Of a DNA stretch of 64,000 nt, positions 1 to 64,000 are shown piece after piece (the first letter of the stretch is position 1; every line of letters starts with the position of its first letter). The stretch lies in assembly GCA_003635315.1 (NCBI GenBank), contig PYJD01000043.1, positions 1 to 64,000 of the forward strand, written 5' to 3'. The notes under the pieces are model-generated. The model saw only the letters and a list, made by a program, of their open reading frames with translations. It ran no database searches and had not been told where the DNA came from. This DNA comes from Candidatus Poribacteria bacterium (GTDB lineage Bacteria; Poribacteria; WGA-4E; WGA-3G). A program made the position numbers and the translations under genes.

Positions 1-398
1 AGATGTGTGATTTGAGCATCTTGAGTGAGACTTCCACGTAAGGTTTTTCCATCTATCGCTACCGCCTTCATATCTTCTTCAGTCATAGCTGTGAACACTT
101 CAGGTGCCCACTCACTGAGTGTTTTTTCTAAAGCGAGAACGTCTAAATCTCTGAAACAATAATAGAGTGTTGAAGCACAAGGTGTCTTCGGATAAGTGAA
201 CCCAAGTGCTATAGCAAAATCGGGTGGGTAAGTCCGTCCCCATTGTGCGATAGCACTATAACTGCGATATCCACACATCATGGCAACCACGGAAAGCCCT
301 AAGATAGCAGATAACGGATGTCGTTTTCCACGAGGGTTGCGTTTATCAGGAACTTCTGCTAATTTATTCAATAAGTGGCGATGATTTTCATTCGTCAT
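1..398 (-). CDS. ISAs1-family transposase, N-terminal part (runs off the window)
   Basis: A reading frame opens at the ATG at 398 after a good GGAGG ribosome site and stays open to the window edge (132 codons seen). It begins MTNENHRHLLNKLAEVPDKR, followed by KRHPLSAILGLSVVAMMCGYRSYSAIAQWG and later VAIDGKTLRGS. The LAEVPDxR/RxPLxAxL start and the AIDGKTLRGS block containing the first catalytic Asp of the DDE nuclease are the hallmarks of the DDE_Tnp_1-associated region of ISAs1/H-repeat transposases. The C-terminal half with the remaining acidic residues lies outside the window, so intactness cannot be judged. Confidence 0.85.
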   Translation of the reverse strand, partial: MTNENHRHLLNKLAEVPDKRNPRGKRHPLSAILGLSVVAMMCGYRSYSAIAQWGRTYPPDFAIALGFTYPKTPCASTLYYCFRDLDVLALEKTLSEWAPEVFTAMTEEDMKAVAIDGKTLRGSLTQDAQITH

Positions 399-444
399 TT
401 TTACCTCCAAAGAATAATGCTAAAATAAAACTTTGAGGTAAAGT

Positions 445-484
445 ATATCAGATATGGCGTGACTTCTCACGCCATATCTGATAT
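445..484. repeat. 18-bp perfect inverted repeat upstream of the IS transposase
   Basis: Two perfect 18-bp arms (ATATCAGATATGGCGTGA and its complement) surround a 4-nt loop CTTC. It lies about 45 bp upstream of the transposase start and 60 bp before the consensus promoter of the next gene. It lacks a strong T-run, so it is either part of the insertion-sequence end region, an operator-like palindrome, or a weak terminator. Confidence 0.6.
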
Positions 485-546
485 CTAAAAAATATACGCC
501 AACTAATATCGACAATTGAATACCTCTGTCAGGGTTTCCCTTTTCC

Positions 547-575
547 TTGACAAAGCCAATATTGAATGATATAAT
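547..575 (+). promoter_or_regulatory. Consensus sigma70-type promoter for the crystallin/ThuA-flotillin gene run
   Basis: TTGACA at 547-552 and TATAAT at 570-575 are separated by exactly 17 bp, about 60 bp before the ATG at 635. It should drive the gene at 635 and, with only 40 bp to the next start, the flotillin gene. Confidence 0.75.
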
Positions 576-634
576 ATAATTATTATCAAGCCTATTATAA
601 CATATATACATTACCTTCAACGAAAGGCAAAAAT

Positions 635-2050
635 ATGGCAAGTATGCCGAGGTTAGTCGTTGAAGTCTTTGAGCATGTCAATTATCAAGGACGGAAGGTA
701 ACCCTCATAGAATCTGTTCCAAGTACAATTGAAATTGGTGCCCAGGATATAATCTCTTCAATAAAGATATATCAGGGTCCAGGATTCAATGCGTCTCCTA
801 ACTACAAAGCTATTTTTCATGAGCATGTAAAATTTCAAGGGAGACGATTAGTATTAGCACCAGGATTCTACCCTAATATACATGAAGTTCCATATAATTT
901 CGGGGATGCCATTTCATCTGTTAGTTTCAGTCCAGCTGCACATCCCACACCTCCAGAATACGGAACTATTCCTGTCATCATAGAAGTTTTTCGAGATATT
1001 GATTTTAGCGGGCAACGAAACGTTATCCTCCGAGATGTGAGTTCAATGTTCGAAATTGGTATCAATGATACCATATCCTCTGTCCGGATTCAACGTGGAC
1101 CGAATTTCCCTTTCAGCGGGTGTCATATCCTTTTTTATGAGCATGTAAATTTTGAAGGGCGTAGGCTTAACCTGAGTCTAAACTCCCGAGAATTCCAAAT
1201 GTCCTTCAGAAATTTACGGTCACTTCCTCACTCCCAATCGTTTTCTGATATTATTTCATCCCTAAAAATAGTACCGTTAGGTGTATTCAGAGTGTTAATT
1301 GTTGTTAGCGACAGTTTAACCGGTGAACCTGCGGTTTTAGAATCCCTTACATCGCTGGAAGGTTTAGAATTTCAATATACAACGGTTTTTATCAATGACA
1401 ACCCTGATAATCGTGGGGATGCACGCAATGCTACAAAACTATCCAATATTTTACTCTCTGATTTTGACATAATCTGGTTTACTTGGAATGGTCCAGGACA
1501 CGACGGTGAATATTTCGTTGAAGACGCAGAAGAGGAAATCAAGGACTTTGTCAGAAAAGGTGGAATTGTTTGGGCATCAGCAATGGATAACCATATTATT
1601 CGTCCTGATGGAGTGAATATAACTGAACCTACATGGCGAGGGGATTGGATGCCTGTTGATCGACATCCAATCAAGGTCATAAATTCTGAGGATTCAAATC
1701 TCACTGTCACAGAAGATGGACAAAAAACTGGAATGTTTACATGGCCACATAAGATCAATGTTGACACTTTGATAACTGATGATCATTGGGTTACGAATGA
1801 TCCAAGTTATCGTAAATTGGCAGTGAGAGAAGATAATGGCGACGCTGCAAGTGTGTTATTGCCATGGGGTGAGGGATACTATGTTACCTTTGCTATAGAT
1901 ACAAGGGATGAACATCGCACTGCTATCGCTAAACCTTTAATCGAAAATACTCTTTGTTATTTAGCAAGCCTTGCATGGCAAACCTCTCCACGACAACCTC
2001 TTAGGGGACGTTATCGCACAACCCAGAATAGTGACTTAAAGTTCCGGTAA
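635..2050 (+). CDS. Beta/gamma-crystallin-repeat protein with C-terminal ThuA-like domain
   Basis: 471 aa. Residues about 5-215 hold four beta/gamma-crystallin-like repeats, each with a (F/Y)EHVNYQGR-type start and an (D/N)xISSxxI end (VFEHVNYQGR...DIISSIKI; FHEHVKFQGR...DAISSVSF; VFRDIDFSGQR...DTISSVRI; FYEHVNFEGR...DIISSLKI), the pattern of Ca-binding crystallin Greek keys. Residues about 220-455 (FRVLIVVSD, DIIWFTWNGPGHDGEY, FVRKGGIVWASAMDN, WGEGYYVTFAIDTRDE) resemble ThuA/class I glutamine amidotransferase-like folds used in sugar-related or trehalose-utilisation proteins; a catalytic Cys is not evident. No signal peptide is visible, so a cytoplasmic location is likely. It is followed after 40 bp by the flotillin gene, suggesting a membrane-stress or envelope role, which is inference. 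The start is supported by an AAAGG site. Confidence 0.8.
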   Translation: MASMPRLVVEVFEHVNYQGRKVTLIESVPSTIEIGAQDIISSIKIYQGPGFNASPNYKAIFHEHVKFQGRRLVLAPGFYPNIHEVPYNFGDAISSVSFSPAAHPTPPEYGTIPVIIEVFRDIDFSGQRNVILRDVSSMFEIGINDTISSVRIQRGPNFPFSGCHILFYEHVNFEGRRLNLSLNSREFQMSFRNLRSLPHSQSFSDIISSLKIVPLGVFRVLIVVSDSLTGEPAVLESLTSLEGLEFQYTTVFINDNPDNRGDARNATKLSNILLSDFDIIWFTWNGPGHDGEYFVEDAEEEIKDFVRKGGIVWASAMDNHIIRPDGVNITEPTWRGDWMPVDRHPIKVINSEDSNLTVTEDGQKTGMFTWPHKINVDTLITDDHWVTNDPSYRKLAVREDNGDAASVLLPWGEGYYVTFAIDTRDEHRTAIAKPLIENTLCYLASLAWQTSPRQPLRGRYRTTQNSDLKFR

Positions 2051-2090
2051 GAACATTTTCTTAAAGTATGCTTTACTATAGGAGAAATTA

Positions 2091-4130
2091 ATGCGTTTTA
2101 TTTTTGTTGTTGTTTTCCTTATTGCCGTCGCTGTTGCTGTCGGATGGTTTACTTTTAGCTTTTTTGACAATGTGCAAACAGCTGCACGAGTAATGATAGC
2201 CGGCGGAGTCGTATTGCTTGGGCTCTTAATAGCTTTCGGTATTTCTGTTATAAGGTATCGGATACCTAAAGCGGATATAGCACTTGTAAGGACTGGGGGT
2301 GCGAAAGCCAAAATTAACATTACTGGTGGCCTCTGGGTTAACACGATTATTCACGAAATTAAAGAGATTTCACTCAACACTATGCGAATTGAAGTGTTGC
2401 GCGAACAGTCCGATTCTCTGATAACTCTTGACCTTAACAGGGCAGACATTGAGGTCGTTTTCTATCTAAAAGTAGACCCTGATGAGGACGATATTCTAAA
2501 GGCAGCTCAAGCTCTCGGCGATAAATCTATGACACCAGAGACAGTTCGTGAACTAATTGAACCTATGTTAGATGGTGCCTTAAGAAGTGTTGCTGCGGAA
2601 AGTGATATTCAAGACCTACTTCAGAAGCGAATTGAATTTGCAATGAATGTTGAACGGACTGTTGGAGATAGTCTCAAAGATGATAACGGATTGACGCTTG
2701 ATACGGTGTCAATTATTCGTGTTGATCAAACTCCTATAGAGATGTTAGATGTCGAAAACAGATTTGATGCTGTCGGTATACGGGAAATTACCGACATCAC
2801 TGCTGATCAAGCACGTGAAAAAGAGCGAATCATACAACAGAAAGAAGCGGATATCGTTGAAATTGAAGTATTAGCCAGAATCCGTAAACTTGCAGCCGAA
2901 CAGGAAGAGGAATGGGCTGTGTCTGATCAACAGAAAAATATCGCTATATTTGCTGCTGAACGAGAAGCGGAAACGATTAAATTCCAGTTCGAAATGGAGC
3001 AGAGCGTTCAGGAACGTGAATATGAAATGAAACAGGAAGTCGAACGGGCACGCATCGCACAAGAACAGGTTGTTGTCGAAAGAGAAATTGAAATGAATCG
3101 TGATGTGGAAGTCGCTCGTGTCCAACAAGAGCAAATAGTTCAAGAACGCGAAATTGAGAAGAATCTTATTGTTGAAACCAGACAGATTGAACAATCGAAA
3201 GTTGTTCAACTCGCAGAAATTGAACAGCATCTCATCGTGCAAATGGAAAAGATTGAACAGGAACAGACCATTGACGTTAGAGAAATAGAAAAACAATTGA
3301 TGGTCGAGAAAGCTCGTATTGCTCAGGAAGAGGGTGTTGAGCTGCGAAATGTTGAGCGAGAATTACAAGTTCAGACTGCTAAGCTGTCTCAAGAACAACA
3401 AGTACAACAACGTGAAATTGAGAAACATCTCGTTGTTGAAACTGCTCAAATTGACCAGAATCGACAGGTCGAACTCACTGAAATCAATAAGATGTTGGTT
3501 GTTGAGCAGTCTCGCATCAATCAAGAATTGCAGGTTGCTCTTGTTGACGAAGACAGGAAGATTGAAGTCGCAAGCAAACAGCAGGTCACTGCATTAGCAG
3601 AGAAAGAGAAATTGGTTGCAGAAGCAGAGCGAATGGGTGCAGAAGTTAATGTCACTGCTACGGAACAGATTATGGGTGCTGAATGGCAAAGAGATGTTGC
3701 AGTCCTTGGCGCGGAAGCCCAAGCGCAACCTATTGAACGACTTGCGGATGCTGTGTTATCAGAAGCTCGAGCAAAAGCACAAGGTGAAATGGCGGAATAT
3801 GAAGCTCGTAATGTTGCTGAACAACGTGTTCTTGTACAAGAGGCTATTTTGGAGTTAATTGAGGAAGCACCGGATATTGTTGAACAACTTATGCGGCCCG
3901 CTGAGAAAATTGATAGTATCAAGATTCTTGATATGGGGAATGATGGTAACGGAGGAGTCAATCGAAGCAGCATGGGGCGTCTTGCGAATGCATTACTCGA
4001 TACTGGGGCTATATCACCGATGCTCAAAGAACTCTTTAACTTTGCTGATGTTGATGCTGAAAAAGTCGCTGATAAAATCGCGGAATACCTTGCTGGATTG
4101 GTTAACCCTACCAACAGACCTGACGCTTAG
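2091..4130 (+). CDS. Flotillin-like SPFH-domain membrane scaffold protein with hendecad coiled coil
   Basis: 679 aa. Two hydrophobic segments at residues 1-24 and 34-55 anchor the N-terminus, followed by an SPFH/band-7 domain (about 60-225; KADIALVRTGGAKAKINITGG, DLNRADIEVVFYLKVDP). Residues 304-479 form eight exact 22-residue units of the type QxVxxREIEKxLxVExARIxQE, i.e. sixteen 11-residue hendecads, which predict a long right-handed coiled coil. The C-terminus (about 500-600) is Ala/Glu-rich as in YqiK/FloT-type flotillins. Flotillins organise membrane microdomains and oligomerise through the coiled coil. Start: ATG after GGAG. It probably shares a transcript with the preceding gene. Confidence 0.9.
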   Translation: MRFIFVVVFLIAVAVAVGWFTFSFFDNVQTAARVMIAGGVVLLGLLIAFGISVIRYRIPKADIALVRTGGAKAKINITGGLWVNTIIHEIKEISLNTMRIEVLREQSDSLITLDLNRADIEVVFYLKVDPDEDDILKAAQALGDKSMTPETVRELIEPMLDGALRSVAAESDIQDLLQKRIEFAMNVERTVGDSLKDDNGLTLDTVSIIRVDQTPIEMLDVENRFDAVGIREITDITADQAREKERIIQQKEADIVEIEVLARIRKLAAEQEEEWAVSDQQKNIAIFAAEREAETIKFQFEMEQSVQEREYEMKQEVERARIAQEQVVVEREIEMNRDVEVARVQQEQIVQEREIEKNLIVETRQIEQSKVVQLAEIEQHLIVQMEKIEQEQTIDVREIEKQLMVEKARIAQEEGVELRNVERELQVQTAKLSQEQQVQQREIEKHLVVETAQIDQNRQVELTEINKMLVVEQSRINQELQVALVDEDRKIEVASKQQVTALAEKEKLVAEAERMGAEVNVTATEQIMGAEWQRDVAVLGAEAQAQPIERLADAVLSEARAKAQGEMAEYEARNVAEQRVLVQEAILELIEEAPDIVEQLMRPAEKIDSIKILDMGNDGNGGVNRSSMGRLANALLDTGAISPMLKELFNFADVDAEKVADKIAEYLAGLVNPTNRPDA

Positions 4131-4227
4131 AATTATAGGTTTGTGACGCGATTGTCTTAACATATTTCGAGTAAAAATCTTGGTTGCCACCCTATACCGT
4201 ATCAGTTAATGGGACATACACAAAGTC

Positions 4228-5541
4228 ATGCGTCATCAGAGAATTCCTACCAGAAAGAAACGCATCAAAAACCAAAGGTGTCGTACCTGTAATTCTAATA
4301 ATGGCAAGCGTTCTTGTCCCGCTCTCAGTAACATGATAATCTGTCCTGAATGCTGTAGTGCTAAGCGCGCAAAAATTCCAGGATGCGACCAAAATTGTAA
4401 GTACTATAGTTCTCTCATCGTAAGTAGTCGAAGATTAGCATCCCCAGAATATCCAATTTATCGATGTATGATTAGCCGTTCTCGTGATACTGGAATGGTT
4501 ATTGTCGTCGGAACACGAAAAAGACCTGATGGAAAACTCAAGGCGATGTTCCTTCTCCTTGATCTTTGGAAAAAGGGAGTTCGCGACTGTTTCTATGATG
4601 CAAACCTTACTGAAAGACAATTTGAACGCGCTACACAAAGGTTTGGAAGCAGTTATGTAGAACCCGAACAACCACTTCCTGAAGAGGTTGTTGAACAACA
4701 AGAACCCGATGAAGAAGTGAAGGAGCAATTAGTTCGTGTTCCACGGAATACGCTGATTATTGAAGCAGAATCCGCAATACATTTTGATAATGGTGTGAAG
4801 CTTATTGAAGATCCGGAAGCATCAAACGGTAAAGCAATTGTTAGCGGAAAAGATGCTCGTGGATTATATGAACTATATATACCAAAGCCTGGAAAATGGT
4901 ATATATGGATCCGTGCATTTTTCCCAAAAGATGGTGAAGATTCATACTGGATTGGTATAGATAATGCTGATTCTTTTCCCCGTGATGAGCAAGGTGGTCC
5001 CAGCGCAGTAAGAGTTAGGGTAGAACCAGGAGATACATCAAAATGGGGACGTTGGTTATGGGATACCGCTACACATCCCCTTGGAAAGCGAATCCCTGGA
5101 TACTTTCGCATCAAAAGTAAAGGATACTACCGTATTTGGTCAAAAGGTAGAGAAATGGGGTCAAGATTAGATCAAATCCTACTAACTCGTTCCAGAAAAT
5201 TTAATCCGGAAACTGCATCCGAAGGTAAACCGATACCTATACTAACTGCCCCTCATCCTTATGAACCTGCTACCTTTGAAGATTGTCGAAAAATGATTCG
5301 TCATGCTGTGGAAATATCTAAAGCTGTACATACCGAATTTCCATGGGAGTTTCAATATTGGATTAACGACATCTGGGGTGACATCAGGAGATTTCCTGAA
5401 CATGAAGGTTCGCTTTACAAATGTCATAAATGTGATGCAGACTTACCAAGTCAAGCAGTTGACCTAATCAAACAACACGCCCATTCTGATGATATTCAAT
5501 TTTATATTCTATGTAGAAAATGTGGTGGTGAATTTGATTGA
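4228..5541 (+). CDS. Cys-rich zinc-ribbon protein with central carbohydrate-binding-like domain
   Basis: 437 aa, not a named family I can identify. The N-terminus has a dense cysteine cluster (CRTC, CPEC, C...C around residues 18-57) typical of a zinc-binding module. A negatively charged linker (about 148-170) leads to a beta-sandwich-like region from about 175 to 335 that starts LIIEAESA and contains GKWYIWIRAFFP, the pattern of CBM6/CBM35-like or DUF-type sugar-binding jelly rolls. The C-terminus has a second zinc ribbon (YKCHKCDADLP ... LCRKCGGEFD). No signal peptide. The 3' end overlaps the next gene. The start at 4228 lacks an obvious Shine-Dalgarno site. Confidence 0.75.
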   Translation: MRHQRIPTRKKRIKNQRCRTCNSNNGKRSCPALSNMIICPECCSAKRAKIPGCDQNCKYYSSLIVSSRRLASPEYPIYRCMISRSRDTGMVIVVGTRKRPDGKLKAMFLLLDLWKKGVRDCFYDANLTERQFERATQRFGSSYVEPEQPLPEEVVEQQEPDEEVKEQLVRVPRNTLIIEAESAIHFDNGVKLIEDPEASNGKAIVSGKDARGLYELYIPKPGKWYIWIRAFFPKDGEDSYWIGIDNADSFPRDEQGGPSAVRVRVEPGDTSKWGRWLWDTATHPLGKRIPGYFRIKSKGYYRIWSKGREMGSRLDQILLTRSRKFNPETASEGKPIPILTAPHPYEPATFEDCRKMIRHAVEISKAVHTEFPWEFQYWINDIWGDIRRFPEHEGSLYKCHKCDADLPSQAVDLIKQHAHSDDIQFYILCRKCGGEFD

Positions 5542-7702
5542 CAGGTCTCTTCTCTTTTTAATGTTGTGTGTTAGTAATCTTATTCTTTTCACTATCATAG
5601 GTCATTCAGCCCCACCTAATCCTTATCTCTATTTTGATATTGATAGCGACACTGGAACATTAACCCCAAAATCTCTTCCAGGACAAAATGCTGAACTCAG
5701 TGTTCTGCAATATATGCAAGCTTTGGATGGATGCTGTTTAGCCAGGGAGCAGAGCATCCTTCAACCAGATGGTATAGAATATGTACTCGCCCTCAAAATT
5801 GACTTCAGTGACCAACCCGGTAGAAGAAGTAGTGAAGAATTCAACGATTATCTTTTTGCTGAAACAGGTGTATCCTTAAAAACCTACTTCCGTGAAAACT
5901 CTTACAATCAGATGGATATCCAACCTGGACCTGTTGGTGGTGTTTTACCCGTTGGTGATAAATGGATTCGTGCACAGAAACCGATGTCCTATTACGGTGA
6001 AGGAAGAATATTGGTGCCACGTTATCAAGAATTAGTTGCTGAAGCGTGTAGAGCAATAGATAACAGCGTGGATTTTTCAAAGTATGATCGTAACAAAGAT
6101 GGGATTGTAGATCATCTATTTCTTATACATTCTGGTAATGATGAGGCATCTTCACAAGATGAAAATGATATATGGTCTATATTAACACCAAGTGTGAATA
6201 TAATCGTGGATGGGGTCCGTGTTGACACAGCAGTTGTTGTTGGTGAAGAACCCGATTCTGAAAAACCACACTTAGGAATATATTTTCATGAATTTTTTCA
6301 TGATTTTGGTGCTCCAGATGTATATGGACCAAACTTCACAGACGCACGAGATCATAAATGGGGATTAATGGGTCAATTCGGTCCTTTTCTCGGTCCTGAA
6401 GTTTTCGGGATTGGAAATGGATTAGCACCCAGCCATATCATGGGATATCTAAAATGGGATTTTGATGCTCGACCCGCAAATGGGAGAGTCGGGTGGATTA
6501 AACCTGTAGATATTACACAAAGTGGGGAAGTGTCTGTCCCAGCATTTGAACTATCCTCAAAAACAGATAAACTGTTTAAAATAGATATACCACATGAGAG
6601 GGAAACACTTACGATTTTTGGCATTGATTTACCATTACCCAATGCTTTAACAAACAGAGAATTTTTTCTTATTGAAAATCGTTATAAAAACTCTGGGGCT
6701 ACCTTCGATACTTATCTTCCAGAATCAGGGATTCTTATTTGGCATATTGATGAAACACAGGTGCGTCCCGAAGATAGTTTTGACGCGGGGTACCAGATTT
6801 GGCTTGAAGATCCGAATGATCCTGAACACCTTGGTATCCATCCTGAAGATCCGGGTATCATAAACATCAATACCATATCTGAAGGAGCAGCATATTCTGC
6901 CGATGATGACCAAACCGCTTTTACTCCGGGAACTTTACCAAATAGTAATTCTAACAAGGGAACACCAACCGGTATATCTATTACCAATATTGGACCGGAA
7001 GGTATGGTTATGAAGATGCTTGTTTCTTTTGGTGATACCTATGAACCGAATAATACTTTAGATACAGCTTTTCCTATCTATTACTCTCAAACCTATTATT
7101 CTTTTCTATACGATGCTTCAGATACAAAGGATTATTTTCAAATTGAAGCTGCTGGCGGTGTGACAATTCGAGCAACTTTTTCTGTTTTGTCTTCAGATGT
7201 GGATTATCGTTTATCACTTGTTACACCAACCGGAGAAACTGTGGCAACTGGAGAAAAAGCACCAAACACTTTAGAGTATCAAATACTTTACCAACCTATT
7301 GCAAAACAAACGTTGTATCTCTTAATATCATCAAATAACGGGTTTAGCAGCACAGCTACTTATCGACTATTTGTTGAACAATTAGAACCCGGTCCTTTTG
7401 ATTTTTATGAGACACGTGTTTATCCAAATCCGTTTCGTTTCGTGACACCTGAAATGACGTTTTCCTACCAACTATTTCCATCCCAATCTGCGGATAACGT
7501 GTCTCTTGATATTTATACTATTAAAGGCGAGAATGTCTACCGCAACAAACATCAGGATGTATTCGCCCCTGGAGAATTCCGTTGGAATGGATCTAATCTC
7601 CATGGTACACCACTCGCAGCGGGAGTATATATTTATCGATTATCAGCTTCTCAGGCAGATACAGTTATTCAAGACATCGGTAAGTTTATAATTCTTAGAT
7701 AG
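5489..7702 (+). CDS. Secreted M6-family (immune inhibitor A-like) metalloprotease with PPC and FlgD/T9SS-like C-terminal domains
   Basis: Up to 737 aa. The zinc site HEFFHDFGAPDVYG (HExxH near residue 267) and WGLMGQFG downstream identify an M6 peptidase. A DRNKDGIVDHL loop near residue 203 looks like a Ca-binding EF-type loop. Residues about 510-640 match a bacterial pre-peptidase C-terminal (PPC) domain, starting DTYEPNNTLDTA. The last ~90 residues (VYPNPFRFV ... LAAGVYIYRL) are a FlgD-Ig/T9SS-type sorting-like domain. The ATG at 5489 gives a long N-terminus; GTG at 5522-5528 or TTG at 5534 would yield a cleaner signal peptide (LIDRSLLFLMLCVSNLILF), overlapping the upstream stop, and is more likely in vivo. 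Confidence 0.88.
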   Translation: MIFNFIFYVENVVVNLIDRSLLFLMLCVSNLILFTIIGHSAPPNPYLYFDIDSDTGTLTPKSLPGQNAELSVLQYMQALDGCCLAREQSILQPDGIEYVLALKIDFSDQPGRRSSEEFNDYLFAETGVSLKTYFRENSYNQMDIQPGPVGGVLPVGDKWIRAQKPMSYYGEGRILVPRYQELVAEACRAIDNSVDFSKYDRNKDGIVDHLFLIHSGNDEASSQDENDIWSILTPSVNIIVDGVRVDTAVVVGEEPDSEKPHLGIYFHEFFHDFGAPDVYGPNFTDARDHKWGLMGQFGPFLGPEVFGIGNGLAPSHIMGYLKWDFDARPANGRVGWIKPVDITQSGEVSVPAFELSSKTDKLFKIDIPHERETLTIFGIDLPLPNALTNREFFLIENRYKNSGATFDTYLPESGILIWHIDETQVRPEDSFDAGYQIWLEDPNDPEHLGIHPEDPGIININTISEGAAYSADDDQTAFTPGTLPNSNSNKGTPTGISITNIGPEGMVMKMLVSFGDTYEPNNTLDTAFPIYYSQTYYSFLYDASDTKDYFQIEAAGGVTIRATFSVLSSDVDYRLSLVTPTGETVATGEKAPNTLEYQILYQPIAKQTLYLLISSNNGFSSTATYRLFVEQLEPGPFDFYETRVYPNPFRFVTPEMTFSYQLFPSQSADNVSLDIYTIKGENVYRNKHQDVFAPGEFRWNGSNLHGTPLAAGVYIYRLSASQADTVIQDIGKFIILR

Positions 7703-7920
7703 TTTATTCCAACTGTGCAGGTTCCGTTCAACCTACATGAGATGTACATATCCATCTGAATGTGTTTTACCTTGTGAAAAACGACTTTGAATATATTCCC
7801 ATCAACATTATTATGTTGTTGACTAAAATTTGTAGTTATGGTAACTTAAAATCACGTCTATTGGACAAACATCTAACCAGTTGCCATACTCATATGGTAG
7901 GCAAGGAGGCAATTTTATCA

Positions 7921-9048
7921 ATGAAAATTTTCAATCAACAGAAAAAAAACTATAAGCATCCTCCAAGGATTATGGACTGGAGTTTAAGGAAGAGCAGGTT
8001 TGAAGGATACGGTATACTGCTGAATCTTGGGATGCTTTTTCTGTTAGGATTCGTCATATCAGGGTGTGGTCAATCCTTACAAAGTCTGTCACCAGTACAA
8101 CCCGTTCATAATATTGCAGATGCATTAATGGAACAAAGTATAGATCCCTCAGCAGATATAGTTATACCTGCAATACCATCAGAAGATCTTGCTAAACCTG
8201 TATTAGATAAACACGGTTTAGACACCGTAGGATTCCGGCTTGTTAAGGCAGAGGAGGCAAATACAAAGAATCTCTCCTATATAGTTGCCTATTCAGAATA
8301 CGCATATTCTTTTGATGATTGGAAGGCATTTCTGACAGACTGGGCTGATGTACAACCCCAGATTGAATTACCTAAAGAAAACGAAGACAGGAAGAATGTC
8401 GATGTAATGCTTATTTCTGATTATCCACAAGCTTTTAGTGTACAGGCACGCCAGCCTTTCCTCACAAAAACCCGTGATGGCATCACCGTTTCCATCTGTT
8501 ATTGGCGTAGTGCGGATCTTGATCGGAAGTATAATATCGGTAATGCATTTTCTCCCTTCTATGAAACTGAGGCACTCCACCAAGGGGACAAGACAGATGT
8601 GTATTACGTGAAGATTACTAATGAACGGGAGAATGATATCATTATTGATGTGAAGAAATGCTCTATTGAGGATCAAGGCGAGAATGTATATCCAGGTATG
8701 GATTACGAGGATTTAAGAGATCGATTCCTACTTATGCCGCGCGCTACAGGACTCTATGTTAAAAACGGTCTTGAAACAGCAAAAGAGATTTTACTTGAAA
8801 AAAGGATGCCTATAGTTCAAAGGCAGGTAGGGGCAAATAGAACCGGAGTTAAACCTGGTGAAAGTGTAGAAGGATTTATTCCATTTATCGAAATCAAACA
8901 TAACGCAGTTGATCTGACAGTGACGATTCCAATTGAAAAAGCACCACCTCCAGGTGGCGTCCAGCGATATCAAACTATAGATTTCGATTTTCCATTCACA
9001 CATAATAGGGGTATTCGGAACGCTCAACCTTCACCACAAAGATATTAG
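7921..9048 (+). CDS. Predicted lipoprotein of unknown function
   Basis: About 375 aa from the ATG at 7921, chosen because AAGGAGG lies just upstream; the open frame extends back to 7762 but that part has no signal-like features. After a basic N-terminus, a hydrophobic stretch LLNLGMLFLLGFVISGC ends in a lipobox (VISGC), so the protein is probably a membrane-anchored lipoprotein. The body has no motif I recognise; it is hydrophilic with several beta-rich segments (VYYVKITNERENDIIIDVKKC). It follows the protease gene by ~220 bp in the same direction and ends at a strong terminator. Confidence 0.75.
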   Translation: MKIFNQQKKNYKHPPRIMDWSLRKSRFEGYGILLNLGMLFLLGFVISGCGQSLQSLSPVQPVHNIADALMEQSIDPSADIVIPAIPSEDLAKPVLDKHGLDTVGFRLVKAEEANTKNLSYIVAYSEYAYSFDDWKAFLTDWADVQPQIELPKENEDRKNVDVMLISDYPQAFSVQARQPFLTKTRDGITVSICYWRSADLDRKYNIGNAFSPFYETEALHQGDKTDVYYVKITNERENDIIIDVKKCSIEDQGENVYPGMDYEDLRDRFLLMPRATGLYVKNGLETAKEILLEKRMPIVQRQVGANRTGVKPGESVEGFIPFIEIKHNAVDLTVTIPIEKAPPPGGVQRYQTIDFDFPFTHNRGIRNAQPSPQRY

Positions 9049-9094
9049 AATTCACCGGGTAGTTATCTTCTATCTTATCGCATATTATTCTAAT

Positions 9095-9127
9095 AAGGCG
9101 TTCAGTCAATAGTATTGAACGCCTTTT
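9095..9127. terminator. Bidirectional intrinsic terminator
   Basis: Arms AAGGCGTTCA / TGAACGCCTT with an 11-nt loop, followed by TTTT on the plus strand. It sits between the convergent lipoprotein and helicase genes. Confidence 0.8.
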
Positions 9128-9167
9128 CTATTGAAATTCCAACGGGAGTCGTCTGAAAAGATATGAA

Positions 9168-11153
9168 TTATTGGGTGACAATATCACAAGGTGGAAGAGA
9201 ATCTATAAAGTGTTTCCCATAGCTTCGGGTTCGAATACGTGAATCCAGTATTACCACAATACCTTGATCGTTTTTTGTACGAATAAGTCGTCCGAAACCT
9301 TGTTTGAGTCGTAGTATGGCTTCAGGTAAACTGAAATCAAGAAAATCATTTCCCCCTTGTTCCTTAATTTGTGATACACGTGCTTCCATCACTGGGTGTG
9401 TTGGCACTTCAAATGGTAGTTTCGTGATGACCACATTACTAAGTGCTTCCCCTCGCACATCAACCCCTTCCCAAAAGCTTGATGTTCCAAATATCACCGA
9501 ATCGGTGTCTTCCCGAAAGGCATGCAGCATATCTGTCCGTGAAAGTTCACCGCCCTGTTTAAAAACGTCAATCCCGATTTCTTCAAGTGAAGGAGCGACT
9601 TCTTCAAACACTTCGTCCATCATTTTGTAGCTTGTAAATAAGACGAATGCTTTGCCGTGTGTCATTTTCAGGTAATGTTTTATTTCTTTGATTGCAGCGG
9701 GAATAAATGCTGCACTATTTGGATCTGGCATTTTTTTTGGGATGTGAATTTTTACCTGTTCTTGGAAATTGAAAGGAGAATGTACGAGCAATTCGCGACA
9801 TTCTGTAATTCCTATTCTCTTTTTAAAGTAGTCGAAATTCTGATTTGTTGAGAGTGTAGCACTTGTCATTATAACGCTTTCTTTAGCATCAAACAGATTT
9901 TCGCGTAACATTCCACTAACGTTTACAGGAGTTGCGTTAATAAGCACACGTGGTGTCCGTCCTCGCGTTGATGTTTCAATCCAATAGATATAATCGGGTT
10001 CAACCTGCCTAATCATCAGGTCAAGTTCCTCACGAAGCCGTCTACACTGATTGTAGTGCGATGAGAGTTCCTGTTCCTCATCGTCTGAAGCAGCATCATC
10101 ATTTAGTTTTTTCAGTGTACTTTCAATACGAGACAGTGGTATCTCTAATATGTTCCCTTTAGCAAAAACCTTGGATAGTCTGTCTTCATCAATTCGCTTA
10201 GTTGTTGTATAGTCGTTATCCTCAGAAAAGTGTTCAACAATACCCTTAAAAAATTCATTTGTTGATTCTCGCGCTTCCTCAACTTCATCCGTAAGTTCAG
10301 TTGAATCGAATCTTGTGGCTATGCCACTGTTGTTTCTCGGATTGTGTAAAGAATCTAACAACCATTTGATCTGTGAGTTGCTGATCTCAAGACTGCTATG
10401 CTTCGTTGCTGTGGCTTCTAAATGGTGTGCTTCATCAATAATGAGATAATCGTATTGCGGTAGTATCCCAGCAGAAGGATCGGTCTGTCGGATTGCTAAG
10501 TCACTAAAAAGGAGGTGATGGTTGACGATGAGTAAGTTTGCCTCCTGCATCTCGTTCCGCGCGTTGAAATAGAAACAAACATCGTAGGTAGGACATTTAC
10601 GACCAAGACAATTGTCCCGATCAGATTTGACTTTCTCCCAGATATTGACCTTCGGTTGTATAGGTAAGTCTGCTTGGCTTCCATCCTCAGTTGTCTCGAC
10701 CCATTGAACGATGTCCTTTACCTGTTCTACCTCTTCCATTGTATCAAAGAGTCCACGTTCATAAGTAAGAAGGCTATTGAGTCGTCGTCGTGAGAGGTAA
10801 TTGCGTCGTCCTTTTGCCAGTACAGCCCTAAATTCCCGTGGGAGTACTTTCTCCAGAAACGGTAGGTCTTTAGTCATAAGTTGTTCTTGTAGACTAATAG
10901 TATTGGTCGAAACGACAATGGTTTGTTGTGTTTTTAGTGCTAAAGATATGGCAGGTATCAGATAAGCGAAACTTTTACCAACCCCAGTTCCAGCTTCAAC
11001 AATTAGATGTTCGGACGCTGCGAAGGCACGCGCAACAGCGTTAGCCATATTCAATTGTTCCCCGCGAAACTCATACCCTGGAAGATGGTGTGAGATAATG
11101 CCTCCGGGACTAAATATATCTTTTATGGTCAGTGTTTTCGGGGATTGTGTCAT
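9168..11153 (-). CDS. dinG: DinG/XPD-family ATP-dependent DNA helicase
   Basis: 661 aa from ATG 11153 (a TTG at 11174 is an alternative; neither has a clear ribosome site). Walker A AGTGVGKS at residues 54-61, DEAH at 240-243, and a C-terminal helicase domain with GTSSFWEGVDVRG and QGFGRLIRTKNDQG (motif VI). Cys182, Cys187 and Cys193 (CLGRKCPTYDVC) are iron-sulfur ligands of DinG/XPD helicases, but the usual first Cys in the KGRxNYLC block is Ser121 here. The family unwinds 5'-3' and acts on R-loops, forks or damage intermediates. It is the last gene of a leftward run with the two HtrA genes. Confidence 0.9.
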   Translation of the reverse strand: MTQSPKTLTIKDIFSPGGIISHHLPGYEFRGEQLNMANAVARAFAASEHLIVEAGTGVGKSFAYLIPAISLALKTQQTIVVSTNTISLQEQLMTKDLPFLEKVLPREFRAVLAKGRRNYLSRRRLNSLLTYERGLFDTMEEVEQVKDIVQWVETTEDGSQADLPIQPKVNIWEKVKSDRDNCLGRKCPTYDVCFYFNARNEMQEANLLIVNHHLLFSDLAIRQTDPSAGILPQYDYLIIDEAHHLEATATKHSSLEISNSQIKWLLDSLHNPRNNSGIATRFDSTELTDEVEEARESTNEFFKGIVEHFSEDNDYTTTKRIDEDRLSKVFAKGNILEIPLSRIESTLKKLNDDAASDDEEQELSSHYNQCRRLREELDLMIRQVEPDYIYWIETSTRGRTPRVLINATPVNVSGMLRENLFDAKESVIMTSATLSTNQNFDYFKKRIGITECRELLVHSPFNFQEQVKIHIPKKMPDPNSAAFIPAAIKEIKHYLKMTHGKAFVLFTSYKMMDEVFEEVAPSLEEIGIDVFKQGGELSRTDMLHAFREDTDSVIFGTSSFWEGVDVRGEALSNVVITKLPFEVPTHPVMEARVSQIKEQGGNDFLDFSLPEAILRLKQGFGRLIRTKNDQGIVVILDSRIRTRSYGKHFIDSLPPCDIVTQ

Positions 11154-11202
11154 GGGTGTCTGTGAGAGTTGCAAAATAAGAAGAGTGTGAAAAGAAACTA
11201 CT

Positions 11203-12546
11203 TTAAGGAGATATTTTTTCTAATTTGACCGTTAATTTTTCTTCTCCGTAGTTGCTTTTAATGTCAATTAAGAGTTCTAATGAATCTTGTTGAACCTGAA
11301 GTAATGCCTCAAGTGTTTGAACATCGGATACCGGTTTTCCATTGATTGCATAGATAAGAGCTCCGCGTGGTATCCTTGCCTTGAACCCAGGTGCGTTTTC
11401 CAAAACACTTTCGACAATAACCCCACGATCTTTTTCTGTAAGGTATGTGTATCTTTGAAAATCTTTCTTTTCTAACTTCCTTACTGACAACCCTAACATT
11501 TTCCATGATATGGAATTATCTTCTACAGGTAATCCAGCCATTTCTCGAGGCATTTCACCGATAACAACTTTCAATGTTCTTTCTTTTCCGTGTCGTAAGA
11601 CTTTTATTATAGATTGTTTTCCAACTTGCGATTGCGCGACAAGCATCTGAAAATCAGGTGTTTTATGTACCTTTTTACCGTTATATTCAACGATAATGTC
11701 ATATTGTTGTAAACCACCGTGAAATGCGGGTGTATCGGAACGAACTTTCGTCACAAGGATACCATTCAAAATCTCTCGCATTGAAATTCCCAGATAACCG
11801 TGGATAATCTTACCATTTGCGATCAATTCTTTGCCAATAGAACGGACAAGGTTGCTGGGAATTGCAAATCCGGCACCAGCTCTTACTGGAGCAGGCGTGT
11901 TTTCAGATTTTTGTATCAAGGCATTGATACCGATAACTTCCCCATAGATATTTAGCAGAGGACCGCCACTGCTCCCGGTGTGTATCCACGTATCGGTTTG
12001 TATGAAGTTTTGGTGCCGAACGACACGCATACCCCCAAGAATTAAACGACTTTTCCCACTGACAACACCAGTTGTAACAGTATAGTCAAGTTCAAAAGGA
12101 TTACCAATGGCGATAGCAAATTGTCCTACCTTAACCTTATCAGAATCAGCTAACGGTAAGGTTGGGAATTCCTCTTTTCTACTAACCTTGAGTACAGCAA
12201 TATCTGTGATAATATCTCCACCGATTAATTTCGCATCAAGCAATTTGCCGTCTAACAATTTAATTCTTAGTTGGTCTGCATCAACAATATTGTGGTTATT
12301 CGTTAGAATGTGACCGTCTTTTTTAAAGAAAAATCCTGATCCTTGTTTGAATAGGTCTTTACTTTCATTTCTCGCGAGAACACCGACAATAGCAGGCTTA
12401 CTCTGTTCAGCAATATCAACAAACGCGTGTTCAATTTCACTTAACAGTTCCAAATTTGCTGTCTGTTTAGAACGGAAAGTACACGAAGATAATGTGATAA
12501 CGGAAAAGAGTAGGATACAATAGCAGATATATTTTTTATCCATCAA
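11203..12546 (-). CDS. HtrA/DegP-like serine protease lipoprotein with two PDZ domains (copy 1)
   Basis: 447 aa. N-terminal lipoprotein signal with lipobox LSSC (Cys22). Trypsin fold with catalytic triad His85 (LTNNHNIV), Asp115 (TDIAVLKV) and Ser193 (GSSGGPLLN). Two PDZ-like regions follow (about 255-345 and 360-445; GYLGISMREILNGILVTKV and GVIVESVLENAPGFKARIP). Such proteases degrade or chaperone misfolded envelope proteins. It is a paralogue of the gene immediately upstream, separated by 89 bp, implying a tandem duplication in one operon with the downstream helicase. Confidence 0.9.
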   Translation of the reverse strand: MMDKKYICYCILLFSVITLSSCTFRSKQTANLELLSEIEHAFVDIAEQSKPAIVGVLARNESKDLFKQGSGFFFKKDGHILTNNHNIVDADQLRIKLLDGKLLDAKLIGGDIITDIAVLKVSRKEEFPTLPLADSDKVKVGQFAIAIGNPFELDYTVTTGVVSGKSRLILGGMRVVRHQNFIQTDTWIHTGSSGGPLLNIYGEVIGINALIQKSENTPAPVRAGAGFAIPSNLVRSIGKELIANGKIIHGYLGISMREILNGILVTKVRSDTPAFHGGLQQYDIIVEYNGKKVHKTPDFQMLVAQSQVGKQSIIKVLRHGKERTLKVVIGEMPREMAGLPVEDNSISWKMLGLSVRKLEKKDFQRYTYLTEKDRGVIVESVLENAPGFKARIPRGALIYAINGKPVSDVQTLEALLQVQQDSLELLIDIKSNYGEEKLTVKLEKISP

Positions 12547-12635
12547 ATATTCCTATCAAACTATATTTACATCAATTTCCTGCAAGAGGGAGTATTGTGT
12601 TATGCCTTCTGCTATTACTTATGGAACTGTTCTTC

Positions 12636-13991
12636 TTAATTCTCTTTAGTGTTGTTACTTTCCAATGTAATAGATACTTTTTCTGTCCCCTGAAGACTCT
12701 TGATATCAAGTGTAATATCTGTGATGTCTTGATTATTTGTGAGATATGTTTCAAGACTGTTAGCGTCAACGATTTCTTGCTCATTTATAGCAGTGATAAG
12801 AGCGTTCCGAGGAATCTTAGCCTTAGAAGCATGTGACAATCTTTTTATTTTTTCAACGATAACACCACGATCATCCTGATTAAGGTAGCTATATCTGTGC
12901 TGTATTCCGTTTTCTAAATTTCGCACCGCTACCCCCAGCGTTTTCCACGATGTAGATTTAATTTCAGCAGAACGTCCTACTAATTCAAGGGGCATTTCGT
13001 CAACTGTTACATTGAGTGTAAGTTCTTTATCTTCTCGCAGCACTTTCAAAATACATTCTTCACCAATCTCATAGTCAGCAATAATCAATCTGAATTCATT
13101 GAGTGACGGCACCTTATCACCCTCGAATCCTACGATGATATCATTCCGTTTTAAGACTTCGTTAGTGTGAGAATTTGCAGTTTGGACTTTTGCCACTTTG
13201 ATTCCATTAGAAACATTCTGCATCTCAGCATTAATGTAACCACGGATAATTCTTCCATCGGCAATCAGTTTACGGGAAATCGTTTTAACAAGATCGCTGT
13301 TAATTGCTAAAGAGGATCCTTCACCAGGATTTAAAGTAGTGATTCCAATAACTTCACCGTCAATATTGAGTAGTGGACCACCGCTACTTCCAGGGTTGAT
13401 CCAAGCATCTGTTTGGATGTAATTTCTATGATATTGAAAGAGTTTTGATTTTGGGTGGTGGCAACGTCCTTTACCCCCAATGATTCCTGCGGTAACTGTC
13501 TGTCTAAAACCTATCGGGTCCCCGATCGCTATAGCAAATTGTCCAACACGAACATTCTTTGAATCCCCGAGAGAGAGACTGGGGAATTCTCCCTCTCGCT
13601 CAATTTTAATAACCGCTATATCTGTGTTTGGATCTCCACCGACCAAAGTTGCATCATACCTACTACCGTCGACCAATCTTACCGTAATTTTTTTTGCTCC
13701 GCTTATGACATGTTCATTGGTTAGGATATGTCCATCTTTCTTAAATATAAAGCCAGATCCACCCCCAGTTGAAGGTTTGTCTATTAATAGTTTGGATGAA
13801 TGTTTTTCTACGGTTAGGCTGACAACAGCAGGTTTGCTCTGCTCTGCAATTTTACTTATTGTGTTTTCAAAGGATCGCAAAATATCAATGTCGTTTGCCT
13901 GACTGGAAGGAGCTGCACACGAGATAGTATTAACTGAGCATAGGAGCATAACTAAGTATTTAACCGTTTTTCTTATCATAAGATGCCTCAT
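12636..13991 (-). CDS. HtrA/DegP-like serine protease with two PDZ domains (copy 2)
   Basis: 451 aa, paralogue of the next gene in the operon. Triad His94 (LTNEHVISG), Asp124 (TDIAVIKI), Ser203 (GSSGGPLLN). The N-terminal hydrophobic stretch ends NTISC (Cys25), a weak lipobox because the -3 position is Thr. Compared with copy 1 it has a longer loop before the active-site Ser (GRCHHPKSKLFQYHRNY). Two C-terminal PDZ-like regions are present. Start could also be the ATG five codons in (MIRKTVKYLVM). First gene of the leftward operon. Confidence 0.9.
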   Translation of the reverse strand: MRHLMIRKTVKYLVMLLCSVNTISCAAPSSQANDIDILRSFENTISKIAEQSKPAVVSLTVEKHSSKLLIDKPSTGGGSGFIFKKDGHILTNEHVISGAKKITVRLVDGSRYDATLVGGDPNTDIAVIKIEREGEFPSLSLGDSKNVRVGQFAIAIGDPIGFRQTVTAGIIGGKGRCHHPKSKLFQYHRNYIQTDAWINPGSSGGPLLNIDGEVIGITTLNPGEGSSLAINSDLVKTISRKLIADGRIIRGYINAEMQNVSNGIKVAKVQTANSHTNEVLKRNDIIVGFEGDKVPSLNEFRLIIADYEIGEECILKVLREDKELTLNVTVDEMPLELVGRSAEIKSTSWKTLGVAVRNLENGIQHRYSYLNQDDRGVIVEKIKRLSHASKAKIPRNALITAINEQEIVDANSLETYLTNNQDITDITLDIKSLQGTEKVSITLESNNTKEN

Positions 13992-14201
13992 TGTTATTTA
14001 GTTGATGACTATTAACCGGTCTATATTAATGGGGTGTTTCATGTCAGCATTGTACATTCTTGTTACCGTTTGTTGGTCTTCAGTAGAAATTTAGTGGAAA
14101 ATCGATTAAATCTTAGTTGGCTTTATAAATATAAACTTGATTATCGAAATAGAAAGCAGTTTAGTTGTATCGCGCACCACAATACTATCTTGGTATATTG
14201 A

Positions 14202-14231
14202 ATTTTAACAGATTATAGTTGGTTTTGTCAA
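14202..14231 (-). promoter_or_regulatory. Promoter for the htrA-htrA-dinG operon
   Basis: On the minus strand TTGACA (14231-14226) and TAAAAT (14207-14202) are 18 bp apart, about 210 bp upstream of the first HtrA start. Confidence 0.5.
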
Positions 14232-14310
14232 TCTATTTCTACCATGAGAGAGTTTTATGATGAGGTGTGTTAGGATTTATCCTAAGATTTATTTTTGTTG
14301 CTTCCTGTCT

Positions 14311-14339
14311 TTGACGGAACGAATTTGCTGTGATATACT
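14311..14339 (+). promoter_or_regulatory. Promoter for the beta-propeller-like gene
   Basis: TTGACG (14311-14316) and TATACT (14334-14339) with a 17-bp spacer, ~45 bp before the ATG at 14382. Confidence 0.65.
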
Positions 14340-14381
14340 TTTTATTATAAAACAGAATAACGATGGAGAAGTGATAACCGT

Positions 14382-16136
14382 ATGAATATACTCCGTTATA
14401 CCCTAATACTTATTTTTACAACGACATTGGCAGTAGCTGAACAATCTGTTTCGTTTGGCACTCCACCTTGGCAACCTATAGGCAGGTATACACACACCGC
14501 AATCCGTGAAAGTTCCGGAATTGTAGCCAGTAGACAGTTTGAAGGTGTCTATTGGACGTTGAATGATTCAGGGAATCCAAACGTACTTTATGCTACGAAG
14601 CGGAATGGTGAGTTAATTAAAGAGATTAAAGTCAATGGACTACGGAATTTCGATTGGGAGGCACTTGGTATTGACGAGAAAGGACAAATTTGGATAGGAG
14701 ACATCGGCAATAATAGTCGAATGCGTTTTGATTTGAATGTTTCTGTTCTTAAGGAGCCAAATCCATATACAGCGTCAGAAGTGGATGTTATAGCAAAGTA
14801 TCCGTATAAGTATCCAGACAAAAACGTTGATGCTGAAGGACTTTTTATCGTCGATGGCATACCTTATATTGTATCTAAAGAACAACAACAAGCCGTGTTA
14901 TACGGTTTTCCTGAATTGAAAGCGGATACGAAGCAGGTCTTAGAACGTATTGGTGCGTTTGCAGAAGCAAGATTAGTTACAGGAGCGGGTATTTCTGAGG
15001 ATGGGAAACGATTGGTGGTATGCACCTATAGGTCTCTTTGGGTGTACCATAATATTATTGGAGACTTATCGGAGATGATCCAAGCTAAACCGTGGGTATT
15101 ACAGCACAATTTTGAAGGAGAGGCGATTTGTTTTGAAGGGTATAATCTTTACTTAACAAACGAAGCGCGAGATCTTTATGCCCTACCACAATTTTGGTAT
15201 GAAAAGCAGTGGAAATTACCACCTAAAGATACGCAATCCGCTTTATCTTTGTCAATAGGAGAAGAATCGAGGGGGTATCAATTCGAGAGTTATCAAGATG
15301 CTGGGGTAGAAATTGATGGTGGACATGTTGCCTTGAATGTGAATAAGACAGGATCCGTGGTTCATCAAACAATTTCAGTTCCTTATGAGAATCTTTATGA
15401 AATCAGTGCTATCTTAACCCGTGGTCCAGTATATGGGTATGTGGGTTTAACCGTAAATGGTACAAAAATTGGAGAACCGTATGATTGTTACCACACAGAA
15501 CTCCTGGCAGGAACACTGGTAACATTCGGTACGATATCCATGAATAAAGGTGATAATCAGATAACATTAAGGGGTGTTGCTAAATCGGTTGAGTCAACAG
15601 GATACAAGGTTGGGGTGGATTCGTATCAGGTCCTACATGCTTCACCATTTGTGAGGCGTTATATGGTTTTGGGTCCGTTTCCTAAAGTAGATACAGACAA
15701 GCTCAATACACCATTTTCTTTTGTTGAGCCAATCAATCTTACTGAAAACTATATTGGAAAAGATGGTCAAACTATCCGATGGCATGAAGTTGATACGAAA
15801 ACGAACGGTATGCTTGATTTACGAGCAAATATTGGTATGGATACAAGGGTAGTGGGGTATGCTTTTACTTACGTCTATGCTCCAAAGGACATGGATACCG
15901 TGCTTCTGTTAGGCAGCGATGAGACAGTTAATGTATGGTTGAATGGTATAAAGATACACCAGAAGAATGTGTATCGTCGGATAACACAGGATGCGGATAC
16001 TATACCATGTCAATTGAAAGCAGGATGGAACGAGGTGTTATGTAGTGTTGAGCAAAATAGTTGGACATGGGGGTTATATTTGCGTTTTACTGATGGGGAT
16101 GGCGTGCTGAAATATAGCGTTCAGTCAGAAGAGTAA
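14382..16136 (+). CDS. Secreted beta-propeller-like protein with C-terminal jelly-roll region
   Basis: 584 aa. A signal peptide (NILRYTLILIFTTTLAVA, cleavage near residue 20) is followed by about 270 residues with propeller-like repeats: SSGIVASRQFEGVYWTLNDSG, DWEALGIDEKGQIWIGDIGNN, VDAEGLFIVDGIPYIVSKE, FEGEAICFEG. The ESSG...DSGN / DWEALG / DAEGL pattern resembles SdiA-regulated/phytase-like propeller proteins, many of which are extracellular. Residues ~290-400 and ~440-580 look like beta-sandwich modules; the last (TVLLLGSDETVNVWLNGIKIHQKN) resembles a PA14/galactose-binding-like sugar module. Start is supported by GGAGAAG. Confidence 0.75.
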   Translation: MNILRYTLILIFTTTLAVAEQSVSFGTPPWQPIGRYTHTAIRESSGIVASRQFEGVYWTLNDSGNPNVLYATKRNGELIKEIKVNGLRNFDWEALGIDEKGQIWIGDIGNNSRMRFDLNVSVLKEPNPYTASEVDVIAKYPYKYPDKNVDAEGLFIVDGIPYIVSKEQQQAVLYGFPELKADTKQVLERIGAFAEARLVTGAGISEDGKRLVVCTYRSLWVYHNIIGDLSEMIQAKPWVLQHNFEGEAICFEGYNLYLTNEARDLYALPQFWYEKQWKLPPKDTQSALSLSIGEESRGYQFESYQDAGVEIDGGHVALNVNKTGSVVHQTISVPYENLYEISAILTRGPVYGYVGLTVNGTKIGEPYDCYHTELLAGTLVTFGTISMNKGDNQITLRGVAKSVESTGYKVGVDSYQVLHASPFVRRYMVLGPFPKVDTDKLNTPFSFVEPINLTENYIGKDGQTIRWHEVDTKTNGMLDLRANIGMDTRVVGYAFTYVYAPKDMDTVLLLGSDETVNVWLNGIKIHQKNVYRRITQDADTIPCQLKAGWNEVLCSVEQNSWTWGLYLRFTDGDGVLKYSVQSEE

Positions 16137-16234
16137 GAGAAAGATTGTGTATCGGAAATCGGGTATTGTCTGAACCGTGGATTACGCGGGTATGAGGAAG
16201 ATAGGATGGAAGTTTGGAAGGGGCGTGGATTTGA

Positions 16235-16390
16235 GTTCGAGGTAAATATGCTGAGAAATATTATGCAGATAGAAACCTGATTCAACTTGACGAGGATGTA
16301 GCACAAATATTTCCGGATGCGAAATCCGTCAATGATGCTTTGCGTGCATTAGCGAAGATTATCTCTGAGTATCAGAAAAAAGTATCATAG
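16235..16390 (+). pseudogene. C-terminal remnant of a small acidic-helical protein
   Basis: A frame without a start codon, open from 16235 after a TGA, encodes about 51 residues (KYAEKYYADRNLIQLDEDV ... AQIFPDAKSVNDALRALAKI) ending at TAG 16390, two bases before the ileS stop on the other strand. The LDEDVAxxFPDxKSVNxALR pattern reads as real protein, so this is likely the tail of a decayed small gene. Function unknown. Confidence 0.4.
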
Positions 16391-16391
16391 T

Positions 16392-19300
16392 CTATGTCTG
16401 CTCAACGCTAAGGGTTGCGGGTTCTCCGTTAAGTTTTTGGTCAAGACTGAAGGCACTTTCACTTGGGGATTCGGTTAATTCGGTTGTTAAGGTTTCGGAT
16501 AGGATATACTCCTGATGGGTTTCAAATGCTTCAGCGACAATCTTTGATTCGGTATTCAAAGTGAGTTTAATCCTATCAGATACGTTAAAGTCTGCTTCCT
16601 TCCGCATATTCTGGATTTTGTTGACAAGTTCACGTGCCATACCTTCAAGTATTAATTCATGTGTGAGCTCTGTTGAAAGTGCGACAAATTTCCGTGCATC
16701 TACCTCTACAAAGAAACCTTCCCGATTTTGTGTCTGCACATCAATATCTGATTCTTCAAGGGTATAGGTCTCGCCGGATGCTTCTACCTGTAAACTTCCG
16801 TTTGCTTCTAATTCAGCTTTTATCTGCATTGTATCTGCGGTAGCCAGTGCTTTGGCAATTGCTTGTACACCCTTTCCGTACTTTGGTCCTAATATCTTGA
16901 AGTTAGGTTTGAGTGTGACCTGAGCAAATGCATCCAAGTCTTCTGTAAAGACAATAGATTTAACATTTAGTTCATCCAGAATAAATGATGCTAAACGGTT
17001 GACGGTTTCTTTCTCTGTATTGGACAACCCACCGATGGTTATATCGGCAAGGGGTTGACGGGTTTTTATGTTGGAACGGTTTCGTGCGGCATGTCCCATG
17101 CTGATAACATCACGAGTAAAAGCCATATCGTCTTCTAATAGGGTGTCTATCAATGAATCATCTGATTCGGGATATGGAGCGAGGTGGACACTGAGTGGTG
17201 CCTCTGGATCGAGTGAACAGACTAAGTTCCGGTAGAGTTCATCCGCTAAGAATGGGGTAAATGGTGCAGAAAGTTTGGCAACGGTAACGAGCACTTCGTA
17301 AAGCGTAGCATAAGCTGCTTGTTTATCTTGTCCTGCTTCTGCTCCCCAGAACCGGTCTCGGGAACGTCGAACGTACCAGTTGCTGAGGTCGTCCACAAAT
17401 GCCTCAATGGCGCGAGGGGCATTTGTAAGGTGATAATTCTCCATATCGTTGCGAACTTTATCAATTAGCGAATTTAGTCGTGACAGAATCCATCTATCTA
17501 TGGTAGCGCGTTCGGCAACTGGTGGTGCGTCATCTAATACATTGACCTGCTCCAAATTGGCATACATAACGAAAAAACTATACACATTTTGTAGTGTCCC
17601 CATGAATTTTTTGAGTGCTTCGTCAATACCTTCGAGTTGGAAGGTGCGTTGTGTCCAAGGAGGTGATGCAGTGAACATATACCATCGCATAGCATCAGCG
17701 CCTTGGTTATCCAAGATTGTCCACGGATCTACAGTGTTTCCACGGCTTTTACTCATTTTTGACCCGTCTGAGGCGAGGATTAGCTCAAGACAGAGACAAT
17801 TCTTATAGGCTGGTTTGTCATACAGGAGTGTGCCTGTGGCGAGAAGACTATAGAACCAACCGCGGGTTTGGTCAATTGCTTCGGAGATGAAATCTGGTGG
17901 ATATGCTTTTTCAAACAGTTCTTTGTTTTCAAAGGGGTAGTGCCATTGTGCGGTGTGTGCACACCCGGAATCAAACCAGCAATCAATAACATCCAAGACA
18001 CGGGACATTGTGCCATTGCATTTGTGGCAGGTAAGTGTGACGTCGTCAACATAGGGACGATGTAGTTCAATATCGTCTGGTACATTGTTTCCGATTTCTT
18101 TTAATTCCTCTATACTCCCTACACAGTGTTGGTGTCCGCAATCATCACATATCCATACGGGTAGTGGTGTGCCCCAATACCGTTCGCGGCTCAGTCCCCA
18201 GTCAATGTTGTTTTCGAGCCAGTTTCCAAAGCGTCCATTTTTTATGTGTTCAGGATACCAGTTGATTTCTTGATTGTGTTGTAGCATTTGATTTCTGATG
18301 GCGGTGGTTCGGATGAACCATGATTCACGCGCGTAATAGAGTAGTGGATTATCGCATCGCCAACAGAATGGGTATTGGTGTGTATATTCAGAAGCCTTGA
18401 ATAATAACCCGCGTTGATCTAAGTTTTGAATGATTTTTGGATCAGCATCTTTGACATATTCGCCTGACCAGATGTCTTTAACAGTAGGAATGAATTTACC
18501 ATCAGCTCCCACTAATTGTATTAAGGGGAGATTGTGTTTCTGACCGATATCATAGTCGTCCTGTCCGAAGGCAGGTGCAATATGTACGAGCCCACTTCCT
18601 TCTGTGGTAGTGACGAAATCCCCTGTAACGACATAGTATGCTTTTTGATCATGCTTCCCGGCATCAAAAAGCGGCTCATATTCCCAATCACATAGATTGT
18701 AGCCTTTATAGATTTCAACGATTTTCGGGGGTTCATCTTCAAACAGTGTTGGTAGACATTCTTTCGCGAGGATAAGGTTTTGTCCGTTTTGTTCCACGGC
18801 AACATAATCGTAGTTTTCACCGACAGCCACGGCAACATTGGATGGCAATGTCCATGGGGTTGTTGTCCAGACAAGTAGATAGGTGTTTTCTTTATTTTTG
18901 AGAGGGAAACGGACGAAGATAGATGGGTCTGATACCTCTTGATAACCGAGAGCGACTTCGTGGCTTGCTAAGGTTGTGCCGCACCGGTAGCAATAGGGTT
19001 GCACCTTATGTCCTTGATAAAGGAGATCTTTATTCCATGCTTGCCGTAATACCCACCAGACACTCTCAATATAATCGTTGGACAATGTGATATATGCATC
19101 ATCTAAGTTGACCCAATAGCCGATTCGTTCGGTCATGGCATCCCAATCTTCTTTATATTGGAAAACGTTTTCTTTACACTTTTCGATAAAATTCTGAACA
19201 CCGTATGCTTCGAGTTCTGCTTTGTTTGTGATATTGAGTTGTTTTTCGACTTGGTATTCGACGGGGAGTCCATGTGTATCCCAACCAGCTTTTCTTTGGA

Positions 19301-19535
19301 CGTAATGTCCGGTCATAGTCTTGTATCTGCATACAGCATCTTTCATGATGCGTGCGAGTACGTGATGTACACCTGGCGGGGCATTTGCAAAGGGTGGTCC
19401 CTCCAAAAAGACAAAGGGTTGTGCGTGTTTATACATCTCCATACTTTTCTGGAAGATATCATTTTCACGCCAAAATTGAAGGATCTGTTTTTCCTTTTGA
19501 GCAAATGTGAATTGGGATGATACCTCATTAAACAT
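16392..19535 (-). CDS. ileS: Isoleucyl-tRNA synthetase, type 2 (IleRS2) with GVHH signature
   Basis: 1047 aa class I synthetase charging tRNA-Ile. The Rossmann start GPPFANAPPGVHHVLARIMKD is the eukaryote-like/type 2 form, KMSKS is at 593-597, and the CP1 editing domain shows TTTPWTLPSN. The C-terminus lacks the zinc finger of type 1 enzymes. The HIGH motif (HxGH) is replaced by GVHH (residues 55-58). GAGGA lies 8 bp upstream of the ATG. Expression appears controlled by the leader between 19556 and 19792: Ile-rich leader peptide, alternative hairpins and an intrinsic terminator ending 20 bp before the start. Confidence 0.95.
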   Translation of the reverse strand: MFNEVSSQFTFAQKEKQILQFWRENDIFQKSMEMYKHAQPFVFLEGPPFANAPPGVHHVLARIMKDAVCRYKTMTGHYVQRKAGWDTHGLPVEYQVEKQLNITNKAELEAYGVQNFIEKCKENVFQYKEDWDAMTERIGYWVNLDDAYITLSNDYIESVWWVLRQAWNKDLLYQGHKVQPYCYRCGTTLASHEVALGYQEVSDPSIFVRFPLKNKENTYLLVWTTTPWTLPSNVAVAVGENYDYVAVEQNGQNLILAKECLPTLFEDEPPKIVEIYKGYNLCDWEYEPLFDAGKHDQKAYYVVTGDFVTTTEGSGLVHIAPAFGQDDYDIGQKHNLPLIQLVGADGKFIPTVKDIWSGEYVKDADPKIIQNLDQRGLLFKASEYTHQYPFCWRCDNPLLYYARESWFIRTTAIRNQMLQHNQEINWYPEHIKNGRFGNWLENNIDWGLSRERYWGTPLPVWICDDCGHQHCVGSIEELKEIGNNVPDDIELHRPYVDDVTLTCHKCNGTMSRVLDVIDCWFDSGCAHTAQWHYPFENKELFEKAYPPDFISEAIDQTRGWFYSLLATGTLLYDKPAYKNCLCLELILASDGSKMSKSRGNTVDPWTILDNQGADAMRWYMFTASPPWTQRTFQLEGIDEALKKFMGTLQNVYSFFVMYANLEQVNVLDDAPPVAERATIDRWILSRLNSLIDKVRNDMENYHLTNAPRAIEAFVDDLSNWYVRRSRDRFWGAEAGQDKQAAYATLYEVLVTVAKLSAPFTPFLADELYRNLVCSLDPEAPLSVHLAPYPESDDSLIDTLLEDDMAFTRDVISMGHAARNRSNIKTRQPLADITIGGLSNTEKETVNRLASFILDELNVKSIVFTEDLDAFAQVTLKPNFKILGPKYGKGVQAIAKALATADTMQIKAELEANGSLQVEASGETYTLEESDIDVQTQNREGFFVEVDARKFVALSTELTHELILEGMARELVNKIQNMRKEADFNVSDRIKLTLNTESKIVAEAFETHQEYILSETLTTELTESPSESAFSLDQKLNGEPATLSVEQT

Positions 19536-19555
19536 GTGAAATTTCCTCGTGTGTT

Positions 19556-19600
19556 AAAAAAACAAAACGCCCCACTGAAATTGTGTGTCAGTGATGGGCG
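19556..19600 (-). terminator. Attenuator terminator in the ileS leader
   Basis: On the minus strand CGCCCATCACTGA (19600-19588) pairs with TCAGTGGGGCG (19578-19568): 11 bp with a 2-nt bulge and a 9-nt loop, followed by TTTTGTTTTTTT. It lies between promoter and ileS, so it must be read through for ileS to be made. Confidence 0.8.
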
Positions 19601-19626
19601 TGTCTGAATACTATTTTGTGCTTACA

Positions 19627-19713
19627 TTAGCCCGTCACAGCACGACGAATAGCGATAATAATTCGTATGGTGTGAAGGGCAGCATTGTGTGTTGCAAGCG
19701 ATTGAAAAAGCAT
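19627..19713 (-). CDS. Ile-rich leader peptide controlling ileS
   Basis: 28-codon ORF (ATG 19713, TAA 19629-19627) with an AGGAT ribosome site 5 nt upstream. Residues 14-24 read HTIRIIIAIRR: five of seven consecutive positions 16-22 are Ile, encoded ATA, ATT, ATT, ATC and ATT. Its first half carries the sequence that pairs with the region around its own stop codon, and that region in turn can pair with the 5' arm of the terminator. This is the layout of amino-acid operon leader peptides such as ilvL or pheM. Confidence 0.75.
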   Translation of the reverse strand: MLFQSLATHNAALHTIRIIIAIRRAVTG

Positions 19714-19762
19714 CGGTTATCCTGCAGAGTCGTCTACGATTTGATTTTGATCCTCTTAATGT

Positions 19763-19792
19763 ATGATACTACATGCTATGGGATATTGTCAA
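19763..19792 (-). promoter_or_regulatory. ileS promoter
   Basis: TTGACA (19792-19787) and TATCAT (19768-19763), spacer 18 bp, ~50 bp upstream of the leader peptide start. The predicted leader RNA is about 220 nt. Confidence 0.6.
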
Positions 19793-19800
19793 ATTTTTAG

Positions 19801-21720
19801 GTGTCTAAGTTATGCTACTAAAGAGACATTTTCAATTAGAAATTGTGTTAGAATTAATAGTCGTAAAATCAACTTTTAATCCTAATATGCGGACAACTAA
19901 TAAGGTGCACAGACAGACATTTAATCCTAAATTCCCTGATGATAAATTGTGAAAATGTTGTATTTTTCCCAGTGCGAAGAAGTGTCGAAAAAGTGAAAAA
20001 AGTTACACTTTTTCCTACATTCTGTAGGATTTAAATTGGTGTAAATTACCCCTCTAACCCCTGTCATAGACTGACTTCACTCCACTTTTAATTAACTTTT
20101 TAAGAATTTGCAAAAAGTGTGATTTTGTGTTTTTGTTGTCCTTACGGAATTTGACAATTTCAATCTGCATATTATAGTCGTTTTTTTGACATAAAGATTT
20201 TTTTGTATTTAGGACGTTTTTATGGGTATTCATCATTTATTCTCTAATTATTTGTTTCTCATTTCGGCAAGTTTCAGGTTTTTGCTTAACTCATCAAGTA
20301 GAATATTCTTATGAAACAACAGTCTGGTGAATGTTATTTATGCTAAACTTTAGAATAAATTAGACACTCCACAACGGGTGAGGGGACCTCCCCCTACGCT
20401 GGGTGGTCTTCGTCTACATCGAAATGTCTCATTAATTATTAACTATACTATAACATTCATACCTCTATTTTGTTGTGTTATGCCACTGTTTAATTCTTAA
20501 AATTGTCCAAACTATAGTATATGTTATGACTTACGTAAAAAATCTTTCCTTTCTTGCAGCATTGAAAGACAGGTTATGCTACAAAAGAGACATTTTTATT
20601 TAGAAATTTTGCATTATTGATTACTTTTTCGTTAATTTATTTTGGTTATCAATCTCCTTTCAAGTGTTTCGATTCGGTGGTTTAAAAAAGCGTCGAAAAG
20701 CGGAAAATGTTACACTTTTTGTCACATCGTGTGTCATTTATTTTCGATATAATTATGGCTCCCATACCGTACTACACTGGGTTTATTACCTTAAATATAT
20801 GAGAAAGTATAATTTTAAATTTTCTCATTTTTGTGTTATTTCTGTTTTGCACTAAATATTCACAATTGTTAATATATTGATTCAATTTGATTTCCAAACT
20901 TTGTATCAACCTTGTTACTCCAGTGGAGGGGTGGTGTAGTAGTACTTTCTTCTATTTTGTTTATGTAATTCGTCATTTTTATTTATACCATTTCAATTAA
21001 TTTTTGTCCCATTACCTATTGTTAGAAATGAAGCGGAATGTGGCACAAACTGGAAAGTTTATGCTACAAGAGAGACATTATATATCAGAAATGGTATTAT
21101 ACACCTTTAAAAATCTCTGTCCTTAGTTCTCAAATTCGTGAGGGATTCAAGGTTATCCTCGTTTTTTAGTTTTTCAAGTTTTTTTAGTCGGTTTTTAAAA
21201 TTTCCGATTTTGAAGTGCCTTGCAGTAAGTCTGGGCTTGTGTTCATAGCGTATGACTAAAAGCAGGTGAATTTTTTAAAATTTGAAAAACTTGAAAACTA
21301 TGTTTTCTTGTTAATTTGCTATATACCCAGAAAGGTATAAGGATTGCCTGATATTTGTCAGTTGAATTTTAATATCATATTTTATCATAACAAAATAGAC
21401 CTATGTTGCTTATATATCCTATATTACATAATACTATTATAACATTAGATGTCAAACATTTGCAACCTTATTTTTCACGTATGTAACTTTAGTTGTTAGT
21501 GTATATATTTTTCTTCATTATTTTTTTAGTTAGTTGGAAATATTTGCGTTTAGGCGTCGGATTGCGCGGATTAAGCGGACTACGCGGAACGCTTTTGGTG
21601 TATTTTAATTTTCTTTTTTTAATGGTGAGGGGGTTAATGGTTTTTGTTTGAATTGTGTATTTTGCGGAGGGGTGGGTTTGGGATGGATTCGGCGTGTTTG
21701 TAAACCATCCCACCTGTGAA
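19801..21720. other. 1.9-kb AT-rich region without genes, carrying three copies of a degenerate repeat
   Basis: No credible coding frame on either strand. A motif close to TATGCTACAAAAGAGACATT occurs at about 19812, 20574 and 21060, followed each time by a variant of ATTTAGAAATTTTG; a related copy preceded by CACAAACTGAAAGTTTG is at 32841. A second element (AAAGTTACACTTTTTCCTAC- and AAATGTTACACTTTTTGTCAC-types) occurs at ~20000 and ~20710 and, inverted, at ~61550. These look like decayed small mobile elements. Confidence 0.5.
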
Positions 21721-21730
21721 ATCTGAAGTT

Positions 21731-22612
21731 TTATTTTTCCGATTTTTCTATTTCTTGTAGAAATGTTTCAACGCTGGATGTTTGAACTGCTTTGCGATGT
21801 AGCTCTGATAAACGATCAAGGTCTTGAATGGATTCAAGGATTTCAGCTACGGGTGTCGTATCACTCAACGGAAAACGTTCTGTAAGAACAGATTGTATGT
21901 TCTTTATATAGACTTGAAGTGCACCCCGTTCAATGCCGCGCTGCATGATGATTTCGTAAAAAGGAGATTCTTGCATCATTCCCTCCGATATTAGTTTTTG
22001 AAAAAGATTAGGATCATAGTTTAGACTACCCAAGGTGGTTAACGCATACAGCAGTGTGCTCCGCGTTTGTGAGTCAACAGGTGCGGATTCTGTTCTTTCA
22101 ACACATTTCTGTAACCATCCTTCAGTGTTCAAGTCTACTGGTGGTTTCATTAATGGCGTGAAGGGCAACAATCCGACAGATGCTGATTCTAAATATGATT
22201 CACCCTCTAAATCTGCCAACCGTATCACCTGATACCTATGGTACAATCCAAACTGGTCATTTCCATAACTATAACCACCCGGATCGGTTTGCCCCGCATT
22301 TGAGCTTAAATATAGGACTACTGAATAGACTGGAAGTTCATACCGTAGTAAAAGTTCACCAGCATACGCGAGAACCCGTAACGGCATCGGTTTATCTCTA
22401 CTATCCTGGGTTTGGGCTTCTATATGAAGTATAACTGTTTCATTATTCCATAACACTTTAAATGTCATGTCGTTACGGTGGACTTTAACTGTTTGTTGCT
22501 CTGTGTCAAGTGTCTCTAAAACTTCAACATTGGTTGTATCAAAGGATAACATTGCGAATTCATCAGCAAATCTATCCATTAGATGTTTTACGATTTCATC
22601 GTATTGTGCCAT
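21731..22612 (-). CDS. Rpn/PD-(D/E)XK-type nuclease family protein
   Basis: 293 aa. The core ...TFKVLWNNETVILHIEAQTQ matches the (I/L)HxExQ motif of the PD-(D/E)XK fold in Rpn (recombination-promoting nuclease)/YhgA-like proteins, which are often multicopy and associated with horizontal exchange. The C-terminal half is helical (PVAEILESIQDLDRLSELHRK). A truncated copy of the C-terminus lies at 29031-29375, so this family is moving or being duplicated locally. Confidence 0.8.
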   Translation of the reverse strand: MAQYDEIVKHLMDRFADEFAMLSFDTTNVEVLETLDTEQQTVKVHRNDMTFKVLWNNETVILHIEAQTQDSRDKPMPLRVLAYAGELLLRYELPVYSVVLYLSSNAGQTDPGGYSYGNDQFGLYHRYQVIRLADLEGESYLESASVGLLPFTPLMKPPVDLNTEGWLQKCVERTESAPVDSQTRSTLLYALTTLGSLNYDPNLFQKLISEGMMQESPFYEIIMQRGIERGALQVYIKNIQSVLTERFPLSDTTPVAEILESIQDLDRLSELHRKAVQTSSVETFLQEIEKSEK

Positions 22613-22649
22613 GTAAAGTGCTATAACCTATCCAAAAAGTCTTCTATTG

Positions 22650-22679
22650 ATTATATATTGTGGGGATGAATGCTGTCAA
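22650..22679 (-). promoter_or_regulatory. Promoter for the Rpn-like gene
   Basis: Minus strand TTGACA (22679-22674), 18-bp spacer, TATAAT (22655-22650), ~38 bp before the ATG. Almost the same promoter is retained at ~29340-29375 upstream of the truncated copy. Confidence 0.65.
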
Positions 22680-22884
22680 GTTAAACCGTTTAGTTTTTGG
22701 GTGTTTGTTGTTGGGATGTCTGAATCGCCCAAATCAACGGTATGAATGTATGTAACAAAGGTGTAGTGAGTAGCGTAATTTCTATTGATATTTGATGATA
22801 TAGATAGGATTAATATACTCACGGGTTGGAAAGCTGGAGGGTTTGCCGCCAGTTTTTTTATTGCAGATGCGATAAGGAATTTTG

Positions 22885-23895
22885 ATGGAATATATAATAG
22901 AAACGGATCTGAATGCGATAGCGAAGAAAGCTTTGGCAGGTTCTGTAGTTCGTTTGGATGTGGAAAAACCGATTACTTATCCTGATTATGTCTCGGCATT
23001 TGATGTGGAAAAAACTGTACCGTATGCAGGAATAAAATCATCTGAGAATAGAATTCGACATCGTCTTCCTCTTTTTGAAATGAGTGGTGGTAGTGGGTTT
23101 TTCATAACAGAGCGTTTGATTGTTACCAACTTTCATGTAGCGGTTGGTGCCTACTCTATATTGGCGAAATTTGCTGGATCAGGTGGCGAGTTTCCGATAG
23201 AGGGTGTTGAGGCGTTTGATATAAGAAATGACTTGGTTCTTTTGAGGGTTGGTTGTGAAGGGATCCCGCTTCGTCTTGGGGATAGCGATTCTGTTGCGGA
23301 TGACGATGCGATTTGTGCTGTGGGTTATCCTGATGGGTTTGCTAATATAACTCACGGAACAGTTCATGGTACCCCGTGTTGCTGTGATCAAATTCAGATG
23401 AAGATAAATACGTCTGTAGGGAGTAGTGGGTGTCCAGTTATGAATGGTGTGGGTGAAGTTATCGGTGTTGATGTTTCTGGTGATGATGTTTACAGTTATG
23501 CTATTCCTGCTAACCAGTTACGCCGTCTTGTTGAATCAAAAGGGAAGGCTTTTACGCTAAAATCTTGGCATAAACACCCGTATGTTCGTGCTTTTATTGA
23601 GACGAAGGAGGGTGATATGAAGAGGCAGATAGGGTTGTATGAAGATGCAGTTATACACTATAATTTAGCGATTGATCTTAATCCAGTATTTGTTAAGGCT
23701 TTTGCGGGTAGGGCGGAGGCGAAATTTGGTGTTAGGGCATTTGATGAGGGTTTTGGGGATATATTGCGTGTTTTACGTTTGAATCGTGTGCCTTTTGGTA
23801 TTTCGAGCGTTGGTGCGTATTTTTCTTGGAGGCGGAATATTTTTCAGATTTCTGTTGTTCGTTTTTTTATGGGTTTGTATAGGAAGGTGTTTTAA
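22885..23895 (+). CDS. Trypsin-like serine protease domain protein with short TPR-like tail
   Basis: 336 aa from ATG 22885 (AAGGA upstream; an overlapping TTG is one codon earlier). Triad residues are visible as VTNFHVA (His), NDLVLLRV (Asp) and VGSSGCPVMN (Ser; the usual second Gly after Ser-Gly is Cys). After the protease domain one TPR-like unit (YEDAVIHYNLAIDLNPVFVKAFAGRAEAKF) is followed by a sequence rich in aromatics that no longer resembles TPR, so the C-terminus may have been lost by frameshift or by insertion of the minisatellite that follows. No signal peptide. It is related to the next gene. Confidence 0.75.
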   Translation: MEYIIETDLNAIAKKALAGSVVRLDVEKPITYPDYVSAFDVEKTVPYAGIKSSENRIRHRLPLFEMSGGSGFFITERLIVTNFHVAVGAYSILAKFAGSGGEFPIEGVEAFDIRNDLVLLRVGCEGIPLRLGDSDSVADDDAICAVGYPDGFANITHGTVHGTPCCCDQIQMKINTSVGSSGCPVMNGVGEVIGVDVSGDDVYSYAIPANQLRRLVESKGKAFTLKSWHKHPYVRAFIETKEGDMKRQIGLYEDAVIHYNLAIDLNPVFVKAFAGRAEAKFGVRAFDEGFGDILRVLRLNRVPFGISSVGAYFSWRRNIFQISVVRFFMGLYRKVF

Positions 23896-23906
23896 TGTAA
23901 AAGATA

Positions 23907-24147
23907 TAAGAGGATGTAATATCGGGGATCGGAATCCTATCGGGAACGGAATCCTATCGGGGATCGGAATCCCCTCCTACCGTAGAGGATGTAATATCGG
24001 GGATCGGAATCCTATCGGGGATCGGAATCCCCTCCTACCGTAGAGGATGTAATATCGGGGATCGGAATCCTATCGGGGATCGGAATCCCCTCCTACCGTA
24101 GAGGATGTAATATCGGGGATCGGAATCCCCTCCTACAGAAGAGGAAG
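23907..24147. repeat. 58-bp minisatellite built from GGGGATCGGAATCCCC hairpins
   Basis: About four tandem copies of a 58-bp unit (starting AGAGGATGTAATATCGGGGA and ending CCCCTCCTACCGT) fill the gap between the two trypsin-like genes; the last is truncated and ends in TCCTACAGAAGAGG. Each unit carries the hairpin repeat with its GTAGG motif read on the minus strand. Confidence 0.85.
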
Positions 24148-24154
24148 GTATGAG

Positions 24155-26524
24155 GTGCGACTGATGAGATTTAATCGAGGTTTTTTCTTTTCTTATAGTG
24201 TATTTTTTCTGACGGTTTTTGCTGCTTGGTTTCCGTATCTGGGTTTTTCGGATGATTCTGTGTCTGAATCTGATGTTGCTGTAGAAACTAAGGCAAAAGT
24301 GTCAACGGTCCGTATAGCTGGTGGTAACCTTTCTCGCTCGGGTGCTGGGAGCGGTTTTTTTATTGAACCGGATAAGGTTGTTACTAACCTTCATGTCGTT
24401 TTGGAACCGGGACCTATATATGTCAGGCAGGATGGTAATAAGGAAATCTGGTCTGTTGAGGGTGTTCTTGGGTATGATATGGATAATGATCTTGCGATCT
24501 TGAAAATCTCGGGTCCAGGTATTCCGCTTCCTCTGGCTGATAGTGATACGGTTAGAGTGGACGATATACTTTATGCTTCTGGTTATCCTGGTGGTGGAGA
24601 TTATAAGTTTACTAAAGGTGTTTTGCATGAATCTAATCCTAAAGAGAATTTATTTGAGACGACAGTCGTTACTTCCGCTGGGAGTAGTGGTGGACCGATG
24701 CTAAACATTGATGGAGAAGTAGTTGGTATTTGCGTGGGTGGGTCAGAATTGTATAGTTATGCGATTGTATCGAATGTGCTTAGGACTTTACTCTTACTAC
24801 AGCATGGGGAACAACATGAGGTAATACCGATAATTGATTGGTTTAAAAAGGAGGATGTGCGTGCGTATTCGCTTTACCAACGAGCGAAACGTAAACATAA
24901 TCTGAATGAGTTTAGTGGTGCAATAGTTGATCTTAATGAATCTATAACACTTGCTCCGAGTTTTGTAAGGTCCACTGCTGAACGTGCACATCTCCATTCC
25001 CATTTAGGTGATTTAGAAGTAATACAGGAGCGGATGATTAAAGCCCGGAAACATTATGAAGATGCCCTGAGAGATTATACAGATGCGATCAGAATGACTC
25101 CTGAAGATGATGTTGCTTATCATCGTCGGGGACATATGTATGCCCATTATGGTAAGGCTGAAGCGGATCAGGAGAATGTAGGTGTGGCTAAGAAACAATA
25201 TGAGGCATCGTTAGTTGATTACAATAGAGCGATTTCGTTAGATCCTGCGTTTGATGCGAATTATGCGGGTCGTGGTGTGGTAAGGTATTGGTTTGGAGAA
25301 CTTTATGCTGAACAGGATGATATGGTTGCGGCTCGTAAGTTGTATCAAGAATCTATCAATGATTTTAATGAGGCAATACGGTTGAATCCGATTGAAGATC
25401 AACATTATAATGGTCGTAGTTGGGTAAAATTTCTTTTTGGACAGTTAATTGAGGAAGAGGGTAACTTTTTTGCCTCTAAAGAGTATTTCAAAGATGCAAT
25501 GATAGACAGCGATAAAGCGATAGAATTGGATTCAAAGGTGGCGCACTCCTATTATAACCGTGGTGCGGTGAAGGCTTCATTGGGTCTTTATAAAAGTGCG
25601 ATTGATGATTTTGATGTAGCTTTGGAGTTGGAACCGGATTATAAGAAAGCGTATACGGATCGCGGTCAGGCGAAGGTTGAACTTGGACAACTTGAAGATG
25701 CGAAAGTTGACTCTTTGAAGGCTAAGCAGTGTATTGGTCAGGGTGTTGTATCAGTTGAGGAAATAGATAGGTCAGCAGAAGAGATGATATTAGTTCCTGG
25801 TGGTGCGTATGAAATGGGTAGTAAACAGTCTTATGCTGCGCCAGTGCATACGGTTTATGTAGATGCGTTTTATATTGATGCATTTGAGGTGACGAATGCG
25901 CAATTCAAGAAGTTTATTGATGCGAATCCTGAGTGGCGTAAAGGTAATATTGATCGTAAATATCATAATGGTCGTTATTTGCGTCTCTGGGATGGGGATA
26001 ATTATCCTGCGGGTAAAGGGAATCATCCAGTAGTGTATGTGAGTTGGTATGCGGCGATGGCGTATGCGTCTTGGGTGGGTAAACGTCTTCCGACGGAGGC
26101 GGAATGGGAGAAGGCGGCACGTGGTGGCGTTGTGGGTGAAAGGTATGTTTGGGGTGATGGGCGCGATCCGAATAAATCGAATTATGGGTATTATGACACG
26201 AATACGTTGCCGGTAGGTAGTTTTTTGCCGAATGGGTTTGGTTTGTATGATATGGGTGGTAATGTGTGGGAGCTGTGTTTGGATGAATATGATAAAGACT
26301 ATTATAAGGTATCGCCGAAAGAGAATCCGCTTTGTGGTGATATGGTAATGGGTGTTTTGTTGGTTGATTTTTTGGGTGTGAGTACGCGTCGTGTATCTCG
26401 AGGTGGTTCTTGGAATTCACCGGGTCCGGCTCAGACAGCTGACCGTGGTAGGGGTTTGCCGTCGAATACTAATGGTTGGGTTGGGTTTCGTTGTGTTCGG
26501 GATGGTATTCAATTTATTGATTAG
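24155..26524 (+). CDS. Trypsin-like protease + TPR repeats + FGE/sulfatase-modifying-factor-like domain protein
   Basis: 789 aa. Signal peptide or N-terminal anchor (FFFSYSVFFLTVFAAWFPYL) and then a trypsin domain with His (VTNLHVV), Asp (NDLAILKI) and Ser (AGSSGGPMLN). Residues ~240-530 are TPR repeats, several with 14-residue insertions (YNRAISLDPAFDANYAGRGV, FNEAIRLNPIEDQHYNGRSW, FDVALELEPDYKKAYTDRGQ). The C-terminal ~240 residues are an FGE-sulfatase domain (ILVPGGAYEMGS, EVTNAQFKKF, PVVYVSWYAAMAYASWVGKRLPTEAEWE, FGLYDMGGNVWE, VSRGGSWN, GFRCVRDG) without the paired catalytic cysteines of true formylglycine-generating enzymes. Start could be GTG 24155 (GGAAGG upstream) or ATG 24164. Probably an envelope sensor/processing protein; its substrate is unknown. 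Confidence 0.88.
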   Translation: MRLMRFNRGFFFSYSVFFLTVFAAWFPYLGFSDDSVSESDVAVETKAKVSTVRIAGGNLSRSGAGSGFFIEPDKVVTNLHVVLEPGPIYVRQDGNKEIWSVEGVLGYDMDNDLAILKISGPGIPLPLADSDTVRVDDILYASGYPGGGDYKFTKGVLHESNPKENLFETTVVTSAGSSGGPMLNIDGEVVGICVGGSELYSYAIVSNVLRTLLLLQHGEQHEVIPIIDWFKKEDVRAYSLYQRAKRKHNLNEFSGAIVDLNESITLAPSFVRSTAERAHLHSHLGDLEVIQERMIKARKHYEDALRDYTDAIRMTPEDDVAYHRRGHMYAHYGKAEADQENVGVAKKQYEASLVDYNRAISLDPAFDANYAGRGVVRYWFGELYAEQDDMVAARKLYQESINDFNEAIRLNPIEDQHYNGRSWVKFLFGQLIEEEGNFFASKEYFKDAMIDSDKAIELDSKVAHSYYNRGAVKASLGLYKSAIDDFDVALELEPDYKKAYTDRGQAKVELGQLEDAKVDSLKAKQCIGQGVVSVEEIDRSAEEMILVPGGAYEMGSKQSYAAPVHTVYVDAFYIDAFEVTNAQFKKFIDANPEWRKGNIDRKYHNGRYLRLWDGDNYPAGKGNHPVVYVSWYAAMAYASWVGKRLPTEAEWEKAARGGVVGERYVWGDGRDPNKSNYGYYDTNTLPVGSFLPNGFGLYDMGGNVWELCLDEYDKDYYKVSPKENPLCGDMVMGVLLVDFLGVSTRRVSRGGSWNSPGPAQTADRGRGLPSNTNGWVGFRCVRDGIQFID

Positions 26525-26640
26525 TTTTTGGCTTTCGGCTGTTGGCTTTCGGCTTTTTGTCTGAATCGCGGATAAGAGTTTTTTTGGTATGATAATGTTT
26601 TTGGTGAACAACTAATGGTTTGTGGTGCAAGGTATTGTAT

Positions 26641-27027
26641 TTATGTGGATGATTCAACAGGATGGTTGATGTTTGATTCCTCTGAGGTTGTTAATTGACT
26701 TGCCATATCCTTGTTTTGAACTTCTGTAATAGATTCAATTGAAAGTTGCCACCCGAATGCTTTTATAAGAGAAATAAGCGTGTCCAGATGTAAAGGTTCT
26801 TCATCAGATAGGAATTTTGTAAGTATATCTGGCGGTATTTCTGCTTTTTTTGCGACATCTGTAATTCCCCCTTGTGCTTCTACTACATTGCGTAATCCTT
26901 TCCTAAAGAATTGTGTATCTCCATCTACGAGGTATTCTTGGAGTGCGGTTTGAAGGTATCCCATGGCTTCATCTGGGTTGGTGAGTTTCTGTATCAGGAA
27001 TTCGTGCCATGTTGTTATTTTATTCAT
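26641..27027 (-). CDS. Antitoxin-like helix-turn-helix protein (addiction-module antidote/HigA type)
   Basis: 128 aa. The core FRKGLRNVVEAQGGITDVAKKAEIPPDILTKFLSDEEPLHLDTLISLIKAFGWQL matches the HTH region of the TIGR02684-type addiction-module antidote proteins (A...GIT..A...GI....L...LS....P.L.TL..L..ALG..L). The C-terminal tail is acidic and low complexity. No RelE/HigB-like toxin partner lies in the flanking 500 bp on either strand, so it is an orphan regulator or antitoxin. Confidence 0.65.
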   Translation of the reverse strand: MNKITTWHEFLIQKLTNPDEAMGYLQTALQEYLVDGDTQFFRKGLRNVVEAQGGITDVAKKAEIPPDILTKFLSDEEPLHLDTLISLIKAFGWQLSIESITEVQNKDMASQLTTSEESNINHPVESST

Positions 27028-27554
27028 TTTATTGACTCCTTATATTGTTTCCAATAGTCCTTCGCCCGTCTAATATCCACGGATTTCGCGGATAAGAGGG
27101 TTTTTTGATATTGTAGTGATTACTCAATATAGAATTGTATAATATTTTCATGGAATTTTCTACCATTTCAAGTTAATGTTCGCTAATTATGAATTTACGA
27201 TCCCATAAAGTCTTTGATTCAGATATATTAACTTAATACACCTTTCGCCCGTCTGGGGCTTTTTTTATTTGTTTGAATTGGGAGTTTACGGATTTCTCGG
27301 ATAAGAGGAATTTCATCTGTCAGAATTGTCTTGTTAGGGAGGTTTCAATCAACGGTATGAATACCATTAAGGCATTCACCGCAGTTTCAAACCGAACCTA
27401 CCAGGTGGTTTGGAGGATGTTAGGGAATATGGAATCAATGGTATGTGGGTGGTGGATGTAACTTTTTTATATGTTTTTCATTCTTACTTATAATGTTGGT
27501 TGAAATGATCTGTTATATGTACATTCATGATGCGTATAAAATGGAGGCAATGCC
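27028..27554. other. Gene-free 527 bp carrying repeat fragments
   Basis: Contains two CGGATTTC(G/T)CGGATAAGAGG elements (~27080, ~27290), one CACCTTTCGCCCGTCTGGGGCTTTT hairpin element (~27240; read in parts) of the kind that flanks the IS200-like gene at 33652, and a composite GGTATGAATACC/GGCATTCACCG plus TTTCAAACCGAACCTACC repeat (~27355-27415). No coding frame is convincing. Confidence 0.6.
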
Positions 27555-28859
27555 ATGAGAGAACATACCGTTGATGTGTGGGAGGCTTTTTTGGATTCAA
27601 TGGAAAATCGTGGGGTTTCACATAGTTGGGATGTGGATCCTGAGACGCAAAGGGATTTGATTGAATATTTCAAGATGAAAATTGATGCTGGTGTTGTGGA
27701 TGGTAGGACTGCTTTTCCAACAGATCTTATTTGGAATGAATATGTCTGGCGGTTTCCTGATGAAATGCGTGAAGAATTGACGGCGTATGCGAGACAGGTT
27801 TTTGAAACGGATGCTTATAACGGGGCTGCCGTGAAGTTCTTGGCAATTGTGACAGCGGGTGTGCCTTATGATTTTCCACCGGACGAGTTCTGGGTTCTGT
27901 ATGAGAAGGCTGTAGAATTGCTGCCACACGATGTGGATATTTGTTATTATGCTTTTGAGAATGCGAGTCTTGATATACTCTTTGAAGAGGGTATTGTTGC
28001 TCTTGAAAGGATGTTTGACCGGTATCGTGTCGGTGAGAAGCCGACTTTGTATCAGTGGTTATATCGGTGTTGTTACGACTATTTACATGTGATGTCCAGA
28101 CCTACAGATATCTATGAGCAACTTGATCGGGATGATCCTCTTTTCGATCGGTGGACAGCGGCGTTTCGGAAGATGCAGGAGGTGTTTGAAAGGCAGTTGG
28201 AGCATACGCCTGATCATTGGCATACAGTGCGGATGTTGGGTGAGATTCTTGAGGCGGTTGGTGATACCGATGGTGTGGAACGGGTATATAGAGAGGCACA
28301 AATAGTCTTCGAAAGTAAACTGGCACAGGATGAAAATGACTCTGAGGCGTTGTATGGGTTAGCGAATATTCATGAGAAGTTCGGGAATGCTGTGCTTGCG
28401 CGAGAATATAGGGTTCGTAAGAATCCGAGTTTGGGGTTTGAGGGTGTGGAGTTGCCTGATTTTCCATCTGGTACGGTTGATCTTGATGGTGAATCTATAT
28501 CGCTTTCGGATTATCGTGGTAAGGTTGTGTTGGTTGATTTCTGGGGGGTGTCGTGTGGTCCTTGTGTTGGTGAAATACCGCATATTCAATCTGTATACGA
28601 GAAATATAAGGCTCAGGGATTTGATGTGATTGGTGTGAGTCTTGACGTAGATGTTGATGTGTTGCGGGAGTTTAGTGCGAAGAAGGGTATTTCGTGGCGT
28701 CAGGTTCAGGATGATGGTGGTTTCGGTGGTGGTTTTGCGAAGCGTTATGGTATTCGTAGTCTGCCTACACCGTTTTTGGTTGGTCGTGATGGGAGGGTTA
28801 TTTCTACGAAGGCGCGTGGTCGCGTATTGGATACGCTTGTTTTGGAGGCTATTGGTTGA
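27555..28859 (+). CDS. Thioredoxin-fold TlpA/ResA-like protein with N-terminal helical repeat region
   Basis: 434 aa. Residues ~300-434 form a TlpA-like thioredoxin domain: LPDFPSGTVDLDGESISLSDY, GKVVLVDFWGVSCGPCVGEIP (redox CGPC), GISWRQVQDD, YGIRSLPTPFLVGRDGRVI with the cis-Pro. The first ~290 residues are alpha-helical, TPR/HAT-like (FETDAYNGAAVKFLAIVTAG, LEHTPDHWHTVRMLGEILEA, DSEALYGLANIHEKFGNAVL). No signal peptide, unusual for TlpA proteins, so a cytoplasmic thiol-disulfide role is likely. Start supported by GGAGG 7 bp upstream. Confidence 0.85.
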   Translation: MREHTVDVWEAFLDSMENRGVSHSWDVDPETQRDLIEYFKMKIDAGVVDGRTAFPTDLIWNEYVWRFPDEMREELTAYARQVFETDAYNGAAVKFLAIVTAGVPYDFPPDEFWVLYEKAVELLPHDVDICYYAFENASLDILFEEGIVALERMFDRYRVGEKPTLYQWLYRCCYDYLHVMSRPTDIYEQLDRDDPLFDRWTAAFRKMQEVFERQLEHTPDHWHTVRMLGEILEAVGDTDGVERVYREAQIVFESKLAQDENDSEALYGLANIHEKFGNAVLAREYRVRKNPSLGFEGVELPDFPSGTVDLDGESISLSDYRGKVVLVDFWGVSCGPCVGEIPHIQSVYEKYKAQGFDVIGVSLDVDVDVLREFSAKKGISWRQVQDDGGFGGGFAKRYGIRSLPTPFLVGRDGRVISTKARGRVLDTLVLEAIG

Positions 28860-28905
28860 TTGGAAGGGTGGAAGAAGATTGGAAGGGTGGATGGATGGAA
28901 GAGGT
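28860..28905. repeat. GGAAGG/ATTGGAAG microsatellite-like tract after a stop codon
   Basis: Starts at the TGA of the TlpA-like gene: TTGGAAGGGTGGAAGAAGATT, GGAAGGGTGGATGGATGGAAG. Similar tracts directly follow two other genes (33482 and 35150). Confidence 0.6.
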
Positions 28906-29030
28906 TTTTGTCAGAATTGCCAAATCAACGCCGAATCCGCGTATGGAATTCGTCGGATTACGCGGATAAGAGGTTTGGGATGGATTCGACGTGATTGGAA
29001 TCCACCCCAGCCTGGGAAGTCTGGTGTTTT

Positions 29031-29375
29031 TTATTTTTCCTGTGTTTCTACTTCTTGTAGAAATGAATCAATGCTGGATGTTTGGACTGCTTTGCGATGT
29101 AGCTCTGATAAACGATCAAGGTCTTGAATGGGTTCAAGGATTTCAGCTACGGGTTCCGTATCACTCAACGGAAAACGTTCTGTAAGAATAGATAGAATGT
29201 TCTTTATACAGTTTTGAAGTGCCCCTTGTTCAATGCCCCGTTCAATGCCGCGCTGCATGATGATTTCGTAAAAAGGAGATTCTTGCATCATTCCCTCCGA
29301 TATTAGTTTCTGAAAAAGGATGGACGAAGGTTTTTTGTTTGATTGATTATATATTGTTGGGTTGTATGTTGTCAA
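29031..29375 (-). pseudogene. Truncated copy of the Rpn-like nuclease gene
   Basis: The frame encodes the C-terminal ~95 residues of the protein at 21731-22612 with few changes (FQKLISEGMMQESPFYEIIM ... DLDRLSELHRKAVQTSS) but the nuclease domain is absent. The upstream flank (~29330-29400) still matches the promoter/upstream DNA of the full-length gene, so this looks like an internal deletion of about 600 bp rather than a partial transposition. A duplicated IERG(IEQG) expands the tail by four residues. Confidence 0.75.
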
Positions 29376-29559
29376 GTTAATCAGTGTTAGTTTTTGGGGT
29401 GTCTGAATCGGGGTTTGTGGGGATTACGCGGATTACGCGGATAAGAGGAATTTCATCTGTCAGAATTGTTTGTTAGGGAGGTTTAGGTTCGGTTTATGAA
29501 GATTAATTTATTCATTCGGTAATATACGGGCGTGGCTTTTTATATTTAATTTGGTCGTC

Positions 29560-30005
29560 CCTACGATAACGAGAGGAAGATTGGGATTGGAATCCGTTCC
29601 TGAAGAATCGGGGATCGGAATCCCTCCTACAGAAGATCGGGGATCGGAATCCCCTCCTACAGAAGATCGGGGATCGGAATCCCTCCTACAGAAGATCGGG
29701 GATCGGAATCCCTTCCTACAGAAGATCGGGGATCGGAATCCCTCCTACAGAAGATCGGGGATCGGAATCCCTCCTACAGAAGATCGGGGATCGGAATCCC
29801 CTCCTACAGAAGAGGGGTTTTGTCCTGAAGATTACTTTGGTTGCCCCTACGATAACGAGAGAAGGATTGGGATTGGAATCCGTTCCTGAAGAATCGGGGA
29901 TCGGAATCCCTCCTACAGAAGATCGGGGATTGGAATCCGTTCCTGAAGAATCGGGGATCGGAATCCCCTCCTACAGAAGAGGGGTTTTGTTCAGAAGATT
30001 AATTT
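29560..30005. repeat. Array of ~12 GATCGGGGATCGGAATCCC-type hairpin repeats
   Basis: Units of 27-29 bp (GATCGGGGATCGGAATCCC then CTCCTACAGAA) repeat seven times from ~29610 to 29810, then again around 29880-29990, interleaved with ATTGGAATCCGTTCCTGAAGA units and CCCCTACGATAACGAGA spacers. Each holds the GGGGAT-N4-ATCCCC stem, with GTAGG on the minus strand. Confidence 0.9.
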
Positions 30006-30113
30006 GGCCGCCCCTACGAACGTTCTTATGGGATGGATTACCTAAATATTTATTTATTCCTCATCAAACCGAACCTACCATGTTTGGGAAAATGGATGAA
30101 AATAAGTTGATGT

Positions 30114-32387
30114 TTAATAGCGGCTTAGGAGTTCTATGCCCCAGAAACGGGGTTCGTTGGTGTAGCCGGTTAGGTTGTTGAAATCTATGCCACCTGTGGG
30201 GGATGTGTCGTTGAGTATGTTCCTTCCGATGATGGCGATCTCTGAGTATGCATGGGGGAATTGGAGTGCGAGTCGGATACCACCTTCGACGAGTGAATCA
30301 TCGCTATATTCCACAGAATCGTATAGGAAGAAGTGGACTCGGCTACGATATGACCAGTCTGTGGATGCGATAAACCGGTAACCTGCTGGAAGCTTGATAA
30401 GATAGCTTGCTTCCGCATCTGCAATCCATGCGGGTGCTTGTGGTAAAGTGTTTCCGTCAATAGAGTAAGTATTCTTGACCGATCCGACCGGGTTAAGCAC
30501 TGTACATGGTGCGCCGCATCCTTGTATTGCTAAGTTTGGATCATCAATGCGTGTGTGGTTATAACTGAATCCTGTTGTTATTGCGAATGCGTAGGTTGGG
30601 TTGAAAGCAATTTCTACCTCGACGCCGCGTCCAATTGTGTTTTCAGCGTTTACCAATCGATTGAAATTCGCCTCTCCGCCGACAGCAGTGAGTTGTTGAT
30701 TTTGCATAGTGTAGTTGAATACAGCAAGATTGAGGTGTAATCTTTGTTGCCATAGCCGCATCTTTGTACCGATTTCAACAGAATGGATGGTTTCTGTATC
30801 AGCTATGGTAACTTCGTTTCCGAATAGCAGGCGTCCTTGAATGCTGGGTGCTCGGAATCCACGTGCAGCCCGTAGATATGTCTGCATGTTTGCGTTGATC
30901 TTATATCTTAGGCTTAGGTCTCCACTCCATACCGTATCTTGTGGGTTTTTATGAATGGGACCGAGTTTTCCAGCTTCTGTAACTGCGGGTGCTTGGTCTC
31001 GCCATGCGGTGTAGTTTTTTAGATCATTTGAGAGTCGTATGCCTGCCCCTAATTCCAGAGGATCGAACAGTTGGTATGTAAGTGATGCAAATGCTGCACT
31101 TGCTGTAGCTGTTTGTTCTTGTCTTACGAATCCATCCAAAGTGCCCCCCGCCAAAGTATTGTAATTGAAATCCTCCATCTCGACGAATTCATGGAAGTAG
31201 TATAGTCCGAAGAGATATGTGAAGGGTAGGTTTTCCGGACTCATGAATCTGAGTTCTTGACTAATCTGTCGTAGGGTTGGAATTCCGGATGCGGTTTCGG
31301 AAGGGAACGGTATGTTGCCCGGACCGCTTGGTTGATCTGTTAGGAACGCTGCCCCGTATCCGCCATCTATATCTCCCCGTGAAAAGGTGGTAAGACTTTC
31401 TATGCCTGTGAGTGAAATGAGTTGGTGGTTTCCGAGATCATAGCTGATTTGTAGCGCTATACCGAGTGATTGTAGAGTTTGCTCATTTTGCCCGTCTTGC
31501 GAGACGTTTTTTCTATCAAAGTCGTCTATCAATCCCCCGTCTTTTTGTTTGAGTATGTTTGCGCGAAAGATGCGTGCTGTGCCGTCAAGATCGCGTGCGT
31601 GGAGTTTGAGCCATGCTTCCAATTCTGGTGTTGGTGTCCATAATAGTTGTATTCGTGAGGCAATATCGCGGTGTCCTCCCAATGCCTTTTCTTCGTTAGT
31701 GTGTTGGTTGTCTACCCAATCACTGCGTGTTTGGACAATTCCAGAGATGCGTGCCAATAGGATGTGTGGGATGAAAGATATGGATATGCCACTTTCAAAA
31801 TTTGTTGTGTTTAGGCTGCCGTAATTCACCCGGCTAAATCCTTCAGATTCGTGTGTTGGACGTACGGATTCAAATTTCACCGCGCCGGCAGGTGTATTGC
31901 GTCCGAATAGTGTGCCTTGTGGTCCCCGGACGACTTCGATTCGATCTAAGTCGAATGCCGGGTAGCCTTTTAGTAATGGGTTTTCCAATACGACTCCGTC
32001 GTATAGCACTGAGACGGGTTGTGATGCATTTAGGTCAAAGTCAGTATTGCCGAGCCCTCGTATATAGAAGCGGGGAAAGACGCGACCGAAGGATGATTCC
32101 ATTTGTAGACTGGGTGTTCTGTTGGATAGAAATCGTAGGTCTAACCCGGATGCGCGTATTGCATTGGATTTATCGCCACGTATTGTGGAAACGGATAGGG
32201 GAACGTTAAAGGGTTGTTGTGTTCTTTTTTGTGCGGTGATGACGACTTCTTCTAATGTATAGATTTCGTCTGTGTTTTCGTTTGCGATGGCGGTAACGGA
32301 TATGATTAGTATTGCTGAGATGTATATAATGTAGCGTTGTTTGGGTAAGGTCATTTTAGTTGTGGTGAGAAGTTGTTTTAATATCAT
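30114..32387 (-). CDS. TonB-dependent outer-membrane receptor
   Basis: 757 aa from ATG 32387 (GGAG 7 bp upstream; a TTG at 32402 is less likely). A signal peptide (YIIYISAILIISVTAIANE) is followed by a TonB-box-like EEVVITAQKR and a plug domain (VSVLYDGVVLENP, DLDRIEVVRGPQGTLFGRN, GAVKFESVRPT), then a beta-barrel with alternating strands ending in aromatic RY. It should import a siderophore, vitamin or glycan across the outer membrane using TonB/ExbBD. An ECF sigma factor gene lies divergently 500 bp away. The receptor body shows no ligand-specific motif I can name. Confidence 0.93.
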   Translation of the reverse strand: MILKQLLTTTKMTLPKQRYIIYISAILIISVTAIANENTDEIYTLEEVVITAQKRTQQPFNVPLSVSTIRGDKSNAIRASGLDLRFLSNRTPSLQMESSFGRVFPRFYIRGLGNTDFDLNASQPVSVLYDGVVLENPLLKGYPAFDLDRIEVVRGPQGTLFGRNTPAGAVKFESVRPTHESEGFSRVNYGSLNTTNFESGISISFIPHILLARISGIVQTRSDWVDNQHTNEEKALGGHRDIASRIQLLWTPTPELEAWLKLHARDLDGTARIFRANILKQKDGGLIDDFDRKNVSQDGQNEQTLQSLGIALQISYDLGNHQLISLTGIESLTTFSRGDIDGGYGAAFLTDQPSGPGNIPFPSETASGIPTLRQISQELRFMSPENLPFTYLFGLYYFHEFVEMEDFNYNTLAGGTLDGFVRQEQTATASAAFASLTYQLFDPLELGAGIRLSNDLKNYTAWRDQAPAVTEAGKLGPIHKNPQDTVWSGDLSLRYKINANMQTYLRAARGFRAPSIQGRLLFGNEVTIADTETIHSVEIGTKMRLWQQRLHLNLAVFNYTMQNQQLTAVGGEANFNRLVNAENTIGRGVEVEIAFNPTYAFAITTGFSYNHTRIDDPNLAIQGCGAPCTVLNPVGSVKNTYSIDGNTLPQAPAWIADAEASYLIKLPAGYRFIASTDWSYRSRVHFFLYDSVEYSDDSLVEGGIRLALQFPHAYSEIAIIGRNILNDTSPTGGIDFNNLTGYTNEPRFWGIELLSRY

Positions 32388-32402
32388 TTGAGATCTCCAC
32401 AA

Positions 32403-32876
32403 AAATTCTATTTACGATAATTAGTGACGTGTTTTTGATAGGAAAAGGGTGCATAATCTGCATTAATACTACAATATTTATTATCTTTTAAGATTCCCTA
32501 ATGTCAGAATGTAGGTCATTAAACTGGAGAAATGGAGTATCCGTCTTTTTCTATATCGTTTTGTGCTTCTTCCTCATCGACTATCGGTATTTTATCCCAT
32601 ATTTTTTCCAGTATAGCATAAGTTATTTAGATAATCAAATTGAGTCGGATTATTTGTCTGAATCGCGGAAAGCGCGGATCACGCGGATGAACGTGGATAA
32701 GAGGGTTTTCTACAGGTTCTCTTGCATTGGATAGAATGCTTTGGGTGGAATGGGTGGATAAAAGAGGGTATACTGGAATGCATGTCATTGATGTAACCTT
32801 TTTATATGAATTACATTCTTACTTTTAGTGATAGTGAAGACACAAACTGAAAGTTTGTGCTACAAAAAGAGGATTT
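32403..32876. other. 474-bp divergent intergenic region between TonB receptor and ECF sigma genes
   Basis: Holds a TCTGAATCGCGGAAAGCGCG/GTGGATAAGAGG repeat (~32660-32705) and a CACAAACTGAAAGTTTG hairpin (CAAACT/AGTTTG) followed by TGCTACAAAAAGAGG at ~32841. I see no riboswitch and no consensus promoter for the receptor. Confidence 0.45.
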
Positions 32877-32882
32877 GTGGTT

Positions 32883-33479
32883 ATGGATGAATTTCGTGAT
32901 GATGAATTAGTGCATCAGAATTTAGATGATGCGGATGCGGGTGCATTTGAAATCCTATATCACAGATATGAAGGTCCTTTGCTGAGTTTTTTCTACCGGC
33001 GTGTGAATAATTGGGAGACGGCGCAGGATCTTGTGCAGGAGACGTTCATCAAGGTGCACCAGAATCTGGACAGTTTGAAGAATCCGAAGAGTTTTTCAAG
33101 TTGGCTTTTTAGTATTGCGTATCAACTTGTTGCTGCGCATTTTCGTGAAGCTCAAAGAAAATTGGAAACGGCTTCTTTGGATGGGAATCCAGAGGCGCAT
33201 TTGGTGGATCTTGAACATCGGTCTCCTATTTATCGTATTATCGGTAAGGAGCAGATGGAGATTGTTACGTCTTTGGTTAAACGTTTACCGAAGTCTGAAC
33301 AGGAGGTTTTTGCGTTGAAGCTTGCGTACCCGAAGATGATGCTTGAGGAGATTGCGGATCGATTGGATATTGCGTTGTCTGCGACGAAGGTTCGTATGTA
33401 TCGTGCGAAGAAGAAGATTGTTGGTTGGATGAAAACGGAGTATCCTGGTGAATTTGATCATATTTTTGGTGGGAAGTAG
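32883..33479 (+). CDS. ECF-type RNA polymerase sigma factor
   Basis: 198 aa from ATG 32883 (GAGGA 9 bp upstream; the GTG two codons earlier sits too close to it). Sigma region 2 is seen in AFEILYHRYEGPLLSFFYRR and AQDLVQETFIKVHQNL; region 4 in LPKSEQEVFALKLAYPKMML followed by EEIADRLDIALSATKVRMYRAKKKI (HTH). No anti-sigma gene is adjacent. Divergent placement next to a TonB-dependent receptor recalls FecI/FecA-type pairs, but the receptor lacks a clear N-terminal signalling domain, so this link is weak. Confidence 0.9.
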   Translation: MDEFRDDELVHQNLDDADAGAFEILYHRYEGPLLSFFYRRVNNWETAQDLVQETFIKVHQNLDSLKNPKSFSSWLFSIAYQLVAAHFREAQRKLETASLDGNPEAHLVDLEHRSPIYRIIGKEQMEIVTSLVKRLPKSEQEVFALKLAYPKMMLEEIADRLDIALSATKVRMYRAKKKIVGWMKTEYPGEFDHIFGGK

Positions 33480-33552
33480 GGAGATTGGAAGAGTGGAAGG
33501 TTGGAATTTTCCCTTGAATATTCTACCATTTCAAATACGCTTATAAGAGTAT

Positions 33553-33632
33553 TAGCCCCATCGGGGCGGAATGTGTGTAGAAAACGTGTAATAAAATTAG
33601 TGTTAGCCCCATCGGGGCGAAAGGTGTATAAT
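33553..33632. repeat. Two GCCCC-ATC-GGGGC REP-like hairpins upstream of the IS200-like gene
   Basis: Copies at ~33556 and ~33604: TTAGCCCCATCGGGGC followed by a tail GGAATGTGTGTAG or GAAAGGTGTATAA. The inverted form of the same element lies immediately downstream of the transposase gene. Confidence 0.8.
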
Positions 33633-33651
33633 TTTTATATATAATATCATT

Positions 33652-34125
33652 ATGGCAAATACCTATACTCAACTTTATATCCATATTGTCTTTGCAGTCA
33701 AAGGAAGACAACGTCTAATACCGAAAGAACATAAAGAGGCATTACATCAATATATAACCCGCATAATTACAAACAAGAAACAGACTGTGATTCGGATTAA
33801 TTCAATGCCGGATCATATCCACATCTTTATTGGTCTGACTCCTGATATTGCCCTATCCGATTTGGTGAGAGATATTAAGGCAAATTCAACAAAATTTATG
33901 AATAATAACGATTGGGTTGTTGGAAGATTTGAATGGCAAACGGGTTTTTCAGCGTTTTCGTATTCACGTTCTCAGATTGATGATGTTGTTCAGTATATCA
34001 AGAATCAAGAAATACATCATAAGCGTATGACGTTCCAAGAAGAATATCTTGAGTTTTTGAAGCGTTTTGATGTGTCGTATGATCCGAAATATGTCTTTGA
34101 CCCAGATGATGACACAGAGACTTAA
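33652..34125 (+). CDS. tnpA: IS200/IS605-family HUH tyrosine transposase (TnpA)
   Basis: 157 aa, full length for IS200 TnpA. HUH motif in NSMPDHIHIFIGL, catalytic Tyr in the helix RSQIDDVVQYIKNQEIHHK, and the start NTYTQLYIHIVFAVKGRQ typical of Y1 transposases. It cuts and joins single-stranded DNA at hairpin ends. No tnpB/iscB companion is present. It is bracketed by inverted copies of a GCCCC-N3-GGGGC-GAAAGGTGTAT element, likely its ends or its REP-like dependants. Confidence 0.92.
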   Translation: MANTYTQLYIHIVFAVKGRQRLIPKEHKEALHQYITRIITNKKQTVIRINSMPDHIHIFIGLTPDIALSDLVRDIKANSTKFMNNNDWVVGRFEWQTGFSAFSYSRSQIDDVVQYIKNQEIHHKRMTFQEEYLEFLKRFDVSYDPKYVFDPDDDTET

Positions 34126-34345
34126 TACACCTTTCGCCCCTCTGGGGCTTTTCTCTGTGTGATATACGTTTTCTACAAACCTTTCGCCCCTCTGGGGCTT
34201 TTCTGCTTGCCATCGGGGTTTTCTACACACCTTTCGCCCGAATCAACGCCGAATCCGCGTGCCGAATCCGCGTATGGCATTCGTCGGGGGCTTTTCTCTG
34301 TGTGATAGATGTTTTCTATGTACCTTTCGCGCCTCTGGTACTATT
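34124..34345. repeat. Inverted REP-like hairpins downstream of the IS200-like gene
   Basis: Copies at ~34127 and ~34176 read CACCTTTCGCCCCTCTGGGGC, the reverse complement of the upstream elements; two decayed copies follow (~34233, ~34320), one interrupted by a GAATCCGCGTATGGCATTCG-type repeat. Confidence 0.8.
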
Positions 34346-34420
34346 TTATTTGTAATCTAACATTTTTACGTAACCTTTTTTGGTGTTTGGCATTCTGATT
34401 GTTGTATAAGGAGGATATGC

Positions 34421-35137
34421 ATGGTTCCGAATGATGTGAAGGAATTACTTAAATCATTGATCGCGGAAGAGAGGCTGCCGATTGATGTCGTTAATGTAAC
34501 ACCGATCGAGAATTATTCGATGTCCTCGGATCATACGACGGAGTGCCGTATTAAGGATGTTATTCATCAGTGGAATGCTGTGAGTAAAGTGGATTCTCGT
34601 TCTTCTGGCAAAACGGAGATTATGCAGTTCTATACGAAAACGGATGTTTCTTCTGCTGGTAAAGAGTTGTTGGAGTCCTTAGATGTTGAATTATTGCTTG
34701 AATCGCTTATTGCTGAACGTCAACTCCAGGTGGGTTATTCAGATCGGGGGTTTCGATTGGCTACTTTAGCAGAGAAGGATGCATCGCGGTATCCTGTTAA
34801 GATTCTTCATGGGGGTATTCGGTTTGAGAAACGTATGGGAGCTGAGGTGCGTTCATCGGATCTTGTGGGTGTTGTTGGTCGGTTTGAGGCGATATTAAAG
34901 GAGAAAAGCACGAAGGCGAAATTGTTTCATCGTGGGTTTAAGTTGGTGAAGACTTCTGATGATAATCTTCCGTTGGCAGAGATCAAAAAGATTGCGGATG
35001 AAATCGTTGATCGGTTGGGTATTAATTATGTTTTGGATTCGTATAATAAACCTGTGTCTGAGGATGTGTATAATTCGACGGATTGTACGAGTGCGAAGAT
35101 TTGTGTGTCTTTGTGGCGGTTCCCACGGAAAATATAG
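34421..35137 (+). CDS. Hypothetical protein with two related N-terminal and middle segments
   Basis: 238 aa, no family recognised. A perfect AAGGAGG lies 7 bp before the ATG. The segments ELLKSLIAEERLPIDVV (residues ~8-24) and LLLESLIAERQLQVGY (~90-106) are similar, suggesting an internal duplication of a ~80-residue unit; a third weaker match (FEAILKEKSTKAKLFHRGFK) follows. The protein is soluble, with no signal peptide or membrane segment. The repeats after its stop codon (GGAAG tract) match those after two neighbouring genes. Confidence 0.65.
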   Translation: MVPNDVKELLKSLIAEERLPIDVVNVTPIENYSMSSDHTTECRIKDVIHQWNAVSKVDSRSSGKTEIMQFYTKTDVSSAGKELLESLDVELLLESLIAERQLQVGYSDRGFRLATLAEKDASRYPVKILHGGIRFEKRMGAEVRSSDLVGVVGRFEAILKEKSTKAKLFHRGFKLVKTSDDNLPLAEIKKIADEIVDRLGINYVLDSYNKPVSEDVYNSTDCTSAKICVSLWRFPRKI

Positions 35138-35222
35138 GTTCGGTAAGAAGATTGGAAGAATGGAAGATTGGAAGAGTGGAAGGTTGGAGGAATGGAAGGA
35201 TGGAAGGTTGGAAGGTTGGCAT
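35138..35222. repeat. GGAAGRTTGGAAG tract after the hypothetical gene
   Basis: About 75 bp of imperfect 8-10-bp units (AGATTGGAAGAATGGAAG, ATTGGAAGAGTGGAAGG, TTGGAGGAATGG) begin 15 bp past the stop codon. Confidence 0.65.
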
Positions 35223-35275
35223 ATAAAAAGACTATTTACAAACATACAAGTTACGTGTAAAATGGAGTATAATAA

Positions 35276-35533
35276 ATGACATATGTAATCTGTGAACCGT
35301 GTATTGATGTAAAAGATCATGCCTGTGCTGAGGTGTGTCCAGTTGAATGTATACACCCGATGCGTGATGAGGAGGCGTTTGAAGAGGTAGAGATGCTTTA
35401 TATTGACCCTGAGGAGTGTATTGATTGTGATGTGTGTGTCGCGGAATGCCCCGTTGAGGCAATCTTCATGGATCAGGATGTTCCTGAAGAGTGGGAGCAT
35501 TTCATAGAAATTAATGCGGATTATTTTAGATAA
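35276..35533 (+). CDS. 7Fe ferredoxin ([3Fe-4S][4Fe-4S]), copy 1
   Basis: 85 aa. CEPCIDVKDHACAEVCPVEC supplies the first-cluster cysteines and CIDCDVCVAECPVEAI the CxxCxxCxxxCP second set; the CIDV in place of CIxC and the C-terminal PEEWEHFIEINADYF are those of FdxA/FdxC-type 7Fe ferredoxins of actinobacteria and Thermus. Low-potential electron carrier in the cytoplasm. Tandem with a second copy 130 bp downstream. Confidence 0.92.
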   Translation: MTYVICEPCIDVKDHACAEVCPVECIHPMRDEEAFEEVEMLYIDPEECIDCDVCVAECPVEAIFMDQDVPEEWEHFIEINADYFR

Positions 35534-35568
35534 TTCCATATTTAATTGACAAATTGTCATAACATATT

Positions 35569-35645
35569 GTAGGTCGGGTTGAGGTACGAAACCCGACATG
35601 ACAGAATAAAAAGTCGGGTTTCGCTATCGCTTCTACCCGACTTAC
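35569..35645. repeat. Inverted pair of GTAGGTCGGGT...AACCCGAC hairpins
   Basis: GTAGGTCGGGTTGAGGTACG/AAACCCGAC at 35569 and its reverse complement form (GTCGGGTTTCGC...ACCCGACTTAC) at ~35612, together forming a large hairpin between the two ferredoxin genes. Confidence 0.8.
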
Positions 35646-35666
35646 GAAAGAAAGGAGATTACTCAA

Positions 35667-35930
35667 ATGACGTATGTGATTTGTGAACCTTGCATTGACG
35701 AGAAAGATAGTTCTTGTGTTGATGTGTGTCCAGTCGATTGCATTCATCCTCATCCAACGGATGCGGAGGATGAGTTTGAAGAGGTTGAAATGTTGTACAT
35801 TGATCCTGAAGAATGCATTGATTGTGGTGTGTGTGAACCGGAATGTCCTGTAGAGGCTATCTTTATGGAAGAAGATGTTCCTGAAGAGTGGGAACATTTT
35901 ATTGAGATCAATGCTGCGTATTTTGAATAA
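35667..35930 (+). CDS. 7Fe ferredoxin ([3Fe-4S][4Fe-4S]), copy 2
   Basis: 87 aa, paralogue of the preceding gene with the same Cys spacing (CEPCIDEKDSSCVDVCPVDC; CIDCGVCEPECPVEAI) and tail (PEEWEHFIEINAAYF). It has a two-residue longer acidic linker (HPHPTDAEDEFEEVE). GGAG 9 bp upstream. Followed by a strong terminator. Confidence 0.92.
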   Translation: MTYVICEPCIDEKDSSCVDVCPVDCIHPHPTDAEDEFEEVEMLYIDPEECIDCGVCEPECPVEAIFMEEDVPEEWEHFIEINAAYFE

Positions 35931-35952
35931 TTAGCAGTTTGTTTATATTATT

Positions 35953-35998
35953 AAAGGCGTTATCCGCATTTTTGTTTGGATAACGCCTTTATTATTTT
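35953..35998 (+). terminator. Intrinsic terminator after the ferredoxin pair
   Basis: 13-bp perfect stem AAAGGCGTTATCC / GGATAACGCCTTT, 12-nt loop, then ATTATTTT. Confidence 0.85.
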
Positions 35999-36007
35999 AA
36001 ATGAAGA

Positions 36008-36082
36008 TACCCCCGACGAGATTTGAACTCGTGTCGCCGCCGTGAAAGGGCGGTGTCCTTGGCCAGGCTAGACGACGGGGGC
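36008..36082 (-). tRNA. tRNA-Glu(TTC)
   Basis: 75-nt cloverleaf: acceptor GCCCCCG with CGGGGGT, anticodon stem CCGCC/GGCGG around CTTTCAC (anticodon TTC), T arm ACGAG-TTCAAAT-CTCGT. CCA is not encoded. Confidence 0.93.
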
Positions 36083-36088
36083 ATAATT

Positions 36089-36164
36089 TGGTGAGCCGTA
36101 CAGGAATCGAACCTGTGACCACCTGATTAAAAGTCAGATGCTCTACCTGCTGAGCTAACGGCTC
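36089..36164 (-). tRNA. tRNA-Lys(TTT)
   Basis: Acceptor GAGCCGT/ACGGCTC, D arm TAGCTCAGCAGGTAGAGC, anticodon stem CTGA/TCAG around CTTTTAA (anticodon TTT), T arm CACAGG-TTCGATT-CCTGT. CCA is encoded. It is transcribed first, with tRNA-Glu 6 bp downstream. Confidence 0.95.
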
Positions 36165-36179
36165 AAAGCACAAAGTAAT

Positions 36180-36208
36180 ATTATACATAGTTTTTATTGG
36201 ATTGTCAA
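36180..36208 (-). promoter_or_regulatory. Consensus promoter of the tRNA-Lys/tRNA-Glu unit
   Basis: Minus strand TTGACA (36208-36203), 17-bp spacer, TATAAT (36185-36180), 16 bp upstream of tRNA-Lys. Confidence 0.85.
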
Positions 36209-36413
36209 GTTAATTTGCTATTGGCTGTCGGCGTTCAGCTGTCGGCATTCAGCTGTCGGTTTTTTGTCTGAATTGCGGATTTTGCGGATAAGAGGGTTTT
36301 GGGATATTCACGGTTTCTGACTTGACGAAATCCGGTGCGGTTACAAACCGCACCTACCAGGGGTGGGAAGCGGGGGCAGGAAATCCGGGGGTGGTGATAG
36401 CTGATAGCAAAGC

Positions 36414-36457
36414 AAAAAGCGATAGGTCTCGTAGTTGCCTACGAGACCTATCGCTTT
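36414..36457 (-). terminator. Intrinsic terminator after the 1414-aa surface-protein gene
   Basis: 19-bp perfect stem AAAGCGATAGGTCTCGTAG and complement, 4-nt loop, T-run on the minus strand (GCTTTTTGC). The equivalent structure on the right arm is at 49527-49568. Confidence 0.85.
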
Positions 36458-36629
36458 TAAGATCATGGGGATTAGGTTTGTGAGGTATTCTACAATAAGA
36501 GTGCTGTAACTTATGGGGAGATTACAGCAGACTCTTATTGTAGAATATTGTTTAGATAGATTCCTCAATCGGGACTCTGCAGTGTCCTTTCGTTGAGGAG
36601 AACGGTTAAATTATCCCTGAAATTTAACC

Positions 36630-39600
36630 CTATTGTACCTCTTTAATATCGCCCCACGTTGTTGTGGCTTTACCTACAGCTGAGATATAACCTTTCAACT
36701 TCGTGGTTTGGAGCGTTTGTCGCTCACCGGCGAAGGATACGTCTTCAATTTGATAGTAGTAAACGACACCGGGTTTCGCTGTAGCATCCACCCATTTATA
36801 GGTGTTCCGTTCACCTGTTGTTCCGTTACCTTGGATCATTTCGGCGTTTACCTGCTTGAACTCACCGTTCCGTGTATCACTACGAAGGATGTTAAATCCA
36901 GCGTTGTCAAGTTCGGATTCGGTTGTCCAACGGATAACGACTTCGCCGTTTTCCAGTTCAGGACGGAAGTGTGATAATTCAACAGGTAATGCTTGACCGA
37001 CGGTTTGACCCGGAGTTGCGATATCATCTTCGTGTCCATAATAGACATAATCGATCAGATCTGTTCTTGCATCATCACTGGAAAGTATCCAAGATGACAT
37101 CATTTTACCATCACCTATACCTTGTACCATGTTATTCGTACGAGCGACAGAACTACGGCTTCCATCATCACCAACGGCATTGGGCCACATCCACATCGGC
37201 ATATCAAACTGCTCATTGTCACCACGACGATCTCTTGGATTCACAGCGGCAAGGTTACCGATATCCTCAACTAACTGCCACTTATTGCGATCACCTTCGT
37301 GTCCATTGGCGTGTAAGGTAATTCTGAATCCGAATGGATTGATAACATCAGAGTTCGCATTCGTCATACCAAAAGTGCCTCTATGACTTGGGAAGAAGCT
37401 AAAGATATCAGTGGAAGGAAGATGTACTTCACTTCGTGGTCCCTTACGAGATGTAATCAAAACAGTACCGTTGGGTTTGATTTTTAAGTTTCTCAAAAGG
37501 ACACTTGCTGAACCTTTACCTGCCCATCCGCCATCTTCAAACGCGTCTTTATCCGCATGATTTATGATGGTAAGACGCCAGTTATGTAAGTCAGCACCTT
37601 CAGTATTAGAAGTATTACGAAGTTCAATCCACTGTGGTAGTGAACCGTTTCTCGCATCAGCATACATAATTTCGCTGATATAAACAGCAGTTGTGATTGT
37701 AGCACCGGCACCGTGTAATGCGCCGTTAGGATAACCGGGTGTGCCACCGTGCATATTAGTAGTTGAAACACCGCGTCGATAGCCAACACCTTTCCATCCT
37801 TCATCACGGAAAGCGGCTCTGTCATCCTGATTCTTATTCTCATGAGCACCTACACCACTACGACCGTCATTCGTTGTAACATATTGACGACGATGGACAG
37901 TATTCTGCCAGAAAGCGTTCCTATCCGTGAATGGGGCACCAAAACTATGAAGTGGATATACACCTGTGTTTGAAACTGCATTCGGATAACCTTGTCTTCC
38001 TACGTTATCATCCCATCCAGCAACATCCACAACTTTATCAAGGTCAGCATTACCAGTTTCAGCAACACCGTGGTCATTATGTGCACCAGATCGATGTCCT
38101 TCATTGTTGTCTTTTCTACGGACAATCAGAATGAATTTACCATCATTTGGCAAGTTTAGTGCGCCACGTGTACCGCCACTAAAGACCTTATAGCGAACAG
38201 GACTGGTTGATGTACCGGGTTGCTGTTCTTCGGCAGTTTTATCTACATTGTATCCAGTAGCAGCAATTGGATGATCAGGATCGTCTGCAGGATCAGATCG
38301 AAGTATAAGCAATACGCCATTGTCAGCAATTTTGGCGTTATCGTTGTTATCAAACTGAACCAACACGTCATCTGAATCATTATCTGTTACGATTGAGATG
38401 AGGTAATTCCGCAGGTTTTTACCAGCAGCACCTTTAAGTTCAATCCAATCGTACATATCATTGCTGTTGTTTCCAACTTCGTTGATATAAACATCATCAC
38501 TTGCGACACTTGTACGACCTGCTCTGATATGTGGTTGCACATCAACGGATGCGTCATTCACACGACCCGGTGTACCCATATACTGAAATACAACATCAGT
38601 TTCATCAGTTCTTGTTGTGCGTGCAGTGATGTAAGCTGTATCGGAAGCCTTCCAATGATCTTTGTGTCTGCCGTCACGGTTATCGTATCTTGCGCCATCA
38701 GCATTGGCATAAGCGGATCTTTCGTGTGGTAGAATCCGTGCCATTGACTTAAAGTCTACCCCTGCGACACTATTACCACTGTTCCCTTTTACCTGCCATG
38801 CAGGACCGCCAGGACGGTTGTTGAAGAAGTTTGTAACAACATCAAGTGTGGGATTTGCAAGATTACCTGTTATTGCGGAATCGTCGGTAATATCACGACC
38901 TGTTTTCCAGGTTAGATAAACCTTTGCGACACCATCATCACCTTCTACAGTCTCATCAGCATCTGTCATAGGATCATCGGCTACAGCCTCAACCATTGCG
39001 TTGAGATTATGGAGTTCAATCCATTGTCCAGATTTTTCTTGGCTTTGGTCACCTAAGTGTCCAGCGTCAATACCCCACATGATCTCACTGATACCGACAG
39101 AACCAACACGACGATTATGATCAGCGTCTTGTGCTGCGGATTCATTGAGTATGAGCGCACCACCGCCACCATTACCGAGAATAACACCTTGATTACCTGT
39201 ATAGAAGAGTCGTTCTAAATCCGGCATCATTGACCATTCAACGACGGTAACATCATCACGGAACTGTATTCCCTTATTGTTCATTGCGCTCATGTTTCGC
39301 ACAACAACAACGAAATCTTCGGGTTCAATTGTAATAACAGCACTGCTGGTCGCTGACTCAACTTCATCTAAAGAAGGTGTAACTGGCGCAGCATTAACGG
39401 TAATCATAAACATCAATGTATCAGTTGCACCATCACCATCTGTAGCTGTATAGGTATATTGTGTTTGTGCCATCATTGCTGTTGGTGTACCAGCAAGCAT
39501 ACGAGTACCAGCAGTGAATGTTATACCTGCAGGTAAAGCCGGTGTTATGCTATGAGTTACGGTATCACCACTATCCGGATCAACCGCAGCAGGTAAAACC

Positions 39601-40874
39601 TGTGATATAGCAGTACCTACTGTTGCTGTTATGTCTGCAATAGTGTTAGCGCCAAAGTCAGGTGCACGATTTGGCTGTGGTGGTGGAGCTAATACTTCTG
39701 TCAACTTAACTGAAGTAGAAAAACTACCTTCGTTACCAGCGTTATCAATAGGTACGATGGTGATAATAACGTCTTCTCCAGCTGATGTAACTCGATCAGC
39801 TTTCGGTGTTATTCTAACAAGATATTCAGTGTCAGTAGTAGTATCGTCTTGAATACCCAATCCCACAGGACCTACTTCAAGTTTAGAACGGTCTGTTTCA
39901 ATTCTGACAGGATTTACGTCTGGTAATCCACTACCAGTGCCGTCATCCGATACAGAGAAAGTGAGAATGAAAACAGGGAAATCACCACCCCATACACCAT
40001 CCGGGGGAGTGGGGGAACCAGGAGGTGCATCGATAGTAGGGACATTAGTGCCGGGGGTATTAGTTACGGTCGGTGCCGTATCATCATAGATAACTGATGC
40101 TTGACCGTCTGTTACTGGATCTGCTGGCTGGGCATAAGCAGCACCAAGATCTACTGTGCTACTTGCTGAGGTAGCACCAGCAGCAAGATTTGAACGAAGT
40201 ACTACTTGATTCGTTCCCATAAGTCTTACAACTTGTAATCCAGCATCATTAGCAAGTGTGATATCACTTATGTGGAGCGGGGCACTCGGGGTACCAAAAG
40301 TACTATCAGCCACCGGAGTTTCAAAATCAAATGTCACAGTTACTTCTTTATTATATGATACGTAATACTGAGAAGTGGTAAGATCCATCAACTTTGGAAG
40401 CAAAACCAAGTCCATTGATACAGGTGTCGCATTAGGACCTGCTACTGGAAAGGTTACACGTTGGTACATTGTGGTTGTGGTTCCACCGTCATCTGATACT
40501 GCGACCTGCACTGCAATTTGTAAACCAAGGGCAGCTGCAATTGTACCTTCAGATGTAGTTGCACCATCTGCTACTTGAGCAAAACCAGCAACAACAGTAG
40601 TACCACCAACATCAGTAGCGGCAGCTGCCGCAGTGCCATTAACATCTAAAAACGTAACGGTTGGATCGTCGTTATCTCCGGTGTTATCAGTGGTACCACC
40701 ATCAGAAAGACCACCAATAGTAACGTCCCATCCTGGGTCATCTGTTGCGGGGTCATCATCTAAATCCGCAGTCCATGTAGCGGTGATTGTCTGAGCCATC
40801 GCGGGCATCGCAACGAATGCCAATAGTAAAATAAAACATACTAAGGAAAATGTCGATTTATTTGACAATCGCAT
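36630..40874 (-). CDS. Large secreted lamin-tail-domain surface protein A
   Basis: 1414 aa. Signal peptide (FSLVCFILLLAFVAMPAMAQ, cleavage after AMA). Residues ~30-400 are a Thr/Asp/Gly-rich variable region. A cadherin-like/He_PIG putative Ig domain spans ~404-497 (APDFGANTIADITATVGTAI, LPAGITFTAGTRMLAGTPT). Three lamin-tail-like units start near 591 (ISEIMWGIDAGHLGD), 793 (YINEVGNNSNDMYDWIELKG) and 1061 (YISEIMYADARNGSLPQWIE). From ~1295 a fibronectin-like module (LPVELSHFRPELENGEVVIR) of the kind seen before T9SS sorting domains ends the protein. Probably cell-surface. It is the inverted paralogue of the gene at 45114; no consensus promoter precedes it. Confidence 0.88.
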   Translation of the reverse strand: MRLSNKSTFSLVCFILLLAFVAMPAMAQTITATWTADLDDDPATDDPGWDVTIGGLSDGGTTDNTGDNDDPTVTFLDVNGTAAAAATDVGGTTVVAGFAQVADGATTSEGTIAAALGLQIAVQVAVSDDGGTTTTMYQRVTFPVAGPNATPVSMDLVLLPKLMDLTTSQYYVSYNKEVTVTFDFETPVADSTFGTPSAPLHISDITLANDAGLQVVRLMGTNQVVLRSNLAAGATSASSTVDLGAAYAQPADPVTDGQASVIYDDTAPTVTNTPGTNVPTIDAPPGSPTPPDGVWGGDFPVFILTFSVSDDGTGSGLPDVNPVRIETDRSKLEVGPVGLGIQDDTTTDTEYLVRITPKADRVTSAGEDVIITIVPIDNAGNEGSFSTSVKLTEVLAPPPQPNRAPDFGANTIADITATVGTAISQVLPAAVDPDSGDTVTHSITPALPAGITFTAGTRMLAGTPTAMMAQTQYTYTATDGDGATDTLMFMITVNAAPVTPSLDEVESATSSAVITIEPEDFVVVVRNMSAMNNKGIQFRDDVTVVEWSMMPDLERLFYTGNQGVILGNGGGGALILNESAAQDADHNRRVGSVGISEIMWGIDAGHLGDQSQEKSGQWIELHNLNAMVEAVADDPMTDADETVEGDDGVAKVYLTWKTGRDITDDSAITGNLANPTLDVVTNFFNNRPGGPAWQVKGNSGNSVAGVDFKSMARILPHERSAYANADGARYDNRDGRHKDHWKASDTAYITARTTRTDETDVVFQYMGTPGRVNDASVDVQPHIRAGRTSVASDDVYINEVGNNSNDMYDWIELKGAAGKNLRNYLISIVTDNDSDDVLVQFDNNDNAKIADNGVLLILRSDPADDPDHPIAATGYNVDKTAEEQQPGTSTSPVRYKVFSGGTRGALNLPNDGKFILIVRRKDNNEGHRSGAHNDHGVAETGNADLDKVVDVAGWDDNVGRQGYPNAVSNTGVYPLHSFGAPFTDRNAFWQNTVHRRQYVTTNDGRSGVGAHENKNQDDRAAFRDEGWKGVGYRRGVSTTNMHGGTPGYPNGALHGAGATITTAVYISEIMYADARNGSLPQWIELRNTSNTEGADLHNWRLTIINHADKDAFEDGGWAGKGSASVLLRNLKIKPNGTVLITSRKGPRSEVHLPSTDIFSFFPSHRGTFGMTNANSDVINPFGFRITLHANGHEGDRNKWQLVEDIGNLAAVNPRDRRGDNEQFDMPMWMWPNAVGDDGSRSSVARTNNMVQGIGDGKMMSSWILSSDDARTDLIDYVYYGHEDDIATPGQTVGQALPVELSHFRPELENGEVVIRWTTESELDNAGFNILRSDTRNGEFKQVNAEMIQGNGTTGERNTYKWVDATAKPGVVYYYQIEDVSFAGERQTLQTTKLKGYISAVGKATTTWGDIKEVQ

Positions 40875-40935
40875 TACTTATTTTCTCCTTATAGAAATAT
40901 TAAATTCAAGTTAAGATTCAGGGAATTTTAATCCT
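40828..40935. repeat. 108-bp perfect inverted repeat, left copy (start region of surface gene A)
   Basis: Identical, in inverted orientation, to 45053-45160. It covers the end of the leader, the ribosome site, start codon and first codons of the signal peptide. Confidence 0.9.
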
Positions 40936-41075
40936 GTATATCTAAATCTATTAAATTCTCAAATATCGAATATTGATATTTGGTTTGTATTATAAAAACA
41001 GGGATAACCTGTTAACCTATCTTTTGACCACTCGTTATATTAACTATGTCTGAACATGACAAAAGGGGAATTACA

Positions 41076-41510
41076 TCACATTCATATACCGAAATATTGA
41101 ATTGTAGGCGTGTAATACTTATGCTTGTTAATAAATATGCCTGTAACAGGTCATATTAAAGTTAGAAAAACTTTAATAAAAAGTCATATATCTTAATATG
41201 ATGTATCTATAAATGAATGATCATATATTTGCTGTTGATTTACAATGATCAGATGATAGGGATCGTTGGTTGGGAATTGGTGTTCCCGCTTACTGGAGAG
41301 AGGAAAGGCTGGGGTTCGGAACGCCAGTCTAAGGCGTGGGGGATTAATATGGAACTCTAACGTACTCGGGACATGTGTCTTGAAGTATGATTAGGATAGC
41401 GTTTGTATGTCCCTACCATTGCTAATTATCTTGCAACACGCATATATATTAAAACGTATAAACCAACATATACAGCATATACTGCTGTATTATAATAATA
41501 TCATTTCTAA
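41076..41510. other. Gene-free leader/spacer on the surface gene A side
   Basis: AT-rich. Contains nested palindromes at 41151-41201 (TCATATTAA/TTAATATGA enclosing ATTAAAGTT/AACTTTAAT) and ACAGCA/TGCTGT at ~41477. I find no TTGACA-N17-TATAAT promoter on the minus strand here, in contrast to the other side of the locus. Confidence 0.5.
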
Positions 41511-41690
41511 ATAATTCGGTACGGTTACAAACCGCACCTACCGGGGAGATCCGAATCAACGGTATGAATGCCATTTAGGCATTCACCGTGGTTACAAACC
41601 GCACCTACCGGGGAGATCCGAATCAACGGTATGAATGCCATTTAGGCATTCACCGTGGTTACAAACCGCACCTACCGGGTTAGGTAATGG
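41511..41690. repeat. 67-bp tandem repeat containing GGTTACAAACCGCACCTACC elements
   Basis: Two and a half copies of a unit made of ACGGTTACAAACCGCACCTACC, GGGGAGATCCGAATCAACGG and a GAATGCC/GGCATTC hairpin, immediately upstream of the recombinase gene. A decayed copy is at ~27355. Confidence 0.85.
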
Positions 41691-41715
41691 TATAAACTAT
41701 AATTTGGAGGTGTCC

Positions 41716-42462
41716 ATGAAAGGTACAAGACCTCTCATGAACGATGAAATACGTCGAGTTCTAACATGTTTTGATGGCACTTTTGCTATACGGAATAGAT
41801 GTCTGTTTTTACTCGGCGTTTCTACCGGTGGACGGATTTCTGAGCTGTTGGGGCTGCGACTCAGAGATGTCTATCAGAACGATGCACCTGTTACGGATCT
41901 GCTTTTTGACAGATCTATTGTCAAAGGGAAAGAGACATCGCGCGCGGTGCCGATGAATTCTGATGGTATTCTGGCGATTCAAGAAATTATCAAGTGGCAT
42001 CAGGAACAGTATGGGGTGCCACTTACTATGTCACGTCCTCTTTTTCCGTCTCGGAACGGACAGGGGACACAACCGATGACACGTAAATCTGCACACCTTA
42101 TATTAAAGGATGCATTTAAGAAAGCCGGATTGAACGGTAAGCTTGCTACACATTCTATGCGTAAAAGTTATGCGCAACGTCTTTATGAACAGACCAACGA
42201 TATTTACACGGTTCGTGAGATGCTCGGTCATAACGACGTTAAGACGACACAAAGTTATCTCGGTGTGAATTACACGAAACTGAGACAGGCAAGCGAAGCG
42301 ATGTCTTTGATGGCAGATAAGCCGAAAGGGAATATTTCTACATCCGTAGGAGAGGCGGCGGATGAGATATTATTTGGGGAGCTGGTTCGGCGTGGGTATG
42401 ATCCTGGGGAGATGGTTAATAAAAAAGGTATCAGAAATATGAGTGCATCTGCGGTTGCGTGA
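41716..42462 (+). CDS. Tyrosine recombinase, catalytic domain only (FimB-like architecture)
   Basis: 248 aa from ATG 41716 (GGAGG 5 bp upstream). The catalytic residues are visible: Arg in STGGRISELLGLRL, Lys in IVKGKETSRAVPM, HxxR in THSMRKSYAQRL, and GHNDVKTTQSYLGVN with the nucleophilic Tyr. The protein starts directly with PLMNDEIRRVL, so the ~100-residue SAM-like core-binding domain of XerC/integrases is missing, as in FimB/FimE-type inverting recombinases; a ~40-residue tail follows the Tyr. It lies between two inverted paralogous surface-protein genes, making a DNA-inversion role plausible but unproven. Confidence 0.88.
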   Translation: MKGTRPLMNDEIRRVLTCFDGTFAIRNRCLFLLGVSTGGRISELLGLRLRDVYQNDAPVTDLLFDRSIVKGKETSRAVPMNSDGILAIQEIIKWHQEQYGVPLTMSRPLFPSRNGQGTQPMTRKSAHLILKDAFKKAGLNGKLATHSMRKSYAQRLYEQTNDIYTVREMLGHNDVKTTQSYLGVNYTKLRQASEAMSLMADKPKGNISTSVGEAADEILFGELVRRGYDPGEMVNKKGIRNMSASAVA

Positions 42463-42500
42463 ATTCGCACGCAGTAATACATTTTAATAATATATACCAG

Positions 42501-42550
42501 AAACAACAAGGGTGCCGGATTTTTTGTTTGGGCATTCTTGTTGTTTTTTT
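42501..42550 (+). terminator. Intrinsic terminator after the recombinase gene
   Basis: AAACAACAAG / CTTGTTGTTT arms with inner GCC/GGC pairing, followed by a T-run. Confidence 0.7.
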
Positions 42551-42554
42551 GAAT

Positions 42555-42803
42555 GTTTTCCGATCTTCGGTAGGATGGGATTCCGATCCCCGATCTTCGG
42601 TAGGAGGGGATTCCGATCCCCGATCTTCTGTAGGAACGGATTCCGATCCCCGATCTTCAGGAACGGATTCCGATCCCCGATCTTCGGTAGGATGGGATTC
42701 CGATCCCCGATCTTCAGGAACGGATTCCGATCCCCGAACTTCGGTAGGAGGGGATTCCGATCCCCGAACTTCGGTAGGAGGGGATTCCGATCCCCGAACT
42801 TTT
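42555..42803. repeat. Eight GTAGGAxGGGATTCCGATCCCCGATC repeats left of the RAYT gene
   Basis: Eight 24-29-bp units (CTTCGGTAGGAGGGGATTCC then GATCCCCGATC, or the short form CAGGAACGGATTCCGATCCC) end 6 bp before the transposase stop codon. Stem GGGGAT/ATCCCC with loop TCCG and a 5' GTAGG. Confidence 0.9.
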
Positions 42804-42808
42804 TAGAC

Positions 42809-43279
42809 TTACATTTTATATTTACATCGCCAATATGGGTAATCCTCTGGATTTTTTACCATATCTTTTCTTACAGGATTTTCATATAAATAGCGGATAA
42901 TCTTTTTCAAGGACTCATCCTTACGAATCCCATGGTCATGATAACTATCCTGCCAGACCTGCCCCTTTTGTCCCAGATGTATATTTATTTGGTTAGCTGT
43001 AAACCGTTTAAATGAATAAATGACTTGAGATAGAGTTCGTTTATCTCCAAGTTTAAAAACTATATGAACATGGTCGGGCATAACCATGATACACATCCAT
43101 TTGAGATATTTCTCTGTTTCGAGCCAATTTAAGCATTTAAAAATAATCTCAGGAATGTCTGGTTTCGTTAGGATAGACCTTCTATCATTCGTAGCAATTG
43201 TAATTGAGTAATATGTTCCCGCTATAGATTTTCTCCCCTTTCGTAATTGATGATGTCCTTTCTTAGGGATTTGGTTCAT
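42809..43279 (-). CDS. REP-associated tyrosine transposase (RAYT)
   Basis: 156 aa from ATG 43279 (GGAATGG upstream; a TTG four codons earlier is possible). HUH motif in IMVMPDHVHIVFKL, Tyr in IIRYLYENPVRKDMV followed by the typical NPEDYPYWR C-terminus. RAYTs are single-copy domesticated IS200-like enzymes that act on REP hairpins carrying a 5' GTAG. Here the gene is enclosed by GTAGG-headed GGGGATTCCGATCCCC repeats on both sides. Confidence 0.9.
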   Translation of the reverse strand: MNQIPKKGHHQLRKGRKSIAGTYYSITIATNDRRSILTKPDIPEIIFKCLNWLETEKYLKWMCIMVMPDHVHIVFKLGDKRTLSQVIYSFKRFTANQINIHLGQKGQVWQDSYHDHGIRKDESLKKIIRYLYENPVRKDMVKNPEDYPYWRCKYKM

Positions 43280-43349
43280 TTTCCATTCCAATGTGTAAAT
43301 TTGATGTAGATTATTCCATGATTTGGATTTATTGTCAATAGAGAAGAGA

Positions 43350-44336
43350 AGATCGGGGAACGGATTCCAATCCCATTAATCTTCTGGACAAAACCCCTCT
43401 TCTGTAGGAGGGGATTCCGATCCCCGATTCTTCAGGAACGGATTCCAATCCCATTAATCTTCTGGACAAAACCCCTCTTCTGTAGGAGGGGATTCCGATC
43501 CCCGATTCTTCAGGAACGGATTCCAATCCCATTAATCTTCTGGACAAAACCCCTCTTCTGTAGGAGGGGATTCCGATCCCCGATTCTTCAGGAACGGATT
43601 CCAATCCCATTAATCTTCTGGACAAAACCCCTCTTCGGTAGGAGGGGATTCCGATCCCCGATCTTCAGGAACGGATTCCGATCCCCGATTCTTCAGGAAC
43701 GGATTCCGATCCCCGATTCTTCAGGAACGGATTCCAATCCCATTAATCTTCTGGACAAAACCCCTCTTCGGTAGGAGGGGATTCCGATCCCCGATCTTCA
43801 GGAACGGATTCCAATCCCATTAATCTTCTGGACAAAACCCCTCTTCGGTAGGAGGGGATTCCGATCCCCGATCTTCAGGAGCGGATTCCGATCCCCGATC
43901 TTCAGGAACGGATTCCAATCCCAATCCTTCTCTCGTTATCGTAGGGGCAACCAAATTAAATATAAAAAGCCACGCCCGTATATTACCCCATGAATAAATT
44001 AATCTTCATAATATATATAAAATATAAGAGAAGATCGGGGATCGGAATCCCCTCCTACAGAAGAGTAGGGGCAACCAAATTAAATATAAAAAGCCACGCC
44101 CGTATATAACCGAATGAATAAATTAATCTTCATAATATATATAAAATATAAGAGAAGATCGGGGATCGGAATACAATCATACCACAAGAGGGGATCGGGG
44201 AGCGGAATACAATCATACCACAAGAGAAGATCGGGGAGCGGAATCCCCTCCTACAGAAGAGGGGATCGGGGAGCGGAATACAATCATACCACAAGAGAAG
44301 ATCGGGGAGCGGAATCCCCTCCTACAGAGTGAGAAT
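43350..44336. repeat. Mixed REP array right of the RAYT gene, with 78-bp tandem units
   Basis: Four copies of a 78-bp unit (AACGGATTCCAATCCCATTA, ATCTTCTGGACAAAACCCCT, CTTCTGTAGGAGGGGATTCC, GATCCCCGATTCTTCAGG) from ~43357 to ~43670, further variants to 43925, then inverted-orientation units at 44034-44330 including degenerate AGCGGAATACAATCATACCAC forms. Two ~110-bp duplicated spacers with AAATATAAAAAGCCACGCCC separate them. Confidence 0.9.
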
Positions 44337-44368
44337 AAAACTTTTTCAAACTTTTTTGTATCCATTAT

Positions 44369-44398
44369 TTGACATACAACGTATATATAATGTATAAT
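44369..44398 (+). promoter_or_regulatory. Consensus promoter P1 in the inter-surface-gene segment
   Basis: TTGACA (44369-44374), 18-bp spacer, TATAAT (44393-44398), reading toward surface gene B. Shares TTGACATANAACGTA with P2. Confidence 0.75.
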
Positions 44399-44477
44399 AC
44401 GGGAATGTTAGCATACAAAAACACATACCCTAAAATATGCTTTTTACACAGAGGCGTATGTTTTTTGTAATTATCGC

Positions 44478-44506
44478 TTGACATAAAACGTACAATGTTG
44501 TATAAT
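44478..44506 (+). promoter_or_regulatory. Consensus promoter P2 in the inter-surface-gene segment
   Basis: TTGACA (44478-44483), exact 17-bp spacer, TATAAT (44501-44506), same direction as P1. Confidence 0.8.
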
Positions 44507-44734
44507 AATCAACAATTCTGCGTGATAAACTATAAAACGCAAAAAAATTATTGATTAATTTTTTAAATAATGTTAAAATGAATGCAAGTTCATTGGGAGA
44601 CTTCAAACAACGGCACTGCCGATCCCGTGTATAGAACAGATACAGAAAAGCATACACACAACGCAAAAAACAGATATTTTACGCACTTGAAGTCCCATTT
44701 CTACTGTTACATACATAAACAATAGAAAAAATAT

Positions 44735-44763
44735 TTGACATTATATTATTATTAACCTATAAT
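44735..44763 (+). promoter_or_regulatory. Consensus promoter P3 of surface gene B
   Basis: TTGACA (44735-44740), 17-bp spacer, TATAAT (44758-44763). It lies ~350 bp before the ATG at 45114, giving a long 5' leader that includes an AACAGG/CCTGTT hairpin. Confidence 0.8.
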
Positions 44764-45052
44764 AATTGTCACGTTCGCAGATAACGGTGCTAAACACCAT
44801 CTGCAACATTAGGTTTGAAGATCTTGTGGATTGGAACGAAGCAAACCTGAAACACAAAATCGGAACTGCTTCAACAATTCAAAATGCGAGGATGATTGAC
44901 CACCGTAAATTGATTCACATAGACAAATTTCCCCTTTTGTCTAATTCAGAATGCGGTAGTCATTAAAAGATAGATAAACAGGTTATCCCTGTTTTTATAC
45001 AAAGCAAATATCAAATATTTGGTATTTGAGAATTTAGAAGATTTAGATATAA

Positions 45053-45160
45053 AGGATTAAAATTCCCTGAATCTTAACTTGAATTTAATATTTCTATAAG
45101 GAGAAAATAAGTAATGCGATTGTCAAATAAATCGACATTTTCCTTAGTATGTTTTATTTT
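45053..45160. repeat. 108-bp perfect inverted repeat, right copy (start region of surface gene B)
   Basis: Identical in inverted orientation to 40828-40935. A further 23-bp identical inverted segment (AACAGGTTATCCCTG plus TTTTTATA) lies at 44977-44999 and 40991-41013. Confidence 0.9.
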
Positions 45161-48100
45161 GATCTTTGCACTTGCCTTTGCGGCACTGCCAGCAATGGCA
45201 CAGGTGACAATCGAAGCCACATGGTCAGCAGATCGAGATGATAATGGTACAGCTGACGATCCGGGTTGGAGAGTTACGGTTGGTGGAATTGCTACAGGTG
45301 ATACCGTAACCGTTACTGCTGTAGAGCCAAGTGGAGGCGTAGTAGCTGATGCTGATATTAGTACTTTTGCAGAAGATGCTGGACCGCCAATCACGTCTCA
45401 AGGTAACATTGCAGCTGTCGTTGGTAGAGTTATTGCAGTGCGGGTTGCAAAAGCAACCGCAGGAGTCACAACAACATATCAACGTGTACGCTTTCCAGCT
45501 GGTGGTACCGGTGCAACACTTGCGTCGACAACCTTAACTTTGATTCCAAAGTTGAGAAAACTCGACACTCCCAACTATTACGTGGATTTTACAAACAACA
45601 TAGCAACTATAATGTTTGATTTTGAAGCTGCTATGGCGGATAGTCATGGGGCCCCAAGTGCTCCACTTCATATAAGTGATGTTAATTTAGTTGCTCCTAA
45701 TTCAGCAAGTTTACAAGTTGTAAGTGTTAGCGGCACTAATATGGTAATGGTTCGTTCAACTCTTGGCAGTGCTATCGCTTCAGAAAATACCATTGTCAAT
45801 CTTGTTGCTGCTTATGCTTTAGCTGCTGATCCTGATGATCCTGTTAATGTTCCAGGTAATGGCACAGCGAGGGTTTATTACGATGATACGGCACCAGCAG
45901 CAACTATTGGTACAGTGAGACCCGTAGCAACCCCCAGTGATTTTGCCGCCCCAGAAGTAGATGAGAATACCATATGGGATGAAGCTTTCTATCTCAGTGT
46001 CACTGTTATTGATGACCCTGCTACTGATGGTACCAATAACACTGCTGTTGATGGTAGTGGTCCAGCTCTTACAATGGCTAATGTAATGGTTGATGACACA
46101 CTAACAGTAGTGCGGGTGGGTGTGAATGCCACTCAAAGTGCTACTGCTGTTGATACCGCAGATACAGATATGGATGAGACGGATTATCTTATTCAAATTA
46201 TGCCAAACGACACACCAAGAGCTCAGGGGGCAGAAGCCACAATTACCATCACACCTGTTGACAGATCGGGTAATGCAGGCACACCTGTGAGACACATGGT
46301 TAAATTGGCAGCAGTAGTAGCTCCAACGGTAAATAATGCGCCTGATTTTGGAGCTAACACTATTTCAAATATAATGGCAACAGCAGGCACTGCTATAACA
46401 GACGTCACATTACCAGCCGCGACAGATGCGGATAGTGGTGATACCCTAACTTATACCATAACTCCAGATCTACCTGCAGGTATAATGTTCAATGCTACAA
46501 CTCGTGTGCTTTCTGGAACACCAACAGCAATGATGGCACAAACTACATATACCTATATGGTTAGTGATGGAACTGATTCTGATACAATAATGTTTATGAT
46601 TACAGTTGCTGCTGCACCTTTAGATGAAGTTGCCACAGATACAAGCAGCGGTGTTATCACAATTCAACCCGAAAGTCACGTTGTTGTCGTGAGAAACATG
46701 AGCGATACGACTACTAAAGGTATACAGTTCCGTAGGGATGTTACCGTCGTTGAATGGGCTGGAATGCCGAATTTAGAAAGACTCTTCTATACTGGTAATC
46801 AAGGTGTTATTCTCGGTAAAGGTGGCGGTGGTGCACTCATCTTAACTGAGTCTGCAGCGCAAACAAAAGATCGTCGACACGGTTCTGTTGGTATCAGTGA
46901 AATCATGTGGGGTATTGACGCTGGACACTTAGGTGACGAAGATATGGAACAAGCTGGACAATGGATTGAACTCCATAACCTCAACAAAATGGTTGAGGCT
47001 GTAGCCGATGATCCCGCGACAGATGCTGATGAGACTGTAGAAGGTGATGATGGTGTTGCGAAAGTTGTCTTATCATGGAAAACAGGACGAGATATTACCA
47101 GCGATTCCGCACTAACAGGTAATCTTTCTAATCCTACCCTTGATGTTGTTACAAACTTCTTCAACAATCGTCCTGGTGGTCAAGCTTGGCAAGTAAAGGG
47201 TAACAGTGGTAATAGTGTCGCTGGTGTAGACTTTGCCTCAATGGGACGAATTCTACCTGACAAAAAAGCCAAGTATGAGAATGCTGATGGTTCAAGGTAC
47301 GATAACCGTGACGGCAGAAACGCTGGTCATTGGAGCGCATCTACATCCGCTTACCTCACTGCACGCACAACAAGAACGGATGAAACTGATGTTGTATTTC
47401 AGTATCTTGGTACACCCGGTCGTGTGAATAACGCAGTTGTTGATGTGCAACCACATATCAGAGCCGCTCGTACAAGTGTCGCAAGTGATAATATTTACAT
47501 CAACGAAGTTGGAAATCTTACTGGTAGTAGTCACGATTGGATTGAATTGCGTAATAACTCAGGTGGTAATATCAACCTTCGTAATTACCTGATTTCAATC
47601 GTTGCTGGTAATGCTGATGATAGCGATAAGGCAATGATCCAGTTTGATAATAACAATAATGCTCAAGTCGCTGCGGGTGAAGTTTTTCTCTTACTCCGTA
47701 CCGATCCTGCTGACGATCCTAATCATCCGATTGCTGCTACTGGATATAATGTAGATAAAACTGCCGAAGAACAGCAACCCGGTACACCAAATAGTACTGT
47801 TCGTTATAAAGTGTTTGGTGGATTAGACTTACCCGATGATGGTAATTTTATTCTGATTGTTCGTAGACCAGACAACCATGAAGGACATCGATCTGGTGCA
47901 CATAATGACCACGGTGTCGCTGAAACTGGGAACGCTGATTTGGATAAAGTTGTGGATGTTGCTGGATGGAGTGATAAAGTAGGAAGAAACGGTTACCCCA
48001 ATGCAGTATCAAACACAGGTGTATTTCCACTTCACGGCTTTGGTAATCCATTCACGGACAGAAATAGTTTCAAAGTGAACACTGTCCATCGTCGTCAGTA

Positions 48101-49355
48101 TCTTACAACGAATGACGGTCGTAGTGGTGTAGGCGCTCATGAGAATAAGAATCAGGATGATAGAGCCGCTTTCCGTGATGTAGGTTGGACAGGTGTTGGC
48201 TATCGACGCGGTGTTGCAACTACTAATATGCACGGTGGAACACCCGGTTATAATAACGGCGCATTACACGGTGCCGGTGCTACAATCACAACTGCTGTTT
48301 ATATCAGTGAAATTATGTACGCTGATGCAAGAAACGGTTCATTACCACAGTGGATTGAACTTCGTAATTCTTCTAATAGTGAAGGTGCTGACTTACATAA
48401 CTGGCGTCTTACCATCATAAATCACGCGGATAAAGACGAGTTTGAAGATGGCGGATGGGCAGGTAAAGGTGTAGCAAGTGTCCTTTTGAGAAACTTGAAA
48501 ATCAAACCCAATGGTACCGTTTTGATTACTTCTCGTAAGGGACCACGACAGGAAGTTCATCTTCCTACAAGCGATATCTTTAGTTTATTCCCAACCCATA
48601 GAGGCACTTTTGGTATGACGAATGCGAATTCTGATGTCATTAATCCATTCGGATTCAGAATTATACTTCAAGCGAATGCACATGACACCAATAAAATGAA
48701 TGAATGGCAACTTGTTGAAGACATCGGTAACCTTGCCGCTCCGAATCCAAGAGATCGTCGTGGTGATAATGAGCAGTTTGATATGCCGATGTGGATGTGG
48801 CCAGATGCCGTTGGTGAAGATGGAAGCCGTAGTTCTGTCGCTCGTACCAATAACAAAGTACACGGTATAGGTGATGGTAAAATGATGTCATCTTGGATAC
48901 TTTCCAGTGAAGATCCAAGAACAAATCTGATCGATTATGTCTATTATGGACATACAGATGATATCGCAACACCGGGTCAAACCGTTGGACAACCACTGCC
49001 AGTTGAATTGTCACACTTCCGTCCAGAACTGGAAAATGGCGAAGTCGTTATCCGTTGGACAACCGAATCTGAACTTGACAACGCTGGATTTAACATCCTG
49101 CGTAGTGATACACGGAACGGTGAGTTCAAGCAGGTAAACGCCGAAATGATCCAAGGTAATGGAACAACAGGTGAACGGAACACATATAAATGGGTCGATG
49201 CTACAGCAAAACCCGGTGTCGTTTACTACTATCAAATTGAAGACGTATCCTTCGCCGGTGAGCGTCAAACGCTCCAAACCACAAAGTTGAAAGGTTATAT
49301 CTCAGCCGTAGGTAAAGCCACAACAACGTGGGGCGATATTAAAGAGGTACAATAG
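45114..49355 (+). CDS. Large secreted lamin-tail-domain surface protein B
   Basis: 1413 aa, inverted paralogue of protein A with the same architecture: signal peptide (FALAFAALPAMAQ), variable Thr/Ala/Asp-rich region to ~400, putative Ig/cadherin-like domain ~406-500, three lamin-tail-like units near 591, 793 and 1061, and a C-terminal module from ~1295. The last ~115 residues are identical to A although the DNA has scattered synonymous differences, whereas residues 30-400 differ strongly. GGAG precedes the start, and promoter P3 and two further consensus promoters lie upstream, so this copy is the likely expressed one. Confidence 0.88.
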   Translation: MRLSNKSTFSLVCFILIFALAFAALPAMAQVTIEATWSADRDDNGTADDPGWRVTVGGIATGDTVTVTAVEPSGGVVADADISTFAEDAGPPITSQGNIAAVVGRVIAVRVAKATAGVTTTYQRVRFPAGGTGATLASTTLTLIPKLRKLDTPNYYVDFTNNIATIMFDFEAAMADSHGAPSAPLHISDVNLVAPNSASLQVVSVSGTNMVMVRSTLGSAIASENTIVNLVAAYALAADPDDPVNVPGNGTARVYYDDTAPAATIGTVRPVATPSDFAAPEVDENTIWDEAFYLSVTVIDDPATDGTNNTAVDGSGPALTMANVMVDDTLTVVRVGVNATQSATAVDTADTDMDETDYLIQIMPNDTPRAQGAEATITITPVDRSGNAGTPVRHMVKLAAVVAPTVNNAPDFGANTISNIMATAGTAITDVTLPAATDADSGDTLTYTITPDLPAGIMFNATTRVLSGTPTAMMAQTTYTYMVSDGTDSDTIMFMITVAAAPLDEVATDTSSGVITIQPESHVVVVRNMSDTTTKGIQFRRDVTVVEWAGMPNLERLFYTGNQGVILGKGGGGALILTESAAQTKDRRHGSVGISEIMWGIDAGHLGDEDMEQAGQWIELHNLNKMVEAVADDPATDADETVEGDDGVAKVVLSWKTGRDITSDSALTGNLSNPTLDVVTNFFNNRPGGQAWQVKGNSGNSVAGVDFASMGRILPDKKAKYENADGSRYDNRDGRNAGHWSASTSAYLTARTTRTDETDVVFQYLGTPGRVNNAVVDVQPHIRAARTSVASDNIYINEVGNLTGSSHDWIELRNNSGGNINLRNYLISIVAGNADDSDKAMIQFDNNNNAQVAAGEVFLLLRTDPADDPNHPIAATGYNVDKTAEEQQPGTPNSTVRYKVFGGLDLPDDGNFILIVRRPDNHEGHRSGAHNDHGVAETGNADLDKVVDVAGWSDKVGRNGYPNAVSNTGVFPLHGFGNPFTDRNSFKVNTVHRRQYLTTNDGRSGVGAHENKNQDDRAAFRDVGWTGVGYRRGVATTNMHGGTPGYNNGALHGAGATITTAVYISEIMYADARNGSLPQWIELRNSSNSEGADLHNWRLTIINHADKDEFEDGGWAGKGVASVLLRNLKIKPNGTVLITSRKGPRQEVHLPTSDIFSLFPTHRGTFGMTNANSDVINPFGFRIILQANAHDTNKMNEWQLVEDIGNLAAPNPRDRRGDNEQFDMPMWMWPDAVGEDGSRSSVARTNNKVHGIGDGKMMSSWILSSEDPRTNLIDYVYYGHTDDIATPGQTVGQPLPVELSHFRPELENGEVVIRWTTESELDNAGFNILRSDTRNGEFKQVNAEMIQGNGTTGERNTYKWVDATAKPGVVYYYQIEDVSFAGERQTLQTTKLKGYISAVGKATTTWGDIKEVQ

Positions 49356-49438
49356 GGTTAAATTTCAGGGATAATTTAACCGTTCTCCTCAACGATAGGA
49401 CACTGCAGAGTCCCGATTGAGGAATCTATCTAAACAAT

Positions 49439-49498
49439 ATTCTACAATAAGAGACCGCTGTATTCTCCCCGTTATTTACAGCACTCTTATTGTAGAAT
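49439..49498. repeat. 15-bp inverted repeat in the surface gene B 3' flank
   Basis: ATTCTACAATAAGAG and its complement separated by 30 bp; the same element is present on the left arm at ~36488-36546. Confidence 0.7.
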
Positions 49499-49526
49499 AC
49501 CTCACAAACCTAATCCCCATGATCTT

Positions 49527-49568
49527 AGCGATAGGTCTCGTACCAAACTACGAGACCTATCGCTTTTT
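49527..49568 (+). terminator. Intrinsic terminator after surface gene B
   Basis: 16-bp perfect stem AGCGATAGGTCTCGTA with loop CCAAAC, followed by TTTT. Confidence 0.85.
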
Positions 49569-49844
49569 GCTTTGCAATCAGCTATCACCACCCCCGGATT
49601 TCCTGCCCCCGCTTCCCACCCCTGGTAGGTGCGGTTTGATGAAGTTTAATTATTAAAATCGGTAATTCTAATTTACCGCTGCCCCGGTAGGTGCGGTTTG
49701 TAACCGCACCGGATTTCGTCAAGTCAGAAACCGTGAATATCCCAAACCCCTCTTATCCGCGTTTTTCCGCGTCATCCGCGCTCTCCGCGATTCAGACTGC
49801 TGAAAGCTGACTGCTGACAGCTAACACCCACCAGCCAATTAATT

Positions 49845-49873
49845 TTGACAACCCCATTTTAATATAGTATAAT
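49845..49873 (+). promoter_or_regulatory. Consensus promoter of rplM
   Basis: TTGACA (49845-49850), exact 17-bp spacer, TATAAT (49868-49873), ~60 bp before the rplM start. Confidence 0.85.
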
Positions 49874-49936
49874 ACAGTCACACATGTGAACATCATAAAG
49901 ATAGGAATACAACCTTATCCAAAAGGTCAAGAACTA

Positions 49937-50377
49937 ATGATATTGAAAACAAAAACCAAATTCCCAAAATCCGACAAAGACATAAAATGGTACGTCGTCG
50001 ACGCGGAAGGGAAAATATTAGGACGGTTAGCAACACAAATCGCACAAATACTCAGAGGAAAACACGACCCAAACTTTACACCACACGCGGATTTAGGACA
50101 TCGTGTCATCGTAACAAACGCTGAGAAAATCATCGTTACAGGAAATAAAGCCGAACAGAAAACATACTTCAGACATAGTGGATACCCCGGCGGCGACAAA
50201 TACAGAACACTCAGTGAACAAATACAACGCCAACCCGAATACGTTATCACATCCGCTGTCAAAGGTATGATCCCAAAAAACAGTCTCGGGGCAAAATTAA
50301 TGAAAGGATTGAAAGTATACGCCGGTCCAAATCATCCCCACCAAGCACAAGAACCAGAAGTGTTGACTTTCTCATAA
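49937..50377 (+). CDS. rplM: 50S ribosomal protein L13
   Basis: 146 aa from ATG 49937, the normal length for L13 (the longer frame from 49886 has no homologous extension). Typical blocks are WYVVDAEGKILGRLATQIAQ, VIVTNAEKIIVTGNK, TYFRHSGYPGG, AVKGMIPKNSLG and KGLKVYAGPNHPHQAQ. Normally followed closely by rpsI in an operon; here the two are 472 bp apart with an array of hairpin repeats between. Confidence 0.97.
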   Translation: MILKTKTKFPKSDKDIKWYVVDAEGKILGRLATQIAQILRGKHDPNFTPHADLGHRVIVTNAEKIIVTGNKAEQKTYFRHSGYPGGDKYRTLSEQIQRQPEYVITSAVKGMIPKNSLGAKLMKGLKVYAGPNHPHQAQEPEVLTFS

Positions 50378-50398
50378 CTTCATATAAACATACACTTA

Positions 50399-50815
50399 CA
50401 TACCACGGTAGGGGCGGTTTGAAACCACGGTAGGGGCGGTTTGTAACCACGGTAGGGGCGGTTTGTAACCACGGTAGGGGCGGTTTGTAACCGCCCTGGT
50501 GTTGATTGTAAAAATAAAACTAAAACATCCCACGGTAGGGGCGGTTTGTAACCGCCTTGGTGTTGATTGTAAAAATAAAACTAAAACATCCCACGGTAGG
50601 GGCGGTTTGTAACCGCCTTGGTGTTGATTGTAAAAATAAAACTAAAACATCCCACGGTAGGGGCGGTTTGTAACCGCCCCGGCGTTGATTGCAAAATTAA
50701 AACTAAAACATCCCACGGTAGGGGCGGTTTGTAACCGCCTTGGTGTTGATTGTAAAATTAAAACTAAAACATCCCACGGTAGGGGCGGTTTGTAACCGCC
50801 CCGGCGTTGATTGCA
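50399..50815. repeat. Nine GGTAGGGGCGGTTTGTAACC hairpin repeats between rplM and rpsI
   Basis: Four close copies (~22-bp spacing) from ~50407, then five in a 61-bp tandem period with the spacer TTGATTGTAAAAATAAAACT. Stem GGGCGGTT/AACCGCCC, loop TGT; the first copies lack the 3' arm. Confidence 0.92.
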
Positions 50816-50849
50816 AAATTAATTCTAAATTTTACTATACGAGGAATAA

Positions 50850-51245
50850 ATGGCAATAGAACAATATTGGGGAACAGGAAGACGAAAAACATCAGTCGCA
50901 CGCGTTCGAATTATCCCCGGCAGTGAAGACGGTTTCATCGTAAACAAAAAACCGATTGATGAGTATTTCGACCGGTCAGACCACGTACAGGAAGCAAAAC
51001 ACCCCATAGAGCACGCCGAACGAACAGGTGAATATGCTGTCCATGTAAATGTACGCGGCGGAGGAAACACAGGACAAGCAGGCGCAATATCACACGGACT
51101 TGCACGCGCACTCGTGAAAGCCGACGAATCCTTAAAACCAACGCTCAAAAAAGCAGGTTTCCTCACGCGCGACCCACGCATGGTCGAACGAAAGAAATAC
51201 GGACAAAAAGGCGCACGCGCACGATTCCAATTCTCAAAACGGTAG
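50850..51245 (+). CDS. rpsI: 30S ribosomal protein S9
   Basis: 131 aa. [21 protein letters not shown] at the start, [21 protein letters not shown] in the middle and the basic C-terminus [18 protein letters not shown] are diagnostic. GAGGA lies 5 bp upstream. The stop codon (TAG in GGTAGG) is the start of the next repeat array. Confidence 0.97.
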
Positions 51246-51412
51246 GAGGGGATTCCGATCCCCGATCATTGGTATGGTGGAATTCCGATCCCCGATCTGG
51301 TATGGTGGAATTCCGATCCCCGATTTGGTAGGATTGGATTCCGATTCCCGATTTGGTAGGAGGGGATTCCGATCCCCGATCATTGGTATGATTGGATTCC
51401 GATTCCCGATTA
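51242..51412. repeat. Six GTAGGAGGGGATTCCGATCC-type repeats after rpsI
   Basis: Six units, two intact and four with changed arms (GGTATGGTGGAATTCCGATC, GGTAGGATTGGATTCCGATT). The first GGTAGG contains the rpsI stop codon. Confidence 0.88.
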
Positions 51413-51438
51413 CTTATTTACATAATCTACTATAATAA

Positions 51439-52734
<1,296 letters not shown>

Positions 52735-53412
52735 AGCCAACCCTCTTCTCCACCACCCTTGGTAGGAGCGATTTCTACAACTCTTGTAGGTCGGGTAGAG
52801 GAACGAAACCCGACAAATGCCATACGCGCATTTGGCGTTGATTTGGACGAATTCCATACGCGGATTCGGCGTTGATTCTCGGAGCGAAAGGTGTATAAGT
52901 TTCAATCTAACGCATTCAGCTGGATAAACCGCTCTGATGTCTGAATCGCGGATAACACGGATGACACAGAATTACGCGGATAAGAGGCATTTGGTAACAT
53001 TCAATATTTTTGCTAAAGAACAAACGTCTATTCTATATAAGAAAGTTCATTCTTTGTCATCCGCGCCCTCCGCGATTCAGACAGAAGTAGCCATCAATCA
53101 TCAGCAGTCAGCGTAGCCAATAGTAAGGTAGGAGCGGTTTGTAACCGCTCCGAATTTTTGTCAGAAACCGTGAATAACACAGAAACCCTCTTATCCGCGT
53201 ACATCCGCGTCATCCGCGCCCTCCGCGATTCAGACAAAAAAACGCGATTCAGACAAAAAACCACCATACACACAAAAACCCCTTCCATCCTTCCCTCCTT
53301 CCATCCTTCAGATTTAAGTAGCAGTAAGAAAAGCGTTATGATACAATTGATACCATATATATTTATCTACCATACTTACATTAATACTTAAATTCTTAAC
53401 CTACAATATACT
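52735..53412. other. 678-bp gene-free stretch with several repeat families
   Basis: GTAGGTCGGGTAGAGGAACG hairpin at ~52787, two GAATTCCATACGCGGATTCG/GCGTTGATT units, a GCGAAAGGTGTATAAG tail (~52882), several TCCGCG...CTCCGCGATTCAGAC units (~52945-53235), a GGTAGGAGCGGTTTGTAACC hairpin (~53128) and a CCTTCCATCC tract (~53283). Confidence 0.75.
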
Positions 53413-56400
53413 ATGAACTCATTAAAAAACATTATTGAACGTTGCCAAGAACGACGCGAGAATCCACTCCGACAGCGAAAAACAACTATCGTCGCCGCCA
53501 CACATAAAAAAGGATTTCCGTACGAGCATACCGTCCATTGCGCACACGGATACTCCACAACACACTATGCATTAGAAAAAGCAAATATCTCCTTTATGCC
53601 GATAGGACGCGCACCAGGAAATGACCGCGGTCCAAGAACTTATGATGCACCCTATAGATATCAAAAACCGCAAGGATGGGAAGATTGGAGACTACGAAGA
53701 TGGAGAGAATCATGGGGAATTCAAATATATACGGGTATCCCCTCTGAACAACACGGCGCACAATGGCACGACGTCGTTATTAAATACGAAGCGCTCTGTG
53801 ACGCACCAAAAATTGTTATAGATTGTGTCACTGCACTCGCAAAGGCTGTCGTCAACCCGCTCCTAACATTGACAAAATCTGGTGATCTACGCTTCTCTTA
53901 TCGAATTCCCAATTACCTTCATCCCTATTTAAAAGATGATAAATTCTATATATATAAAAAAACAAAAAATGGTGAAACTGTATACATTGAAGTTTTAGGC
54001 GAAAAGGGGTTTAGTCGGTGGGATGCACGCTACGAGATTATCATGGGGAACCTATTAGACCCACCCATTATTTCAAAAGATGCCCTATTTAAACCCATTG
54101 ATACCCTACGGAATATTCTGCACCAACCTGAATCTACCACGATTGAGGATAGCAACAACCAGATTGATGAAATCTATATCTCACCCATATCACTCGGTTC
54201 ACATAAACTTGACCTCGCAAAAGAAGCATTTCTAAGACGCGATTTTATCTATCTACAAGAAAAAAACGGGTTTCACCAAATGACACCCATCCATAATAAT
54301 GATACAAATAAGCACGTCTCTTTATGGGAACGCGACAGAATCGTATGGGTCCGCGCTTCTACACCTGAATTCGATATACCCATCGAAGCAACACCAATCA
54401 CCGATATCTGGGATGATACAGGGATTATTAAATTACAACCTACAAATACACAACGCAATACCGATATTTACAACGATATACGCCAACAAAAACTGAGTCC
54501 TTTGACTATAAAACGACCCAAAACAACCCTTAAAAAACAACCAAATCAAACTGATCAACTCAAAACCTTTAGTAAGAATGATATTCAAGACTTTTTGAAC
54601 AGCAACACACACATACTTGTCCTACAAACGGATACTTTTCCTCAGTATAATAAACTCATAAAAACGATATTATCGGATAACACGCCAGTATGTCTAAATG
54701 TAGAACATGAACGTTTGGTAGATATGGTAGAGGAACACTTTAAAGATACAAATACACAGAACTTCGCACGATTTAAACCGCGCATGCACCTATGGGAAAA
54801 AGTTCAGAATATTCCCATTGACGAACGGATGAAACATCCATTTAAAAATGGAAACGTCTGTGAAGACGCACAACGATGCGATACCCTCGAGAGAAAAGGC
54901 GGCGATCCAAACATACATATCTGTCCACACTGTCCCGTATACACCACCTGCCAAAAAGACGGATATTTAGCGCAACACCAACTATTACAAAAAACAAAAG
55001 TACAACTCCTAACGGATACACAACTCTTTTTCAGTTCAGAATCAACAAACTCAGAAACGCAACGCCTCAAACAACTTGACAATACCCAAAGACTGAATAT
55101 ACTCCTTGAACCGATCATACAGAATCAAACGAATACTGCTGAACTTTCTATAAAGAGATTGCAGGAGTGGATACTAAATTGGCGTGGCGAGGTTTTGGGA
55201 AACTTCGCCAATTTCTTAATGAACGCATTTCAACCCAATAATATGTACTATAGCGATACAATTAAACGTATCCGATCAACCGTACAGGCTTTTGAATGGC
55301 AAGAAGAAGAAATCGTCAGACAAATGCAACAAATTAATGTTACATGTCAAGTTACAGAACCCGGATATGTTGATCCTGACACAGGGCAAGAATTAGCAAA
55401 GTTTACTATAAAATTCAAAGGCGGTGCTACGGCTTATTTACCCATAAACCACGAAACACAAAACCAGCTAATTCAACGAGAACTGCCCGTCCTTAATCTA
55501 AAATTCTTTCAACTGAATACGGACATGAAAATTCCAATGTCTATGACACAGGCTATTGAGTTCGGTATATTGAAGACGGATACGGTTGACCATATTGAAG
55601 ATTTTCCGACTGTCTGTAAAAATCCAAACTGGACAATTTGGCACCAACTCAAGCATTTCTTCAATTACTACTCGCGTAATGAAGATGTACGCATTCTATG
55701 GCATGAAGACGTCTTGCTATTCAGGTGGACAACAACGATACATCCATCAATCAAACAACTCATTATCACCACCACCTCCCTAACTCAACAACAAATTCAG
55801 AGATTATTTCCTGATGAGAAGATTGAATTCCGGTTCATAAAACCTAAGACTTGGAAGAAAGGAAACAGAATTTTTCAGATACGCACAGGTTTGTATGCAC
55901 GCGAAATACTCTTAAACGCTCGCGGGAACTGGGATGTCATCGGTCTAACAAACATCGGCGGACGGATATTCGCTCGTATCTTAGCTGAAATCGAAAAAGA
56001 TCCCAACATTAGACATACCGTTATCTCCTATGCTGCTGCACTCAAGCAAATAAAGGAATTGGTGAAGACACAGAATGTCAATTTTGTCAGGAATACGGAA
56101 AACTACTTTATTTCTAACGTGGTTGTTGAACAAGATTTTCGACAACCCATAGAAGAATCACAAGTCATTTGGATCGCAGGGTGTCCTGAACCACCCATAG
56201 GAAATGTCTGGCTACAAGCACAAACTTTGTACGGCAATGACAGTAAACCACTCCTATATGACAAAGATCCCGATACAGGACACTATAAAGATGAAAGATT
56301 ACACCGTATATATAAACAAATGATCGTCAATTTTATTAAAACCATCATTAATTCCGCTAAGTTAGATCAATTAGAAAATAAAACTATTATCATTATCACC

Positions 56401-56826
56401 GACGTAAACATTCCACACGTTACAAATAGACCAGAAACCATGCTTTTTGATTGGGAAGATTTTGAGATCGCCAATGATCTAAACACACTCCCTGAAACGA
56501 TTGCTATACGAGAACGGTTTGAGGCTGAACGGGATAAACTCAGTGCCGAGTCCACCAGAGAAACTGTCGAACGCGTCTTAGGATGTTCACAAAGACAAGC
56601 AAACCGTTTATTACAAAAATTCAGAGGCGGCGCACCCTTACGCATACCCTTCCGGGATCAAATCTTGGACATGCTTACTGAGGGAGATAAGAAAACCGCC
56701 GAATTCGTCAAAGCCATAGAAGGCAATCCAGAAGCCGTCAAAAACGAACTCAAACGCCTTGTCGACAGAGGCGAAATCGTCAGAATTCGAAGAGGAATAT
56801 ATTCCACACCCAACACTGCAAAATAA
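53413..56826 (+). CDS. Large helicase-derived protein with Fe-S-type cysteine cluster and C-terminal winged helix
   Basis: 1137 aa. N-terminal ~300 residues are an unnamed conserved-looking module (WGIQIYTGIPSEQHGAQWHD, ALAKAVVNPLLTLTKSGDLR, LGEKGFSRWDARYEIIMGN). The middle has CEDAQRC ... ICPHCPVYTTCQKDGYLAQH, the four-Cys layout of XPD/DinG-type iron-sulfur domains, and the C-terminal part has a helicase-2-like region (VIWIAGCPEPPIGNVWLQAQ, RPETMLFDWEDFEIA). Yet no GxGKT/S Walker A, no DEAH and no QxxGRxxR are present. The last ~100 residues look like two small HTH/winged-helix units (VERVLGCSQRQANRLLQKF, LKRLVDRGEIVRIRRGIY). Probable nucleic-acid-binding pseudo-helicase; true role unknown. 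Confidence 0.75.
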   Translation: MNSLKNIIERCQERRENPLRQRKTTIVAATHKKGFPYEHTVHCAHGYSTTHYALEKANISFMPIGRAPGNDRGPRTYDAPYRYQKPQGWEDWRLRRWRESWGIQIYTGIPSEQHGAQWHDVVIKYEALCDAPKIVIDCVTALAKAVVNPLLTLTKSGDLRFSYRIPNYLHPYLKDDKFYIYKKTKNGETVYIEVLGEKGFSRWDARYEIIMGNLLDPPIISKDALFKPIDTLRNILHQPESTTIEDSNNQIDEIYISPISLGSHKLDLAKEAFLRRDFIYLQEKNGFHQMTPIHNNDTNKHVSLWERDRIVWVRASTPEFDIPIEATPITDIWDDTGIIKLQPTNTQRNTDIYNDIRQQKLSPLTIKRPKTTLKKQPNQTDQLKTFSKNDIQDFLNSNTHILVLQTDTFPQYNKLIKTILSDNTPVCLNVEHERLVDMVEEHFKDTNTQNFARFKPRMHLWEKVQNIPIDERMKHPFKNGNVCEDAQRCDTLERKGGDPNIHICPHCPVYTTCQKDGYLAQHQLLQKTKVQLLTDTQLFFSSESTNSETQRLKQLDNTQRLNILLEPIIQNQTNTAELSIKRLQEWILNWRGEVLGNFANFLMNAFQPNNMYYSDTIKRIRSTVQAFEWQEEEIVRQMQQINVTCQVTEPGYVDPDTGQELAKFTIKFKGGATAYLPINHETQNQLIQRELPVLNLKFFQLNTDMKIPMSMTQAIEFGILKTDTVDHIEDFPTVCKNPNWTIWHQLKHFFNYYSRNEDVRILWHEDVLLFRWTTTIHPSIKQLIITTTSLTQQQIQRLFPDEKIEFRFIKPKTWKKGNRIFQIRTGLYAREILLNARGNWDVIGLTNIGGRIFARILAEIEKDPNIRHTVISYAAALKQIKELVKTQNVNFVRNTENYFISNVVVEQDFRQPIEESQVIWIAGCPEPPIGNVWLQAQTLYGNDSKPLLYDKDPDTGHYKDERLHRIYKQMIVNFIKTIINSAKLDQLENKTIIIITDVNIPHVTNRPETMLFDWEDFEIANDLNTLPETIAIRERFEAERDKLSAESTRETVERVLGCSQRQANRLLQKFRGGAPLRIPFRDQILDMLTEGDKKTAEFVKAIEGNPEAVKNELKRLVDRGEIVRIRRGIYSTPNTAK

Positions 56827-56851
56827 AAAGCCCCATCCCATGCCCCTCCCA

Positions 56852-57386
56852 CCGGTAGGTTCGGTTTTTAACCGAACCGTTTGCAAACCGGTCCTACCTT
56901 TCTCCGGTAGGTTCGGTTTTTAACCGAACCGTATTTTCTGTTTCCCTTTGGTAGGTTCTGTTTTTAACCGAACCGTATTTTCTGCGTGGTATGATATCTC
57001 ACCGCTCCTACCTTTCCCCGGTAGGTTCGGTTTTTAACCGTACCGTATTTCCCACAACCGCTACCTATCCCCGGTAGGTTCGGTTTTTAACCGAACCGTA
57101 TTTCCCACAACCGCTACCCACTCCCCCGGTAGGTTCGGTTTTTAACCGTACCGTATTTCCCACAACCGCTACCCACTCCCCGGTAGGTTCGGTTTTTAAC
57201 CGAACCGTATTTTCTGTTTCCCTTTGGTAGGTTCTGTTTTTAACCGTACCGTATTTTCTCCGTGGTATGATATCTCACCGCTCCTACCTATCCCCCGGTA
57301 GGTTCGGTTTTTAACCGACCCGAATTTCCCACAACCGCTACCCACCGTTGGTAGGTTCGGTTTTTAACCGAACCGTGTTTCCCGCG
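56852..57386. repeat. Ten GGTAGGTTCGGTTTTTAACC hairpin repeats left of a RAYT gene
   Basis: Ten copies between 56854 and 57380 with the stem GGTTCGGTT/AACCGAACC and loop TTT, several with one arm base changed (GTACC), spaced by TTTCCCACAACCGCTACCCA or TTCTGTTTCCCTTT. Confidence 0.92.
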
Positions 57387-57488
57387 TGAGAAGAATTCTA
57401 TAAATAATTTTCTGTACCCACAAGACGTCTGAGGGATTTGTGGTATACTCGGTTTATCTCTAAAATCTGGATCGGTTCCAAACCGCCC

Positions 57489-58013
57489 CTACCGTGGAAA
57501 ATACACTGCACCGTCTTTCCGTGTAGAAATATTATATTCGCTCTCTACATCATATACACATCGCCAATACGGATAATCCTCTGGATTCTTAACTAAACCT
57601 TTCCTGACAGGATTTTCATAGCAATAACGGATAGTTTTGTATAATGTTGCCTCTGTCCGAATTCCCCAATCTGTATATCCTTTTTGCCATAACTGTCCGA
57701 TTCTGGATAGGTATTTGTTAATTTCTCGGGCAGTAAAACTTTTGAAAGAATGTAAAACTTTAGAGAGTGTCTGTCCTTGTCCAAGTTTGATAATTGAGTG
57801 GACATGATCAGGCATGACCATAATACATATCCATACAATCCTATTATTTTCCTCTAACCAATCGAATGTATCAAATATAATTGATGTAACATCTTGGATC
57901 GCGAGAATCTTCTGTCGTTCATGTGTACATATGACAATATGGTAATAAGCACCTTCTATTGAAAATCTACCTTTATGAAGATGATGCCTCCGATATTTGG
58001 TATTAGGGGTCAT
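57489..58013 (-). CDS. REP-associated tyrosine transposase (RAYT), second copy type
   Basis: 174 aa. HUH motif in IMVMPDHVHSIIKL, Tyr in KTIRYCYENPVRKGLVKNPE followed by DYPYWRCVY. Clearly related to the enzyme at 42809 but diverged. It is enclosed by GGTAGGTTCGGTTTTTAACC repeats (ten left, two right), a family different from the one around the other RAYT. Confidence 0.9.
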   Translation of the reverse strand: MTPNTKYRRHHLHKGRFSIEGAYYHIVICTHERQKILAIQDVTSIIFDTFDWLEENNRIVWICIMVMPDHVHSIIKLGQGQTLSKVLHSFKSFTAREINKYLSRIGQLWQKGYTDWGIRTEATLYKTIRYCYENPVRKGLVKNPEDYPYWRCVYDVESEYNISTRKDGAVYFPR

Positions 58014-58111
58014 GTTTGTTTTGTCCTTCGGTGTTTATTCAATGCACTAACGTTGAGTGTAAAAAATAAAATCTACATAAAGTATATCATAAATAGCCAA
58101 TTAGCACTATT

Positions 58112-58465
58112 CCGAAACATGGTAGGTTCGGTTTGAAACCGAACCGTTTTTCCCGTAACCGCTTCCCCCTTGGTAGGTTCGGTTTTTAACCGAACCGTAT
58201 CTTCTGCGTGGGAATCGATATATTTTATCAATCTGCCTATCATCTTCTCCGCGTCATCCGCGCCCTCCGCGATTCAGACAGAGGTAGCTATTGGCTATCA
58301 GCAGTTAGCAGTCAGCGAAGAAAAGAGAAAAATCACGATCACAAGGATATTATATACACACCTCTTATCTGCGCCCTCCGCGATTTAAACATATTATCTG
58401 ACAACTGAAAGCTGAAAGCCGACAGCCAATTCCCTGATAGCCGACAGCCCACAGCCAATTAACAT
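58112..58465. repeat. Repeats right of the RAYT gene and TCCGCG/GATTCAGAC units
   Basis: Two GGTAGGTTCGGTTT..AACC hairpins (58120, 58171), then CATCCGCGCCCTCCGCGATT units and GCTGAAAGCCGACAGCCAAT-type low-complexity DNA up to the next promoter. Confidence 0.8.
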
Positions 58466-58467
58466 AG

Positions 58468-58497
58468 TTGCAAATTCCATCACCATTAGGATATACT
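58468..58497 (+). promoter_or_regulatory. Promoter for the ArsA-like ATPase gene
   Basis: TTGCAA (58468-58473), 18-bp spacer, TATACT (58492-58497), 32 bp before the ATG. Confidence 0.5.
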
Positions 58498-58528
58498 TAA
58501 CACAAAATAAAGAGTAGGAACACAGACA

Positions 58529-59707
58529 ATGCGAATTATCTTTTATACAGGAAAAGGCGGCGTCGGAAAAACAACAATCTCTGCAGCAACAGGGATCAAA
58601 TTAGCAGCACTCGGATATAAAACAATCGTCATATCCCTTGACGTCGCACATTCACTCAGAGACTCATTTGATAATGAACAAAAACTCATCGCACAATCAA
58701 ACCAAAAACAGATACCAATCGCAGAAAACCTCTGGATACAAGAAATAAACGTCCAAGAAGCCATCGTCGAATACTGGGACGAAGTATATAACTACCTACG
58801 CTCACTACTCAACCGCTCCGGGCTCGATACCCTCGTAGCAGAAGAAATCGCAGTGTTCCCAGGTATGGAAGAAATATGCGCCCTACTCTACATAAACCAA
58901 TACGTCCGAGAAAACGCCTATGATGTAATAATACTTGATTGCGCACCCACGGGAGAGTCCCTACGTTTTGTCAGCATTCCAACCACTCTTGAATGGTATA
59001 TGAACCGAATCTTCAAATTAGAACGAAACCTCGCAAAAATCGCCGGTCCTGTTATCGAAACCGTCAGCTCCGTGCCAATACCAAAAGACGCATACTTCAA
59101 AAATATACAAAACCTATTCGATAAACTTGAAGGAATAGATAAAATACTCACAGATCCAAAAACAACCACTGTACGCCTCGTAACAAACCCCGAAAAAATC
59201 GTAATCAAAGAAACACAACGCGCTTTTATGTACTTCTGCCTATACGGATTATGTATTGATGCTGTTATCATAAACCGTATTTTCCCCGAAGGTATTGATG
59301 TCGAATTCTTTGAAGTCTGGAAAAAAACACAACAACACTATATAGAAGAAGCAGATAATTACTTCTCCGATGTACCGGTATGGAAAGTAAACCTATTTGA
59401 CGATCAAATCATCGGAGAGCAAGGACTACGTAAACTCGGGGATATACTATACGCAGATATTGATCCGGCTGAACGGTTCGCCGACGACAGTCCATACAAA
59501 TTTAAAAAAATCAACGATGTCTATCAACTTACCATGCAATTACCCTTCTTGACAAAAGAAGAAGTAGATCTAACAAAACAGGGAGATGAACTCATTGTTA
59601 CAATCGGAGGATTCAAACGACACATCGCTATTCCACGGAGTTTGGTCGGGAGAAAAGTTTCTGGAGCTAAATTAACAGGACATCAACTCGTTATCACATT
59701 CAAGTAA
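58529..59707 (+). CDS. ArsA/GET3-family ATPase with C-terminal HSP20-like domain
   Basis: 392 aa. Deviant P-loop GKGGVGKTT at residues 8-16, switch regions LDVAHSLRDSF and DCAPTGESLRFVS, with a helical insertion typical of ArsA/GET3 dimers. Residues ~325-392 (YQLTMQLPFLTKEEVDLTKQ, LIVTIGGFKRHIAIPRSL) form the ArsA_HSP20 alpha-crystallin-like domain. Family members without arsenite cysteines act in tail-anchored-protein or client targeting rather than arsenic efflux; no arsB/arsR genes are nearby. Followed after 29 bp by a membrane protein gene, a likely operon partner. Confidence 0.92.
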   Translation: MRIIFYTGKGGVGKTTISAATGIKLAALGYKTIVISLDVAHSLRDSFDNEQKLIAQSNQKQIPIAENLWIQEINVQEAIVEYWDEVYNYLRSLLNRSGLDTLVAEEIAVFPGMEEICALLYINQYVRENAYDVIILDCAPTGESLRFVSIPTTLEWYMNRIFKLERNLAKIAGPVIETVSSVPIPKDAYFKNIQNLFDKLEGIDKILTDPKTTTVRLVTNPEKIVIKETQRAFMYFCLYGLCIDAVIINRIFPEGIDVEFFEVWKKTQQHYIEEADNYFSDVPVWKVNLFDDQIIGEQGLRKLGDILYADIDPAERFADDSPYKFKKINDVYQLTMQLPFLTKEEVDLTKQGDELIVTIGGFKRHIAIPRSLVGRKVSGAKLTGHQLVITFK

Positions 59708-59736
59708 ACCTTAAACAAAACAATACGTCTGACAAT

Positions 59737-60468
59737 ATGGCAACAATCAAATACAAAAAAATTAGAACCGATAAACCTGTTTTTACTGTTGCCTTGACAA
59801 CGCTATTAACGTTCTTGTTACTGTTCTTTGTTCCGGTTAAATCGTTCGGAATTAAACCAATTTGGTGGCTATACCCTAACATTTTACTCGCAATCATCTG
59901 GTTTGAATATCACATACGATTAAAATCTGATAACAGTGAAGATGAATCCTCCCAACTCCTGCTAAGATGTGTTTTGTTCGGCTGTGCAACAACGGGAACC
60001 TACCTCCCGCTGGATTGGCTATTTTCAAGAAGAGTACAGTTCATCGTTTACCACAGTCTCGATTTCTTCGGAAATGTAACAACGCCAATAGCCATAATAT
60101 TAAGTTGGGTAATATTCGGCACAGTTTATGTATACTGCTACCATCGGTTACGGATGTGTGGCATACATCCTTTTGTAACGTCCATCATTACAGGAGGCGC
60201 AGCTGCAATAGGAAGTGTAATTATTTATGCACTCGGAAAAGAACTATGGGTATGGAATCCTCTACGGCTCGAGAATATACCGAACATCGCATCGGTTCCC
60301 ATCTTTGTGCCGATCACATACATGCTTACATTCACCCTATACCCCTATTATTTTCACGGCAAGCAACATCCCCTAATCGCAGGCATTAGATGTGGACTAT
60401 TCTTAGGGATCGTCATGTTCCTAAGTTTTCTAATTTTCAGGAGAATACCAAATCCAAGTTTAGGCTAA
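59737..60468 (+). CDS. Polytopic membrane protein of unknown function
   Basis: 243 aa with about six hydrophobic segments (VALTTLLTFLLLFFVPV; LYPNILLAIIWFEY; LLRCVLFGCATTGTYLPLDW; ATPIAIILSWVIFGTVYVYC-like; VTSIITGGAAAIGSVIIYAL; VPITYMLTFTLYPYY; IRCGLFLGIVMFLSFLIF). No enzymatic motif recognised. No good ribosome site; translation may be coupled to the ArsA-like gene upstream. Confidence 0.8.
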   Translation: MATIKYKKIRTDKPVFTVALTTLLTFLLLFFVPVKSFGIKPIWWLYPNILLAIIWFEYHIRLKSDNSEDESSQLLLRCVLFGCATTGTYLPLDWLFSRRVQFIVYHSLDFFGNVTTPIAIILSWVIFGTVYVYCYHRLRMCGIHPFVTSIITGGAAAIGSVIIYALGKELWVWNPLRLENIPNIASVPIFVPITYMLTFTLYPYYFHGKQHPLIAGIRCGLFLGIVMFLSFLIFRRIPNPSLG

Positions 60469-61120
60469 TTATAAAATAAAATTACAATTCAATAAAAATA
60501 ATGAAGAAAAATAAACATAAACACAACAAACATGAAAAAAGGAAGGATCTGCAAACCTATCATCTTGTTATTCGTAGGTCGGGTAGAGGCACGAAACCCG
60601 CCGAATTCCATACGCGGATTCGGCGTTGATTTGGACATGAAACGCTATCATATAATCGAAATGTTGTATGGAATCGAAGAGGAAACCAAACTTAGTTATT
60701 CGTAGGTCGGGTAGAGGTACGAAACCCATAGGTGTCAACTTAGCACCTTACCCACCCTGGTAGGTTCGGTTTGTAACCGAACCATAGGTGTCAACTTAAG
60801 AAGATCATTCCATTTTAGGAGTGTCTTTCAGTCCCGTAGGGACGGAATGTTTATAGCAAGGCGTTATCCTGACCTTTCTTGAGTTCCGTAGGAACGGAAT
60901 GTTTATAGCAAAAGTGTATAAACCATTGACTCACTGTTTTTATTATGTTACTATATATATTACAATAAAAACACCACTTAAAAAAATGATAGTTATTCGT
61001 AGGTCGGGTAGAGGTACGAAACCCGACATGAAACGCTATCATATAATCGAAATGTTGTATGGAATCGAAAAGGAATCCACCAAGAAAACTTTTTTGTTTT
61101 TTTAATTAAAAATTCGTAAA
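60469..61120. other. 652-bp gene-free stretch with REP-like elements
   Basis: Three GTAGGTCGGGTAGAGGTACG hairpins (~60572, ~60702, ~60998), one GGTAGGTTCGGTTTGTAACC (~60760), and two elements of another type with palindromes GTCCCGTAGGGAC and GTTCCGTAGGAAC followed by GGAATGTTTATAGCA (~60832, ~60884). The last type has the same hairpin-plus-tail design as the elements around the IS200-like gene. Confidence 0.75.
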
Positions 61121-61255
61121 ATGGCTGTAAACATAGATGGGGACAGACCTAACAGCGACTATACTAAAATTGGGGTGACAGAAAAAAGTTACGATTTCGT
61201 AACTTTTTTAAAGAACAGGAAACTATCAAATGACTATCCAATACATTCAAAATAA
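61121..61255 (+). CDS. Possible 44-aa small protein
   Basis: ATG at 61121 to TAA at 61255 (MAVNIDGDRPNSDYTK ... LSNDYPIHSK). It overlaps the start of the next frame by 26 bp. Inside it lies a perfect 12-bp palindrome AAAAAAGTTACG/CGTAACTTTTTT (61182-61209). No ribosome site is evident; low confidence. Confidence 0.25.
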   Translation: MAVNIDGDRPNSDYTKIGVTEKSYDFVTFLKNRKLSNDYPIHSK

Positions 61256-61502
61256 TCTTAAAAACAACAACAGCATCACCTATACCATTTCTGAGAAAAA
61301 AAGCAGCATAGATGGTTCATGGGGATGTCATCTAATAGGGAACAACCTAAAAGGTTATATCACAATAATGAGACATTATTATTTAGAAATTGTATTACAA
61401 AAGTCTGTATCAGATAGTCTTAGAAAAAAGAAGAACGACACAAAAACCAGCATTTTCACAAATTCTTATATTCCTAAAAAAGTGCCTCTAAACCCAGTGT
61501 AG
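61230..61502 (+). CDS. Possible 90-aa basic protein, perhaps a gene remnant
   Basis: Basic, Asn/Lys/Ser-rich protein (MTIQYIQNNLKNNNSITYTI ... YIPKKVPLNPV) with no family recognised. The following DNA carries, inverted, the AAATGTTACACTTTTTGACAC-type element seen in the gene-free region near 20 kb, so this may be part of a decayed mobile element. Confidence 0.3.
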   Translation: MTIQYIQNNLKNNNSITYTISEKKSSIDGSWGCHLIGNNLKGYITIMRHYYLEIVLQKSVSDSLRKKKNDTKTSIFTNSYIPKKVPLNPV

Positions 61503-61659
61503 CACTGGCGGGAGAGGGAATTTCCCAATGACACAGAATGTGTCAAAAAGTGTAACATTTTAAACTATATGATAATTTTTATATTACTATTGTTAACTGA
61601 TAAAAAGGCATAAAAATAATACCATTTCTAATAAATATTATGCCATATAAACATCATCC

Positions 61660-61960
61660 AATAACCCGGTAGGATCGGTTTGATGAAGTTTAATTATTAA
61701 AATCGGTAATTTTAATTTACCGCTGCCCCGGTAGGTGCGGTTTGTAACCGCAACTATCACCTACCCCGGTAGGATCGGTTTGATGAAGTTTAATTATTAA
61801 AATCGGTAATTCTAATTTACCGCTGCCCCGGTAGGTGCGGTTTGTAACCGTACCGGATTTCGTCAAGATATTACCGAATGATTAAATTAATCTTCATTAA
61901 CCGCAACTATCACCTACGCCGGTAGGTGCGGTTTGTAACCGCACCGTATATGGTATAAAA
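61660..61960. repeat. GGTAGGTGCGGTTTGTAACC repeats with a GATGAAGTTTAATTATTAAA insert, upstream of hslV
   Basis: Two ~120-bp units each with GGTAGGATCGGTTTGATGAAG, a palindromic AATTATTAAAATCGGTAATT region and GGTAGGTGCGGTTTGTAACC, then a single hairpin at ~61920. The same composite is in the surface gene B 3' flank (~49627). Confidence 0.85.
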
Positions 61961-62002
61961 TCTAATTTATCAAACGCACACTAAACATACGTTAGGAAGA
62001 AA

Positions 62003-62566
62003 ATGTACGACTCAAACGATGAAAAAAGAATACGCTCAACAACAATATTAGCCGTCCGAAAAAATGGACAAATCGCTATCGGCGGAGATGGGCAAGTCAC
62101 ATTAGGGAACACTGCCATAAAACACGGCGCACAAAAAATAAGAAAAATATACCAAGATCGTGTGCTTATCGGGTTCGCAGGATCAGTTTCTGACGCACTC
62201 ACGCTATATGAAAACTTAGAAAAAAAATTAGAACAGTATCGAGGAAATCTACAAAAAGCTACTGTTGAACTCGCAAGAGACTGGCGCAGCGATCGTGTTC
62301 TAAGACGCGTTGACGCGCTAATGATCGCTCTCGATGAAAAAGACGGATACCTCATCTCTGGCACAGGCGATGTTATCATACCAGATGATGACGTCCTATC
62401 AATCGGGTCAGGTTCACCAATTGCACTCTCCGCCGCCAGAGCATTATTAAAGTATTCAAAACTAAACGCCGCGGAGGTGGTCGCAGAAGCATTAAGAATT
62501 ACCAGTGAAATTTGCATTTACACAAACGCACAAATTGAAATCGAATCATTAGAAACTAACGAATAA
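62003..62566 (+). CDS. hslV: HslV, peptidase subunit of the HslUV ATP-dependent protease
   Basis: 187 aa. The catalytic Thr is Thr13 (RSTTILAVRKNGQIAIGGDG) after a 12-residue propeptide, followed by the family blocks GQVTLGNTAIKHGAQKIRKI, LIGFAGSVSDALTLYE, LARDWRSDRVLR, ISGTGDVI and SIGSGSPIALSAARALL, ITSEICIYTN. Forms dodecamers with HslU hexamers. AGGAAG is just upstream of the ATG. hslU follows after 326 bp. Confidence 0.96.
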   Translation: MYDSNDEKRIRSTTILAVRKNGQIAIGGDGQVTLGNTAIKHGAQKIRKIYQDRVLIGFAGSVSDALTLYENLEKKLEQYRGNLQKATVELARDWRSDRVLRRVDALMIALDEKDGYLISGTGDVIIPDDDVLSIGSGSPIALSAARALLKYSKLNAAEVVAEALRITSEICIYTNAQIEIESLETNE

Positions 62567-62880
62567 CCCTTGTAGGTCGGGTAGAGGTACGAAACCCAAT
62601 ATAGCCTCTTGTAGGTCGGGTAGAGGTACGAAACCCGCCAAATGCCACACGCGCATTTGGCGTTGATTTGGACGAATTCCATACGTGGATTCGGCGTTGA
62701 TTTGGACATGAGACGCTTTTATATACTGAAAATGTTGGGTTTCACCTTCGGTTCAACCCAACCTACGAGCGAGTCCAATTTGCAGGAAAGGAAGGGATTT
62801 TGCTACAATACAAACATTCTGTAGGAGCGATCTCCGAATCGCTATCTACAAAATAGAACTTGACCAAGCACTCGTTTATT
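62567..62880. repeat. REP-like elements between hslV and hslU
   Basis: Two GTAGGTCGGGTAGAGGTACG hairpins (~62572, ~62612), GCCACACGCGCATTTGGCG and GAATTCCATACGTGGATTCG units, and a GTAGGAGCGATCTCCGAATCG hairpin at ~62821 (AGCGAT/ATCGCT). Confidence 0.85.
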
Positions 62881-62892
62881 TAGGAGGAAACT

Positions 62893-64000
62893 TTGGAGAA
62901 ACCAACCGTTGAAACAAAGACATTAGAACAAGCACTTACACCAAAGCAGATTGTCGCAGAACTTGACAAATATATCATAGGACAATATGAAGCAAAACGC
63001 AGTGTCGCAATCGCTTTACGAAATAGGGCACGACGACAAATGCTATCTGACGATATGCAAGATGAAGTCGCTCCAAAAAACATCATTATGATCGGATCCA
63101 CTGGCGTCGGAAAAACTGAAATCGCACGCAGACTCGCACGACTCGTTGATGCTCCTTTCATAAAGGTCGAAGCATCCAAATACACCGAAATCGGGTATGT
63201 CGGACGGGATGTGGAATCTATGATACGCGACCTTACCGAACTCTCTATTAGTAAAGTAAAAGAAGAACAAACCGCCGCTGTTGAAGAAGCCGCTTTAGAA
63301 TCCGCTGATGAACGCCTCTTGGATTGCCTGTTTCCAATGCCTCGCGCACTAAAAAATCAATCCGATGATAAATCTGATGAATTAGATATGGACGACATCC
63401 AAGAGTTGAATCTCGATGAAGATGTTGATTTCCAATTCCCCTTTGATTTAGAGAATGAAGAACAATCAAATGAGGCATTAGAAAAACAGCGAGAACGACA
63501 CCAAAAAACACGAGAAAAACTACGAAAACAACTCAAAGACGGGAAATTTGAAGACAGACCCGTGGAAATAAATATGAAAAATCGGAGTATGCCTTTCGTG
63601 GAGATTTTCTCACCCGGCGGAATTGAGGAGATGGATATAAACTTCAAAGATATGTTCAGCAATATACTCCCAAATCAGACAAAAAAAAGACGCGTGCCTG
63701 TCTCAGAAGCAAGACAAATCCTGATGCAAGAGGAAGCTGAAAAGATTATCGACATGGATGCCGTCATTAGCGACGCTATACAACGGGTCGAAAATACGGG
63801 TATCGTTTTCCTCGATGAAATTGATAAAATCGCTGGACGAGAATCAAGACAAGGTCCCGACGTTTCACGAGAAGGGGTACAACGCGATATACTCCCTATT
63901 ATCGAAGGAAGCACTATCACTACAAAATACGGATCCGTAAGAACACACCACATCCTCTTTATTGCAGCCGGCGCCTTTCATGTTTCCAGTCCTTCTGATC
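62893..64000 (+). CDS. hslU: HslU, ATPase subunit of HslUV (3' end outside the window)
   Basis: 369 codons seen, from a TTG start at 62893 placed 6 nt after a perfect AGGAGG. Walker A GSTGVGKT at 68-75, pore loop in [11 protein letters not shown], Walker [14 protein letters not shown], and a large acidic I-domain between them ([27 protein letters not shown]-type). SPxQI-type [17 protein letters not shown] starts the AAA+ module. Unfolds substrates into HslV. The second half including the sensor 2 region and C-terminal HslV-docking tail lies beyond the window. Confidence 0.95.

Follow-up and report, generated by a model that had tools for sequence, protein, structure and literature searches.

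Expression of the isoleucyl-tRNA synthetase gene ileS in a Candidatus Poribacteria bacterium is very probably controlled by ribosome-mediated transcription attenuation that senses the charging of Ile-tRNA, judging from the layout of the ileS leader and from its counterparts in related genomes. Sequence and comparison establish the predicted parts of this attenuator, their order, their geometry and their conservation, together with a match between leader codons and downstream gene in related attenuators. A single RNA core with exchangeable sensor codons throughout the phylum is a more interesting reading than an attenuator of ileS alone.

Layout of the ileS leader

The window (the whole stretch of DNA that was analysed, 64,000 nucleotides) carries on its minus strand, over the span 19792-19535, a promoter, a leader ORF, an intrinsic terminator and the start of ileS, in that order; all of the features described here lie on this strand. 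The promoter (19763-19792) consists of a -35 box TTGACA (19792-19787), an 18-nt spacer and a -10 box TATCAT (19768-19763), and matches the consensus at 11 of 12 bases in a consensus scan. A TTGACA-17/18-TATNAT-like site is found 5' of ileS in relatives, also in the leaderless genome G019. Downstream of the promoter, a probable Shine-Dalgarno sequence AGGA (19720-19723) precedes a leader ORF of 28 codons (19627-19713) with the translation MLFQSLATHNAALHTIRIIIAIRRAVTG-stop, in which the putative regulatory Ile codons are numbers 16, 18, 19, 20 and 22 (19648-19668). Segment 1, the putative protector (GCCCTTCACA, 19671-19680), pairs at 9 of 10 positions with segment 2 (TGTGACGGGC, 19630-19639), which spans the final codons of the leader as far as the stop and forms the 5' arm of the antiterminator; segment 2 in turn pairs at 8 of 9 positions with segment 3 (GCCCATCAC, 19591-19599), which is common to antiterminator and terminator. 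The terminator (19556-19601) has its arms at 19601-19588 and 19578-19567, the second being segment 4, and its stem (19601-19567) is followed by TTTTGTTTTTTT, with the T-run extending to 19556. These pairing counts, and the coordinates of promoter, leader ORF, Ile codons, segments and terminator, had all been proposed in a sequence-only reading of the window and were reproduced here.

The controlled gene (16392-19535) starts at 19535, 20 nt downstream of the T-run, and encodes a type 2 isoleucyl-tRNA synthetase of 1047 aa with Pfam domain PF00133 and an anticodon-binding domain. The best PDB matches of its product are the IleRS structures 8c8w (1028 bits) and 1ile (918 bits), with S. aureus 1ffy at 353 bits, and it is the sole match in the genome above the 1e-100 threshold. 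A dispersed repeat of about 42 nt is present at 19809-19850 and 20573-20611 of the window, immediately upstream of the promoter, and has about 25 more copies in the genome with identities of 78-96%.

Leader reading frame and isoleucine codons

Within the window's leader alone the enrichment of Ile is modest (naive p about 0.004, uncorrected) and, as a single sequence, only suggestive; the Ile run becomes decisive because it is conserved in relatives. The ileS upstream sequences compared represent the family of this genome (f1) and seven others. Leaders of f1 end in (I)IIIAIRRAVVG-stop, with the stop codon abutting segment 2 (GTGGTGGGC-TAA), and the four core Ile positions hold Ile in 42-45 of 45 aligned leaders. 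Among the f1 relatives the length of the run varies from III to IIIII through in-frame, whole ATT codons, and over codons -11 to -4 of the 45 aligned leaders third codon positions hold 39 of the 64 differences. The third-position bias and the growth of the run by whole ATT codons are signs of coding selection on the predicted leader. The proposed ORF with five Ile codons within positions 16-22 thus stands, both its frame and its run being kept in relatives, and alignment of the ileS upstream regions found the 2:3 and 3:4 stems conserved along with the leader ORF and its Ile codons.

Competing RNA folds

The predicted folding energy of the 214-nt leader, -57.1 kcal/mol (z = -4.3), is below that of every one of 200 shuffles. 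RNA folding assigns -16.6 kcal/mol to the terminator hairpin, which is followed by the T-run; a consensus terminator scan of the locus did not pick this terminator up, because its stem is bulged and its loop exceeds the length that the scan permits. In nearly all relatives the 3:4 terminator can be recognised as an equivalent hairpin plus T-run, whilst the RNAalifold consensus in both alignments is the 2:3 antiterminator and not the terminator.

Segment 2 pairs with segment 3 in all families, varying compensatorily. Amongst 26 distinct ileS segment-2/3 pairs, 83% of the cells of the 2:3 helix are paired, against 35-64% in slid controls, and 16 cells are changed on both sides versus 7.6 in shuffles, a figure that counts sequences and not independent events. 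For 17 leaders of several genes 99.3% of cells are paired, likewise more than in slid controls, with double changes, again counted by sequence, at 5 versus 2.2 when shuffled. The low variability of the core keeps these statistics modest and, given also that they count sequences rather than events, the covariation is support and not proof. An example is provided by G006/G015b, where GCCC in segment 3 has become ACCC and the GGGC-type ends of segments 2 and 4 have become GGGT. The mutually exclusive 2:3 antiterminator and 3:4 terminator suggested by the original letters are therefore a conserved feature of Poribacteria. The 1:2 hairpin proposed alongside them reaches significance in the window itself (p = 0.01) but is not conserved across the phylum; its z averages just -1.03 over 60 leaders, 15% of which reach p <= 0.05, and it therefore looks like a local feature.

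Ribosome geometry and proposed mechanism

Assuming that the leading edge of the ribosome lies about 15 nt beyond the P site, a ribosome whose A site is on codons 18-20 would leave segment 2 (19639-19630) free, the edge being near 19644 when codon 20 occupies the A site, whilst a ribosome at the stop codon would extend to near 19617 and cover it. For an RNA that ends at the first arm of the terminator, the minimum-energy fold in the stalled state is the 2:3 pairing (-16.3 kcal/mol); with a stop-codon ribosome over segment 2, the minimum-energy fold is the terminator. The earlier suggestion that a stall on the Ile codons frees segment 2, and that a ribosome at the stop codon masks it, agrees with both the coordinates and these constrained folds. 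Since the terminator is the more stable structure in the complete RNA, the antiterminator must act by forming first, and it likewise works by forming first in known attenuators.

In the proposed mechanism, RNA polymerase would start at the promoter (19792-19763) and a ribosome would translate the leader. When Ile-tRNA is ample the ribosome would reach the stop codon (19629-19627) and mask segment 2, so that segment 3 would pair with segment 4 and transcription would stop before ileS. When Ile-tRNA is scarce the ribosome would stall on codons 16-22, leaving segment 2 free to pair with the emerging segment 3, in which case no terminator would form and ileS would be transcribed. What we infer from this arrangement of the sequence at the ileS leader is that the ribosome stalls, that transcription terminates and that the system responds to charging.

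Conservation and decay across the phylum

The leader element was found before ileS in 46 of 49 genomes of family f1 using model R1, which was built from the leader and includes among its training sequences some from these 49 genomes. For two of the three f1 genomes without the element (G004 and G022) there was no ileS match in the assembly. The leader has been lost in G019, where the ileS ribosome-binding site follows immediately on the promoter, and degenerate versions before ileS occur across the Poribacteria phylum, G020 having two Ile codons, G062 a broken frame and G066 no leader. At E <= 1e-4, model R2 matched a core in 73 of 85 Poribacteria genomes versus 1 of 204 from outside the phylum. 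The sole outside match (L417; G267:C69:10983-11118) has a Cys-rich leader, CMCCGIAMCNC, with a like core, and its downstream gene, named by eye from its sequence, is O-acetylhomoserine sulfhydrylase-like. Amongst upstream regions of IleRS relatives in other phyla, an Ile-rich leader with a terminator was present in 0 of 30 and a T-box motif in two.

The ileS leaders of family f6 (G073, L337; G077, L411) are rich in Phe and Tyr instead of Ile, and a co-directional DAHP synthase gene directly follows ileS in G073, as if the specificity of the leader had switched along with the content of the operon. Families f2 and f4 have a divergent IleRS under the same leader type. Replacement by a foreign ileS under that leader was considered and rejected: the divergent IleRS falls within Poribacteria, where it forms a long branch (support 85), and vertical descent is therefore simpler. 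The G015 assembly contains two ileS copies (L022 and L039), both of which have a separate Ile leader and terminator.

The same core before other amino-acid genes

Cores elsewhere were located with models R1 and R2 and the leaders then decoded; the ORFs were picked by eye from candidates that stop at or close to segment 2, and p-values were left uncorrected. Leaders of tyrS are Tyr-rich (..QPYFYYTYQYVYSLL.. in G082, ..NFYYYYCG-stop in G083 and ..ITYLYYYTS.. in G071), and codon-matched examples come from several Poribacteria families (L304, L297, L298, L316, L410). A DAHP synthase leader in G044 is rich in Tyr, Phe and Trp (..FVFYLYLYLYLYGNDRW-stop), and in the window's own genome a DAHP synthase gene is preceded by a leader that is likewise rich in these residues and has competing hairpins (..FLIHFGTLIALWLYPFLYSDVRW-stop; G000:C18:5558-5684, L377), here as a weak match (E 0.015). 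Leaders of leuS are Leu-matched (..SALALRLRLLGLLRLKS.. in G075 and ..STLLDLVLLRLRGL.. in G070) and were found in families f2, f4, f7 and f8 (L382, L395, L404, L405, L408, L389). Four further assignments are tentative, each coming from one genome: Met-rich leaders before metG (..IIMIFMMV.. in G062, L387) and HcyBio (..NNMMIMMAMSM.. in G082, L386), an Ile-rich leader before cimA (..AVIAIIIIIRI.. in G073, L396) and an Arg-rich leader before argD (..FIRVRRSRSG-stop in G071, L391).

In the genomes first sampled, valS, leuS, thrS, serS and proS had no clear cognate leader with terminator, the leuS leaders being found later. The gene hisS in G062 (L381) has a core match and was not counted because a His-rich ORF is absent, and the R2 matches in G013 and G026, with E near 0.04-0.06, appear to be chance hits. 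Other f1 DAHP synthase leaders (L378-L380, L393, L397-L403, L412, L414, L415) vary in their number of YL repeats. In genus g2 a paralogue of the ileS leader (..CRAVVGE-stop in G044) is found with a terminator before a secreted DUF5916/CBM9-like gene (L295, L296, L302).

The pairings seen are thus Ile with ileS and cimA, Leu with leuS, Tyr with tyrS, Tyr/Phe/Trp with DAHP synthases, Met with metG and HcyBio, and Arg with argD. On balance we favour the view that a re-deployable cassette, comprising the core GATGGTGGGC ... GCCCATCATCGA ... T-run and gene-matched leader codons, serves beside the T-boxes of pheS and ilv genes as a main tRNA-charging sensor in Poribacteria.

Alternative explanations and T-boxes

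The ileS leader might be a ribosome-controlled attenuator that reads a general slowdown of translation and not isoleucine specifically, since the terminator/antiterminator logic requires just a slow ribosome. The Ile run is short and includes Ala and Arg, and the paralogous leader before the DUF5916/CBM9-like gene is without clear amino-acid bias. Such a general sensor is nonetheless improbable, as the leader codons follow the downstream gene, with Ile at ileS and cimA, Tyr at tyrS, Leu at leuS and Tyr/Phe/Trp at DAHP synthase genes.

Autoregulation of synthetases is generally known, E. coli thrS being an example, and with a synthetase as the target the leader RNA could instead be bound by IleRS or another protein that controls termination. 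We regard this as very unlikely given that the same core precedes the non-synthetase genes for DAHP synthase, cimA and argD, that the leader carries an in-frame coding signal, and that the divergent IleRS of f2 and f4 retains the same leader type. Equally hard to credit is a plain terminator between promoter and ileS accompanied by a chance ORF and no regulation: five Ile codons in one sequence do give a p of only about 0.004, but conservation, third-position bias, antiterminator pairing and codon matching all speak for a regulatory leader, and a terminator ahead of an essential gene would be costly unless a read-through device exists.

No T-box was found at ileS in the 12 genomes checked, most of which have T-boxes elsewhere, at pheS or ilv genes; both devices are therefore in use in the phylum, ileS belonging to the leader-peptide group. 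Rfam gave no match at the ileS leader under strict or permissive settings, T-box family RF00230 included, and the Rfam amino-acid leader families were not matched, the best score being that of rnk_pseudo at 17.9 bits versus a gathering score of 55 (E 1.1). The absence of a T-box motif before ileS, which the sequence-only reading had claimed, is upheld by both results. A diverged T-box or another tRNA- or metabolite-binding riboswitch, for which the T-boxes at pheS and ilv genes of these genomes might speak, is scarcely credible for a leader that is coding and has no Rfam match, before a gene with no T-box in 12 genomes. The pheS T-box of the window's own genome scores 69.5 bits, which is below the gathering score, but has an intact GGGTGGTACCGCG. 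T-boxes with a TTC specifier occur at pheS in Poribacteria (L189, L192-L196), and those at ilvB/ilvD in relatives (L228, L230, L232-L236, L238, L239, L241) have by eye an apparent GTC (Val) specifier.

Significance and comparison with known systems

The mechanism proposed for ileS is classical, whilst its application to this gene, its phylum-wide conservation and its redeployment for other amino acids appear to be undescribed. Searchable open-access papers held no description of leader-peptide attenuation of ileS, or of any in Poribacteria; a comparative survey from 2010, which covers attenuation in amino-acid and aminoacyl-tRNA operons (doi 10.1134/S0026893310010164, cited in PMC4833913), might list ileS elsewhere. 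If the cassette reading is true, leader-peptide attenuators for Tyr, Met, Arg and ileS would be new targets. An uncultured phylum would also have put ileS, a known T-box target, under a leader-peptide device, with T-boxes serving pheS and ilv. Codon swapping on one RNA core would be a natural experiment on how the amino-acid specificity of an attenuator evolves, with loss in G019 and G066, decay in G020 and what looks like a change of specificity in f6. Short leader RNAs are predicted to occur in metatranscriptomes of sponges and other Poribacteria habitats.

E. coli pheST is a leader-peptide attenuator of a synthetase and, with the amino-acid operons, made up the precedents named in the sequence-only reading. 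Those precedents hold, but the list was too short, as synthetase leader-peptide attenuators have also been predicted for trpS and leuS in Streptomyces (PMC1262725) and for hisS/hisZ in Bacillus (PMC2965389). The ileS leader resembles all of these in applying attenuation logic to an aminoacyl-tRNA synthetase, and differs in the amino acid and in being phylum-wide rather than confined to some species.

Leader-peptide attenuators of enteric amino-acid operons are known for trp, his, leu, thr, ilvGMEDA, ilvBN and pheA (PMC1183508). Like these, the Poribacteria leader has an ORF with a run of cognate codons, a competing antiterminator and intrinsic terminator, and a stop codon positioned for the ribosome to mask the antiterminator arm. 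Unlike these, its target is ileS, its phylum is Poribacteria and its 1:2 hairpin is not conserved, and no sequence relation to them was found (no Rfam leader match). T-box riboswitches, which in their translational form control ileS in Actinobacteria (PMC1262725), share with it the control of a synthetase and the sensing of tRNA charging, the latter being predicted here; unlike them, the Poribacteria ileS leader has no T-box, and its sensing is proposed to act through the translating ribosome.
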